Virus record (IMG/VR): IMGVR_UViG_3300009105_000007
Location: 1-44,387 of that record
Strand: one strand, 5' to 3'
DNA from: a virus
DNA: 44,387 nucleotides
Shown here in pieces: positions 1 to 44,387 of this stretch; within the stretch, counting starts at the first letter, position 1, and every line of letters starts with the position of its first letter. A program made the position numbers and the translations under genes. The notes under the pieces were generated by a model. It was not told the DNA's origin and did no database searches. It worked only from the letters and a program-made list of their open reading frames with translations.

Positions 1-119
1 CCAAGGACGTTTACCTTACTCAAGCCATCAACACACCCGACGGTATGGGCGCAGACGGCGAGCAGTTGACCTCGGGCGGCAACAGCGTGGCGATGGACTG
101 GGCTGCGGCTGGCTCGCTG
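1..119. repeat. Direct terminal repeat, left copy
   Basis: These 119 bases are identical to 44269-44387. The reading frame of the fibre gene that ends in the right copy continues correctly into the left copy, which fits a circular or circularly permuted genome whose assembly overlaps itself. A true short terminal repeat cannot be excluded. Confidence 0.95.
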
Positions 120-410
120 CGTGAGTTCAAACACATCCACGGCTGGCTTGACCCAACCCTGGCACTGGATCGAGTTGTCAACATCGGCAAACGAGTAGCT
201 CTGTTCACGTACCGTCAGGGCAAGGACATCATCAACACTGGGGACTTCCAGACCGAGTATGCCGGCGTGCTGGGTGACGAGGCTCCATGGGCGATGCACC
301 ACCACGGACGCATCTTCGACCCTGTGAGCGCCTTCGGGCACACGGCGGCGGCCATCACGGCGCTTCAGGACCGTGTGCGCTATCTGGAGGGCCAGTTGGC
401 GGCGGCATGA
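1..410 (+). CDS. Tail fibre with S74 chaperone domain, C-terminal part
   Basis: This is the C-terminal end of the gene that starts at 42216; the frame enters at position 3 and stops at 408-410. Joined across the contig ends the protein is about 820 residues. The last ~98 residues look like the peptidase S74 intramolecular chaperone of endosialidase and related fibres: a Ser-Leu-Arg-Glu-Phe-Lys start (S723, K728 in the joined protein) where the Ser-Lys pair would drive self-cleavage, a middle containing YAGVLGDEAPWA, and a C-terminal coiled-coil helix (TALQDRVRYLEGQLAA). In this family the domain trimerises the fibre and is then released. The receptor is unknown. Confidence 0.85.
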   Translation, partial: KDVYLTQAINTPDGMGADGEQLTSGGNSVAMDWAAAGSLREFKHIHGWLDPTLALDRVVNIGKRVALFTYRQGKDIINTGDFQTEYAGVLGDEAPWAMHHHGRIFDPVSAFGHTAAAITALQDRVRYLEGQLAAA

Positions 411-445
411 GACTACGAAACCACACCTGGGTGTAGGAGGACAGC

Positions 446-715
446 ATGGCGACGACAGGACAGCTCAGGGACTTCCTCGGGGAACGGCTCGGGGACACGA
501 CGGCGGCCAGGAACGCGAAGTTGAAGCGGGCCGCTATCGGCCTCGGCCACCGATGGAAGCTCGTCGATGACCCGGAGGCCGAAGAGCCGGTAGCTCGAGA
601 CGCCACAGCCGACGACATCGCGGACCGCGTGTTCACGTACCTACAGGGCGAGGTCCTTGCGGGCGAGGAGGAGAAGGCGGTGGAAGACGCGGCAGCTACC
701 GCGTCCGACTTCTAA
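446..715 (+). CDS. Small hypothetical protein after the fibre gene
   Basis: An 89-residue, acidic, soluble protein with no family I recognise. The ATG has a strong AGGAGG site 5 bases upstream. It lies 35 bases after the fibre stop and is transcribed with the late operon, so a virion-assembly, fibre-accessory or lysis role is possible but not shown. The C-terminal half is rich in Glu, Asp and Ala and probably helical. Confidence 0.65.
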   Translation: MATTGQLRDFLGERLGDTTAARNAKLKRAAIGLGHRWKLVDDPEAEEPVARDATADDIADRVFTYLQGEVLAGEEEKAVEDAAATASDF

Positions 716-749
716 ACGGCATAACACCAGGCATGGGGGAGATTGAAAC

Positions 750-1325
750 GTGGCAGAGAACAGACGCATCCCGATCAAGGACACGATCGTCGACATCTAC
801 GGCGACCCACTCCGGTATGCCGTCATTGACCAGCTGACGGGGGAGGCGAAGCCGGACCCCGACAGCGAGCGGTGCGATAGGTGCAGCCGAGGGGTCCGGA
901 ACCTCGTGTACGCACCCGGCACCCTGGACGTCCTCCGGCAGCTCATTGACGGCCTGCCGGTCGAGGTCATCCGGCGTGGGGACTCCGCCGCGATGCACAA
1001 CTGGGGCATCGAGATAGCGAAGGCGTCGACCGGCAGAGGGGACGGGAAAGACGGCACCGTCGAGGGCAAGATGGTGGTCAGGGCGGGCGTGCAGGAGCTC
1101 GTGGTCGCCAAGGGGGACTGGGAGTGGCTCTGGGGCGAGGAGGGGGTCCTCCGGCGAAAGCTGCCAGCGAAGTCACAGAACCGGGACACCACCGACTGGG
1201 AGCAAGACCGGTGGATCGCCGGGATGCAGATGTTGGGCCGGGACGAGGCCGTCGTCCGGGAGCAACTCAAGCCGGTCGCCGACACAGCCCTGGCACTCGA
1301 GGGACCCGGGGACACGGAAGACTAG
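750..1325 (+). CDS. Hypothetical late protein with one CxxC pair
   Basis: 191 residues from a GTG start (position 750); GGGGGAGA lies just upstream, and the ATG at 733 is out of frame. A CDRC pair lies near residue 43 and a basic-acidic mixed C-terminus follows. No transmembrane segment, signal peptide or enzyme motif is visible. It sits between the fibre gene and a small membrane protein, where phages often keep lysis or fibre-assembly genes, but no lysin motif is present. Function unknown. Confidence 0.7.
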   Translation: MAENRRIPIKDTIVDIYGDPLRYAVIDQLTGEAKPDPDSERCDRCSRGVRNLVYAPGTLDVLRQLIDGLPVEVIRRGDSAAMHNWGIEIAKASTGRGDGKDGTVEGKMVVRAGVQELVVAKGDWEWLWGEEGVLRRKLPAKSQNRDTTDWEQDRWIAGMQMLGRDEAVVREQLKPVADTALALEGPGDTED

Positions 1326-1419
1326 GCGTTCGCCTCAAGGGTTCAAGGCAAATACCTCTGGCAGACAAGGGGAACACCTGACAATGATGGGGCTGCCCCA
1401 CATCGGAAGGAGACTGAGA

Positions 1420-1701
1420 GTGGACCCCGGAGAAGTAGCCGGGTACGTCGGCGCTGCCGTTGCCAGCGGCAGCCTCCTGCTGGCCCGCATCATGAACGGC
1501 AAGGTGGACGGACGCGTCACCGTCCTCGAGGTGAACCGCAAGCATGACCATGAAGCGATCGCTGCCCTCACGCGGGCGCTGGAGCTCGAGCGAGAACAGC
1601 GGGTCGTTTCCGAGGGCCAGCTGCACGAGAAGTCAAACGCCGTCGCCGTGGCGATCGGTGAGGTGAAGGGCTTGCTGGCCGCACGTCTGCCTGGGCCCTG
1701 A
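1420..1701 (+). CDS. Small one-helix membrane protein, holin or spanin candidate
   Basis: I prefer the GTG at 1420 because AAGGAG lies 7 bases upstream (1407-1412); the in-frame ATGs at 1384 and 1387 lack a clear site. The 93-residue product has a hydrophobic stretch at about residues 5-24 (GEVAGYVGAAVASGSLLLAR) followed by a charged, heptad-like helix to about residue 80. One N-terminal membrane anchor plus a coiled coil fits small lysis proteins (inner-membrane spanin or holin). It is the last gene before the late terminator. The role is inferred from position and shape only. Confidence 0.6.
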   Translation: MDPGEVAGYVGAAVASGSLLLARIMNGKVDGRVTVLEVNRKHDHEAIAALTRALELEREQRVVSEGQLHEKSNAVAVAIGEVKGLLAARLPGP

Positions 1702-2010
1702 TGTGCCGGCGTTGGGGCTACCGGCCCTGCGCCGGGACCCCATGCCTGTCCCTCTGGGACGCGAAGAGCCCCCGGCAGTGAGCCGGGGGCTTCTCGCGCT
1801 TCTCCGGAGGTGCAACCCTTCTGGAGGAAGTCTCCTTGTCCTACCGTTCCGCTTCCGTGTGGCTGCTGCTCGGGCCTTGCGCTTCTTAGGCCACCTGCCC
1901 TTGTGGGCGTTTGCGTTGAACTCGCGCGGGTCCGAGTTCGGCCAGTCTTTGACCGCTCCGCACTTGCGACAGACGCCGCGGCTTGTCGGCCCGTTCGGCT
2001 CCGAGATCAT
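1633..2010 (-). CDS. Zinc-ribbon protein with missing CxHHW start
   Basis: The N-terminal ~50 residues (MISEPNGPTSRGVCRKCGAV onward) match a common phage single zinc ribbon of the form C-x2-HHW...CxxC. Here the first half of the motif (C-T-H-H-W) is encoded in frame just upstream of the only ATG (2010), after a TGA and with no ATG, GTG or TTG. The frame runs through the terminator hairpin and overlaps the converging gene, so the C-terminal ~60 residues, low in complexity and rich in Arg, Ser and Gly, may not be meaningful. A frameshift or an unusual start would restore the full finger. Start and end are both uncertain. Confidence 0.5.
   Translation of the reverse strand: MISEPNGPTSRGVCRKCGAVKDWPNSDPREFNANAHKGRWPKKRKARAAATRKRNGRTRRLPPEGLHLRRSARSPRLTAGGSSRPRGTGMGSRRRAGSPNAGTSGPRQTCGQQALHLTDRHGDGV
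1767..1791. terminator. Hairpin terminator between converging operons
   Basis: A perfect 10-base inverted repeat, AGCCCCCGGC (1767-1776) and GCCGGGGGCT (1782-1791), encloses a 5-base loop. It lies where the plus-strand late operon meets the end of the minus-strand early operon, so it can work in both directions. There is no long T tract on either side. Confidence 0.8.
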
Positions 2011-2026
2011 CCAGTGGTGAGTGCAA

Positions 2027-2290
2027 CTAGGCGCGTCGGTGGTCCTTCTCCCAGTTCAGCGCGTGCTTGAGGTCGTCAACGCCCTTCCTGCCGATGCTGT
2101 AGACCTTGCGTTTACCGAGCGCCACTTCCTCCAACGTCATGCTTGGATCACGGCGAAACTCCCTCTTGAGGGCGTTGCTGGTCATCGAGGGCAACGCCAG
2201 CCAATCAATGCGTCGGAACATCGGCGGGTGCAGCGAGATATCACCCGCTCTAGCGATTGCAAAGTCCCAGCCAAACAACGTGACCTTCAT
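2027..2290 (-). CDS. Hypothetical early protein
   Basis: 87 residues, starting MKVTLFGWDFAIARAG. The ATG (2290) overlaps the stop of the upstream gene as ATGA, which fits translational coupling. The C-terminal half has a basic helix and LEEVALGKRKVYSIGRKG. No named family recognised. An in-frame extension upstream is rejected because it lies inside the preceding gene. Confidence 0.7.
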   Translation of the reverse strand: MKVTLFGWDFAIARAGDISLHPPMFRRIDWLALPSMTSNALKREFRRDPSMTLEEVALGKRKVYSIGRKGVDDLKHALNWEKDHRRA

Positions 2291-2568
2291 TCGGCTTCCT
2301 CTTCTGTGGGCGGAATGAGGATGGCGTTGTCGCCGTAGCGAAAGACCCATCCAGAACCGCGCCCGAAGTTCTGACCATAGTCGTCGCCGATGCGCTGCCA
2401 CAACTGACGCTGTTCTTTCTCCAATCGAGCCAACTCACCCTGCACGAAAGCTGTCACCGTTGCTAGTAAGTCCTTCGCCCCGAAGCGACGGTCCGCCAAC
2501 TCATGGAACGCGTCGCAGTACATGGGTGCTGGATAGTAGACTTCATCCTCAACGTCGTAGCCTGTCAA
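2287..2568 (-). CDS. Hypothetical protein with coiled-coil centre
   Basis: 93 residues from a TTG (2568) preceded by AAGGGA; an ATG at 2523 would give 78 residues and is the alternative start. It contains a helical stretch with a run of Glu, Leu and Gln (about residues 38-65) followed by a Gly-rich, aromatic segment (GQNFGRGSGWVFRYGD) and an acidic tail. Function unknown. It lies just after the HNH gene and couples by ATGA to the next gene. Confidence 0.6.
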   Translation of the reverse strand: MTGYDVEDEVYYPAPMYCDAFHELADRRFGAKDLLATVTAFVQGELARLEKEQRQLWQRIGDDYGQNFGRGSGWVFRYGDNAILIPPTEEEAE

Positions 2569-2590
2569 CTTCCCTTGTCGATGTTCTCTC

Positions 2591-2947
2591 TCACCTGATG
2601 AACCCACGCCTGCGTCCCTCCCTGATGCCTTCCGCTGTCTTGGTGATCCAATCGTGATGCGGCCTACAAAGCCCAACCCCGTTGCTCGGCACGTCCTTGC
2701 CACCCTTGCCTGCCGCCACGACGTGGTGAGGGTCCGTCGCCACCTCACGACACCCCTCCCACTGACATACCCTGTCCCTGTCCAGCACAGTCTGTCGGAA
2801 TGCCTGTCGGACAGCCCTTTTCTCCGGCCTCATGGCCTGCATAGGCTTTCGCGTGCGGGCAAGCCCTCTCCGTGGACGCAGGGGCGCGCTACGTCGCTTT
2901 AGCGTGCTGTTGTGGGAGCGGGGTGTTTGCTTCACCGTGCCCGCCAT
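2591..2947 (-). CDS. HNH endonuclease
   Basis: 118 residues from the ATG at 2947, which overlaps the end of the upstream gene; a GTG at 2983 could lengthen it by 12. After a very basic N-terminus come a C-x4-C pair (VCQWEGC), DPHHVV, PSNGVGLC and RPHHDW, the His-Asn-His core with its zinc ligands. Free-standing HNH nucleases in phages nick or cut DNA and act as homing enzymes or in recombination and packaging; this one lies among early genes, far from the terminase. Confidence 0.85.
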   Translation of the reverse strand: MAGTVKQTPRSHNSTLKRRSAPLRPRRGLARTRKPMQAMRPEKRAVRQAFRQTVLDRDRVCQWEGCREVATDPHHVVAAGKGGKDVPSNGVGLCRPHHDWITKTAEGIREGRRRGFIR

Positions 2948-3138
2948 CGCACGACTCGTGGGCGGCGCATGTTCTGATACCACCAGTGCTCAAAGAACGT
3001 GGTGGCATGGTCAGAGCGAGGCACAAAGAATTCGTCTGCTGGCCACTGCGCCACGAGGACCCAGTTCTGCCCCCGCGGCTTGCGACGACTGAACTTCACC
3101 GACGTTGGCTCAAAGACCATTCGCTCATCAAATGGCAT
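2932..3138 (-). CDS. Small hypothetical protein
   Basis: 68 residues from ATG 3138 (a GTG one codon upstream is also possible), with GAGGGGTGAGG upstream. Mixed basic and aromatic composition with TTFFEHWWYQNMRR near the end. It overlaps the HNH gene by 16 bases. No family recognised. Confidence 0.65.
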   Translation of the reverse strand: MPFDERMVFEPTSVKFSRRKPRGQNWVLVAQWPADEFFVPRSDHATTFFEHWWYQNMRRPRVVRWRAR

Positions 3139-3142
3139 CACC

Positions 3143-3805
3143 TCACCCCTCTTCCCCCTTCAGGGCGCTGGCGAGTTCGTCGGCGCAACCTCGCAACGCT
3201 AGGACATACGACGGCCCAGCCTGCTGATAACGCCACTTCTCGATCAGCCCCTCCGCTGCTGTCAGCCGCTCATTAGCTGCTGTTGTCTCGCCTATTTGCG
3301 TAGCAAGGGCGTCGCCCAGCGACTCGATACGATCATGAAGGGCTGCGAGGTGGGAGGCGGGGATGAGGGCTATATCGGCATCGCACATAGTCTCAGCACA
3401 GACCATCCCTTCGGAGCGCAGGCCGTCCTCCACGGTGCCGAATCCCGTTACCCGCTCATGCTTGCAGTCGGGTAGTCCTGACTCACACTCCGGCTCCTGC
3501 TGGGCCTCGTGGGCACGACGGCGGGCAATCTCAGGCCAACCGTCCTCGGGCGTAGCAGGAACCCGCAGCCCCTCGTCGGCAGGGGCGGGATTGCCATGCT
3601 TGCAGAGGCCAGCGTGGCCCCATATCTTCGTGCAGGTCCCTGCGCCTGTCGGGCGTCCACATATCTCAGTTGTTGGCTTCGGTCGGCTCTCCGCCTCTCC
3701 CTCGGGTCGGTACGTCGTAGTCACTCTCGGCGATACATCATCGCATCGAGCATCGGGCGGGAAGTGCCACTCGTATGTCTTCCCGCAGTTAGCGCACGTC
3801 GTCAT
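3143..3805 (-). CDS. Cysteine-rich protein with C-terminal coiled coil
   Basis: 220 residues; ATG 3805 has GAGGGAGGG upstream, so the 34-codon in-frame extension is not used. The N-terminus holds a zinc-ribbon-like CANC...C arrangement (residues 4-21), further Cys/His pairs around 50-70 and 108-140, and from about residue 160 a helical region likely to form a coiled coil. Function unknown; it may bind zinc. Confidence 0.65.
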   Translation of the reverse strand: MTTCANCGKTYEWHFPPDARCDDVSPRVTTTYRPEGEAESRPKPTTEICGRPTGAGTCTKIWGHAGLCKHGNPAPADEGLRVPATPEDGWPEIARRRAHEAQQEPECESGLPDCKHERVTGFGTVEDGLRSEGMVCAETMCDADIALIPASHLAALHDRIESLGDALATQIGETTAANERLTAAEGLIEKWRYQQAGPSYVLALRGCADELASALKGEEG

Positions 3806-3959
3806 CGGTTCCCTCCCTCTCAAATCGTCTCTGCCATACGACCTTGCTGTACCTGAACCGCTGCTCTTGACACCAGTCACAGGCCACCTTCGCTCCTGTG
3901 TAGACACGCCACAGCACCTCGACTGGAACTGACCACAACAGATACATCACGTAAGTCAT
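3789..3959 (-). CDS. Small membrane-anchored protein
   Basis: A 56-residue gene. The ATG (3959) overlaps the upstream stop as ATGA and has AAGGAGG 7 bases before it. Residues 1-21 are hydrophobic (MTYVMYLLWSVPVEVLWRVY), then comes a short CDWC motif and a basic-acidic tail. The end overlaps the next gene by 17 bases. Probably a one-helix membrane protein of unknown role. Confidence 0.65.
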   Translation of the reverse strand: MTYVMYLLWSVPVEVLWRVYTGAKVACDWCQEQRFRYSKVVWQRRFEREGTDDDVR

Positions 3960-4180
3960 CGTCGGCCCTCCTTGTTGCGGCGCTTGAGTCCAAAGTTCGG
4001 ATGCTTGTCATTCTCTAGGTATATGACCCAGCGCTCACCTGTGGAGCACCACTCCGCTGCATCGTGGGGGTAGCAGTGCAGACAGTCTCCGCAGGTATCA
4101 CAGAAGTCTTCCCCGCAGTCGGGTGCGCCCATCTCAACTGAGATGTATCGACCATATGGAGTCTCAACTTCGGCAATCAC
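3956..4180 (-). CDS. Cysteine-rich small protein
   Basis: 74 residues from a GTG (4180) with GAGGGGTGAGG upstream. A dense Cys cluster at about residues 22-45 (CGEDFCDTCGDCLHCYPHD, then a Cys near 45) suggests one or two bound metal ions. The tail is basic. No family name can be given; it belongs to the run of small putative zinc proteins in this operon. Confidence 0.65.
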   Translation of the reverse strand: MIAEVETPYGRYISVEMGAPDCGEDFCDTCGDCLHCYPHDAAEWCSTGERWVIYLENDKHPNFGLKRRNKEGRR

Positions 4181-4184
4181 CCCC

Positions 4185-4637
4185 TCACCCCTCCTCTGGC
4201 TGGTCGGCCAAGGGGCGATGCTTCAAGGCGTGACACGCCGCGCACAACCACTCAACCTCAAACGGCTTCGCGTAGTCTTGGTGGTGCCCATGAATTCGAT
4301 AGCGCCCCTTCACCTCTTGGCACGCTGAGCACACGTCAGGCTTCTCTATGTACCCTCTCTTGACAGCGTTCTGAAGGGCCAGTCTGCTCAAGGCTTTGGG
4401 GCTACGGCGGTACTTGGCGTACCGTTGGGGGTCGGCCCTAAGTTTGTGCCACTTGCGCCGGGATCGCGCTCGCTCTTTCTCTAGGTTGCGCCGCCGATAG
4501 TTGCGCCCCCAATTGGTGTTCCAGCGCCTACGGTTGCAGGCAAGGCACCTACTCCCACGACCATCTCTCTTCCGACTGTCTCGCTCAAACTCGCTGAGCG
4601 GTTTGTTCGTGCGGCAGATGGAGCACGTCTTCCTCAT
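4185..4637 (-). CDS. Zinc-ribbon HNH-like protein
   Basis: 150 residues. The N-terminus has C-x2-C...C-x2-C (CSIC, CLAC) in a context typical of phage endonuclease-VII-like and HNH proteins (KPLSEFERDSRKRDG). A very basic linker follows, then a second metal site: CSAC...IHGHHQDYAKP...WLCAACHALKH. The His-rich middle fits an HNH/beta-beta-metal fold, but the Asn is not obvious, so it may be a DNA-binding relative. ATGA overlap with the upstream gene. Confidence 0.7.
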   Translation of the reverse strand: MRKTCSICRTNKPLSEFERDSRKRDGRGSRCLACNRRRWNTNWGRNYRRRNLEKERARSRRKWHKLRADPQRYAKYRRSPKALSRLALQNAVKRGYIEKPDVCSACQEVKGRYRIHGHHQDYAKPFEVEWLCAACHALKHRPLADQPEEG

Positions 4638-4975
4638 TCCTCTATTCTACTACCGCAGCCGGGGCATGTCCATTCCCGCAGCCGCACGTACTGGGAGCGG
4701 AGGCGGAGGACTGCATGGCCAACACGTATGACACGCGCTGACAGGACTTCGCCCGTGTACCGCCGTCCTTCAGCAGCGTCGTCCACCCACTCTCGCATCT
4801 GCTCCTCCGTCAGCGGCTCTGGCGCGAGCGCGCCTTCGTGCTCAGTCGGTTGGACGCACGAGCACTGAACGCAGGTGGTGAGTTCACCCTCTCTGGCATG
4901 TGGGTTCGTCGCCACACCCTTGTCGCAGCGGCCAACGTGCGCCTCATGGCCACACTCAAGACATTGCTCAGTCAT
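4634..4975 (-). CDS. Double zinc-ribbon protein
   Basis: 113 residues with GGAGGGTGAG before the ATG (4975). N-terminal ribbon: CLEC...CGH...C, then CVQCSC; C-terminal CPGC. The central segment EPLTEEQMREWVDDAAEG is acidic and helical. Probable zinc protein; partner unknown. The stop overlaps the next start (ATGA). Confidence 0.65.
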   Translation of the reverse strand: MTEQCLECGHEAHVGRCDKGVATNPHAREGELTTCVQCSCVQPTEHEGALAPEPLTEEQMREWVDDAAEGRRYTGEVLSARVIRVGHAVLRLRSQYVRLREWTCPGCGSRIEE

Positions 4976-4978
4976 TGC

Positions 4979-5356
4979 TCACCCTCCTGGCAACCCGTGG
5001 TGCTCACAGAAGTCGTCCAGCGTCATGCAGACGACGTATCGTTTCGGCTTCCCTCGTCCCGACGACTGCACGCACACCGCTATCGGCAGTCCGCCGTTTT
5101 TTTTCGCGCTCGCGCGAGCTTGCTCCAGCGCCAGCAGTATCGTCTTGGCTGAAAGGGCGTTCCTGCCCGACTTCACCTCTATGCTCAGCCAATTATGTTG
5201 GATGTCAGGCGCGTGGCCACGGCCACGACCTGTCACCGGGACGCGCTCACCGCCTAGCCGCGCAGCGACTTCGCGCTCCTCGGCTTTCCACGCTTTGTCC
5301 GGGCACATGCGCCCATGTCCTTCCTGCCAACCTGAAACTGAACACTCACGGTGCAT
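4979..5356 (-). CDS. PD-(D/E)XK nuclease, Hjc-like resolvase candidate
   Basis: 125 residues from ATG 5356, which overlaps the stop of the upstream small gene (TGATG) and has AGGGG upstream; ATG 5380 is the other option but lacks a ribosome site. Pattern: a helix with a conserved Glu (KAEEREVA), a basic Gly-rich loop, then the metal-binding core Asp (HAPDIQ, D51) and E-V-K (SIEVKSG, E60 and K62), followed by a helix LEQARA. This order matches archaeal-type Holliday junction resolvases and related phage nucleases. It probably resolves branched DNA during replication or packaging. Confidence 0.75.
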   Translation of the reverse strand: MHRECSVSGWQEGHGRMCPDKAWKAEEREVAARLGGERVPVTGRGRGHAPDIQHNWLSIEVKSGRNALSAKTILLALEQARASAKKNGGLPIAVCVQSSGRGKPKRYVVCMTLDDFCEHHGLPGG

Positions 5357-5499
5357 CACAATTGCCCCTGTCGTTTCCATTCAAGGACTTCGCGATAGGC
5401 GTCGCGCCCCCCGAGACCGTAGCCGAGGTAGACACCTATAGCCATGCCTACCGCCAAGGCGGCGAGTCCCACGATAGCCGCCACGAAACCTGAGATCAT
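5356..5499 (-). CDS. 47-residue one-helix membrane protein
   Basis: ATG 5499 with GGAGGG upstream. Residues 3-30 form a long Gly/Ala-rich hydrophobic helix (SGFVAAIVGLAALAVGMAIG, then VYLGYGLGG), and the last 17 residues are charged. The stop overlaps the nuclease start. Possible holin-like or host-takeover membrane protein; nothing more can be said. Confidence 0.65.
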   Translation of the reverse strand: MISGFVAAIVGLAALAVGMAIGVYLGYGLGGRDAYREVLEWKRQGQL

Positions 5500-5517
5500 C
5501 ACTCCCTCCACGCCTTG

Positions 5518-5787
5518 TCAGGCATTGGTCACCTCTTGGTAATGGTCGAAACAGAGGCGTTGGTATCCGTCTGGCGTAGGCGCTCCACACGTAGCGAAGC
5601 GGTAGCAGCGAGCGCACCCTGTGTCTGGCGGGTCAATCCACGGGTCATCCCAGCCGAGGACCTTGAAGGCGTCCTCCAAGGCTGACAGGCTCCCGCTGCT
5701 CATCCTGCGGTGGCCATCGGTGCCATCGACACGGTAGGCGAACTGCCATGCCACGTCCTCCAAGGCGTCACGATACTTGTCAGGCAT
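5518..5787 (-). CDS. Hypothetical protein with C-terminal Cys/His cluster
   Basis: 89 residues. The N-terminal half is helical (ALEDVAWQFAYRVDG); the C-terminal half has C-x2-C...C...C...H (TGCARCYRFATCG, RLCFDHYQ), probably one zinc site. It overlaps the upstream gene by 8 bases. Unknown function. Confidence 0.65.
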   Translation of the reverse strand: MPDKYRDALEDVAWQFAYRVDGTDGHRRMSSGSLSALEDAFKVLGWDDPWIDPPDTGCARCYRFATCGAPTPDGYQRLCFDHYQEVTNA

Positions 5788-6052
5788 CCGTGTGCTCCTG
5801 TTGGGTGCGGCGCTTGTGGGCTGGGTGAGCCTCGCACTGTTCCGTATGACCCTTGGTGACAGCGATACAGGAACACTCCACTGGTCCGAGGCGAATCATT
5901 CCCTCGCCTGCGTCGCCGCTTATCCACGAACCTGTAGCCAAGACGACCGTGGCGTATGGATAGGTCAGATGGAACGCCGTTTGCAGGTACGTCCTGTCAA
6001 TAGCGTTCTCAGCGACAATCCGCATCTCGTGGAGGTCACACTCTAACTTCAT
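5780..6052 (-). CDS. Small hypothetical protein
   Basis: 90 residues from ATG 6052, GGAGG 7 bases upstream (a GTG one codon earlier is possible). Its leader contains one copy of the GCTGCTCTACCTG junction repeat. A C-terminal CSC...C...H pattern may bind metal. No family recognised. Confidence 0.6.
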   Translation of the reverse strand: MKLECDLHEMRIVAENAIDRTYLQTAFHLTYPYATVVLATGSWISGDAGEGMIRLGPVECSCIAVTKGHTEQCEAHPAHKRRTQQEHTDA

Positions 6053-6080
6053 CACACCACCTCCGCTGCTCTACCTGAAG

Positions 6081-6734
6081 TCATTGCAGGTGCCTCATGA
6101 GTTGTTGACCGAGGTATTCGCTGTAGGCGGGCGGGATGGCTTCCCCTATCTCAACCCCTGTCATCCAGTCGATTCCCATCGCTGCCGCGTAGTGTCGTAA
6201 GGCGTTGTGTTCAATCCCGTCCCGTCTACGACTGTTTTTGTTGTACGGATTCAGGGCGTATTCGCGGTGGACACACGGTCCTGGAAGCGGGACAGGGAAG
6301 TTGGTCAGAAACAGTCTGTGACGTTGAACGCGTCGCAAACCGAACATCGTCCCGCACAACATCACGCCGTATTCACCTGTCAGTGTTGGTTGCGTTGGGA
6401 TTGGCGCGCCTGGCACATTCTCAATCACCCACGGCACGTCGGGCATTCGTGTCTCCACCTCGTCAATCAAGCGGGGATACGAACCGTCCGTTAGATGACG
6501 GAGACTCTTAGAGTAGTCCTGACAAGGCGGACTCGCCCACACTGCATCAAACGGCTCAAGGTTCACGGTGAGCGCGTCCTGAAGCACAAAGTCAAACGGA
6601 TACCGAGGCTGCGGCTTGATGTCGAAGCCCACCACGTCGAAGCCAGCACGATGCAGCCCCATTGCAGCGCCACCAGCACCACAGAACAGGTCGGCGATCA
6701 ACGGCCTACCTTGCGCTGCTCTACCTGGGGTCAT
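6081..6734 (-). CDS. C5-cytosine DNA methyltransferase
   Basis: 217 residues; ATG 6734 has AGGAGA upstream, so the longer 233-residue reading is not used. Motif I DLFCGAGG (residues 15-22), motif IV with catalytic Cys SPPCQDYS (C71), motif VI ENVPGA (105-110) and motif VIII QRHRLFLTN are all present, so it should transfer methyl from S-adenosylmethionine to C5 of cytosine. The target-recognition region is very short, as in many solitary phage enzymes. It is the third gene of a cassette with a PP-loop protein and a second methylase. Likely role: protecting phage DNA from restriction. Confidence 0.9.
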   Translation of the reverse strand: MTPGRAAQGRPLIADLFCGAGGAAMGLHRAGFDVVGFDIKPQPRYPFDFVLQDALTVNLEPFDAVWASPPCQDYSKSLRHLTDGSYPRLIDEVETRMPDVPWVIENVPGAPIPTQPTLTGEYGVMLCGTMFGLRRVQRHRLFLTNFPVPLPGPCVHREYALNPYNKNSRRRDGIEHNALRHYAAAMGIDWMTGVEIGEAIPPAYSEYLGQQLMRHLQ

Positions 6735-6742
6735 GGTGTCTC

Positions 6743-7525
6743 CTACGTCCAGCAGTAGCCGCTCTCGCAGCCGTCTGCCCACTCTGGCTCGATCATGGTG
6801 AGTTGTTGGGCTGTGGCGACTTGGTGGAGTGGGCGGCGCTTGCTGCTGAGGAACACAGGCTCGTCACCGCTGCGTAGGTGAGCATCCACCTCACACGCCG
6901 CCTCGAACTCATCCGACGATTCACTAGCCAACATCTGCCACGACTCTCGGGAACGGTAGGGACACCCGACACATGCTGATCGGGGCGGTACGCGCAGTCC
7001 GACTGACCGCACGAGATCATCACACTGCGCTCGCGTCATCTTCTGTTCGATGAGAGGGTAGCGGTGCGTGTCCCGCTTCGCTGGTGCGTCCCGCATCCGC
7101 TGAATCTCACCGTAGTGCAGCCCCATCTGAACGATCTGAGGCGTTCCGTTGCCATATTGCTCTCGTATCCACCGTCGTATCGGCTGGACCTTCCAGCGGT
7201 GAGTGCAGCGACGTAGCAGTTGCCCGCCGCTTGGCGTGAACGCTGGGACGGGGATGGCACCCGAGTCCATCAAGAACGTCGGCAGCACTCCCAGATCGCT
7301 CTTGACCACGACCAACGGCAGCCCATAGGAATCAAGCCACCCCTCCATCTCCTCAACTGCACGGTACGTCGCAGCCCGCTCCCAGCCCGTGTCGGCAAAC
7401 ACCACGACCTCAGCCCTTGGCTCAACCTTGCCCTGTGCGTTGAGGATGGCCAGCGCCATCGACGGCGACCCACCACCAAACGACAGATACTCCACGGCTG
7501 CTCTACCTGGGGAATGGGGGGTCAT
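6743..7525 (-). CDS. PAPS-reductase-like PP-loop protein
   Basis: 260 residues from ATG 7525 (AAGGA upstream; ATGA overlap with the methylase before it). Residues 15-23 (SFGGGSPSM) are a PP-loop that binds ATP or a related nucleotide, 45-49 are ADTGW, C107 sits in RRCTHRWK, and CVGCPY (C185, C188) may hold a metal or iron-sulfur site. This is the adenine-nucleotide alpha-hydrolase/PAPS-reductase superfamily, which includes sulfate-assimilation enzymes and DndC of DNA phosphorothioation. Being coupled to two DNA methylases argues for nucleic-acid modification rather than sulfur assimilation, but that is inference. Confidence 0.75.
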   Translation of the reverse strand: MTPHSPGRAAVEYLSFGGGSPSMALAILNAQGKVEPRAEVVVFADTGWERAATYRAVEEMEGWLDSYGLPLVVVKSDLGVLPTFLMDSGAIPVPAFTPSGGQLLRRCTHRWKVQPIRRWIREQYGNGTPQIVQMGLHYGEIQRMRDAPAKRDTHRYPLIEQKMTRAQCDDLVRSVGLRVPPRSACVGCPYRSRESWQMLASESSDEFEAACEVDAHLRSGDEPVFLSSKRRPLHQVATAQQLTMIEPEWADGCESGYCWT

Positions 7526-8046
7526 AGAAGGTGTCCTTGTGTTTTGCGCTCGACGGTGACGATAGTGTCGTTGTGAGCGCCACCGTGGGGGACCAGCAGG
7601 ACCTCGATCAGTTCGTAGCCCCGGTTGATCCCCATTCCCATGCTGTTCCACCCGCAGCAGATGACGTGACCTCCAGCCCGAATCTTCGGGTGCAGGGCAT
7701 CCTTTACCCGCTTGTACAGTCTGCCGTTCTGTGTCTCTTCGAGTCCTACTGCCAGCCCAACCGACTTGTAGACCTCAGCGATCTGGCGCGGGCTGTACGG
7801 GGGGTCGAACAGAGCGCCGTCCAGGACATCGGGGCATCGCTGTCGAACGAACAACTCGGCATCCATGTGGAACTCTGCCGGTGTGCTCGGGTTGAGGTCG
7901 TTGGTCAGCGACGCTGGACTGTTCCAGCCAGCGAACGGGTCAGCCCAGACCTGACCTGCCGCCACGTACCTGTGTAGAAGGTCACGCACCGGCGACATCC
8001 GAAAGGTCTGATGGTCTGGCATACAGAACACCCTCTCAAACAGCAT
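7522..8046 (-). CDS. DPPY-type DNA methyltransferase
   Basis: 174 residues; GGAG lies 6 bases before ATG 8046. SAM-binding motif I is DPFAGW (residues 36-41) with NDLNP next; catalytic motif IV is DPPYS (81-85). These mark an amino-methyltransferase (N6-adenine or N4-cytosine). The C-terminal part lacks an evident specificity domain. It is the first gene of the modification cassette and couples by ATGA to the PP-loop gene. Confidence 0.8.
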   Translation of the reverse strand: MLFERVFCMPDHQTFRMSPVRDLLHRYVAAGQVWADPFAGWNSPASLTNDLNPSTPAEFHMDAELFVRQRCPDVLDGALFDPPYSPRQIAEVYKSVGLAVGLEETQNGRLYKRVKDALHPKIRAGGHVICCGWNSMGMGINRGYELIEVLLVPHGGAHNDTIVTVERKTQGHLL

Positions 8047-8165
8047 GGTTCACTCCGTCATAGAAGGGGTTGAGGGATTTCCAGGGTATGCGAGTAGTTA
8101 TGTACGAACCCCCCTTACGTAGTAAGGGGTTCGCGTAACTGCTACCCTTGTCAGTTATGTAACGG
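8047..8165. other. Intergenic region with hairpin and GTTA/TAAC repeats
   Basis: No gene fits here. It holds a 12-bp hairpin with a 2-base bulge (8105-8118 pairing with 8122-8133) and several GTTA-TAAC half-palindromes: GTTCGCGTAAC (8129-8139), GTTATGTAAC (8154-8163), and GTTATTCGTAAC (8175-8186, in the end of the ATPase gene). A perfect version, GTTACGCGTAAC, lies inside the ATPase gene at 8769-8780. Likely binding sites for a regulator or replication initiator. Confidence 0.55.
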
Positions 8166-9530
8166 TTACGAAGAGTTATTCGTAACTGAGTCATGGGCTG
8201 CCAGTCCATACATTCCGTCTCCGAGGGCCTGAAACCTCTTGCTCTGGTGCAGGCGTTGCTTGATGGCGTTGCCGTCCTTGGTGGTCGGTGACGCACCGAG
8301 GGCGTCGTAGATGTCGCTGATGTGCAGGCAGTTCGTGGGCGAGGTGTCCAGAACAGTCGCTATCTGCTCGGTCCACGAGGTGTGCTTGCCTACCTCTGCC
8401 ATCTCGGGTACGCTGGCTGACTCAAACTGGATGTAATCTCTCTCGAACGTCACCGTCCAGCCGATAGCCTTCTGTTTGCCGCCACGATTCGACTTCTCAT
8501 GGAACAGACCAATGTCGGCGGTGTTGTCGTCTACCTCCTGGTCCTGCCTGAGTCGCCAGATGTCACGAGCGAGATTCCAGTAGTAGACAGAACCGTAGGG
8601 CTTCCCTGTCTGGCGGCGTGTCCCTTCGTGGGTGAGGTGCGTGATGCCGATGGATGCCACCTTGAGCGCCCGCATGGTGTCGAAGTAGGCGCGGGCCGCG
8701 GTGGCTGGCTTATCACCCTCTTCCCCACCTGCCGCGATGATGGAATCGACTACGCATAACTCGATCTGGTTACGCGTAACTTCACGTTGGATTGACTCGA
8801 AGTGGTCAGGTAGAGCGCCGGACATGCGTCGGTAGAAGATGTGGTCTGCTGGGACGACGGTGTTCGCTCCGTTGGATATGAGTTCCATGACCTCTTGCGT
8901 GTCGTCCGCATCCGATTCCCAGTCGAGGATCATGGACTTCACGGGGCGTGTAGGCACCTCTAGTCCCGGCAGGACAGGCTCACACGTCGCCAACTGCACC
9001 AGCATGGCAAGCGCCGTCGTGGACTTTCCCTGTCCCCCCTCGCCGTAGAGGATGAGCGGTCTGAGCGCGCGCACCATCGGTTCGATCAACCAGGGGGTGT
9101 CTGTTTCCTTGATGTGCGAGGTCAAGTCTGCGCCTTTCTCCTGCGGGTCATAGTCGTTCACCTCTCGGCAGATGTGGTCAATGAACCCTTGCCAGTCCAA
9201 CCCCTTCTGCTTTGCCCGCAACACCCTCACGATGTTGTCTCGGCCTGACATTGAGTGGACGTTCAGCCTGAAGGGTGCTGTGGGCGTCCTGCCGTTGGTG
9301 CTGATGGCGATACGGGCTTCAATGCCGCCTCGCACCGTAGCGATGTGGCTGGCTAGCACTTCCATGTCCCAGTCCGGCCACTTCATCACCAACCTGCCGA
9401 GTTCGTCGGCCTTCGTTACCGGCGGTGCCAGAAGCTCACTCGGCGCATCTTTTCGCGCCTCGCGTGAGGCTTCACGCTTCACCCCCGCGCGCTTCGCGAG
9501 TGCGTCGGCGGCGTCTTGGCGAGAGGTCAT
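8166..9530 (-). CDS. RepA/DnaB-like AAA replication ATPase
   Basis: 454 residues; ATG 9530 overlaps the upstream stop (ATGA). Walker A GEGGQGKST begins at about residue 163 and Walker B ELCVVDS at about 257; a later HEKSNRGGK segment and a C-terminal winged-helix-like region (about 365-440) follow. This is the RecA-fold AAA_25/RepA type used by phages and plasmids for replication or helicase loading. It adjoins the CHC2 primase fragment, and GTTACGCGTAAC at 8769-8780 lies inside it, so the origin could be here. Confidence 0.8.
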   Translation of the reverse strand: MTSRQDAADALAKRAGVKREASREARKDAPSELLAPPVTKADELGRLVMKWPDWDMEVLASHIATVRGGIEARIAISTNGRTPTAPFRLNVHSMSGRDNIVRVLRAKQKGLDWQGFIDHICREVNDYDPQEKGADLTSHIKETDTPWLIEPMVRALRPLILYGEGGQGKSTTALAMLVQLATCEPVLPGLEVPTRPVKSMILDWESDADDTQEVMELISNGANTVVPADHIFYRRMSGALPDHFESIQREVTRNQIELCVVDSIIAAGGEEGDKPATAARAYFDTMRALKVASIGITHLTHEGTRRQTGKPYGSVYYWNLARDIWRLRQDQEVDDNTADIGLFHEKSNRGGKQKAIGWTVTFERDYIQFESASVPEMAEVGKHTSWTEQIATVLDTSPTNCLHISDIYDALGASPTTKDGNAIKQRLHQSKRFQALGDGMYGLAAHDSVTNNSS

Positions 9531-10462
9531 GTGGCTGCTGCTTTGCGCGCCGCTGCCCGCCTGCGTTGGTCGTGCATTGAACACATGCCCTTGACGAGGT
9601 GTTTGCGGTTGCAGTCTGGTACTTCACATAAGCGAACTGGGCGCTTCGCCAGCGTCGCGAGGCGAGCCGCTTGAATCTTGGCTGTGTGCTCGGGCGAACG
9701 GTTGCTGGCCCGATGGCTGCGTCGGGTGTGCTCACAGGCAGCGGAACAAGTGGCCCTCTGCGTCGGTGCCCAGAATCGCTTGTCACATATGGGGCAGTTG
9801 CGGTACTGGCGCTTGGCTCGCGAGCCGCGCCCTTCAGCGTTGGTCTTCTTGACGGTCCTGCTGCGCCGGATGGCATCACATGCCTTAGAGCATGTCTTGG
9901 TTCGGGACGCTCCTGTGTATCGCTCAACCTTGCCGCATGTCACACAGGTGCGAGCCTTCGTGTTCTTGGCGGCGGCTGCGGCGGCGGCTTTGCGGCTGTT
10001 CGCTAGACGCTGTGCGCGTGGGATGGCTCGAATCTTCTCTCGTTGTACCCTCTTGCCATACTTGCTATAGAACCTTGGGCGTGGCCCCGTAGGGGCGTGC
10101 AGGTTCTCTGCGATATGCGGGTACAGTCGGCGCGAACGCTCGGCGAATACGGCGCTTAGTTCCTTTGAGCAAAGAGGCTGTGCCTTGGGCACTTGCAGCA
10201 GGTCGCGTACTTCTTGCAGGTCGATGCCGTGCGCTCGCACCCAGTGCTGCGGTAGTGCTCGGAACGTCCGAGGGTCGTCGCAGTAGGGGCACTGGCCAGC
10301 GGCAACGCCCTGGCGTACTTCCTCGGCAGTCGGCTCTCGGGTTACGGGTCGCGCTCCAAGTTTCAGGGACTCCACTCTAGGCGTGGTGCCCACTCCAGCG
10401 CGGGTCGCCTTTCGCCGCATCGTGCGGTTGCCCGCCCCCGACTTCCCGAAGCCTGTTCTCAC
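9527..10462 (-). CDS. Multi-zinc-finger DNA-binding protein with MucR-like N-terminus
   Basis: 311 residues from a GTG (10462) overlapping the upstream stop. About residues 58-95 (CPYC...H...RAHGIDLQEVRDLL) resemble the MucR/Ros zinc-finger regulators. Three more sites follow: CVTCG...CSKAC, CPICDKR...CSAAC, and C-x4-C...C-x2-H near the C-terminus. The linkers are very basic. It probably binds DNA, perhaps as a regulator or a replication accessory given its place between the primase domain and the ATPase. Confidence 0.65.
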   Translation of the reverse strand: MRTGFGKSGAGNRTMRRKATRAGVGTTPRVESLKLGARPVTREPTAEEVRQGVAAGQCPYCDDPRTFRALPQHWVRAHGIDLQEVRDLLQVPKAQPLCSKELSAVFAERSRRLYPHIAENLHAPTGPRPRFYSKYGKRVQREKIRAIPRAQRLANSRKAAAAAAAKNTKARTCVTCGKVERYTGASRTKTCSKACDAIRRSRTVKKTNAEGRGSRAKRQYRNCPICDKRFWAPTQRATCSAACEHTRRSHRASNRSPEHTAKIQAARLATLAKRPVRLCEVPDCNRKHLVKGMCSMHDQRRRAAARKAAAT

Positions 10463-10974
10463 ATCAACCCCGCCTTCTGTGCCTTCTCGGCCAGAGAGAT
10501 AACGTCGCCACCTTCAGCACACGCCCCGAAGCACCGCCAGTTCTGAGACTCAGGCCACACCACGAAGGACGGCGTGCGCTCGGCATGGAACGGACAGATA
10601 CCCTTCCACGTCTTGCCTACGTGACGCATGTCGGTGAGTTCCTGGGCAAGTTCAACGATGTCGGTGCGCTCTCGTATCTCGTCGTACCACGCGCGGGTGC
10701 GCCCAGAGGGAACGACGTTTCGCCCTGAAACCTTCGGCACCTTGCGCCCAGTGCGGATCGTGTGGGGCGGCTCGCCTGAGAACTCAGACAGCCAGTGCTC
10801 GACTCGGGCTTGGTGCACGGCGGTGCGCCTGCGAGGGTCGATGATGTCTAGCCACTCGCCCTCGGTACGCTCACGGAAGAAGAACCCGTGCTCGTCCTGC
10901 TCGATAGCCCAGTGGTTGGGCGAGAGGCCGACGATGCGCTTGTCGGCGGTGAGATATGGGGACTGGACGATCAA
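10459..10974 (-). CDS. Lone CHC2 zinc-finger primase domain
   Basis: 171 residues from a TTG (10974) that overlaps the stop of a tiny upstream gene. The C-terminal third is the DnaG-type zinc-binding domain: DIVELAQELT...KGICPFHAERTPSF...RCFGACAEGGDVI (C127, H130, C148, C152). No TOPRIM catalytic domain follows; the gene ends soon after. The N-terminal ~100 residues resemble nothing I know. It probably guides primer synthesis with a host or separate catalytic subunit, or acts as a regulator. Confidence 0.75.
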   Translation of the reverse strand: MIVQSPYLTADKRIVGLSPNHWAIEQDEHGFFFRERTEGEWLDIIDPRRRTAVHQARVEHWLSEFSGEPPHTIRTGRKVPKVSGRNVVPSGRTRAWYDEIRERTDIVELAQELTDMRHVGKTWKGICPFHAERTPSFVVWPESQNWRCFGACAEGGDVISLAEKAQKAGLM

Positions 10975-11072
10975 AAGATAACCCCCGCCTCTTGTGCGGA
11001 CCGTTTTGCGGAGACAGAACAGTCAGAGACGGGGGCTTCGTCCGCTTGCGCGGCATATATGCAGTCCGTCAT
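10971..11072 (-). CDS. Possible 33-residue leader peptide
   Basis: A short frame from ATG 11072 with GGAGG 6 bases upstream; its TGA overlaps the TTG start of the primase-domain gene. That arrangement would let it serve mainly to couple translation of the weak TTG start. The composition is unremarkable (two Cys, many Ala and Ser). Confidence 0.45.
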   Translation of the reverse strand: MTDCIYAAQADEAPVSDCSVSAKRSAQEAGVIF

Positions 11073-11093
11073 GTCCTGCCTCCAAGCCACAGT

Positions 11094-11336
11094 CTACGCT
11101 TGCGCTATCTCTCGTCCGTATGGCGGGTTGAGGAACACGCGCTCACCTGCCCATGATTGCCAGAGTCCGTTGTGTCCCTCCCACGTGTAGAACTTCGGAC
11201 ACTTGGCGTTCTCGGCTGTGGCGCACGGGTCCAGGGTGAACCCGAACTCGGCGTGCAGCACGTCAAATAGATCCTGCGGCGTCGCCCATTCGCCACTTGC
11301 AGACGAGAACAACCCCCGATTGACCGACACCCTCAT
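11094..11336 (-). CDS. Truncated Dam-type N6-adenine methyltransferase
   Basis: 80 residues from ATG 11336 (ATGA overlap); GTG 11330, with GGGGAG at good spacing, is nearly as likely and gives the usual start Met-Ser-Val-Asn. The sequence follows the phage DNA N6-adenine methylase family: WATPQDLFDVLHAEFGFTLD, then ATAENAKCPKFYT and the catalytic-type NPPYGREI near the end. It stops right after that motif, whereas family members run on for roughly another 80 or more residues. Probably inactive alone, or a decayed gene. Confidence 0.75.
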   Translation of the reverse strand: MRVSVNRGLFSSASGEWATPQDLFDVLHAEFGFTLDPCATAENAKCPKFYTWEGHNGLWQSWAGERVFLNPPYGREIAQA

Positions 11337-11551
11337 CTCCCCGGTGCAAGCAGGCTGGGCATTCCGAGTTTCACCTCGCGAAACTGTCCACTTGAGTCTC
11401 GCATGCGTTCCAATTCCATTCCGTCCTTGGAATGCCAGTTTGGAATGTCGTGCTTGCAGAGTGGGAACGGGCACTCGGTGCATCGTGGGGCGAGTTCGCA
11501 GCCCGTGTCCTTGTAGTGGTGCGTTCCCGGGCTGCCCCACTTACGCGCCAT
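11333..11551 (-). CDS. Small Cys-rich protein of the CPxPxC type
   Basis: 72 residues; ATG 11551 (GAGGGGAAGG upstream) overlaps the HNH stop. A CELAPRCTECPFPLCKHD core at about residues 18-35 recurs in phage proteins that carry a small HTH or zinc site. Likely metal binding; function unknown. Confidence 0.65.
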   Translation of the reverse strand: MARKWGSPGTHHYKDTGCELAPRCTECPFPLCKHDIPNWHSKDGMELERMRDSSGQFREVKLGMPSLLAPGR

Positions 11552-12005
11552 CGCCTTCCCCTCGCCATGACAGCCCGCGCGCAATCTTTCCGATGGTTCC
11601 TGGATGTACACGGTGCTCGCGTGCTAGGGCGGCTTGCGTCTTCCTGCCCAGTGCGCCTCGGATGGTGCGGACCTGAGCCGCCGTGAGCCTTGCGCTGGGC
11701 GCTCGCTCACCCGCCACGGAACGCCCCTTCTGCACCATGTCTCGGGCGTTGTCGGCTTGCGTACCTGAGAAGAGGTGTTCGATCTTCACGCACGATGGGT
11801 TATCACAGTGGTGACATACGTCAAGGCCGGTTGCTCCGTGATGGTGCTCCCAGACCACGCGGTGCGCATATGTGATGCGGTCGTTTTGGGAGACTTGTCC
11901 ATAGCCCTTGGCGTTTCGGTGCCCCGTGAAGACAAGGCAGTCGCCCTGCGGCACCGCACGCGCCATCACGCGGTCATACACAGGTGGGGCGTGTCGTCCT
12001 GTCAT
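11541..12005 (-). CDS. HNH homing endonuclease with HTH tail
   Basis: 154 residues; ATG 12005 overlaps the upstream stop (ATGA). Residues 20-95 are a typical phage HNH_3 nuclease: GDCLVFTGHRNAKGYGQV, AHRVVWEHHHG, LDVCHHCDNPSCVKIEHLF, GTQADNARDMVQKGR. The tail (about 107-150) is a helix-turn-helix DNA-recognition segment (LTAAQVRTIR, then ALAREHRVHPGTIGKIARG). It is free-standing within the operon and probably a mobile homing gene. Confidence 0.9.
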   Translation of the reverse strand: MTGRHAPPVYDRVMARAVPQGDCLVFTGHRNAKGYGQVSQNDRITYAHRVVWEHHHGATGLDVCHHCDNPSCVKIEHLFSGTQADNARDMVQKGRSVAGERAPSARLTAAQVRTIRGALGRKTQAALAREHRVHPGTIGKIARGLSWRGEGDGA

Positions 12006-12241
12006 TCTTCTTGCCTCATCTGGCAGTGCGCCTTTATCCACGCTTCCTCTTCGTCGCTATTGGCTCCGTACTGCTCAATGGCCTGCTCTAGCAACCGCAT
12101 CGCTTCTTCGGCGTGGCGGAGGTCTCCTACATGCAGGGTTGCCGTCCATCCCTCAGTAGCTAAGTAGCGAGTAGTGATGTAGGCGGCATCGTCCGCCATG
12201 CCTTCACATTCATCTACCGCGCTCTCAATCGCCGTCTTCAT
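12002..12241 (-). CDS. Small acidic hypothetical protein
   Basis: 79 residues, GGGAGGGGAG before ATG 12241, ATGA overlaps at both ends. Acidic and mainly helical, with Cys near both ends. No family recognised. Confidence 0.65.
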   Translation of the reverse strand: MKTAIESAVDECEGMADDAAYITTRYLATEGWTATLHVGDLRHAEEAMRLLEQAIEQYGANSDEEEAWIKAHCQMRQEE

Positions 12242-12498
12242 GTCTCCCCTCCCAGTGCCCTGCGGAGTTTGTCGGCCAGTTCGTCGTATTCCTTGGCCCA
12301 CTGCGGGTTGTTGTGACGGTGGAAGACGGCTTGCGCTCGCGTCAGCCCCTCTACCTCCTCCACCACCTCACGTTCCACCACCACCATAGGGGTACCGCAG
12401 TCTCCGCATTCCAATCTGTCGTTTGGCTCGACGAAGAAGGAGTGGCTAGAGTCGCCATCTCCGCTGCTGCTGATGAGGTATGTGTGCTCACACGTCAC
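12238..12498 (-). CDS. Zinc-ribbon hypothetical protein
   Basis: 86 residues from a GTG (12498) with GGAGG 7 bases upstream. C-x-x-H near the start and CGDCG at about residues 31-35 suggest a single zinc ribbon; the C-terminal half is a helix (AKEYDELADKLRRAL). Unknown function. Confidence 0.65.
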   Translation of the reverse strand: MTCEHTYLISSSGDGDSSHSFFVEPNDRLECGDCGTPMVVVEREVVEEVEGLTRAQAVFHRHNNPQWAKEYDELADKLRRALGGET

Positions 12499-12564
12499 GT
12501 CTCACCTCCAGTATTCGACAGCCTACCATCAACAGGTAGCGCACCGCTGGTGAGTCCAGGGGGT

Positions 12565-13209
12565 CTACCATGCTGGCTCCTCTAAAGGGGTGTCGCTGTC
12601 CTCTGGCGGCTCTTCGTCCTTGGGTTCTGGCTGAGGTAGCGTCTGCCCTGTGGCGAGTTCGTGCATCATCTCTGTCCAGATGCTCTTGATGGACTCCATC
12701 TCGTCCTCGGTGAACAGCAGTTGGTTGAGGTTGCCCAACCCAACAGCATTCGCCACCACATCAGTCAGCCCCTTGAACGCCACCTGCTTCTCAATAGAGC
12801 GCCGCTGAGGGTCCGCGAGGTCTACGGGTGCTTGTGCGGGCGTTCCTGCGCTCTCCGTGGCTGCTGGCGTGCCTGTCGCGGGCTTGATGGCCCGGACGAG
12901 GTAGCGGGGCTTACCGGTCTTGGTCTTCTCAACCGACAGGCTGACGGTGACGGTCTGTTCGGCGGCGTACTTCGGCCCCTCGTAGGCCACGTAGTGATCG
13001 CTGTCTTCGTCGTACACGTCGCGGTGGTTCCAGATGACACCCTTGTACTTGCCCGAGGGCGTGGTGTCCTCCTTGAAGCCCCAGCCGACGCCGTAGTCAC
13101 CGGCAAAGACCTTCCGAATGGTGACGGTCACAGGCTGGAAGACGGTCGTGTCCGCGTCCCGAGACGACACTACGTGAGGCCACTGGTCACTTCGCTGTTC
13201 GTTGGTCAT
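12565..13209 (-). CDS. Possible single-stranded-DNA-binding-like protein
   Basis: 214 residues with AGGAGG before ATG 13209. The first ~110 residues are beta-rich with many aromatics (VFAGDYGVGWGFKEDTTP, VIWNHRDVYD, TVSLSVEKTKTGKPRYLVRA), compatible with an OB fold. The middle is Pro/Ala-rich, then a helical segment, and the tail is acidic and Pro/Glu-rich, which resembles the acidic protein-interaction tails of SSB proteins. This is inference from shape and from the neighbouring replication genes. Confidence 0.5.
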   Translation of the reverse strand: MTNEQRSDQWPHVVSSRDADTTVFQPVTVTIRKVFAGDYGVGWGFKEDTTPSGKYKGVIWNHRDVYDEDSDHYVAYEGPKYAAEQTVTVSLSVEKTKTGKPRYLVRAIKPATGTPAATESAGTPAQAPVDLADPQRRSIEKQVAFKGLTDVVANAVGLGNLNQLLFTEDEMESIKSIWTEMMHELATGQTLPQPEPKDEEPPEDSDTPLEEPAW

Positions 13210-13366
13210 TGCATCCTCCTCACAAGAACTCGATCGTTGGCGTGGTCAGTCCGTGTCTCGACGTTTAGGTTGTAGCGCTTTGCTGTGACCACCAAGTTGG
13301 TTTGTAGGTGTCGCAGGTCGGGTATATCTCGTTGCTAACTGATTCGCCGACATTCTCGTTCGTCAT
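13206..13366 (-). CDS. Small gene, probably frameshifted
   Basis: From ATG 13366 (GGAGGTAGAAGG upstream) the frame stops at 13265 after 33 residues. A -1 shift near codon 12 (around 13330) would instead give a coding-like ~53-residue protein ending VETRTDHANDRVLVRRMQ, whose TGA overlaps the next start as ATGA, the usual junction of this operon. Without a shift, only a weak TTG/GTG start would serve the second half. Either a real frameshift or a sequence error. Confidence 0.45.
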
Positions 13367-13370
13367 CCTT

Positions 13371-13634
13371 CTACCTCCATCCCCAGAGAATCCGCTCCAC
13401 AAGCGTTAGTGGGCGGTGCAATGAATGCGCGTGCAGCGTGCCGCGTTCGCCGCGCTTCGTCGTGCGCTTACGTAAGCGAACTGGCTTCTCGCAGAACGGG
13501 CAGATGCCCCACGGGGTGTCGTCATATTCCGTCGTGAAGGCACCGTCGAAGAACGCGCCAGTCTGCGGCTGCTTCCCACTGCCGGGGCAGGGGTTGGCGA
13601 AGCGCCGCGCCTTACTCCAGGGCCAGCGGATCAT
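13371..13634 (-). CDS. Small zinc-binding hypothetical protein
   Basis: 87 residues, ATG 13634 in ATGA overlap with GGGAG upstream. Basic, with CPGSGK and CPFCEKPVRLRKR: one CxxC plus a lone Cys, a possible zinc site. A perfect 14-bp palindrome (13465-13478, CGCTTACGTAAGCG) lies inside the gene. Confidence 0.65.
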   Translation of the reverse strand: MIRWPWSKARRFANPCPGSGKQPQTGAFFDGAFTTEYDDTPWGICPFCEKPVRLRKRTTKRGERGTLHAHSLHRPLTLVERILWGWR

Positions 13635-13855
13635 AGCCTCATCTCCCTGTCTCTGATGCCTTCGTCGATCTGTTCGCAGCGGCAGTCGTCGTCGGTGGGC
13701 AATCGCGTCGTGAGCACAAAGTCGCTGTGTCGGTAGTCGCCTGCTGTGCAATCAGGGCAATAGGAAGCCGCTGGTAGTAGGGCGTAGCCACAGTTAGCAC
13801 AGAGGACGCGTAGGCTCAGTTGGTGGCACGGACAGTGAACGTGATGGTCCGTCAT
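13631..13855 (-). CDS. Double zinc-ribbon small protein
   Basis: 74 residues; ATG 13855 overlaps the upstream stop. HCPCHQ, CANCGYALLPAASYCPDC and CRCEQ give two CxxC...CxxC pairs, a typical zinc ribbon. The C-terminus is acidic-basic and helical. Function unknown. Confidence 0.7.
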   Translation of the reverse strand: MTDHHVHCPCHQLSLRVLCANCGYALLPAASYCPDCTAGDYRHSDFVLTTRLPTDDDCRCEQIDEGIRDREMRL

Positions 13856-14277
13856 CTCAGCACCACCGTCTTCCCGCTCCGCTTCGTGATCTTGAGCCGT
13901 GGCCTGCCGACGTACTGCGCCCGCTCCACGATGCTCTTGAACGGCTCGCCTTGCTTGGCCAGTTGCTTGATCTTGGTCAGGTTGGGCTTCCGCTCTGGCG
14001 GCTTCGGGTTGGTGAGCAAGGCGTCCCATTCGGCAGGGCTGACGAACTCCTTGAGGGCCTGTAGCTCCTCTCGGTTCCACTCCGTCTCTGCCCTGTAGAC
14101 GGCCTGAGCCGCGTCGATCTCTGCGAACTCCTGGCGGTTGCCGTCCATAGCCTCTGCGATCTGGCGGTGCAGGTCATTCTGTCTGACCTTGAGCGCCTCT
14201 GTGTCCCTGCCTGCCTGCACCCAGTCGGCAAGGAGCAACTCCACGTCTGCCCCCAAGATCACTTCTACATCACTCAT
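13852..14277 (-). CDS. Helical hypothetical protein
   Basis: 141 residues; AAGGAGGAG precedes ATG 14277. The first ~80 residues look like a coiled coil (WVQAGRDTEALKVRQNDLHR and onward); the C-terminal third is basic (KITKRSGKTVVLR). No family recognised. Confidence 0.7.
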   Translation of the reverse strand: MSDVEVILGADVELLLADWVQAGRDTEALKVRQNDLHRQIAEAMDGNRQEFAEIDAAQAVYRAETEWNREELQALKEFVSPAEWDALLTNPKPPERKPNLTKIKQLAKQGEPFKSIVERAQYVGRPRLKITKRSGKTVVLR

Positions 14278-14300
14278 TCCTTCTCCTCCTTGTGGGATGG

Positions 14301-14462
14301 CTACGGGTTGTTGACTTGAGCGAAGTACCGCTGCATGTGTTCGTAGACGCGTCGCAGCCGCCACGATGGGCAGTCCTCATGGCGTAAACGATCCTTGCAC
14401 TTCGGACACCGTTCTTTGATCTCGTGGACTAGATACCGACACGCCTCAACGAAGTGGTCCAT
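14301..14462 (-). CDS. 53-residue Cys-containing protein
   Basis: ATG 14462 with AAAGGAGGGG upstream. Contains CPKC and a further Cys (HEDCPSW), possibly one zinc site, with a basic helix at the end. A hairpin upstream (14498-14519) carries an anti-Shine-Dalgarno-like loop. Confidence 0.65.
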   Translation of the reverse strand: MDHFVEACRYLVHEIKERCPKCKDRLRHEDCPSWRLRRVYEHMQRYFAQVNNP

Positions 14463-14497
14463 CACTCCCCTCCTTTGGGATGGCTGGCTCAGAGTGC

Positions 14498-14519
14498 CAC
14501 GCGGGAGGAGGTCCGCGTG
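14498..14519 (-). promoter_or_regulatory. Hairpin with loop complementary to the downstream SD
   Basis: CACGCGG (14498-14504) and CCGCGTG (14513-14519) form a 7-bp stem; on the minus-strand transcript the loop reads ACCTCCTC, complementary to the AGGAGGGG ribosome site of the next gene about 40 bases downstream. It could tune that gene's translation or act as an intercistronic stabiliser. Confidence 0.4.
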
Positions 14520-14560
14520 TGTCACGCTGCACCCTGGCCAGCCTGTGAGATCAGTCCTCC

Positions 14561-14980
14561 TCAGACTAGGAGTGTCAGTTCCTTGCCGACTCGTGTCTCC
14601 TTGCGGTCGTCTTCGTAGTTGTCCATGCCGATGCAGAAGCAACATAGCCGCAGCAGTTCGGTTCGCTTGGGAGGCCACGGTTCGTCTTCTTCCGTCTCGG
14701 CTCGCTTGACCCAGTAGTTGATTCGTTGGCGCAGCTTCCATTGGTCGGGTTCGTTCGGGCTGTATTCATCCCGTTCGAGCCATCTGTCTGGCACGTTGAG
14801 CCGAAGGATCACAGGCACCAAGTCCTCGCGGTCCCATAGGCGCATGTCTGAGGCGGTGCGGGCGCGGGCATACAGAACGGCGCGCTCCCGATCCGATGTG
14901 AGGTACAGGGGCGTCCAGGCCGCGCCATACTTCCGCAAACAGAACTCTCGGAAGTCCGACGTTCCGTGCCATACCTCCAT
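14561..14980 (-). CDS. ADP-ribosyltransferase-like protein
   Basis: 139 residues; GGGAGGG precedes ATG 14980, which follows the upstream stop by one base. The start, WHGTS (H5), then PLYLTSDRERAVLYA (residues 25-38), has the order seen in ART/PARP-fold proteins: an H-G-T NAD-binding strand, then a strand with an aromatic residue and a helix with an A-x-x-Y-A pattern. A catalytic Glu cannot be placed confidently; E69/E72 and E107 are candidates. If active it would attach ADP-ribose to a host target. Confidence 0.5.
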   Translation of the reverse strand: MEVWHGTSDFREFCLRKYGAAWTPLYLTSDRERAVLYARARTASDMRLWDREDLVPVILRLNVPDRWLERDEYSPNEPDQWKLRQRINYWVKRAETEEDEPWPPKRTELLRLCCFCIGMDNYEDDRKETRVGKELTLLV

Positions 14981-14981
14981 C

Positions 14982-15272
14982 TCACTCCCTCCCTGGCCAG
15001 CGGGCGGCTTCGCGTCGCGCCGTTTTGATGATCTGGTGTGTGTGCCACGGTAGCGCCTCCTCAGCGGCGCGATAAGAAGGGACATTCGCTAGTTGCTCGC
15101 ATGCCTCGGCTTGAGTTGCCTCCCTCAACATCGGCGCTATGTGGTCTCTGAGGGCAGCGCACAGGTCGTGGAATGCCGTCATCCTGCCGTAGTCGCCCTC
15201 GGAGTTGTAGTGGAGCGCGTGCGCCACCTTCTTGACCTGTCGGGCTAGCTGTTCGACGTGCTCACGATTCAT
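14982..15272 (-). CDS. Helical hypothetical protein
   Basis: 96 residues; GGAGG before ATG 15272, ATGA overlap. Almost all helix, His-rich (AHALHYNSEGDYGRMTAFHD). No family recognised. It ends one base before the ART-like gene. Confidence 0.65.
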   Translation of the reverse strand: MNREHVEQLARQVKKVAHALHYNSEGDYGRMTAFHDLCAALRDHIAPMLREATQAEACEQLANVPSYRAAEEALPWHTHQIIKTARREAARWPGRE

Positions 15273-15532
15273 TGGTTGTCCTCCTTCAGTGCTTCGGCTG
15301 GCTCTTTGGACGGAGGTGCTAGATAGTCGTCCCAACTGAATATGAGTTCGTTTGCTACTTCTTGAAGGTGGACGGCCCGTTCTTTCAGGTCCCGCACCAT
15401 AGCGAGAGCGGTGAGTGGCAGGGGGGACTTGTCCGCTGCTTCCTGAGCGGTTTCCGCCCTGTTCCATAGGGCGTCTGCTTCCGCCCAAAGAGCACGGTGC
15501 GCCCCTCGTACAGCCACATCCAACCTCTCCAT
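15269..15532 (-). CDS. Helical hypothetical protein
   Basis: 87 residues from ATG 15532 (TGATG overlap; the GTG one codon upstream is also possible). Ala- and Glu-rich, mostly coiled-coil-like. Function unknown. Confidence 0.65.
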   Translation of the reverse strand: MERLDVAVRGAHRALWAEADALWNRAETAQEAADKSPLPLTALAMVRDLKERAVHLQEVANELIFSWDDYLAPPSKEPAEALKEDNQ

Positions 15533-15858
15533 CACTCCGCCTCCCCTCTCGCTTCCCTCACGTCTGCGATGGCCTGCTCGAACTGCTCCACGAAGTCCAG
15601 AACTATTCGACTCTGTGTATCGCCCTTGTCGAACATGGACCTGAGCCGATGGCTAAGTAGTGCTGCCGCCTCCACCAACGCGTCCACCGCGGTGTGCTCG
15701 GTGTCGTCGGTGATGATGAGGGGTTCGCCGCAGCCATCGCAGCAGTCCAACTCAAGGTGCCGTCGTTCACTGACGATTCGCACGCTGTTGTGGGTTGCGC
15801 CAAGGTCAGCGTCGCCGTACAAGACCACCATCACCTTGCCATGCTTGCACTCACTCAC
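15532..15858 (-). CDS. Hypothetical protein with CxxC-CGxC site
   Basis: 108 residues from a GTG (15858) with AGGAGGTGAGA upstream. CKHGK at the start and LDCCDGCGEPL at about residues 37-47 suggest a zinc site; the rest is helical. Overlaps its upstream neighbour by 8 bases. Confidence 0.65.
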   Translation of the reverse strand: MSECKHGKVMVVLYGDADLGATHNSVRIVSERRHLELDCCDGCGEPLIITDDTEHTAVDALVEAAALLSHRLRSMFDKGDTQSRIVLDFVEQFEQAIADVREARGEAE

Positions 15859-16144
15859 GGCCTCTCACCTCCTGGACGGCCTTGATGATCGCCGCCAACG
15901 GCTCGTTCAAGTGGCTGACTGGCATACCCTCCAACTCGAAGCGGTGCGCCCACCTCACCAACTCCCCCACGTTCGCGTCGATGGCCTTGAGCTGGTCGTA
16001 GGCGTTGTCCTGTAGGGCTTGGTGGGCTTCTCGCGTCTCGTGGCTGTCGCCCCATCCCTCTTGCTCTACAAGGCGCACCAACTCGGCCAAAGCCTCTCTG
16101 TCAACGACTACCTTTGCAGCCCTGTCGCTTGCTGTCTGGCTCAT
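15851..16144 (-). CDS. Helical hypothetical protein
   Basis: 97 residues; ATG 16144 in ATGA overlap with GAGGAG upstream. Entirely helical with a leucine/valine pattern (EALAELVRLVEQEG). No family recognised. Confidence 0.65.
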   Translation of the reverse strand: MSQTASDRAAKVVVDREALAELVRLVEQEGWGDSHETREAHQALQDNAYDQLKAIDANVGELVRWAHRFELEGMPVSHLNEPLAAIIKAVQEVRGRE

Positions 16145-16332
16145 CGCGGTTGCTCCTCGACTACGACTGTCTTCGTGACTTGAAGGATGCGCCATCGGGC
16201 GTCTGATCCCTCGCGCTGGTGGTCGTAGTGCTCCATTGCCTGATCGAGCGTCTCAAACTCCCACAGGTGGGACGGCTCATACCACCCTGTGCCTTCGTAG
16301 GCGTACTGGACCACGAATCGTGTTTCTGCCAT
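16141..16332 (-). CDS. Small hypothetical protein
   Basis: 63 residues with GAGGAGGG upstream of ATG 16332. Alternating beta-helix-beta pattern (FVVQYAYEG...LDQAMEHYDHQ...WRILQVTKTVVV), like small one-domain phage proteins of unknown function. Confidence 0.65.
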   Translation of the reverse strand: MAETRFVVQYAYEGTGWYEPSHLWEFETLDQAMEHYDHQREGSDARWRILQVTKTVVVEEQPR

Positions 16333-16363
16333 CTCGGTTCCCTCCTCTAGTGCGCGTGGTGGT

Positions 16364-16603
16364 CTAGATTGGCGTGCTGCCGCAGTCGAGTGCTACAGCT
16401 TCGCCGCCGATGTCGATACCGTTCGGTGCGGGGTGAGTGTCTAGGTGGACTGTCATGCCGCACCGTTTGCATTCGGAGTCCGCGAGGTAGCCGTAAGGCT
16501 CGCTCCACATGTGCGAGCGTCTGTGCCTGAATCGCCGCATGTCGTGCCCACGCCAGCGACAGGAACGCAGCGCCGACAACCTCAGCCTGTCTATGTACCT
16601 CAT
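16364..16603 (-). CDS. Small zinc-ribbon-like basic protein
   Basis: 79 residues; GAGGAGG precedes ATG 16603. Very basic N-terminus (RRFRHRRSH), then SECKRCGMTVH: one CxxC with a nearby His. Its leader (16604-16693) carries one copy of a 15-base repeat found again at 16893-16907. Confidence 0.6.
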   Translation of the reverse strand: MRYIDRLRLSALRSCRWRGHDMRRFRHRRSHMWSEPYGYLADSECKRCGMTVHLDTHPAPNGIDIGGEAVALDCGSTPI

Positions 16604-16693
16604 CGTTCTACACCTCCTCTAGTGCTTCTCTGGCCGCGGCGGTTGCCACGCTCCCCGAGGGCGACACTATGCGCGCCGCCCAACGGGAACGCT

Positions 16694-16870
16694 TCAATCG
16701 CGCGCTTCGGCCTCGACTGCGAGTTGTAGCTGTCGCTCGGCCTCGTCGTGATCGCCGCGCTGCTCTGCCAGGATCGCCCGTGCGAACGGCGCTCGCACCT
16801 TCAGCGGCAAATCCTTCACACCTTCGCTCTGCGCCGTCGCTATCAATTCCTTGCTGCTCTTTGTCGTCAT
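16694..16870 (-). CDS. 58-residue helical protein
   Basis: ATG 16870 with AGGAG upstream. The longer open frame over the same stop crosses the metalloprotease gene and is not used. The product is a helical hairpin resembling a TPR-like repeat (ARAILAEQRGDHDEAERQLQ). Confidence 0.6.
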   Translation of the reverse strand: MTTKSSKELIATAQSEGVKDLPLKVRAPFARAILAEQRGDHDEAERQLQLAVEAEARD

Positions 16871-16883
16871 CGTGCTACTCCTC

Positions 16884-17327
16884 TCAGCACTTGTGCTTCT
16901 CTGGCCGACTGCGGGCGTAGGCGAGTGCCGCGCCCTTCCGGTAGTTGCCCTCTCGTTTCCTGGCGTAGCGGATCGGGACACGGTATCGGCGGTACAGTTG
17001 CCACGCCTTGTCCCAGAACCGTGCGCCGTGGTGTTCGCCAACGTCGCAGAGCCAATGGGCCAGTTCGTGCAATAGGACCAACTTCTGATCGGTGCGGTCG
17101 GTGCCTGCCGTGACGTGGACACGGTTCGCGGTCGGGGCAGCGTAGCCCGATGATCCCCGACGTGGCGGCAGGATCTTCGTGAAGATCTGCCCCATTGCCC
17201 GTGCATGGCTGTAGCGCACTTGCCGCTTGCCCCTTCGGTGCCATGTCAGGTCTGGCACGTCCTCTCGCCCTTCGTCCAGACAGACCCGTAACACCAAGTC
17301 CTGCGCCCACTTCGGCGGTGCTCTCAT
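16884..17327 (-). CDS. SprT-like zinc metalloprotease
   Basis: 147 residues; GAGGAGGAGG before ATG 17327 rules out the longer starts. The HExxH site is LLHELAHWL (H87, E88, H91), and a third metal ligand fits in GEHHGARFW (H99 or H100), as in SprT, Spartan and WLM proteases. The N-terminal half is a basic DNA-binding-like region. Members of this group degrade DNA-bound proteins; phage copies are of unclear role, possibly clearing host proteins from DNA. Confidence 0.75.
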   Translation of the reverse strand: MRAPPKWAQDLVLRVCLDEGREDVPDLTWHRRGKRQVRYSHARAMGQIFTKILPPRRGSSGYAAPTANRVHVTAGTDRTDQKLVLLHELAHWLCDVGEHHGARFWDKAWQLYRRYRVPIRYARKREGNYRKGAALAYARSRPEKHKC

Positions 17328-17365
17328 ACTGTCCTCCTCCTCTCTGGCCACCCGGCCACGCGGCG

Positions 17366-17809
17366 TCATAGACGGACGCCACGCCGCGAGTAGCGTGGTT
17401 TTCCACCTCTACCCCTGGCGTGGCGGCGAGCCTTGCGCTTCGGCGACTTGCGCCACGTCCGCGCAGGCTCGCTCACCATCGCTTCTGCCTTCATCCCGGA
17501 GACTGCGGCTTTCCAGAACCGAGCGGCCTTAGACGTTTGGCCACGCACACACACATCTGCGAATATGCGGACTGCACGTCCGCGCCCGTCCGGCATGTGG
17601 TATTGAGCCTCTGCCCCGATCTCAGACCTTCGGAACCGTGCAGGCATCGGCTGCGAGAAGCGCACAGCGCGATCCCGCTGCCATCTGCTTGGTTCTATGC
17701 GTTCGATCTTGCCCCTTACCATCTCGTGCCCACCCTCAAACTTGCGTTGCTTGGGTGAACCGTTCCGGTATCGGAACCGACGCGGCCTATTGAGAGTTTT
17801 GCGGAGCAT
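17366..17809 (-). CDS. Very basic hypothetical protein
   Basis: 147 residues; GGAGGG sits just before ATG 17809 (ATG 17722 is an internal alternative). Strongly basic throughout with an Arg/Lys/Gly tail, so likely to bind nucleic acid. The central part (MVRGKIERIEPSRW, then RAVRIFADVCVRG) looks structured. No family recognised. Confidence 0.6.
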   Translation of the reverse strand: MLRKTLNRPRRFRYRNGSPKQRKFEGGHEMVRGKIERIEPSRWQRDRAVRFSQPMPARFRRSEIGAEAQYHMPDGRGRAVRIFADVCVRGQTSKAARFWKAAVSGMKAEAMVSEPARTWRKSPKRKARRHARGRGGKPRYSRRGVRL

Positions 17810-18102
17810 TGTCCCTCCGAGTGCCCTGTTTTCTCGCCCCTTCTAGTCCGGGACTTCGGATGCACGAGCCTAGCGTGCGGGGCGGCTAGCTCACTGGATT
17901 GTCGGGTATTGACCCTTGCCCTTCTTGGCTTTGGCAAACATCCCCAGTAGGCTCCGGCGAGCCTTTGGCCTTTGTCCTGAGCGTTCCTGTCGGTGCCGCT
18001 AGCGGCTTAGTCTCTGACTGCCGACATTCCTTCTCAGGTTCCGCCTTTTGCTTCGACCACCTTAGAGCGGATCGTGTGGCCTAGATCGTGTGTCCGATGT
18101 GG
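17810..18102. other. Noncoding stretch with structured elements
   Basis: About 290 bases with no convincing gene; a 16-codon frame (17891-17941, minus strand) is the best candidate. It holds several perfect hairpins: GGCTC/GAGCC, GCACG/CGTGC, and a compact three-way junction at 17988-18026 made of TGTCGG/CCGACA enclosing GCCGC/GCGGC and AGTC/GACT. This could be a small RNA or a cis-acting site. Confidence 0.55.
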
Positions 18103-18243
18103 TTATCCGTTCGACTCGTTGGCCTGCGTATCTAGAATGGCCTGCCAGTTCGTCGGACGTTTCCCCATTCGCTTCACCCGACCGCGCCAACCTGTGAACG
18201 TATGCTCCCAGGCTCGCGCGGGCGGATGCCCGCGAGATAGCAT
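18103..18243 (-). CDS. 46-residue basic protein
   Basis: ATG 18243 follows AGGAGG at short spacing, 9 bases after the stop of the upstream gene. Product rich in Arg, Trp and Gly (AWEHTFTGWRGRVKRMGKRP, then NWQAILDTQ). Coding-like but of unknown role. Confidence 0.55.
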   Translation of the reverse strand: MLSRGHPPARAWEHTFTGWRGRVKRMGKRPTNWQAILDTQANESNG

Positions 18244-18252
18244 CACCTCCTG

Positions 18253-18606
18253 CTACTCAAGGTGGCAGACTTGTCGCACGAACTCTTCGGCGCGGTCGAA
18301 GTCGTCACCTGTCAGGTTCACGGTTGCGCCGTCGTACCAGTCCTGATAGTGGTACGTGATGGTCTGAATCTCGCCGTCCTTGGCGCGTGCCTCCAAGAAG
18401 TCGCCGGGACCGCCCCAAGACAACGTGACGGTGTAGACAGTCTCCACGTCTTCGCCAAGGCTCATGTCGGCCAGCTTGGCGATGGCGTCGCACTGGGTGC
18501 TACCCCAGCCGTGGTGTGCGCGCCGCAGCAACGAATCAATGGTGCGCCTGCGGCCCTTCCACCTACCAGATATCAACTGTTCGCAAGTCTTCTCTTGAGT
18601 CGTCAT
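18253..18606 (-). CDS. Hypothetical early protein
   Basis: 117 residues; AGGAGGG before ATG 18606. Basic N-terminal helices, then a beta-rich C-terminal half (TVYTVTLSWGGPGDFLEARA, TITYHYQDWYDG). No family recognised. Confidence 0.7.
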   Translation of the reverse strand: MTTQEKTCEQLISGRWKGRRRTIDSLLRRAHHGWGSTQCDAIAKLADMSLGEDVETVYTVTLSWGGPGDFLEARAKDGEIQTITYHYQDWYDGATVNLTGDDFDRAEEFVRQVCHLE

Positions 18607-18668
18607 CTCCTCAGCCCTCCTCTATGGCCTGGTTGCTGCTACGCTCTCGGGTTCGTGCGCTCTTGGGG

Positions 18669-18905
18669 TTAGGCGAGTTGGTATTCGCGGGCTTCTGCTG
18701 GTGTGAGTACGCCGGTCACTTCGGACCAGTGGAGTGTTGAACGTGTGCGCCCGCCCGTGGTCATCCGCACGTAGCCGATAGCGTCCACTTCTCGGAAGAC
18801 ACCCTTTAGCCACTTGCGATCCGTTGGCCTACCAAGGTCCGACGTGAGGCGATAGGTCCGCCCTGCCACCATCGTTCGCACTAGATCACAACTTGGGAAA
18901 CCCAT
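18669..18905 (-). CDS. Hypothetical early protein, beta-rich
   Basis: 78 residues; GAGGAGG before ATG 18905. The pattern VAGRTYRLTSDLGRP...VFREVDAIGYVRMTTGG resembles small SH3-like beta barrels. Second gene of the minus-strand operon. Confidence 0.65.
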   Translation of the reverse strand: MGFPSCDLVRTMVAGRTYRLTSDLGRPTDRKWLKGVFREVDAIGYVRMTTGGRTRSTLHWSEVTGVLTPAEAREYQLA

Positions 18906-18937
18906 CTCGGAAACCTCCTCTACTCGTGACTGGTGGA

Positions 18938-19075
18938 TCAGGCTGGGAACTCGTGCACTTCGGGCCGCTCGAAAGCGAACTCCACCTCGTGCACCTGCGC
19001 CTGTGGCCGCGGGAACATCCGCTCCAGCAACGGCCGCGCACCCAACATCAGCATCACTCTCACCAAGAACACCAT
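18938..19075 (-). CDS. 45-residue protein with hydrophobic N-terminus, first early gene
   Basis: ATG 19075 with GAGGAGAAG upstream. MVFLVRVMLMLGARPLLERM is hydrophobic with scattered Arg, followed by an acidic tail. It is the promoter-proximal gene of the whole minus-strand operon, a place where phages often keep small host-takeover proteins. Confidence 0.6.
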   Translation of the reverse strand: MVFLVRVMLMLGARPLLERMFPRPQAQVHEVEFAFERPEVHEFPA

Positions 19076-19238
19076 CTCGCTTCTCCTCTATGACTCGTGA
19101 CACTGGGATGGTCGCGCCCTCAGCATCCGGTGTCAACCCCATTTGGCACACGAAAGCGTAGACTTTCCACCAATCTTCGACGGAAAGTGTCCACCCTATC
19201 TAGTGACGGTGCCAACCCGACTGTGATAGTCTGGCGGC
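19076..19238. promoter_or_regulatory. Divergent early control region
   Basis: The 163 bases between the first minus-strand gene and the plus-strand HTH gene hold paired inverted motifs: ACTTTCC (19162-19168) with GGAAAGT (19182-19188), and TTGGCAC (19143-19149) with GTGCCAA (19209-19215), nested round one centre. A minus-strand TTGACA lies at 19136-19131 without a good -10. A plus-strand GATAGT (19226-19231) sits just before ATG 19239 and could give a nearly leaderless message. Confidence 0.55.
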
Positions 19239-19436
19239 ATGAGAACGATGACCGAATACAGTCGAGAGCGCGCCAAAGCTGCAAAGCCGCGCTGGCAACG
19301 GATCGCCATGCTCCACAAAGGCGGATCATCACTCCGAGACATCGCCGCACTACTCACTGCCGAAACCGGCAAACCCATCACACACCAGGCAGTGGCCAAA
19401 CTCATCGCCAAAGCCCGCCGCGAAGGACTGCTCTAA
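19239..19436 (+). CDS. Small HTH regulator
   Basis: 65 residues; ATG 19239 lies only a few bases from a GATAGT -10 and has no Shine-Dalgarno, which suggests a leaderless message. Residues 27-62 (KGGSSLRDIAALLTAETG, then ITHQAVAKLIAKAR) form a helix-turn-helix. Its place beside nested inverted repeats suggests it is the Cro-like or repressor-like switch for the two divergent operons. Confidence 0.7.
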   Translation: MRTMTEYSRERAKAAKPRWQRIAMLHKGGSSLRDIAALLTAETGKPITHQAVAKLIAKARREGLL

Positions 19437-19969
19437 TGGCCACTCCACACGTGGCCACACGCTCCGCACCAGCTACCACCACCAACGGCAAACCCACCGG
19501 CAGACGCACACGACTCACACAACAAGTCATCCATGAAGTAGCAGAACAGGTACGCCAAGGAGCACCAGCTCTAGACGCCATCTGCGCCATCGCACGCGTC
19601 CGCCCCGACACCGCGCGCCACTGGCTGCAAGTAGGCCGCGGAGAGCATCCCGTATATCCAGATCCGCTCCCGCGCTACGTTGAGTTGGTGCGCACGGTCG
19701 AAGAGTCGGAAGCGCATCTCGCCTCGGAGCTTGCGAAGGGGCTGGCGCGACCCGAGGAGCACTACAAAGGCCGCGCACTGGTTCTGGGGACTCTCCGGCC
19801 CGAGTACCGGGAGCACCGGCCCGAGTCTGTGGCCGTGACTGCGATGCAAGCCCTGACATCGCATCTCCGCGAGGTGCGCGGACTCGTAGAAGCGCGTCAC
19901 GATGCGCCGCAACTGCGCGTCCTGGACGCTGAGGCTCGCGTCCTACCCGCGCCCGACGCGGACGACTAA
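19436..19969 (+). CDS. HTH DNA-binding protein, small-terminase-like
   Basis: 177 residues; ATG 19436 overlaps the upstream stop (TAATG) and AAGGA lies 8 bases before. After a disordered Thr/Pro/Arg leader, residues 20-60 form an HTH (QQVIHEVAEQVRQGAPALDA then RVRPDTARHWLQ), followed by helical segments (VEESEAHLASELAKGL) and LGTLRPEYREH. This order is like the HTH proteins that act as terminase small subunits, but the large subunit lies 3 kb away, so a regulator remains possible. Repeats just downstream could be its DNA site. Confidence 0.55.
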   Translation: MATPHVATRSAPATTTNGKPTGRRTRLTQQVIHEVAEQVRQGAPALDAICAIARVRPDTARHWLQVGRGEHPVYPDPLPRYVELVRTVEESEAHLASELAKGLARPEEHYKGRALVLGTLRPEYREHRPESVAVTAMQALTSHLREVRGLVEARHDAPQLRVLDAEARVLPAPDADD

Positions 19970-20090
19970 GGGCACGAGCGCGCCCGCGCATAATGCGCGC
20001 GAGGGGCACGAGGGCAGGGGGTAGTCCCTATGCGCGCGTGCGTGCGTGTGGTCGCGGTACCACCCTGTAACTTTGATCTGTCGCGTGGTG
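19970..20090. repeat. Repeat-rich intergenic region
   Basis: Contains GGGCACGAG twice (19970-19978, 20004-20012), ATGCGCGCG twice (19993-20001, 20030-20038), and the palindrome GCGCAT-A-ATGCGC (19986-19998). It lies just after the small-terminase-like gene, so it may be a packaging (pac/cos) or origin site. No gene fits. Confidence 0.5.
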
Positions 20091-20110
20091 GTGACGCGTC
20101 ACGGTATAGT
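20091..20110 (+). promoter_or_regulatory. Palindromic operator next to a TATAGT promoter
   Basis: A perfect 12-bp palindrome GTGACGCGTCAC (20091-20102) lies 2 bases before a -10-like TATAGT (20105-20110), about 19 bases upstream of the next ATG (20129). No good -35 is present, so an activator or alternative sigma factor may be needed, or the palindrome is a repressor site covering the spacer. Confidence 0.6.
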
Positions 20111-20128
20111 GGGAGGTGGGGGTGTGAC

Positions 20129-20227
20129 ATGGACGACTACATTGTTGCGATTGCCTTGACGCTCTGCCTGATTGGGGGGGTGGGGTTGGTGGTTGCCGTT
20201 GTGGGGCTTTTTTGCGATGGATCGTGA
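20129..20227 (+). CDS. 32-residue one-helix membrane protein
   Basis: ATG 20129 in the message from the TATAGT promoter; GGAGG lies 11 bases upstream. Residues 5-28 are hydrophobic (IVAIALTLCLIGGVGLVVAV). The end overlaps the next gene by 11 bases. Function unknown; small membrane proteins of this kind can be holin-like or host-directed. Confidence 0.55.
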   Translation: MDDYIVAIALTLCLIGGVGLVVAVVGLFCDGS

Positions 20228-20405
20228 CGAAATCGTAGCCCTTGCTGTTCAGGCTGCTCGTGAGGGGAGGCGGTTGGGGGAGTGTGCGGAGTGTGGGTCG
20301 TTGTTCGTGAAGACGGACGGGAGGCAGCGGTTCTGTCCTGGTGAGAAGGGGAGTAGATGCGGGGCGAGGGCTAGGCAGCGTCGAAGGAGGGAGCGCGATG
20401 GGTGA
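20217..20405 (+). CDS. Zinc-finger protein, CGNR-like
   Basis: 62 residues; ATG 20217 overlaps the previous gene. Residues 22-48 (CAECGSLFVKTDGRQRFCPG, then SRCGARARQRR) follow the C-x2-C...F...RFC...C-x2-R pattern of CGNR-type zinc fingers. Basic tail; likely DNA- or RNA-binding. Confidence 0.65.
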   Translation: MDRDEIVALAVQAAREGRRLGECAECGSLFVKTDGRQRFCPGEKGSRCGARARQRRRRERDG

Positions 20406-20766
20406 GACGGTGAGTTCGGATCGAGTTGTAGAAGTTCAGTGGCCGTTCTGCGCTCAGTGTGGTGACGTTGGTCGTCCTGCGAGCCATCTGAAGCATCTTT
20501 ACGTCTGCGACGACTGCTGTCGTGCTTGGCCGAAGGATGGCGATTGGCGTCATCCAGAGCGCCTGAACCCTCGCTGTCCGGTGTGTGGGGAGGATGAGGC
20601 TGAGATGGGGGCAAACTGGCAGTACGGTGAGTCGTTGCCGTGGTCTTCGCACCATCCCAAGATGGCCTTCCTTGCCAGATGCCGCCGTTGCAAGCACCTG
20701 TGGGAGATTGAGCCTCTGAGCAAGCCGTGGGAGAAGAAGGCTCGTGACCTTGAGGAGCAGTGCTGA
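20398..20766 (+). CDS. Triple CxxC zinc-ribbon protein
   Basis: 122 residues; AAGGAGGG precedes ATG 20398, which overlaps the previous stop. Four CxxC pairs (CAQC, CDDCC, CPVCG, CRRC) spread along the length indicate two or three zinc sites. No catalytic motif. Function unknown. Confidence 0.7.
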   Translation: MGETVSSDRVVEVQWPFCAQCGDVGRPASHLKHLYVCDDCCRAWPKDGDWRHPERLNPRCPVCGEDEAEMGANWQYGESLPWSSHHPKMAFLARCRRCKHLWEIEPLSKPWEKKARDLEEQC

Positions 20767-20945
20767 TGCCGACGAACGTCGAGGGCGACTTACAGGCACT
20801 CATTGAAAAGCTGCTTCAGGACCGTCGCGTGTCTGAGTTCAAATACGAGGTTGAAGGGGAGGTCGGCTGGTCTACGACCTACTCGCCCGCCAAGCGTCTG
20901 CTCTGCGAACACGTCAAGTTGGAAATCACGCTGGAGAAGGACTGA
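20766..20945 (+). CDS. Small hypothetical protein
   Basis: 59 residues from ATG 20766 (TGATG overlap with the gene before and with the one after). Helical N-terminus, beta-like centre (FKYEVEGEVGWSTTYSPAKR). Unknown function. Confidence 0.6.
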   Translation: MPTNVEGDLQALIEKLLQDRRVSEFKYEVEGEVGWSTTYSPAKRLLCEHVKLEITLEKD

Positions 20946-21496
20946 TGCCGATTAGAGACCCTGAGAAGCGGAAGGCTGCTGCGCGGGCGCGGATGAAGCG
21001 TTTGCGAGAGGAGCGACGGGCGAACAGGGCGAACGCGGGCGAACAGCCAAAAACGCGTGTTCGCCCGGAAAAACGTGCGCCCGGATGTTCGCCCGAAACC
21101 GACGTGATTGGGCGTCCGATTCGGGTCATCGAATGGACGGATGCGGAGGGTGTTGAGCGGGTGACGCGGTATGTTCCTCCTCGGGCTGATTGGAAGGGTA
21201 TTGGGTGGTGCCGCGATTGCAATACGGGGGTCGGCTCAGGGAACACAGTGTGCCGGACTTGTCGGATCGATCCTGAGCGGAAGGATTTGCCGCCTGTGGG
21301 TGAGGTGAAGCCTGAGCGATGGCCGCAGGTGGTTCCGATGTCTGCCGACTTCCTGAAGCCTAACCAGAACCTTTCAGATCGGGAAAGGGCGGCGACCGTC
21401 CAGAAGCTCCTTGCTGACCCGAAAGGCAAGGAGTTGGCCAAGCACATTCGCTGGGGAGTCGGCGGTCCGACGATAGCGGAGATTGGGAGGATGTGA
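20945..21496 (+). CDS. Zinc-binding hypothetical protein with repeat-rich N-terminal coding
   Basis: 183 residues. Very basic helical N-terminus (KRKAAARARMKRLREERRAN), then a stretch coded by repeated GGGCGAAC and TGTTCGCCC units (21018-21094), a beta-like region (RPIRVIEWTDAEG), and CRDC...CRTC at about residues 89-103. DNA binding is likely; identity unknown. Confidence 0.65.
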   Translation: MPIRDPEKRKAAARARMKRLREERRANRANAGEQPKTRVRPEKRAPGCSPETDVIGRPIRVIEWTDAEGVERVTRYVPPRADWKGIGWCRDCNTGVGSGNTVCRTCRIDPERKDLPPVGEVKPERWPQVVPMSADFLKPNQNLSDRERAATVQKLLADPKGKELAKHIRWGVGGPTIAEIGRM

Positions 21497-21723
21497 TGCC
21501 ATATCGGGACCATCTCAGCGAGTTGGTGGAGCAGGTCCCTGCTGGCGAGGTTTGGAGTTGCTTCGTTCTGCACGACGATTGGTGCCCATGCGAGCCGTGC
21601 GTCTGTGACCCTGACTTCGTGACACGGCCCTATCCAGTTGACCCTGAGGGCCGAGAGATGTTCCTACTCGCAGACCCAGATCAAGCCTTCCTCGAAGTCA
21701 AGTTCAAGACCACCGAGCGGTGA
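21496..21723 (+). CDS. Small Cys-rich hypothetical protein
   Basis: 75 residues from ATG 21496 (TGATG overlap; a GTG one codon upstream is possible). WCPCEPCVCDPD at residues 29-40 may bind metal. Unknown function. Confidence 0.6.
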   Translation: MPYRDHLSELVEQVPAGEVWSCFVLHDDWCPCEPCVCDPDFVTRPYPVDPEGREMFLLADPDQAFLEVKFKTTER

Positions 21724-21738
21724 ACGAGTGGTGAGAAG

Positions 21739-21861
21739 ATGAAGGAGTGGGGAAGGCTGTCGGGTGACGAACGCATGGCCTCGGTGTTTGGGTACGTTAG
21801 CCTTCTCTGCTGGATTGCTGCCTTCGTCGCCTTTGGGATATGGCTGTGTCTTGAGTGGTGA
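21739..21861 (+). CDS. 40-residue one-helix membrane protein
   Basis: ATG 21739 with a weak GGTGAG site. Soluble N-terminus (KEWGRLSGDERMAS), then a hydrophobic segment at about residues 17-38 (FGYVSLLCWIAAFVAFGIWL). Coding-like; role unknown. Confidence 0.55.
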   Translation: MKEWGRLSGDERMASVFGYVSLLCWIAAFVAFGIWLCLEW

Positions 21862-21870
21862 GGTGAAGGG

Positions 21871-22065
21871 ATGAAGTTCTGGTTCCGAGTTGTCATGTGG
21901 TGGCTGGACCTCAAGTTGCTCCGCATCTACCCGAAGTGTCGCACAGACCGCAGCGGCGTGGTACCAGCACGTCGTGGGCATGGGGTGCCGCATGTCGTGC
22001 AGATACCTTCGGGGATTCTGGGCGCTGATTGTGGAGGCCCAAGAGATGCGGCCTGCGGTCTGTAA
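21871..22065 (+). CDS. Small basic protein with hydrophobic start
   Basis: 64 residues; GAGGTGAAGGG precedes ATG 21871. The N-terminal ~25 residues (MKFWFRVVMWWLDLKLLRIY) look like an amphipathic or membrane helix; the rest is Gly/Pro/Arg-rich and may be less reliable. Confidence 0.45.
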   Translation: MKFWFRVVMWWLDLKLLRIYPKCRTDRSGVVPARRGHGVPHVVQIPSGILGADCGGPRDAACGL

Positions 22066-22161
22066 CGGGGGCGGGTGGTAAGCGGCAGGGACGTGACCCA
22101 CTAAGGCCGACCTGCCCGCCCTCAGTCAGCATCTAGCGGTGTTGGCGGCTTGGACCTGAGC
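22066..22161. other. Intergenic stretch with a long imperfect hairpin
   Basis: Holds GGGCGGG (around 22070) pairing with CCCGCCC (around 22118), with further pairing inside. Possibly an internal terminator or RNA-processing hairpin between small genes. Confidence 0.35.
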
Positions 22162-22266
22162 GTGGTGCTGCTTCCGATTCGCAAACGGCAGTTCCTACGC
22201 AGATGGCGACACAGTGAGTGGGGGAATCGGCGGGCCGTCCCGACCCCCGCACCGCCCGTGGAGTAG
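22162..22266 (+). CDS. Possible 34-residue basic peptide
   Basis: A frame from GTG 22162 (or 22165) to a TAG directly before the next ATG. Arg-rich with VLLPIRKRQFLRRWRHSEWG, then Pro-rich. The ribosome site is weak, so this call is uncertain. Confidence 0.3.
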   Translation: MVLLPIRKRQFLRRWRHSEWGNRRAVPTPAPPVE

Positions 22267-22506
22267 ATGATGGTCGCGCCGAAGTTCTCGTTAGTGCAGG
22301 CTCATTCCGTGGCGTTTCATGGCGGCGAGTCGTTCCCGATGCGGCAGGCCGTGACGTTATGTGCGTGGGTCTGTGACGAGTGCTTCAGCGAACCTGATGT
22401 AGAACAGACCATCGAGGGCATCATGGCCTTCTTGCAGAGCACCCCGCTGGACGAACAACCCGGAGTCATTTGCACTGACCGAGAGACACGTTCTTGGCGA
22501 GGGTGA
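22267..22506 (+). CDS. Small hypothetical protein
   Basis: 79 residues from ATG 22267 or 22270, GGAG a few bases upstream. CxxC-like pair (CAWVCDEC) at about residues 32-39. Unknown function. Confidence 0.55.
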   Translation: MMVAPKFSLVQAHSVAFHGGESFPMRQAVTLCAWVCDECFSEPDVEQTIEGIMAFLQSTPLDEQPGVICTDRETRSWRG

Positions 22507-22527
22507 AGGATGAAGACTGATGTGGAG

Positions 22528-22533
22528 TAGAAT
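22528..22533 (+). promoter_or_regulatory. TAGAAT -10-like element before the packaging genes
   Basis: TAGAAT (22528-22533) lies 40 bases before ATG 22573. The same GTAGAATGT context recurs at 24431-24436 before the portal gene, and TAGAAT again at 31962 before the scaffold gene. No clear -35. Confidence 0.4.
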
Positions 22534-22572
22534 GTCCGACTAGCCGCGGCGACCCCGCGCAAGGAGTCGAAC

Positions 22573-22734
22573 ATGAAGATTCCGCTTACCCTCCCTCTGA
22601 CCATCCGAGGTGACTGCAAACTGCTCATTCACCTCTTCGACCTCAACCCGAAAGATCATTCGCTGAAGATTGGCCTTGAACTGCGCCTGAGCGTTCGGTG
22701 CGCCCTCAAGGTTGGCGTAGAGTTCGTCTGGTAG
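22573..22734 (+). CDS. 53-residue beta-rich small protein
   Basis: ATG 22573 with AAGGAG 6 bases upstream. Alternating hydrophobic pattern (MKIPLTLPLTIRGDCKLLIH, then LKIGLELRLSVRCALKVGVEF) suggests a small beta sheet. Unknown function; it lies between a TAGAAT promoter and the terminase. Confidence 0.6.
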   Translation: MKIPLTLPLTIRGDCKLLIHLFDLNPKDHSLKIGLELRLSVRCALKVGVEFVW

Positions 22735-22746
22735 TAGGAGATCGCC

Positions 22747-22929
22747 GTGAGCGACGGAAACATCCGAGTCTTCATCTCCAACCCGCGCCCGTGGGAAGAG
22801 ACACAGACGCCCCTCGAACGCCTGAAGAACCGTCGTGCCCACTGGGAACGAGAGCGCGCCCGCATCGACGAGCAGATCGCGGTGCTTGATCGCGAGATCG
22901 AGACGCTGGAGGAACGTCAGGAAGACTGA
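22747..22929 (+). CDS. Coiled-coil protein before the large terminase
   Basis: 60 residues from a GTG (22747) with AGGAG 6 bases upstream. The second half is a strongly charged coiled coil (RRAHWERERARIDEQIAVLD, then REIETLEERQ). The stop overlaps the terminase ATG (TGATG). It may be a terminase partner, but it lacks an HTH. Confidence 0.65.
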   Translation: MSDGNIRVFISNPRPWEETQTPLERLKNRRAHWERERARIDEQIAVLDREIETLEERQED

Positions 22930-24428
22930 TGGACTTCGGATTCATCGTCGGCATCTCCGAGGTCATGGGCTGGATATGGACCAAGGCCCAGGCCCGTATC
23001 CTCGAAAACCTCACGCGATTCGTCTTGCTCTGCGGTGGCAGGCGTGCTGGGAAAAGCCTCACCACCGCCCGCTGGATGTTCCTTCAGGTCGTCCGCACTC
23101 TCATGGAATGGGAAGATGCGGGCAGGCAGCGCGTGCAGGGCGGCATCATCCCGTTCTGGCTTGTGGGAAAGTCCTACGAGGCCACGGAGCAGGAGTACAA
23201 CTACCTCGCCGACGACCTTGAGGAACGGTTCGGCACCGACTTCGTGCATGTGACCCGCCGCAACATCGGGCCGAACGAAATCACCATCCGAGTCTCCGAG
23301 AAGCCGAAACTGGACTTTGTGGTCCGCACCAAGTCGGCACAGGACGAAGGCTCGCTGGAGGCCGAGGCTGTCGGCGCGGTGGCCGTCTGTGAGGCGGCGC
23401 AGATCAGCTACTCGGCGTACCTGCGGCTTCAGGGCCGTATCGCACAGCGCCGAGCGCCCATCCTGCTGTCGGGATCGCTGGAGGACGACTTCGGCTGGTA
23501 CAACGACCTGATGGTGGACTGGGGTCACGAGAGGGCGTGGAACGAGGAAGATTCCCGCTCGTGGGTGATTGAGTCCGAGACCAACCAGTTCGACTTCCCC
23601 GAGGGAGCGAACGACCCCGAGCTTCAGCGCCTTCGGAACTCGATGTCCGAGGACGACTTCAACCGGATGTTCATGGGGCGTCCGGCACCGATTCGGGGTC
23701 TTGTCCATCCCACATTCCGCAATACCGTCCACGTCCAGAACGTTCCCTACATCCCCGGCGAGGATGTGTGGCTGGCCATCGACCCCGGCATCTCCGGCCT
23801 TGAGAACCGCGGCTCGGCCTACGCAGTCCTGTTCTGCCACATCGTGGACGTTCAGGGCATCCACAAGCAGTACCGCGTCTTCGACTCGATCTACGTGGGG
23901 AATGTGGATGAGGATGTCATCATTGAGACGGCGATGAACAAGCCGTGGTGGGGCAAGGCTGACATCTACGGCGTCATCGACCGGGCGGGCAAGAACCGCA
24001 CCAACTTCAAGGAGGCTGCGACCTCTCATGCGACGTGGCGGAACCTCGCTGGACTTCGGCTGCGCTACTCGAAGAAGACCATCCTGCTCAGGGACGCTCG
24101 CCAACGTTTCAACGCCATGCTCAGGGTGCATGGGACTACCGGCCAGCCTGGCCTGGTAATGGACGCGGAGCGGTGCAAAGGTTTACAGTCTGAGTTGGGT
24201 GGATGTGCGAACCCGCTTCGTCCCGATCTGTCGGATCAGGTTTACCGCTGGGAACTGGACTCCGACGATATGATTATGGGCAAGGACCCGCGCGACCGTT
24301 TCTGCGACTGCATCAAGGCGGCGTACTACCTTGGCTGGGACCGTGAAAAGCACGTCTATCCCCGCAACATGCAGCGCCAGTCTGCGACCCGCAGGCGTCG
24401 GACTCTGAGAACTCCCGTGCGCGCGTAA
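22929..24428 (+). CDS. Terminase large subunit
   Basis: 499 residues. ATPase: Walker A GGRRAGKS (residues 36-43), Walker B VAVCEAAQ (151-158) with the catalytic Glu. The RNase-H-like nuclease follows: WLAIDPGISGLENRG with its first Asp (about 280-293) and YGVIDRAGKNR further on with another acidic residue. It cuts and pumps phage DNA into the prohead through the portal. Its coupling to the coiled-coil gene and its place before the portal are typical. Confidence 0.95.
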   Translation: MDFGFIVGISEVMGWIWTKAQARILENLTRFVLLCGGRRAGKSLTTARWMFLQVVRTLMEWEDAGRQRVQGGIIPFWLVGKSYEATEQEYNYLADDLEERFGTDFVHVTRRNIGPNEITIRVSEKPKLDFVVRTKSAQDEGSLEAEAVGAVAVCEAAQISYSAYLRLQGRIAQRRAPILLSGSLEDDFGWYNDLMVDWGHERAWNEEDSRSWVIESETNQFDFPEGANDPELQRLRNSMSEDDFNRMFMGRPAPIRGLVHPTFRNTVHVQNVPYIPGEDVWLAIDPGISGLENRGSAYAVLFCHIVDVQGIHKQYRVFDSIYVGNVDEDVIIETAMNKPWWGKADIYGVIDRAGKNRTNFKEAATSHATWRNLAGLRLRYSKKTILLRDARQRFNAMLRVHGTTGQPGLVMDAERCKGLQSELGGCANPLRPDLSDQVYRWELDSDDMIMGKDPRDRFCDCIKAAYYLGWDREKHVYPRNMQRQSATRRRRTLRTPVRA

Positions 24429-24430
24429 AG

Positions 24431-24436
24431 TAGAAT
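24431..24436 (+). promoter_or_regulatory. TAGAAT -10-like element before the portal gene
   Basis: TAGAAT (24431-24436) starts 15 bases before ATG 24446, in the same GTAGAATGT context as the copy at 22528-22533. No -35 match at the usual spacing. Confidence 0.4.
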
Positions 24437-24445
24437 GTACCCGCG

Positions 24446-26536
24446 ATGGTGAATCCCACCGAACAACGACTCGCCTCCGCTCAAGCCTTCACCCCTGAGC
24501 CTTCTCGTCCGTCTCCTCCCTCGGACGACGACCTCCGCAACCTCGCCGACAAGATATACGACCGCATCGACACGCGCTTTCAGGCGTGGGACCCGATGGT
24601 CCAGCGCATGGAGCGGTCGATGGACAAGTGGCGGATGAAGCCGTACATCCCGCCTGTCAAGGAAGCCATCGACCTCGAAAACGCCTACACCTCCCGGCTG
24701 GACGGTGTATTGGCTCGGAAGGTCGTCTACTCCATCGCAGCAGGCGAGCCACAGGTTCGTATCGAGAACGACGCAGCATGGCGGAACCGGGCCACGGCTA
24801 ACGAGAACGCCGAGCGGTTCGCCATCGGATGCCTGAACATCGGCAACGATCTGCTGCGAGACGAAATCCGCCCGACCCTTCAGAAGCAACTAGCGTGGTT
24901 CGCCACGGTTCGGGGTGCCTTCGTCGCCTGCCGCGGTCTGCTCAACAAGGATCCTCTGACCGGCGAGACCTACCCCGACTGGTTTGTCCTTGATCCTCGC
25001 AATGTCGTCTACAGTCGGCGCTCCAAGGGGGTTAGGTGGATAGCGCATCGCTTTGAGCGCACCCGTGCCGAGATTCGAGAGCAGTACCCGAACTTCCAGT
25101 TCACTGAATACGGCGAAGACCCCTATGTTCCTGACGATGAGCGAACGACCGAGGTTTGCTACGACTACTACGAGCGCATCGACATTCCGATTCCCGGCCC
25201 TGACGGCAACCCTGTAGCCGTCGTTCCCCGCTACTACAACGGCACGCTCATCATGCACCGCTGGGCGCGGCTGATGATGGACACTCAGGCTGAGGACTGG
25301 CCCATCACCATCGTCCCTGTCGGGTACATGCCGGAACTCGGTACCCAGAACCCCGTCGTGGACCAGGACACGATGGTGGACTTCGGTGAGGATGTCTTCG
25401 CCCTGACGGACGGCATCACTGATTCCATCAACCTCACGATGTCCTACGCCCAGCAGGCCATCGCCCAGCAGGTCCACCGCGCCTACAAGAAGATGGGCGC
25501 TGGTGGTGGCCCCGATGTTGCGGACCATCCCTCCCAGCCGGGTGTTGAGGTCAATCTGGACACCGACGCCGAACAGGACCTTGAGTTCTTCCAGCCAGCA
25601 GACATTGGTGCGGCACCGCAGGTTCTACTCGGGAACGGGCAGGCGGAATGGTACGCAGCGGGCCTGACGGCTCATGCTCTCGGCCAGATGCCTCCGGGCG
25701 GCCTCTCGGGTGCGGCCCTGCGACTCGTCGGCTCGAACATCGGCGAACGCTCTCACCCCTTCCTCGGACCGGTGGAACTCTGCATCGAGGGATGCCTGAC
25801 CCAGATGCTCAAGCAGTTCGCTGCCGGGGGATACGGGCCGTTGCAGGTCTATGGCAAGTCCCTCAGTGGTGCGCCGTTCGATAGGCCCATCAACGCACAG
25901 GACGTGCAGGGCCACGGCAGACTCACGTTCAAACTGAATCAGACTCTCCCCGAGGATGTGTACGAGAAGTGGGCCATCGCGCAGATGGCGACTCGGGTGG
26001 ACCCGGTGACGAAGAAGAGCCTCGTGCCTCTCGACTGGGGCCAGTCGCACCTGCTGGGCATCGAGGACACGTCGCTGATGAACCAGAAGCAGGATGTGGA
26101 GCGGGTCAAAGAAATGATGCCCGTCATCACGCTGCTGGACTGGCGGCAGTCGTCTATGGAGCGTGGGGAGTGGAACGCGGTCCAGTATCTTGACACGAAG
26201 ATCGCCGAGGAGTTCGGCAAGGATCGCCTGACCCAACTCGTCCTGTGGTATCAACTCATGCAGGCTGGTGGTGCGGGTAGCATGATGGAACTCATGCAGA
26301 TTATCGGCGGGATGACACAGGGTGGCACCGAGGGTGCTGCTCGCAACATCAGCAGCAACGGGCAGGGCGTTGACCCTCGCCTGTCTTCAGTGGAAAACGA
26401 GAGGCCCGGAACGGTGGGACAGAACCCGTCCCCGGAAGCAGGGGTGAACTCACCTATGCCGAGGCCCGGAGCGCAGCGTCCCGGACTTGAGGATGCTGGA
26501 CTGATAACGGCAAGTCGATTCGGAGCGCCGCTCTAA
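24446..26536 (+). CDS. Portal protein
   Basis: 696 residues, a usual length for podovirus-type portals. The N-terminal half has MVQRMERSMDKWRM, then ENAYTSRLDGVLARKVVYSI and LDPRNVVYSRRSKGVRWIAH, the segment order seen in portals; a long helical region follows (GQMPPGGLSGAALRLVGS, LCIEGCLTQMLKQFA), and the C-terminal ~150 residues are Gly/Met-rich and flexible. It forms the ring through which DNA enters and leaves. It follows the terminase directly. Confidence 0.85.
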   Translation: MVNPTEQRLASAQAFTPEPSRPSPPSDDDLRNLADKIYDRIDTRFQAWDPMVQRMERSMDKWRMKPYIPPVKEAIDLENAYTSRLDGVLARKVVYSIAAGEPQVRIENDAAWRNRATANENAERFAIGCLNIGNDLLRDEIRPTLQKQLAWFATVRGAFVACRGLLNKDPLTGETYPDWFVLDPRNVVYSRRSKGVRWIAHRFERTRAEIREQYPNFQFTEYGEDPYVPDDERTTEVCYDYYERIDIPIPGPDGNPVAVVPRYYNGTLIMHRWARLMMDTQAEDWPITIVPVGYMPELGTQNPVVDQDTMVDFGEDVFALTDGITDSINLTMSYAQQAIAQQVHRAYKKMGAGGGPDVADHPSQPGVEVNLDTDAEQDLEFFQPADIGAAPQVLLGNGQAEWYAAGLTAHALGQMPPGGLSGAALRLVGSNIGERSHPFLGPVELCIEGCLTQMLKQFAAGGYGPLQVYGKSLSGAPFDRPINAQDVQGHGRLTFKLNQTLPEDVYEKWAIAQMATRVDPVTKKSLVPLDWGQSHLLGIEDTSLMNQKQDVERVKEMMPVITLLDWRQSSMERGEWNAVQYLDTKIAEEFGKDRLTQLVLWYQLMQAGGAGSMMELMQIIGGMTQGGTEGAARNISSNGQGVDPRLSSVENERPGTVGQNPSPEAGVNSPMPRPGAQRPGLEDAGLITASRFGAPL

Positions 26537-26549
26537 GGGCAGGTGAGAT

Positions 26550-27392
26550 ATGGCAGTTACGCAATCGGTAGGTGCGGGACAATACTGGCGGGTGCTTGGC
26601 AACAATGGCACGGTCTACTTCGTGTGGGGCATCTCGGCGGAAGATGCTGCTGCAAGGTTTGAAGAGGCCACCCCTGGCGCTGGCGGTGTTAGCGGCATTC
26701 CTACTGCATGGGGAACGGACCTTCCCCAGAATATTGACGATTGGAGGGTTATTGGTGGTGATGGCGACGAGGGTACGGACGACGATGGTCCGATACTGCC
26801 CGGTGATACAGACAGCGTTCTGGAGCAGGACTCGGCACGGGCTGCGTACTACCGGCACCTTGCGGACCTCGGGTTTGACATCGAATCCCCCGACCGCAGG
26901 TTCAGGGTGGCTGCTCAGCAGTACGAACCCCTCATGGACCTGTTCACAGCCTCGGAAATCACCGCCGCCCGTGACCCTGAGCGGTTTGAGACCCCGGAGG
27001 CTCGTGAGGCGGCGCTGAGCCGGTTCCTGACGGCTCGCGCTGGCCCGGGTGGTGTCGCAACGGAGGAGCGTCAGATTCCCGGTGCCACGTCCGCTGATCT
27101 CATGCAGGCGTGGGAGAACATGGAGGCTCTCGCTCAACCGGGAGCAGAAAGGTTGGACTTCCAGCAGGCGGCGATTGACCCACAGTATGCTTCTGCCGCA
27201 GCCCCGGTGACGGGACTCGGGCAGTCGCTCCTGCGGTCTTCGGCATCACCTCTGGCCCTCGGCTGGTACAGGATGCCGTCTCAGACCGACCTCGCCAGCA
27301 GATACCTCGCAGGGCGAGAGACGGGTGACATCACCAGTAACTACGTGGACTTCATCAAGAAGCAACTCGGACTCGGCGCTTTCTATAGCTAG
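26550..27392 (+). CDS. Hypothetical virion-associated protein
   Basis: 280 residues; AGGTGAG before ATG 26550. N-terminal small beta-like domain (GQYWRVLGNNGTVYFVWGIS), an acidic Gly/Asp-rich linker around 70-90, then a helical remainder. It lies between portal and the giant protein, so an internal or minor head protein is likely. Confidence 0.65.
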   Translation: MAVTQSVGAGQYWRVLGNNGTVYFVWGISAEDAAARFEEATPGAGGVSGIPTAWGTDLPQNIDDWRVIGGDGDEGTDDDGPILPGDTDSVLEQDSARAAYYRHLADLGFDIESPDRRFRVAAQQYEPLMDLFTASEITAARDPERFETPEAREAALSRFLTARAGPGGVATEERQIPGATSADLMQAWENMEALAQPGAERLDFQQAAIDPQYASAAAPVTGLGQSLLRSSASPLALGWYRMPSQTDLASRYLAGRETGDITSNYVDFIKKQLGLGAFYS

Positions 27393-27401
27393 GAGGCAGT
27401 C

Positions 27402-27785
27402 ATGCCCAGTCCATTCCTTGACAATCCGCTCGTTCGATACCTCGAAGAAGAGGCCCCGGAGGCTATCGTTCGGGCTGGTCTGCCCGTTGGTGCCAGCCTC
27501 GGGATGCAGCAGTTCGCGCAGCAGTACGCTCCTCTGGCCATCAGCGGGTATCAGGGGGAAATAGGCCGTCGCACGCTGGCAAACGAGCCGATTGATCTCA
27601 TGTTCACGGACTGGTGGAGGTCCAATGTCGGTGCTCCGTGGGCTAGCCGTGAGGGCATGACGCCGATGCCGTCTTCGCCCTATCGCCTCTCTGGTATGGA
27701 GAGGCAGCGTCGCGGCACCCAGCGTCTCTACCGCCGATACGGTACGGGCAGAGGACTGTCAGGCCCGATTCGACGCGCCTACTAA
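27402..27785 (+). CDS. Hypothetical small virion-region protein
   Basis: 127 residues; TAGGAGG before ATG 27402. Mostly helical, Pro-rich near the middle, basic at the end (RQRRGTQRLYRRYGTGRG). Ten bases separate it from the giant gene. Function unknown. Confidence 0.65.
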   Translation: MPSPFLDNPLVRYLEEEAPEAIVRAGLPVGASLGMQQFAQQYAPLAISGYQGEIGRRTLANEPIDLMFTDWWRSNVGAPWASREGMTPMPSSPYRLSGMERQRRGTQRLYRRYGTGRGLSGPIRRAY

Positions 27786-27794
27786 GGGGGAACT

Positions 27795-30700
27795 GTGCCG
27801 CGACCGCAGTACCGAGGCCCCCTCCTTCTGCCCTATCAGGAAGAGCGGAAGCGCCGCGAGGCTGACGAACTCGCCCAGCAACTCACTGGCGGTCAGGCGC
27901 GGCTGAACCCCGCTGACCCCGACGCTCGCAACAAGTTCAATGCGTTCCTGCGCGATTCGGTCATCGAGTATGAGAACGAGCAACTGGTCGGGCGGATTCA
28001 GTCTCTTGGCCAAGAAGTACCGCCCCTTCCGCCTGAGTCCACACCCGAAGAACGCAACTTCTACCTCCGTCGCTTCGTGGGCGCGTATGATCCAGAGGAA
28101 CGCGTACGCGCGCGAGAGTCCTTCACTCGTATCCTGACGGAACCCTTCGCCGCTCCCGCTGCCACTGCTGCGTCCCAACTTGCCGCTGCGACGGGTCTCG
28201 GCCCCGAGTCCTTCCGACAGGCGCTGGCTGAGGAAGCGGAATCCCCCGGCGCACCGATGATTGGCGGTGATGTCAGGCGTGCCTTTGAGCGGACCCGCGG
28301 CGACTGGACTCAGATTGCTACTACTCCGCTGCGTGCCTTGATGGACCCAGGGGCGGTGGCGCTGGAAGCGGCTACAGGGCGGGAGCTATTCCCGTTGCGG
28401 CGAGTGGGCACAGCGGAACTCCTTGAGGCTGCGGTTGACCCGTACAACCTTGCTGCTGCTGGCCCTGCTGCGCGTGGGGTAGGTCAACTGGCGCGGCGCG
28501 GCGCTCCGATTGTTGCTCGCGCAGGCCGTGAAGTCGCGGAAGAACTCGCTGAGTCTGCTGTCCGCGGCGGTCGTAGGCTCGCAGGCGAGGTGGTGCCCGA
28601 ACCCGCAGCCGCGGCGAGGGCGCAGGCAGGTGGTATCAGGCCCCCGACAGGGGAGGGGGGTAGGCTAGCTACCCCCGTCGAGACACTGCCATCGCCTAGC
28701 GTTGCCGAGGCCACATCCAACGTCATTGGACTGCGGAGGATCGTTCCGCAACTGACCCGTACCGAGCGGATGGCCAACCTCGTTCGGAAAACTATCGGTC
28801 AGCCGTTCGAGGCGATTTTAGACGAACCGCGTGCCACCGCCGCGATGAACGAAATGAACCGCGTTCGGCAGGTGGCTGACTCGGTATCCAGTGATCTCAG
28901 CGCACGCACAGGGGCGATGGTCCGCGAGGCGTTTGATCTTGACGAAGTTGACCGTATCCCGTCTCTTGCAGGTGTTGACCCCGGTATTCCTGGCGCACCG
29001 ACCGTGCAAGACGTGGCTGCACGCCTGCCTCGGTATCTGGACAATCTCACCCCTGCACAGCGGCAGGTGATGACGGACCTTCAGACCGATGTGGGGCAGT
29101 TCCGCACGATGATGGAAGGCGTTGGAGTTGAGGTGCCGACACGCCCTGACATTGTGGAAGGCGGCTTCTATCTGCCCCGTGGCGGTGCTGATCCGTCTGG
29201 TCTGTCCTACGACCTGCCGCGTGTTCCGTCAAGGCAACGTCGTGGCGGTGGCGCTGGATTCATGAAACCCGCCACCTTTGACTCTATGGCCGAGGGTATC
29301 GAGCAGGGCTTCGAGTACGGTCCGATTGAGCAGGCGATTGCTGGATACGCCAGCGGTGCAAGCCGCAACTCAATCGACGCCCACGTCGCCAACTACTTCA
29401 AGGCTCTCAGGAACGAGTCAGGCGCTCTCGTCGGCACAACTCCGAAGACGCGGCTCATGCAAAGAGACCCGCAGATTCGCGAGAAGGTCATGGGTTTGCG
29501 TCAGACCCTCGCACGGTTGCAGGCATCCGGGGCGCGCCTCTCGGATCGCCAGTATCGAGCGGTACAGCGGTTCGTCCACGACCCGCTCTTTGATGACATT
29601 GACGAACTCGCTGTTGCCCTTGGCCAGCCGATAGAGCAGTGGACTCCGAAGGGCCATCCCGCCTTTGCGCGGACGGCTGGTGGGCGCAGGCTGCTTGAGC
29701 AAACCGAACGTCTGCCCCAGCGGATACAACGTGGGAGGTGGGCCAAAGCTAGTGCTCAGGATGTGCGGCGGTTGACGAGAGAGGTGAACATCCGCCTCAA
29801 AGCTCTGATGCCCGCGTGGAAAACGGCCCAGCGACGCGCGAGGAGCCTTGCTCGTGGCGAAGGGGCGATAGACCTGCCCAGAATGCAATCGTGGGGTTTC
29901 CCGGACGAGGTGGCGAACGCTGCGAACAAGGTCCTTCAGGATATGACTCCGTATCAGAGGGGTCGATACGGTCCTGTGACTCGAACCGCCGAGGCGTTCA
30001 ACAACCTCTACCGGGGCATGAGAGCCACCCTCGACAACTCGGCACTGGGTATTCAGGGGTTGCTTGGGCTGGCTGATGATCCGAGGGCCTACGGCAACGC
30101 CTTGAGAGTGAATGTTCAGGCGTGGGGGAATGGTGGAGATCGCGCACTCGGGAAGTTCCTTGTCAACTTTAACCGAGAGGTACTTCAGGGTGCGGATAGG
30201 CGGTTGACCAGCCAGGAATGGGCACGCCACGGCCTGCGGGTTGGTGGGGCTGAAACGGAGTTCATGTTGGGTCGTGGGCCGCTTGCAGGACTTGGTCGCT
30301 TGCCTCTGGTACGTCAGGCCAACAGGGCCTTCGGGTACTTCGGTGATGCCCTCCGACTGGAGTGGGCCGACGACATGCTTCAGGGTGAACTCCGTCGAGA
30401 TAGGCCGCTTGCGGAACTCGTGGCCTCGGGGGATGTTGAAAGAATCGCCACTGTCACCAACAACATGACTGGCTGGGCCAGAGGGCGGGCTGGTGGAGCG
30501 TGGGGTGAGATTCTCATGTTCGCTCCCCGGTTCTTCCAGAGCCGCCTTGAGACAGTCGGGCGGGCGATGATGTCGGCGCGACTTGGAGCCACAATCGAGC
30601 AGCGTGCCGCTCGCCGTAGCCTGCTCAAGCTCATTGGTGGTGGTGTTCTGCTGACAGTTGCTATGAACGAGGCGCTGGGCAACGAGACGGACTTCCGCCC

Positions 30701-31964
30701 TGTCGTGAACGGACGCAGGAACTCTAACTTCCTCCGTATCAGGTTTGGTGGCCGGGACTGGTCTCTATTCGGGACGTGGGACAGCCTCCTCGGGGCGTTT
30801 ATAGAGACGGCGATGGGTAGGCCAGAACGGGCTTTCCGAGGTATGTCATCAGGGCTTGTGGGTGTTACGTGGGACACACTCTCAGGTACCGACTTCCTCG
30901 GGCGTCCGGTGCGGGACACGCCAGAGGACTTCGGGCGCTACGTCATGGAGGAAGTCTCGCCGTTCGCCATGCAGGAGATTCCTTCTGCTATTGAAGAGAT
31001 ACGTGAGGGGAATGTGCCCGGTGGTACGGCTACGATTCTCGGCGAGATGGTTGGTGCCAAGTCAGCCCCCCTGTCCCGCATTGACAGGCTAGATGTAGCG
31101 ACTCAGCAGGCTACGAACGGCGCTGTTATGAAGTACGACGATCTTGACTACAATCGCCAACGCATTCTGCTCGATACGCTGCCCGAAGAGGTAGTAGCTG
31201 ACATGCACGCTCGGGATGAGGAGTTGATGCGCGCTGGCAATCCCTTTGCCAAGAACCGTATTGAGCAGCGCGAACTTGATGAAAGCCGGGTGCTGCGCGA
31301 GGCAGAAGCTCTGCTGATGGTGTTCGGCACGACTGCCGAGGAGAATCCGTGGCTGTTCGACTCCAAGGGTCGCAAGCGTTCTTCGGTGTCCCTCTTCCAG
31401 CAGTTCTGGCGGTATGGCTCTGGCGACAACTACTCAGAGATTCAGGACTCTGTGCGGGATCGGAAGTTCCAGGCCCGAAAGAGCAACCTGCGCGGGATGC
31501 CTGAGTTTGAGCAGGAACGCCCAGCGGATGACGAACCTCTGGCACAGGCCCTCTCCGACTACTGGGCCATCAACGACAAGGCCACGACTGAGGCCGGGAA
31601 CTATCGTGCCGACATCTGGGCGCAGGAGTACGAGAAGTTGCAGGCTGTGTGGACGGACGAACAGAAGGCGTACATCGAAGAGTATCGCAGCCTCCGTGAG
31701 CACGCTCCGGGTATCGCCGAGATGATGGAGCTTGCCAATATCCAGTCGTCGCGCACCCCCGAGCAGTTGAACCGTCAGCAGATGGCTAGTCGCCTCAACG
31801 ACATCTGGCGTCAGTACCACACTCAGTGGGAACAGATACTCGCTGGACAGGGCGTTGAGCCGACAACGGCAGAACCCCAGCCTGTGCAACCCACGCCCAC
31901 TCCTACGCCCGCCCCTGTGTGGTTCAGTCCGCGCAGGCGCAGCGAGGGTGCAGGCGTGCGATAG
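27795..31964 (+). CDS. Giant virion protein, internal/ejection type
   Basis: 1389 residues from a GTG (27795) with GGGGG upstream. Long helical, Ala/Arg/Glu-rich protein; residues ~930-1060 contain a hydrophobic helix (LLKLIGGGVLLTVAMNEALG) followed by NGRRNSNFLRIRFGGRDWSL and GTWDSLLGAFIETAMGR, like the C-terminal modules of large polyvalent proteins of podovirus-type phages. The tail is Pro/Thr-rich. It has no transglycosylase or protease motif I can name. Position before scaffold and capsid genes fits an internal protein ejected with the DNA. Confidence 0.65.
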   Translation: MPRPQYRGPLLLPYQEERKRREADELAQQLTGGQARLNPADPDARNKFNAFLRDSVIEYENEQLVGRIQSLGQEVPPLPPESTPEERNFYLRRFVGAYDPEERVRARESFTRILTEPFAAPAATAASQLAAATGLGPESFRQALAEEAESPGAPMIGGDVRRAFERTRGDWTQIATTPLRALMDPGAVALEAATGRELFPLRRVGTAELLEAAVDPYNLAAAGPAARGVGQLARRGAPIVARAGREVAEELAESAVRGGRRLAGEVVPEPAAAARAQAGGIRPPTGEGGRLATPVETLPSPSVAEATSNVIGLRRIVPQLTRTERMANLVRKTIGQPFEAILDEPRATAAMNEMNRVRQVADSVSSDLSARTGAMVREAFDLDEVDRIPSLAGVDPGIPGAPTVQDVAARLPRYLDNLTPAQRQVMTDLQTDVGQFRTMMEGVGVEVPTRPDIVEGGFYLPRGGADPSGLSYDLPRVPSRQRRGGGAGFMKPATFDSMAEGIEQGFEYGPIEQAIAGYASGASRNSIDAHVANYFKALRNESGALVGTTPKTRLMQRDPQIREKVMGLRQTLARLQASGARLSDRQYRAVQRFVHDPLFDDIDELAVALGQPIEQWTPKGHPAFARTAGGRRLLEQTERLPQRIQRGRWAKASAQDVRRLTREVNIRLKALMPAWKTAQRRARSLARGEGAIDLPRMQSWGFPDEVANAANKVLQDMTPYQRGRYGPVTRTAEAFNNLYRGMRATLDNSALGIQGLLGLADDPRAYGNALRVNVQAWGNGGDRALGKFLVNFNREVLQGADRRLTSQEWARHGLRVGGAETEFMLGRGPLAGLGRLPLVRQANRAFGYFGDALRLEWADDMLQGELRRDRPLAELVASGDVERIATVTNNMTGWARGRAGGAWGEILMFAPRFFQSRLETVGRAMMSARLGATIEQRAARRSLLKLIGGGVLLTVAMNEALGNETDFRPVVNGRRNSNFLRIRFGGRDWSLFGTWDSLLGAFIETAMGRPERAFRGMSSGLVGVTWDTLSGTDFLGRPVRDTPEDFGRYVMEEVSPFAMQEIPSAIEEIREGNVPGGTATILGEMVGAKSAPLSRIDRLDVATQQATNGAVMKYDDLDYNRQRILLDTLPEEVVADMHARDEELMRAGNPFAKNRIEQRELDESRVLREAEALLMVFGTTAEENPWLFDSKGRKRSSVSLFQQFWRYGSGDNYSEIQDSVRDRKFQARKSNLRGMPEFEQERPADDEPLAQALSDYWAINDKATTEAGNYRADIWAQEYEKLQAVWTDEQKAYIEEYRSLREHAPGIAEMMELANIQSSRTPEQLNRQQMASRLNDIWRQYHTQWEQILAGQGVEPTTAEPQPVQPTPTPTPAPVWFSPRRRSEGAGVR

Positions 31965-31967
31965 AAT
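31962..31967 (+). promoter_or_regulatory. TAGAAT -10-like element before scaffold and capsid genes
   Basis: TAGAAT at 31962-31967, 33 bases before ATG 32000, as in the copies at 22528 and 24431. Extra transcription of scaffold and capsid genes would make sense. No clear -35. Confidence 0.4.
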
Positions 31968-31999
31968 AACGTCCCAGAAGCCCTAAGAAAGAGGCATCA

Positions 32000-32980
32000 A
32001 TGGTCACACGAGAGCAGGTACAGGAGACCACATCCCCTCCAGTGGAGGACGAGGCACCCGTCCAGCCTGTTGCTGACGACGAACCCTTGATTCCCCCGGA
32101 CCCGCCCGACGAAGAGATGGTGGTTCCACGGGACGAGGTAGAAGCGCCAGAGGCAGCGCCCGACGAGGCTGAGTCCGAAGCCCGAGAGGATGAGGCTGCT
32201 GAACCCCCTCTGGCAGAGACCGAAGAGGAATCGGCTGACGAAGAGCCTGACCTTGAGGCTCGCATTGCGGCTGCGGTCGAGGAACGACTGAAGCCCCTGC
32301 GGGACACATGGCAAGGGCGGCAACGAGCCGATCAGGAACGCATCCGCCAACTCAGGGCGGAACGACAAGAGAGTGCGGTAAACGAGCGAGTTGAGGCGCG
32401 CAGGCGAGACCTGACGCAGTGGTTCGCAGATCGCGGCATTTCCGCCGAGGACGCTGAAGAGCAGATTCGGCAGGGAGTTGATGCCGAGAGAGCCAACATC
32501 ACCACAGAGCAGGAACGGGCCGAATCAACTACCCGCGAGGCCACACGGCTTCGCACTATCGGGAAGTTCGGTCTGGATCGCTGGGTGGAGAAGTTGGTCA
32601 CGGACAACACCCTCAACGATACCGATAGAGACTTCCTCTCTGGCTACTACGACGCTGAAACCCTGCCGCTGCTGCAAAACCAGCAGACAGGCGAGTTGCT
32701 CTTGGACCAGGATCGGACAGTTGACCTCATGGCTCGACTGGACCAGATGGCCCAGCGACTCAGCGGCACAGCAGAAGCGACACGTTCGGCCAGCGAGTCA
32801 ACCGAGGCGGCTGCTCGTGCCGTTCAAGCAAGGACTCCCCATGTCCCGCTGGAGACACCTGAGGCTACGTCCGTTGAGACTGACGACGCCTTCCTGCGAA
32901 GGTACGCAGACCCGGACGACCCGGAATCGAACACGGCGAGGGCTAGGGAGATTCTCAGACGCAGGGGTCAACACCCCTAG
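32000..32980 (+). CDS. Head scaffolding protein
   Basis: 326 residues; AGAGG before ATG 32000. The first ~95 residues are Pro/Glu/Asp-rich and very acidic, followed by a long coiled coil (about 90-180) and a Leu/Asp-rich region; the last ~40 end in a basic AREILRRRG helix. This shape and its place directly before the capsid gene are typical of phage scaffolds, whose basic C-terminus binds the capsid protein. It is not conserved enough to name by motif. Confidence 0.8.
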   Translation: MVTREQVQETTSPPVEDEAPVQPVADDEPLIPPDPPDEEMVVPRDEVEAPEAAPDEAESEAREDEAAEPPLAETEEESADEEPDLEARIAAAVEERLKPLRDTWQGRQRADQERIRQLRAERQESAVNERVEARRRDLTQWFADRGISAEDAEEQIRQGVDAERANITTEQERAESTTREATRLRTIGKFGLDRWVEKLVTDNTLNDTDRDFLSGYYDAETLPLLQNQQTGELLLDQDRTVDLMARLDQMAQRLSGTAEATRSASESTEAAARAVQARTPHVPLETPEATSVETDDAFLRRYADPDDPESNTARAREILRRRGQHP

Positions 32981-32992
32981 AGGACAAACGAA

Positions 32993-33877
32993 ATGCCAAC
33001 CGGCGAGACGATCACTCAGAGTCTTGCGGACTCTCTGCCGACCGTAGTCGCTCAGGCCCGAATCGTCCGAGAAGACGAAGGTGTGATGCCCCAGGTCTCC
33101 GACAACGTGAGGCTTGGGGAGGGAGTCGGAAACACGTGGCGGGAGATTTCTCTTGCCCAGTTGACGGCCTCGGCAATCACAGAGACAACCGAGGAGGACA
33201 ACCCTCAGCAGTTGTCGGACAGTGTGATTACCGCCACACCTGCTGTCATTTCCGTCCACACGATCATCACTGACCGGACGGCACGGAACATCTCGAAGAA
33301 CGTGTTTGCCAAGACGGGTTCGCTCGGGCAGAACGCCATCGAGAGGAAAAAGGACGAAGACGGCATCACGGCTCTGGACGGTGCAACCACGTCGCTTTGC
33401 GGCACGGGTACAACGCTCCAGACCGGGCACATTGCGGCGGGCGCATCACGAATCCGCAGCAACACGACTGAGACGTGGGCAGGACCCATCGCGTTCGTGC
33501 TCCACGGTTACCAGATGAAGGACCTTTTCGACGAACTGGTCGCAGGCGTCGGCACCTACCCGATTCCCGAGGGTTCGACCGCTCGGGTATTCCAGGGTGG
33601 CTGGAACCTGCCGATCATGGAGGCGACAGGGTTCACCGACAACAACATCAGCATCGACTCGACCCCCGACGCCAAGGGCGGCGTTTTCGCATCAGGACCC
33701 GGCGGAGCCATCGTGCTTTGTCAGGCCCGACAGCCCTGGATCAAGGTGGTCCGCAACGAGAAGTCCGGCGGCGGCGCTTCGGAAGTGCTGCACCGAGACG
33801 AGTACGCCTACGCAGAGCGCAGTGCAGGGAACTGGTTGTACGAGATCGCGAGCGACGCGACTGCCCCTACGAGTTGA
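32993..33877 (+). CDS. Major capsid protein (HK97-like fold)
   Basis: 294 residues; AGAGGA before ATG 32993. The N-terminal arm (TGETITQSLADSLPTVVAQA) is followed by an A-domain-like region with TSLCGTGTTLQTGHIAAG and, later, AFVLHGYQMKDLFDELV and YAYAERSAGNWLYEIASDA at the end, like the capsid proteins of many environmental podoviruses. It forms the icosahedral shell with scaffold and portal. Confidence 0.8.
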   Translation: MPTGETITQSLADSLPTVVAQARIVREDEGVMPQVSDNVRLGEGVGNTWREISLAQLTASAITETTEEDNPQQLSDSVITATPAVISVHTIITDRTARNISKNVFAKTGSLGQNAIERKKDEDGITALDGATTSLCGTGTTLQTGHIAAGASRIRSNTTETWAGPIAFVLHGYQMKDLFDELVAGVGTYPIPEGSTARVFQGGWNLPIMEATGFTDNNISIDSTPDAKGGVFASGPGGAIVLCQARQPWIKVVRNEKSGGGASEVLHRDEYAYAERSAGNWLYEIASDATAPTS

Positions 33878-33900
33878 GTGATGCAACAACTCCGACACGC

Positions 33901-33906
33901 TACAAT
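33901..33906 (+). promoter_or_regulatory. TACAAT -10-like element before the HNH gene
   Basis: TACAAT at 33901-33906 lies 21 bases before ATG 33927. It may give the mobile HNH gene its own promoter. No good -35. Confidence 0.35.
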
Positions 33907-33926
33907 CATCCTGAAAGGGGTGAGGC

Positions 33927-34469
33927 ATGTCGGCAACGCTGCACTGTCAACGATGTGGGGAACAGTTCGAGGCGAAGCGGAGTGATGCACAGTTCTGCAA
34001 GCCCTGTCAGCGGGTATGGCGCAAGGAATACCTGCACCGCTATGACAAGCGGCGTAAGGACTCCTGCCCGCGCTGTGGGGCACCGAAGGGGACACGTGCT
34101 CGATTCTGCCTTCCTTGCGAAAACAAGGCTCGAAGGGAACGATATGTCGGTGAGTCCAACCCGAACTGGCGGAAGGGGCGCTCCCGCAGTGGTGGGTACG
34201 TTCAGGTCCGCATCAAGGCGGGGACTCCCGGCAAGGGCAAGGGGGCCTTCTACCGCGGCGAGCACATCGTCGTCTGGGAAGAGGCCAACGGGCCACTCCC
34301 GAAAGGCTACGTCGTTCACCATCTCAATGGGGTCAAGGACGATAACAGATTGGAAAATCTGCTCGCCTTGCCTCGGGGAGAACACCACGCTCACCCACGG
34401 GACGCACTGCGTCCCTACGAGAAGCGTATTCGCGAACTTGAGCAGCAGGTCGCTGCTCTCAACAAATAG
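33927..34469 (+). CDS. Free-standing HNH homing endonuclease inside the head-gene module
   Basis: 180 residues; AAAGGGGTGAGG before ATG 33927. Two N-terminal zinc ribbons (CQRCGEQF...FCKPC and CPRCGAPKGTRARFCLPC), then a phage HNH_3 domain: YVQVRIKAG, YRGEHIVVWEEANGPLPKGY, VVHHLNGVKDDNRLENLLAL, and a C-terminal coiled coil. It interrupts the capsid-to-tail gene order, typical of a mobile endonuclease gene that copies itself into related phages. Confidence 0.9.
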   Translation: MSATLHCQRCGEQFEAKRSDAQFCKPCQRVWRKEYLHRYDKRRKDSCPRCGAPKGTRARFCLPCENKARRERYVGESNPNWRKGRSRSGGYVQVRIKAGTPGKGKGAFYRGEHIVVWEEANGPLPKGYVVHHLNGVKDDNRLENLLALPRGEHHAHPRDALRPYEKRIRELEQQVAALNK

Positions 34470-34471
34470 AT

Positions 34472-34503
34472 TTGCCCAAACCCGCCTTATCGGTTAGGGG
34501 CAA
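34472..34503 (+). terminator. Small hairpin after the HNH gene
   Basis: TTGCCC (34472-34477) pairs with GGGCAA (34498-34503) round a 20-base loop. No T tract; it may be a weak terminator or processing site. Confidence 0.35.
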
Positions 34504-34513
34504 GGAGTGAGAA

Positions 34514-35254
34514 ATGCCACAGGGTGAACCTGGACGCATCAGGCTCTTCTACGACTTCTTCGGCGAGGACAACATCGCCAATACAGCCGAGACGAGATTG
34601 CTCGGTCCGTTCGTGGTGGGCGGGCAGGGCAATGCCGAAACCGACGCTGGTGTGCCGACTCTTAGCTCAGATGGCCTGAGCGGGGTCGGGCGAATCACCA
34701 CCACGAACGAAGACAACCACACGACTTTGGTGGGCACGCCCATCGCGTTCGATGTGGCGCTCATGGCACCGCTTGTCGCTGAGGTCCGGGTTCGGTTCGC
34801 TGACCTGGACACGAAGGAAGCCTTCATTGGCTTCTGCGACATTGACCCCAACACGCTGTCAATCGAGACGGACGTGATGACTGGTGCCACGGCTGCCCTT
34901 ACGCTCACGGCTTCCGACATCTGCGGGTTCTTCCTCTCGGCGGAACTCACGGACGACGAGGACTGGCATGGCGTGTACAACGGCGGCACCACGACTGGCG
35001 AGACGACCTCGACGAGCGTGGACCTCGATGACGACGCCGTGGCCGGCGAGTGGCAAATCCTCAAGCTGGAGATCGACCCGAACGGGACGGCGCGGTGGTA
35101 CATCGACGAAGACCTGAAGCAGACGGTTTCGACGGCTGTTTCCACCACGACCGACCTGTCGTTCATCTGCGGAGTTGAGGCCAAGGGCGACGCAATCGAA
35201 ACGATGGATGTGGACTACATCGTCGTGAAAGCCAACCGAGACTGGACCGTCTAA
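34514..35254 (+). CDS. Virion protein with lectin-like beta-sandwich
   Basis: 246 residues; AAGGAG before ATG 34514. Beta-rich, acidic, Thr-rich protein with EWQILKLEIDPNGTARWYID near 180-200, the pattern of concanavalin/laminin-G-like folds. Lies just after the capsid module, so a head decoration, head-fibre or adsorption protein is likely. Contains no enzyme motif. Confidence 0.65.
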   Translation: MPQGEPGRIRLFYDFFGEDNIANTAETRLLGPFVVGGQGNAETDAGVPTLSSDGLSGVGRITTTNEDNHTTLVGTPIAFDVALMAPLVAEVRVRFADLDTKEAFIGFCDIDPNTLSIETDVMTGATAALTLTASDICGFFLSAELTDDEDWHGVYNGGTTTGETTSTSVDLDDDAVAGEWQILKLEIDPNGTARWYIDEDLKQTVSTAVSTTTDLSFICGVEAKGDAIETMDVDYIVVKANRDWTV

Positions 35255-35268
35255 GTCCTAAGTCTGCT

Positions 35269-35308
35269 GGGCAGGGCTTCTTGACGGCAACGTGACTTAG
35301 CCCTGCCC
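35269..35308 (+). terminator. Hairpin between virion genes
   Basis: Perfect 10-bp stem GGGCAGGGCT (35269-35278) and AGCCCTGCCC (35299-35308) round a 20-base loop, in the gap after the lectin-like gene. No T tract. It could be a partial terminator or an RNA-stabilising hairpin. Confidence 0.5.
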
Positions 35309-35334
35309 GAGCGACCAAAACAGGAGACAGCAAC

Positions 35335-35816
35335 TTGGGTACGAGGCTCGCGTTCACCGAGACGGCGTATGACGAGGACCAGCCTCAGCTTGCTCTCAGG
35401 ATGCCCGAGGGGACCTTGATGATCCCGCTGATGCTGAACGTCAACTACGAGATCGTCCCTGGTACGGCGAGCCACCTGATCTGGTCCACCACGACCAACG
35501 ACATCGGTGACGGGACATCGACCGAACTGGCAGTCGTCAACTATCGCCGGGACAACAAATACGCGGCGACGGTCAAGGCTCGCTCGAAATACACGGCGAA
35601 CGCTACGGCGGCGACTGGACTGATTGAAGTTCGACGGTTCTACCACCCGTACGCGGCGGCAGCCGTGACGGACGCGGAGCCGAAGCACATGCCGTGGTCG
35701 ATCAACGACCCGGACATGCCGGTCCTGCTTGGGCCAGCAACAATTCAGGGACGGACGCGGAGGGCTACGGCCAGTACACATGGGTGGAACTGGACGCGGA
35801 GCAGATGGGTCTGTAG
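35335..35816 (+). CDS. Hypothetical virion protein, probably frameshifted
   Basis: Starts at a TTG (35335). The first ~132 residues are a beta-rich, coding-like protein (ends MPVLLG). Staying in frame gives an Arg-rich, unlikely tail of ~73 residues that overlaps the next gene. A -1 shift at the GGG of 35730-35732 gives ASNNSGTDAEGYGQYTWVEL and on to DAEQMGL, ending at TAG 35814-35816, which reads like real protein and leaves a normal gap before the next gene. So either a base is missing from the G run or a shift occurs; the product is probably ~160 residues. Confidence 0.6.
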
Positions 35817-35826
35817 ACCTGACAAC

Positions 35827-35850
35827 GGGGGCGGGCTTCGGTCCGCTCCC
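35827..35850 (+). terminator. UUCG-loop hairpin between virion genes
   Basis: A 10-bp stem (35827-35836 with 35841-35850; two G-U pairs) is capped by the stable TTCG tetraloop (35837-35840). It lies between the frameshifted gene and the first S74 fibre. No T tract, so attenuator or mRNA-end stabiliser is as likely as terminator. Confidence 0.5.
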
Positions 35851-35920
35851 TACATACAGCGAGAGAAACCACAGCCTCAGTTCATGTGCGGGCCTAATCT
35901 CGCACTGAGGAGAAAGAGAA

Positions 35921-37258
35921 ATGGCAGGAAGACGCGGATGGCGCTGGAGTAACGCCAATAGCCGTCTCTCCGTCTACGTGGACGGGACAGAGATGGCTCG
36001 GTTTGACGACGCCACTAACGACCTTCAACTTCTAGGTTCCAACGGCATGACCATCGACGCCGGAGGTCTCACAGTCACAGCGGGCGGGGCCACCATCACT
36101 GCTGGCAACGTGGCTGTGACAGCGGGAGACCTGATTCTCGGCAACGGCTACGGCTTGATCGTCGGGAACACCGCGCAGGTCACGACTGCCGCTGCTGGAA
36201 AGTTCCAGGTTCTCGGTACTGGCGCGGCGGACAGCACGGTAATTGTTGGGCGCTTCGCAGCGAACAACAGCGACCCAGAATTGCACTTCCTCAAGGGGCG
36301 CTCCGGGACCATCGGTGGGCTGACTATCGTCGCCGACAACGACAACCTTGGGCAGATCAGTTGGTTCGGTGCGGATGGTGAGGACCTCGCTACCGAGTGT
36401 GCGCGGATTCAGGCCGAGGTTGACGATGGCACACCTGCGGCTGGGGCTATTGGTTCAGCCCTAGTGCTGTATTCGGCTACTACCAGTGGAACGCTGACCG
36501 AGGCTATCAGGATCGACGCCAGTCAAGATGTCCACCTTACGACCGACTCGGCGACCAACCTGTACCTTGGTGCGGGCGACGACGCCAGTTTCGGTCACGA
36601 TGGAACCAGCCTTGTGCTGGACTTCCCTCAGACCACAGACGAGTTCGTCATCAACGAGTCGGGAGCGAACACGGACTTCCGCGTGGAAGGCGACTCCGAC
36701 ACCGACCTGCTGCATGTGGATGCCGGGAATGACGCGGTAGGTATCGGGCAGTGCATCTTTGGGGGAGCGCCCGCGGCTGTCACCAACGGGGACGCGCTGT
36801 TCACCAACGGCTTCTCCATCGGTTCGGACGCAACGAACAACAAGGTCGACGACGCCACCGCAGGTAGCGGTACCACGACCATGTACATCGGCAACGAGGC
36901 CATCACCACGTCCTCGGACATCCGGGTGAAGACCGACATCAAGCCGTGGGATGGCAACGCGCTGGAACTGCTCGACAAGGCCAGCCTGGTTGAGTTTGAG
37001 TACAACCTGCCGGGTGACGACTCAGAGTGGGGTCCCGGTAGCCGGGGCAAGTACATCGGCATGACGGCGCAGGACACAATCAAGTGGGCACCGTGGGTCA
37101 TCAACGCTGGTGACGCTGCGGACTGCCCGAGGTGCTCCGTGGGCGAGAAGTGCGAGGAACACGACCACTTCTGGACCGCTCAGTACCAGCACCTTGTCCC
37201 GACGCTCATCAAGGCCGTTCAGGAACTCAAGGCTGAAGTGGCTGCGCTGAAGGCGTAG
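35921..37258 (+). CDS. Tail fibre/spike with S74 chaperone domain
   Basis: 445 residues. N-terminus WRWSNANSRLSVYVDG (an attachment-like start), then repeated beta-strands (DAGGLTVTAGGATITAGNVA and similar) as in fibre shafts, then from about residue 331 the S74 domain: S331 or S332 with D333, R335 and K337, a GKYIGMTAQD segment, and a C-terminal coiled coil (LIKAVQELKAEVAALKA). A CPRC...C...HDH insertion (C402, C405, C411, H414, H416) sits inside the domain. The Ser-Lys pair would self-cleave after trimerisation. Confidence 0.85.
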   Translation: MAGRRGWRWSNANSRLSVYVDGTEMARFDDATNDLQLLGSNGMTIDAGGLTVTAGGATITAGNVAVTAGDLILGNGYGLIVGNTAQVTTAAAGKFQVLGTGAADSTVIVGRFAANNSDPELHFLKGRSGTIGGLTIVADNDNLGQISWFGADGEDLATECARIQAEVDDGTPAAGAIGSALVLYSATTSGTLTEAIRIDASQDVHLTTDSATNLYLGAGDDASFGHDGTSLVLDFPQTTDEFVINESGANTDFRVEGDSDTDLLHVDAGNDAVGIGQCIFGGAPAAVTNGDALFTNGFSIGSDATNNKVDDATAGSGTTTMYIGNEAITTSSDIRVKTDIKPWDGNALELLDKASLVEFEYNLPGDDSEWGPGSRGKYIGMTAQDTIKWAPWVINAGDAADCPRCSVGEKCEEHDHFWTAQYQHLVPTLIKAVQELKAEVAALKA

Positions 37259-37319
37259 GGAAGCATGGCTGAAGGGCGGGTCGCGGTGGCCCGTCCACAG
37301 CCGCAAAAGGAGAAGACCG

Positions 37320-37550
37320 TTGAGTCTCTACGAGATGCTCGGCAAGCAGGTGGAAAAGACCGAGGTGGCCGAGCAACAGGTGGTTGCCCTGCTCGGGGTG
37401 ATTCGCGATATCAAGGAGGGCAAGTTGCCTCTTGAGCGCGTGACGATAGATGGTGCGACTCCTGGCCAATTGACCCTCCACATCGCCCCTGAGGCAGCGG
37501 AGCAGATCAGTGCCCAATCTAACGGTAGCGGCGACGACAGTTCGGAGTGA
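37320..37550 (+). CDS. Small helical protein after the fibre
   Basis: 76 residues from a TTG (37320) with AAAGGAGAAG upstream. Helical N-terminal half (GKQVEKTEVAEQQVVALLGV), Ser/Gly/Asp-rich tail. It overlaps the next gene by 41 bases. Possibly a fibre-assembly partner; role unknown. Confidence 0.6.
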   Translation: MSLYEMLGKQVEKTEVAEQQVVALLGVIRDIKEGKLPLERVTIDGATPGQLTLHIAPEAAEQISAQSNGSGDDSSE

Positions 37551-37932
37551 CGAACCTGCCTTCCTGCTGACGGAGGGCAACTTCAACATTCCCTTTACGG
37601 ACGGCGAGGTTCATCGTATTCAGAAGATTCTGGTGGTTCGGGGGGACAGGCTGGCGATCTGGAAGGATGACCTCGGCGACGCGGGCAAATGGCCCGACGC
37701 TACACCCCTTGCTATACCCGGTGGGCAGATAGACGAGCATGGCCGCGGTGAGTGCTGGGAAACGGTCGGGTCTCTGAGGGAGATTGCCGAGGCGCATCGG
37801 CACAGAACCAGAACGGATATCGTGAATCTGTGGGAATACGACGACCCGACGCCAGACTGGGAAACCATGTATCACACCGAGCGCGAGAAGCGCGACGAAC
37901 AGGCAACAGGGCGCATCGTGGTGCCCACGTAA
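37510..37932 (+). CDS. Hypothetical protein
   Basis: 140 residues from a GTG (37510) with GGAGCAG upstream; a later start is possible. Beta-like centre (QKILVVRGDRLAIWKDDLGD), acidic-basic tail. No family recognised. Confidence 0.6.
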   Translation: MPNLTVAATTVRSDEPAFLLTEGNFNIPFTDGEVHRIQKILVVRGDRLAIWKDDLGDAGKWPDATPLAIPGGQIDEHGRGECWETVGSLREIAEAHRHRTRTDIVNLWEYDDPTPDWETMYHTEREKRDEQATGRIVVPT

Positions 37933-37944
37933 GGAGAGGCTCAG

Positions 37945-38655
37945 ATGACAACGGAGCAGAACATCATCACCGAGGAGAACGAACAACTCCTTGAAGAGAT
38001 GCTGCTTGACGCACAGGAAGCCCAGGGGCCACAGGTAGAGCAGGTGGTGAACCGACCGGGTTCGGAGTCGCCCCTGCCCATGACGGCGCAGGAACTCGGT
38101 CGGAATCAGTGGGTCTACGTCTGGCACCGCTTCACCGGCGACAGGAGCCTGTGCAACCGGAACATGCTGGGAATCCAACTGGACAAGCGGGAGAACGACC
38201 CTGCCTCGCCCAACTTCGGGCAGCGGGTGTTCGTGACGCGTGACCCCGGCATCAAGCCACCCACGTTCCACACCCTCTGCTGGCTGCACAAGGACCATCC
38301 TCAGCGTGATGAGTGGGACAAGATCGGCCTGCCGTACTGCCCTGCCGCGCACCTTCGGAACGACTACAACGCGCGCCTACACATGCAGCACCGTCACGGG
38401 GCTGAGTGGGCAGCGATTCAGGAAGAGGACCGGCGTGTGACCGAGGAAGAGGAACGACAGGTGCGCCACGCCCTCATCAGGGCCAACACACCTGCGCCCG
38501 AGACTCCTGTGGCAGTTGAGGAACCTGAGCCAGCGCCACCTCCGAGGGCTGTGGAGACTTGCCCTGACTGCGACGGTGAGATCAGCGCCAAGAGCCGGAA
38601 GGGCATCAACCTTGCTCGGCTAAACCACAAGAAGAAGTGTCCTGCCGCGTCGTAG
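37945..38655 (+). CDS. Hypothetical zinc-binding protein
   Basis: 236 residues; AAGGAGAGG before ATG 37945. Cys/His pairs (SLCNRNM, LCWLHKDH, LPYCPAAH, MQHRHG) in the middle, a coiled-coil patch near 155, a Pro/Glu-rich linker, then CPDCDGE...HKKKCP at the C-terminus, a small zinc finger. Unknown, but it lies among tail genes. Confidence 0.6.
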   Translation: MTTEQNIITEENEQLLEEMLLDAQEAQGPQVEQVVNRPGSESPLPMTAQELGRNQWVYVWHRFTGDRSLCNRNMLGIQLDKRENDPASPNFGQRVFVTRDPGIKPPTFHTLCWLHKDHPQRDEWDKIGLPYCPAAHLRNDYNARLHMQHRHGAEWAAIQEEDRRVTEEEERQVRHALIRANTPAPETPVAVEEPEPAPPPRAVETCPDCDGEISAKSRKGINLARLNHKKKCPAAS

Positions 38656-38664
38656 GAGGGCTGA

Positions 38665-39897
38665 ATGGCAAGTCTCATTCCGCAGGATCGAAAGGAGATT
38701 CGGGGCAGCGTAGGCCGCAACCTGAAGGCGGTCTACTTCGGGACCTGTACCTCCAACGGAAACACGACGACGTGGGTTGATTCCCTTCTCGAAAACTCCA
38801 ACGACTACATCAACGGCCAATGGTGGCTCGGCACGTCATCGCCCAACGACGGCGAAGAGCGCATCGTTGACGACTACGTAGGGGCTACGACTACCGGGAC
38901 CATTCGCGGCGATGCCCTGAGTTCAACGGCTGACGGGAACACCTACGAACTCCTTGAGCAGTGGCTTCGCCCGTTGGACCTTCACGACTACATCAACCAG
39001 GCCATTCGTGCCGTGCCCCGTAAGGGCGCTCCCGACTACACTGACGAGTCCGTCCACACAGCCCGTGACCTTCAGCGATACTCGATTCCCTCGACGTTCG
39101 TCGGCATCAAGGCGGTGGAATACCTTGAGGGTGAGGACGGGCGCATCATCGAGGAGTGTGACGACGACTGGGATGAGCAGACCGTCTCGGGCGTGACTCG
39201 GACCCTTGACGATGAGGACAAGATGCATGGCGGGGCGTCGGTACGCCTCCAGACCACGAGCATCGGTACGAACACCATCCTTGCCTCCGAGGTGATCGAC
39301 GAGGACCTCTCGAAGTTCACCCACCTTGACTTCTGGATGAAGTCCACCGTCGCCACGTCAGCCGGGGACCTGACCATTCGCCTATCCTCCAGTGCGAATG
39401 CAGCGTCAGCCACCGATGACCTTCAGGTCCCCGCCCTCACAGCGAATACGTGGAAACGCTGCCGAGTGGCTCTCGGCAATCCTCACCTCGACACAGCCAT
39501 CATCTCTATCGGCGTCCGGCAGGTAACGGACCTCGCGGACGCGTACTTCTGGATAGATCAGGTGCGGGCGGTACGCGCAGAGACGGGTACGTGGAAGCCC
39601 GTGAACCCGATTCACTGGAAGATCGACTCGTATGCCCGAGAGTTGGACTTCACCCGTGGCGCACCTCAGTACAACTGGCTGCGGCTGATAGGCGCTCAGG
39701 AACCGACCGAACTCACGTCTGACACCACGGACTGCGACATCGACCCTGCGTACATCATCGCTCAGGCCACGGCTATCGCCATGCGAGCGAACACCGACAG
39801 GTTCAGCGACGGGGACATCTCTATCCACACGAGGGAGGCAGAGCGCCGATGCGCTCGGATGCAGACGCCACAAGGTATGAGGTGGATTGACGGATAG
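38665..39897 (+). CDS. Tail/connector structural protein
   Basis: 410 residues; GGAGGG before ATG 38665. N-terminal helix, then a beta-rich region with GTCTSNGNTTTWVDSLLEN; around 165-310 a jelly-roll-like module (SVRLQTTSIGTNTILASE, FTHLDFWMKSTV, AYFWIDQVRAVRA) like carbohydrate-binding folds; the C-terminal third is helical. Combined with its place before the nozzle-like gene this suggests a head-tail adaptor or tail-base protein. Not recognisable by motif. Confidence 0.55.
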   Translation: MASLIPQDRKEIRGSVGRNLKAVYFGTCTSNGNTTTWVDSLLENSNDYINGQWWLGTSSPNDGEERIVDDYVGATTTGTIRGDALSSTADGNTYELLEQWLRPLDLHDYINQAIRAVPRKGAPDYTDESVHTARDLQRYSIPSTFVGIKAVEYLEGEDGRIIEECDDDWDEQTVSGVTRTLDDEDKMHGGASVRLQTTSIGTNTILASEVIDEDLSKFTHLDFWMKSTVATSAGDLTIRLSSSANAASATDDLQVPALTANTWKRCRVALGNPHLDTAIISIGVRQVTDLADAYFWIDQVRAVRAETGTWKPVNPIHWKIDSYARELDFTRGAPQYNWLRLIGAQEPTELTSDTTDCDIDPAYIIAQATAIAMRANTDRFSDGDISIHTREAERRCARMQTPQGMRWIDG

Positions 39898-39900
39898 GTC

Positions 39901-40215
39901 ATGGAGATTGCCCACGGAATCGTAGACGTTCCCGCGGCGGGCACCCGAGTCCGGCTCACAACCAGCACTACGCCCTGCAAGTGGCTGCGGTTTCGGAACG
40001 TTGAGGGGAATACGGGTGAGACGTACGTTGGTGGAGCCTCTGTAGCCTCTACGACGGGCTGGACGCTTTGGGCGGGCGTGGACAGCGTGGACAGCACCCT
40101 GACCCTCGACCCCGGAGCCTACGGCGGAACCCTCGACCTCAAGGACTTCTACGTTGATGCTGCAACCAACGGTGACGATGTGGAGTATTTCGCTATCGTC
40201 GCAAGGTCATCCTAA
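39901..40215 (+). CDS. Small beta-rich tail protein
   Basis: 104 residues; ATG 39901 follows the previous stop by 3 bases and its stop overlaps the next ATG (TAATG). Thr/Gly-rich, almost all beta strand. Probably a minor virion or adaptor protein. Confidence 0.6.
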   Translation: MEIAHGIVDVPAAGTRVRLTTSTTPCKWLRFRNVEGNTGETYVGGASVASTTGWTLWAGVDSVDSTLTLDPGAYGGTLDLKDFYVDAATNGDDVEYFAIVARSS

Positions 40216-42206
40216 TGCCTGAGCGCATCACCCAAGAGGGTGCCATCGCCATAGACGGGAAGTTCTACGAACTCCGCGACAAGGTGCGCTGGGGCATCGT
40301 CTCGGGCAACCCGCCGAAGTTCTCTACGGGTGCCTACACCGAGGACACGAACCCGAGAGCGTCAACAGTCTACTGGGACGATCTGAGCGGCGGCATCGGT
40401 GCAGAGGACGTTGATCCGAAGACGCCCGAGCGACACAAGCGGGCGTGGTACGGCCCAGCGAATCTGCGGCACCCTGGGCAGGTGATTCTACCCGGACGTG
40501 TTATCGCCACGGCACAGGCGACGACCTCGGATGTGGACGCTATCTGCGACTACAACAACACCATCTACAAGTGCCACGGCACAACCGTCTACGAGTACGA
40601 ATACGTCACCGACACAAACACCTCGTCGCGGACCCTGCTGAACGCAGCCAAGGACTGGGCAAGGGGTCTGGTCGGTGGTACGGACACGCTGGTCATCGCT
40701 ACTGGTGCAGAGGTGGACTACCTTCAGAGCACGACGTGGGCGCGGAACACCACGGACATCGACTACGTGACGTTCCTGAACGAGTTGCTCTGGGGGCTAG
40801 ACGCAACGACCGGGCAACTCTACTACACCGACGATCTCTCAGCAGCGTGGTCAAGCGACGCCGTGCTTCAGACGCCAGCAGACTACGCCACGAGTCTGTT
40901 CACCGTCTGGGATGGTGAGCGCAGGCGCATAGCAGTCGGCACCCGTATCGGCATCTACCTGCTGGACGACGAGCATCGACGGTTCGAGCCTGCCTCGTTC
41001 TCTGAACTTCCCTACCACCCGGACGGTGGACTCGGGCTGGACGTGTGGCGTGGTGCGGCAGCCTACGCAGCGGGTTCGGGGATGCACCTCGTCGGGTTCA
41101 GCGACTCAGCGCCTGTCGGCAAACTGGACGTGGCGATGGGGCCAGACCGCGACCACGGCCTGCCATCGAACAGGCGCGGCACCATTGTTGACGTAGCTGC
41201 GTCTCACAACGAACTGTTTGCCGCGATGGACGGCACAAAGGGCCTCGGGTTCTGGGAGACGACCTATCAGGTCGATCAAACCCACGAGCAGTTCTACGGT
41301 TCCACGGGTGCTGGCACAAGCCGCATATCGACTTTCGGCATCAAGCGAGGATACTCGACCGTGCTCGGCTGGAACGAGGCGGCATGGCGACGGCATAACA
41401 ACTCTGGCGGCTGGCAGGTGACGTGGGAAAGCGAGTCTACTGCCCTTGCCATCACTGCTATCACCGTGTCCGACGCCTACAGCCGCTACAACCTCTGGAT
41501 TGGTGCGAACCACAACGTCTACTACCTGTCCCTGCCGACAGACGTGGTGAACCCTCTGAAGGTCACGACATCGGAGTTTGACGACTCGACAGTCCTGTAC
41601 TACCCGCGGTTCAGCAGCGGAATGCCGAACGAGGACTTCCTAGCTCTGTCCTTCGTGGCACAGACGACGAACCCGTCCACGAGCGAGACGATGAAGTTGC
41701 AATACGCCACGGACTACGCCGACCCCGAGGTATCCGCCAACCTGAACGATGTGACGTTCGCCAGTGCGGCCTCGGCAACCATCTCGGCATCCGGTCGGGA
41801 CAGAGCGTATCTCGGCACGAACCGGGAAGGCGTGGTAGCGCAGGCCGTTCAGCCTGTTGTCACCCTGTCTCGTGGTGCAGGGAACCTGAACAGTACCCCG
41901 ATTCTGAGGCTGCTGGGCATGGCCTATCGGGTGCGCCCGCGTAGGATGTACGGCATCCGGGCACCGCTGAAGATCACCGAGCGGTCTCCTGACGGGCGGG
42001 ATGCGAAGACGCAGCGGGCTGATCTACGAGCGGCGATGAACAACACCACGCTGCTTGAGGTGACGTGGCGGGACGACGACAGCAACGTTGAGAACTACTA
42101 CATGGACCCGGAGGACCTCATCACCGAGGACGAAAGCGGACGGCAGTACGAGACCGATCAGGTGGACTTCGTAGCCGTGGAACCCGAGCAGAGCACGAGC
42201 CGCTGA
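40215..42206 (+). CDS. Tail nozzle-like protein
   Basis: 663 residues, beta-rich and aromatic throughout (repeated W/Y/D-x-x segments such as TVYWDDLSGGIGAEDVDP, NELLWGLDATTGQLYYTDD, ERRRIAVGTRIGIYLLDDEH), like the beta-propeller nozzle proteins of short-tailed phages (the T7 gp12 type). The C-terminus is acidic. It would form the distal tail, with the fibres attached. Assigned from shape, size and gene order. Confidence 0.6.
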   Translation: MPERITQEGAIAIDGKFYELRDKVRWGIVSGNPPKFSTGAYTEDTNPRASTVYWDDLSGGIGAEDVDPKTPERHKRAWYGPANLRHPGQVILPGRVIATAQATTSDVDAICDYNNTIYKCHGTTVYEYEYVTDTNTSSRTLLNAAKDWARGLVGGTDTLVIATGAEVDYLQSTTWARNTTDIDYVTFLNELLWGLDATTGQLYYTDDLSAAWSSDAVLQTPADYATSLFTVWDGERRRIAVGTRIGIYLLDDEHRRFEPASFSELPYHPDGGLGLDVWRGAAAYAAGSGMHLVGFSDSAPVGKLDVAMGPDRDHGLPSNRRGTIVDVAASHNELFAAMDGTKGLGFWETTYQVDQTHEQFYGSTGAGTSRISTFGIKRGYSTVLGWNEAAWRRHNNSGGWQVTWESESTALAITAITVSDAYSRYNLWIGANHNVYYLSLPTDVVNPLKVTTSEFDDSTVLYYPRFSSGMPNEDFLALSFVAQTTNPSTSETMKLQYATDYADPEVSANLNDVTFASAASATISASGRDRAYLGTNREGVVAQAVQPVVTLSRGAGNLNSTPILRLLGMAYRVRPRRMYGIRAPLKITERSPDGRDAKTQRADLRAAMNNTTLLEVTWRDDDSNVENYYMDPEDLITEDESGRQYETDQVDFVAVEPEQSTSR

Positions 42207-42215
42207 GGAATAGCA

Positions 42216-44387
42216 ATGGCAATACGATTGACAGGAACCTTCCGGGACGACGAGGACGCGAAAGTCACGGGTGTCGTCGGCTCGATGCGGGACGCTGGGA
42301 CGACCACCGAACGCCACACCGACACGTCTGGCGCTGACGGCCTCGTTGAACTCACCTTCGCCACGGACGCGCTCTACGACGCCCGATTCCAGTACGGCAG
42401 CAAATACTGGACGTGGAACGGCGGCGACGAGGTGCAGGTCAAGACTATGCAGACATGGAACTCGGATGCCGACGAGTACACGTTGTCCGTGATCCGAGGG
42501 GAGGACGCTGCCGATCAGTCCGTTGAGGTCGCGGAATTCTACGCCCTGTACGGCAACAACAACGCGCAGGACAACGACGAGGGCTATATATCTCTGGGCC
42601 TCGGCAACGACAAGACGGACGACATGCAGAAGTGGGAGGCAGCGCGCCTGACCTGGGTGGGCACGGATGTCTCGGACGGTTCAGAGGACGGCAGGCTGGA
42701 CATCGGTGTGATGACGGGAGGGTCGCTGGCCGACGAACTGGCTCTGACCGGGGCGGCGCTGTACCCGTCTACGACTGACGGCTTGAATCTTGGCGGGAGT
42801 TCCAACGAGTGGGCGCACGTCTACGCGTCCGCTGCCACGATTACCGGGGACATAACTAACACTGGTGACATCACCATCGACGCTGATAACAAGGGCTTGG
42901 TGCTCGGTGATGGGCAGGACGTTGACCTGTTCTTTGACGGCACTGATGTCGTCATGCAGATAGCAGCGACAGCGCAGATGGTGGTAGCCCGCAGCGCCGT
43001 GTCGCCTATCTACGCAAACGCCATCATGGAAATCCAGCACAACGGGGCCAATGCTGCACTTTCGCTGGCGACCACTGCCGCCTCTGAGGCGTTCATCCTC
43101 GCAAGTTCAGGTTCTTCCGGGAACGACGTGAGCGATGGGACTGATCTGTTCGCCTTCTACGGGCGCGGCTATCACACTGCTGCTTACTACCACTGTGGGA
43201 AGTTCAAGTTGGAGGTGGACGGCGCTTGTGGTGCAGGTGATATGCCGGGGCGGTGGGTGTTCGAGACGACACCGGCTGGCGGCTCTGCCACAGCCGAGGC
43301 GTTCCGCATCTCTGCGAACAAGACATTCACCTCTCAAGGCGTTGGCTACATCCCTGGCATCGACCTCGTGGCGACAGGCAACCGCATCGACCTTGACACC
43401 GACAACGACACGTCGATCCGGGCGTCGGCGGACGATGTAGTCAAGTTCGAGATCGCAGGCACAGACGAACTAGTCCTGAACGCCACGGAGTTGACGCCAG
43501 AGGCCAACGGCGGGCTGGCACTTGGCACGAACGTGCTTCAGTGGGGCGGGCTGGAACTCAAGGCAGGTGGCGGGATCTACTGGAACAACCACGCCAATGC
43601 CCTCCTCGAGACCTCGGGGAAACTGGTGGCTACTGGCGACCTAGTGGCGAACGACGCGGCGGGGCCGGGTTTCATTAACGAAGCCGCGACGACGACCAAT
43701 CCCACCCTCGTGCCGAACAAGGCCGAAGAGGACACGGGGATCGGCTGGGCCAGCGACACGCTGCACTTCGTCGGGGGTGGGGCGAGCCTCGGCAACATCA
43801 GCGCGACAGCCCTGACGCTGCCAGCCCAGCTGGACATCGAGGGCTACGCGGCTATCGGGAACGGGAGCGCGCTGAGTGCGGACTACACTCTATCTGTGGA
43901 CCGAGACTTCAGCAGCACGGGCACAGCTGCCCAGTTGCACGTGGCGGGTGTCACGACAGTAGCGACAAACCAGGATGCTTTTGGACAAATCATTGGCACA
44001 GACCTTTCGTTCACGACGCACGCCGCAGGCACACACGGCATAATTGCTGCTCTGGGCCTGTACCCGTCTGCTGGCCTCGCCGGGAACTCTGACATCACAG
44101 TTCTGGCGACCCTGTACGTGAACAATGCCCCAGTGTACTCGGGCGGTGGCGCTGCTGCCACCACGGCATCAATCTACGTGGGGGATGGCCCCGTTGTCCT
44201 GGCTGGCACCACAAACTCAAGCAGTGCCACAACGGGCGAACTGCAAGTAGCGGGGGGTGCGGGCTTCGCCAAGGACGTTTACCTTACTCAAGCCATCAAC
44301 ACACCCGACGGTATGGGCGCAGACGGCGAGCAGTTGACCTCGGGCGGCAACAGCGTGGCGATGGACTGGGCTGCGGCTGGCTCGCTG
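42216..44387 (+). CDS. Main tail fibre with S74 domain, runs across the contig ends
   Basis: ATG 42216, GAGGAA upstream, open to the end of the window (724 codons, no stop) and continued from position 120 to the stop at 408-410: about 820 residues in all. N-terminal ~110 residues (TGTFRDDEDAKVTGVVGSMR, YDARFQYGSKYWTWNGGDEV) are likely virion-attachment domain; the long middle is Ala/Gly/Thr/Asp-rich beta structure typical of fibre shafts; the last ~98 residues are the S74 chaperone. This fibre probably binds the host receptor. Confidence 0.85.
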   Translation, partial: MAIRLTGTFRDDEDAKVTGVVGSMRDAGTTTERHTDTSGADGLVELTFATDALYDARFQYGSKYWTWNGGDEVQVKTMQTWNSDADEYTLSVIRGEDAADQSVEVAEFYALYGNNNAQDNDEGYISLGLGNDKTDDMQKWEAARLTWVGTDVSDGSEDGRLDIGVMTGGSLADELALTGAALYPSTTDGLNLGGSSNEWAHVYASAATITGDITNTGDITIDADNKGLVLGDGQDVDLFFDGTDVVMQIAATAQMVVARSAVSPIYANAIMEIQHNGANAALSLATTAASEAFILASSGSSGNDVSDGTDLFAFYGRGYHTAAYYHCGKFKLEVDGACGAGDMPGRWVFETTPAGGSATAEAFRISANKTFTSQGVGYIPGIDLVATGNRIDLDTDNDTSIRASADDVVKFEIAGTDELVLNATELTPEANGGLALGTNVLQWGGLELKAGGGIYWNNHANALLETSGKLVATGDLVANDAAGPGFINEAATTTNPTLVPNKAEEDTGIGWASDTLHFVGGGASLGNISATALTLPAQLDIEGYAAIGNGSALSADYTLSVDRDFSSTGTAAQLHVAGVTTVATNQDAFGQIIGTDLSFTTHAAGTHGIIAALGLYPSAGLAGNSDITVLATLYVNNAPVYSGGGAAATTASIYVGDGPVVLAGTTNSSSATTGELQVAGGAGFAKDVYLTQAINTPDGMGADGEQLTSGGNSVAMDWAAAGSL
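44269..44387. repeat. Direct terminal repeat, right copy
   Basis: Exact copy of 1-119 at the 3' end, inside the fibre gene just before its S74 domain. Read with the left copy it closes the genome. Confidence 0.95.

Follow-up and report, generated by a model that had tools for sequence, protein, structure and literature searches.

At the bacteriophage lambda origin (ori-lambda), tandem sites for the O protein, the iterons, are associated with a replication gene and an easily melted AT-rich segment, and each iteron is in itself an imperfect inverted repeat that can fold into hairpins (PMC7466680). The O gene of lambda contains four such iterons, near-identical and 18-19 bp long. Repeats with an AT-rich unwinding element are likewise found at oriL and oriR of Bacillus phage SPP1, of which oriR is intergenic, and AT-rich islands in phages also mark regulatory regions (PMC6316719). 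In SPP1, gp38 binds direct repeats, and about 13 kb separates the two origins. The iteron origins of plasmids RK2, P1 and R6K pair a cluster of initiator sites with a DNA unwinding element (PMC4980987).

The locus described here, a candidate origin of an uncultured bacterial virus, resembles ori-lambda in having tandem putative initiator sites near and in a replication gene beside an easily melted AT-rich segment. It differs in that the sites form two dyad units (45 and 35 bp) in a gap downstream of the gene, and no homologue of the lambda O or P proteins was recognized. In contrast to SPP1, the repeats are dyads, 0.6 kb separates the clusters and homologues of gp38 or gp39 were not recognized, and compared with RK2, P1 and R6K the locus has no regular direct-repeat array, no DnaA boxes and no recognized Rep protein. 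As in iteron origins, repeated candidate sites are largely confined to one place (8 of the 17 GTTAYG copies in the genome and both dyads fall within 0.7 kb) and an AT-rich, easily melted segment is adjacent. Strict iterons, however, are near-identical direct repeats at regular spacing; because these are missing, the region should not be classed as an iteron origin, and the "iteron-like" label given in a previous sequence-only reading is not retained.

A further point of comparison comes from Squashvirus (Microbacterium phages Quammi and Phinky), where a long non-coding gap opening with a C-run/G-run hairpin lies behind a primase/helicase gene whose product is about 25% identical to the ATPase of our phage, a similarity not significant by itself. 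Unlike the present locus, the Squashvirus gap has no GTTAYG sites, is not among the AT-richest stretches and has no keto-skew axis. The gaps of Quammi and Phinky (386 and 560 bp; 5045-5429 and 5225-5783, respectively) are unannotated, similar to each other and start with a C6/G6 hairpin; each may be an RNA or an origin.

Genome and gene context

The window, i.e. the whole stretch of DNA analyzed, is the 44,387-nucleotide IMG/VR record IMGVR_UViG_3300009105_000007. The same 119 bases stand at both ends (1-119 and 44269-44387), and a second contig, IMGVR_UViG_3300009311_000060, matches at 100% identity along its entire length and continues over the join. This makes the record the complete, circularly assembled genome of an uncultured bacterial virus, with a unit length of 44,268 bp. 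Early genes occupy the minus strand from about 19.1 down to 1.8 kb, and late genes the plus strand, starting at 20 kb and crossing the join to end near 1.75 kb.

The gene bordering the locus (8166-9584, minus strand) encodes a RecA-fold/AAA_25 ATPase that is likely a replicative helicase (Pfam AAA_25, E=3.8e-15; PHROG 906, DNA polymerase/primase, E=1e-4). Confidence in its predicted structure is too low for use; in the low-confidence model the C-terminal domain of about 75 residues has a three-helix, possibly winged-helix look, and a fold search with this domain model gave no significant match. A DnaG-type zinc-ribbon protein is encoded at 10459-10974 on the same strand, and within 9527-10974 a multi-zinc-finger/HNH-like gene lies between the zinc-ribbon and ATPase genes. 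Squashvirus phages carry a single annotated primase/helicase gene, and the two genes seen here may represent a primase-helicase that a homing endonuclease-type insertion has split. No member of an initiator family and no helicase loader was recognized in the phage.

On the other side, the locus adjoins a DNA methyltransferase-like gene (7522-8046, minus strand; PHROG 11619, E=1e-36), part of a modification cassette at 6081-8046 that also includes PAPS-reductase-like and cytosine-methylase-like genes. Fourteen contigs carry relatives of the methyltransferase-like gene, 43-62% identical, and the ATPase has no relative encoded in any of them. The element is missing upstream of the gene in all 14, and we rejected the idea that it travels with the methyltransferase cassette.

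Relatives of the ATPase were absent from the viral, genome, phage (50,697 records) and plasmid (72,556) collections. Searches with the ATPase, a Walker-A DNA pattern, TerL (as single sequence and as alignment), the methyltransferase and direct dyad patterns returned only the identical second contig, a 5-kb fragment (61% TerL identity), relatives of the methyltransferase that lack the element, and two chance matches to the patterns. Judged by these comparisons, the phage belongs to a lineage with almost no sequenced relatives; the lineage is new, the principle of its candidate origin probably not.

Clustering of half-sites

The sequence-only reading had described four versions of one GTTA...TAAC palindrome (8129-8139, 8154-8163, 8175-8186 and 8769-8780) and had linked them to a site at 20091-20102. 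The sequences and coordinates of all five are correct, and the four sites are indeed present; their common unit, however, is the half-site (A)GTTAYG and not a 12-bp palindrome. The spacer between GTTA and TAAC varies (2, 4 and 4), and GTTCGCGTAAC at 8129-8139 contains one half of the site only, its GTTCG being an arm of a C/G hairpin. A further half-site at 8753-8762 (CGCATAACTC), beside the palindrome at 8769, had been overlooked.

Eight GTTAYG copies lie within 8097-8780, as do 7 of the 11 genome copies of AGTTAY. In a scan of all 6-mers with at most one transition-degenerate position, AGTTAY was the most clustered 6-mer of the genome (Poisson 3.6e-12). None of 60 block-wise dinucleotide shuffles produced a cluster as strong, the best reaching 4.6e-10. 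The half-sites occur on both strands in steps of 39, 18, 6, 5, 10 and 8 bp, and are absent from both promoter-like regions of the genome (19.1-19.2 and 20.1 kb). Since the blind motif-cluster scan, applied to controls at the 200-bp scale, ranked the known lambda origin first and the P22 origin fourth, it has some power to find origins.

Gapped GTTA..TAAC palindromes (3 seen against 0.33 expected) are weakly significant taken alone, and perfect palindromes of 12 bp or more, of which the genome has seven, are not rare here. Shuffled sequences often contain clusters of at least three copies of some tetramer, and we rejected gapped-palindrome clustering as sole evidence. The same background, together with discovery by looking in a single genome, is what speaks for the region having no function as a unit, i.e. 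for AT-rich, hairpin-rich intergenic DNA whose clustering was spotted after the fact. We consider this highly improbable, given that the top one-degenerate 6-mer exceeds all 60 shuffles and that independent extremes of stability and folding coincide at the locus.

The second cluster, CGCATAACTC and GTTACGCGTAAC at 8753-8781 (plus strand), lies in the ATPase coding region, 0.6 kb from the gap cluster. The GTTACGCGTAAC palindrome is read as the codons GTT ACG CGT AAC (V-T-R-N), and both coding sites are built from uncommon synonymous codons. Upon synonymous recoding of the ATPase gene, the exact 12-mer arises in 0.7% of recodings and two gapped sites in 28 of 20,000.

The link to 20091-20102 through an ACGCGT core did not survive: the common core is at chance level, as are genome matches within two mismatches, and a common operator was rejected. 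The surrounding region (20080-20115), ahead of the late genes, contains the perfect palindrome GTGACGCGTCAC just in front of a TATAGT -10-like element, and this palindrome is plausibly an operator unrelated to the GTTAYG sites.

Dyad units and hairpins in the intergenic gap

The proposed origin core is the 119-bp gap (8047-8165) between the ATPase stop and the methyltransferase start, which lies downstream of the ATPase gene and not upstream. Nowhere else in the genome is a 60-, 120- or 150-bp stretch as rich in AT, and at the 60-, 100- and 140-bp scales the gap is the least stable duplex of the genome, by about 4 SD. Dyad unit 1, AGTTATGTACGAACCCCCCTTACGTAGTAAGGGGTTCGCGTAACT (8096-8140, plus strand), places outer half-sites around a C/G-rich hairpin core in the plus-strand layout AGTTATGTACGAA-CCCCCCTTACGTAGTAAGGGG-TTCGCGTAACT, and its self-complementarity was reached by none of 3000 shuffles. 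Dyad unit 2, AGTTATGTAACGGTTACGAAGAGTTATTCGTAACT (8153-8187, plus strand), carries plus-strand GTTA half-sites at 8154, 8165 and 8175 (11 and 10 bp apart), and its right end coincides with the final codons and the stop codon of the ATPase gene. The two units, 45 and 35 bp long and in tandem, have common ends, and their alignment beats that of every one of 5000 shuffled pairs; the genome has no other AGTTAYG..CRTAACT unit.

The hairpin reported earlier at 8105-8133 is real, although it is merely the core of a larger imperfect hairpin of 27 pairs (8083-8148, plus strand) that holds unit 1. A second hairpin of 10 pairs with a loop of 6 (8163-8188, plus strand) lies within unit 2, and its pattern, GTTACGAA..TTCGTAAC, has one match in the genome where none is expected. 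When 120-nt windows are corrected for composition, no folding z-score in the genome is more extreme than that of the plus strand at 8081-8200 (-5.5).

Such folding (z -4.2 to -5.1), the end of the ATPase gene inside the second hairpin, and the C6/G6 hairpin directly 3' of the primase/helicase stop in the distant Squashvirus phages would also suit an RNA element, in which hairpins in the minus-strand mRNA serve as a terminator or attenuator, a processing site or an mRNA stabilizer. We nevertheless regard this as unlikely. It is the non-transcribed plus strand that folds better (-49.5 versus -41.2 kcal/mol), a U-G pair of the outer stem on that strand becomes an A-C mismatch in the mRNA, neither hairpin is followed by a U-tract and the gap has no U-tract terminator, an Rfam search gave no match, and the cluster at 8753-8781 is left unexplained.

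Looping regulators typically use dyad sites together with an auxiliary cluster at a distance such as the 0.6 kb seen here, and the arrangement at this locus could accordingly be read as an operator cluster, at which a phage repressor or activator bound to the half-sites controls the downstream modification genes, with 8753-8781 as an auxiliary looping operator. The methyltransferase, PAPS-reductase-like and cytosine methylase genes do lie directly downstream of the sites, and the phage encodes a small HTH protein (19239-19436); the sites are nevertheless absent both upstream of this HTH gene and at the 20.1-kb promoter-like region, and variable half-site spacing is unusual for a dimeric repressor. 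Furthermore, no sigma-70-like promoter was found on either strand of 8047-8250, where an unusual host sigma factor could still act. An operator cluster is therefore a possible reading, but not a probable one. In the earlier suggestion of an origin or autoregulatory site, the autoregulatory half is weakened by a gap downstream of the ATPase gene, by the missing sigma-70-like promoter and by the absence of sites from both promoter-like regions, whereas the origin half gains support from the least stable duplex, the tandem dyads and a keto-skew axis at 7.6-9.8 kb.

Sites of the parS-like and attP kinds, too, typically show repeated dyads within an AT-rich gap. A partition (centromere-like) or recombination (attP) site of a lysogenizing phage would have this appearance, but is very unlikely here: tyrosine (PF00589) and serine (PF00239) integrases are absent from the genome while controls were positive, a tRNA search of the genome found none, and no ParA/ParB-type gene was recognized among the proteins scanned.

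Strand-composition skew

Purine and GC skews track gene orientation, turning at 1.7 and 19.2-19.7 kb. The GC skew, proposed earlier as a check, has its extremes at 1.7 and 19.7 kb, and GC skew alone was rejected as an origin signal. The keto skew (G+T-A-C), in contrast, does not follow gene orientation, and has its minimum at 7.5 kb (the lowest 2000 positions are mostly at 6.1-8.6 kb) and its maximum at 31.5 kb, compared with an antipode at 30.3 kb. After gene orientation was removed by regression, all of the best antipodal axes among 222 rotations fall at 7.6-9.8 kb, and the axis at the element is within the top seven of the 222. Within the minus-strand gene block, the best A-T skew change point is at 8051 (p=0.005). 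Confidence intervals are broad, spanning 4.9-11.0 kb for the change point. When both ends are left free, the best keto-skew model pairs 20.0 with 31.5 kb, and 7.5-8.0 kb is not significantly worse.

Because the same test fails on its controls, placing the known origin of lambda at rank 117 of 243 and that of P22 at 171 of 209, the keto-skew axis was downgraded from proof to suggestive evidence, supporting an origin without being diagnostic of one. A module change at 8 kb, i.e. acquired methyltransferase genes, could give the same skew signal.

Origin reading and proposed mechanism

A site cluster, two dyad units and the weakest duplex of the genome coincide here, with a helicase-type ATPase gene alongside. 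We propose, as the most likely reading and with about even confidence, that this region is the replication origin of the phage. This reading is based on half-site clustering beyond all 60 shuffles, on dyad units that occur only here in the genome, on a stretch that is at once the AT-richest, the least stable and the best-folding, and on the adjoining AAA_25 ATPase and DnaG zinc-ribbon genes. It draws further on the suggestive A-T change point at 8051 and keto-skew axis at 7.6-9.8 kb, on the recovery of the lambda and P22 origins, first and fourth, by the same blind cluster scan, and on a genome without integrase and a gap without sigma-70-like promoter or U-tract terminator. Counting against it are the irregular half-site spacing and the presence of only two units, unlike classical iterons, as well as the failure of the skew test on lambda and P22 and the occurrence of AT-rich islands at regulatory regions of phages such as SPP1.

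At such an origin, a phage-encoded DNA-binding protein would bind the half-sites cooperatively and bend or loop the stretch that separates the two clusters. A phage-encoded initiator is expected, as the gap is without DnaA boxes: TTWTNCACA is absent, and TTGTCCACA with one mismatch occurs at chance level, with no copy in the gap. Binding would help to open the AT-rich hairpin-forming segment, in or next to the hairpin, where the ATPase, with the DnaG-type zinc-ribbon protein, could be loaded to serve as replicative helicase, leading to bidirectional (theta) copying of the circularized genome. The binder could be the ATPase, through its C-terminal domain, or some other early protein. In the former case, an ATPase of the hexameric-helicase family (AAA_25) would recognize its own origin, its C-terminal domain binding the variably spaced half-sites in two hairpin-forming dyad units behind the gene and in a cluster inside it, and one protein would act as initiator and helicase; we consider an origin of this type improbable. 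A 1-kb candidate origin with explicit half-sites would make initiation testable in this lineage, and would show how replication starts in a phage that combines an AAA_25 ATPase with a separately encoded DnaG-type zinc ribbon but has no recognized initiator or helicase loader.

Other structured elements

Three further elements lie outside the locus. At 14 bp, CGCTTACGTAAGCG (13465-13478) is the longest perfect palindrome in the genome, and its halves, CTTACG and CGTAAG, resemble the hairpin core at 8114-8127. Another region, 17361-17480, shows one of the strongest folds on each strand (z -4.5 and -5.2); it lies within an apparent coding region and contains an inverted repeat at 17377-17425. Finally, a 17-bp GC-rich inverted repeat at 1760-1798, where late and early genes converge, is a probable two-way terminator.
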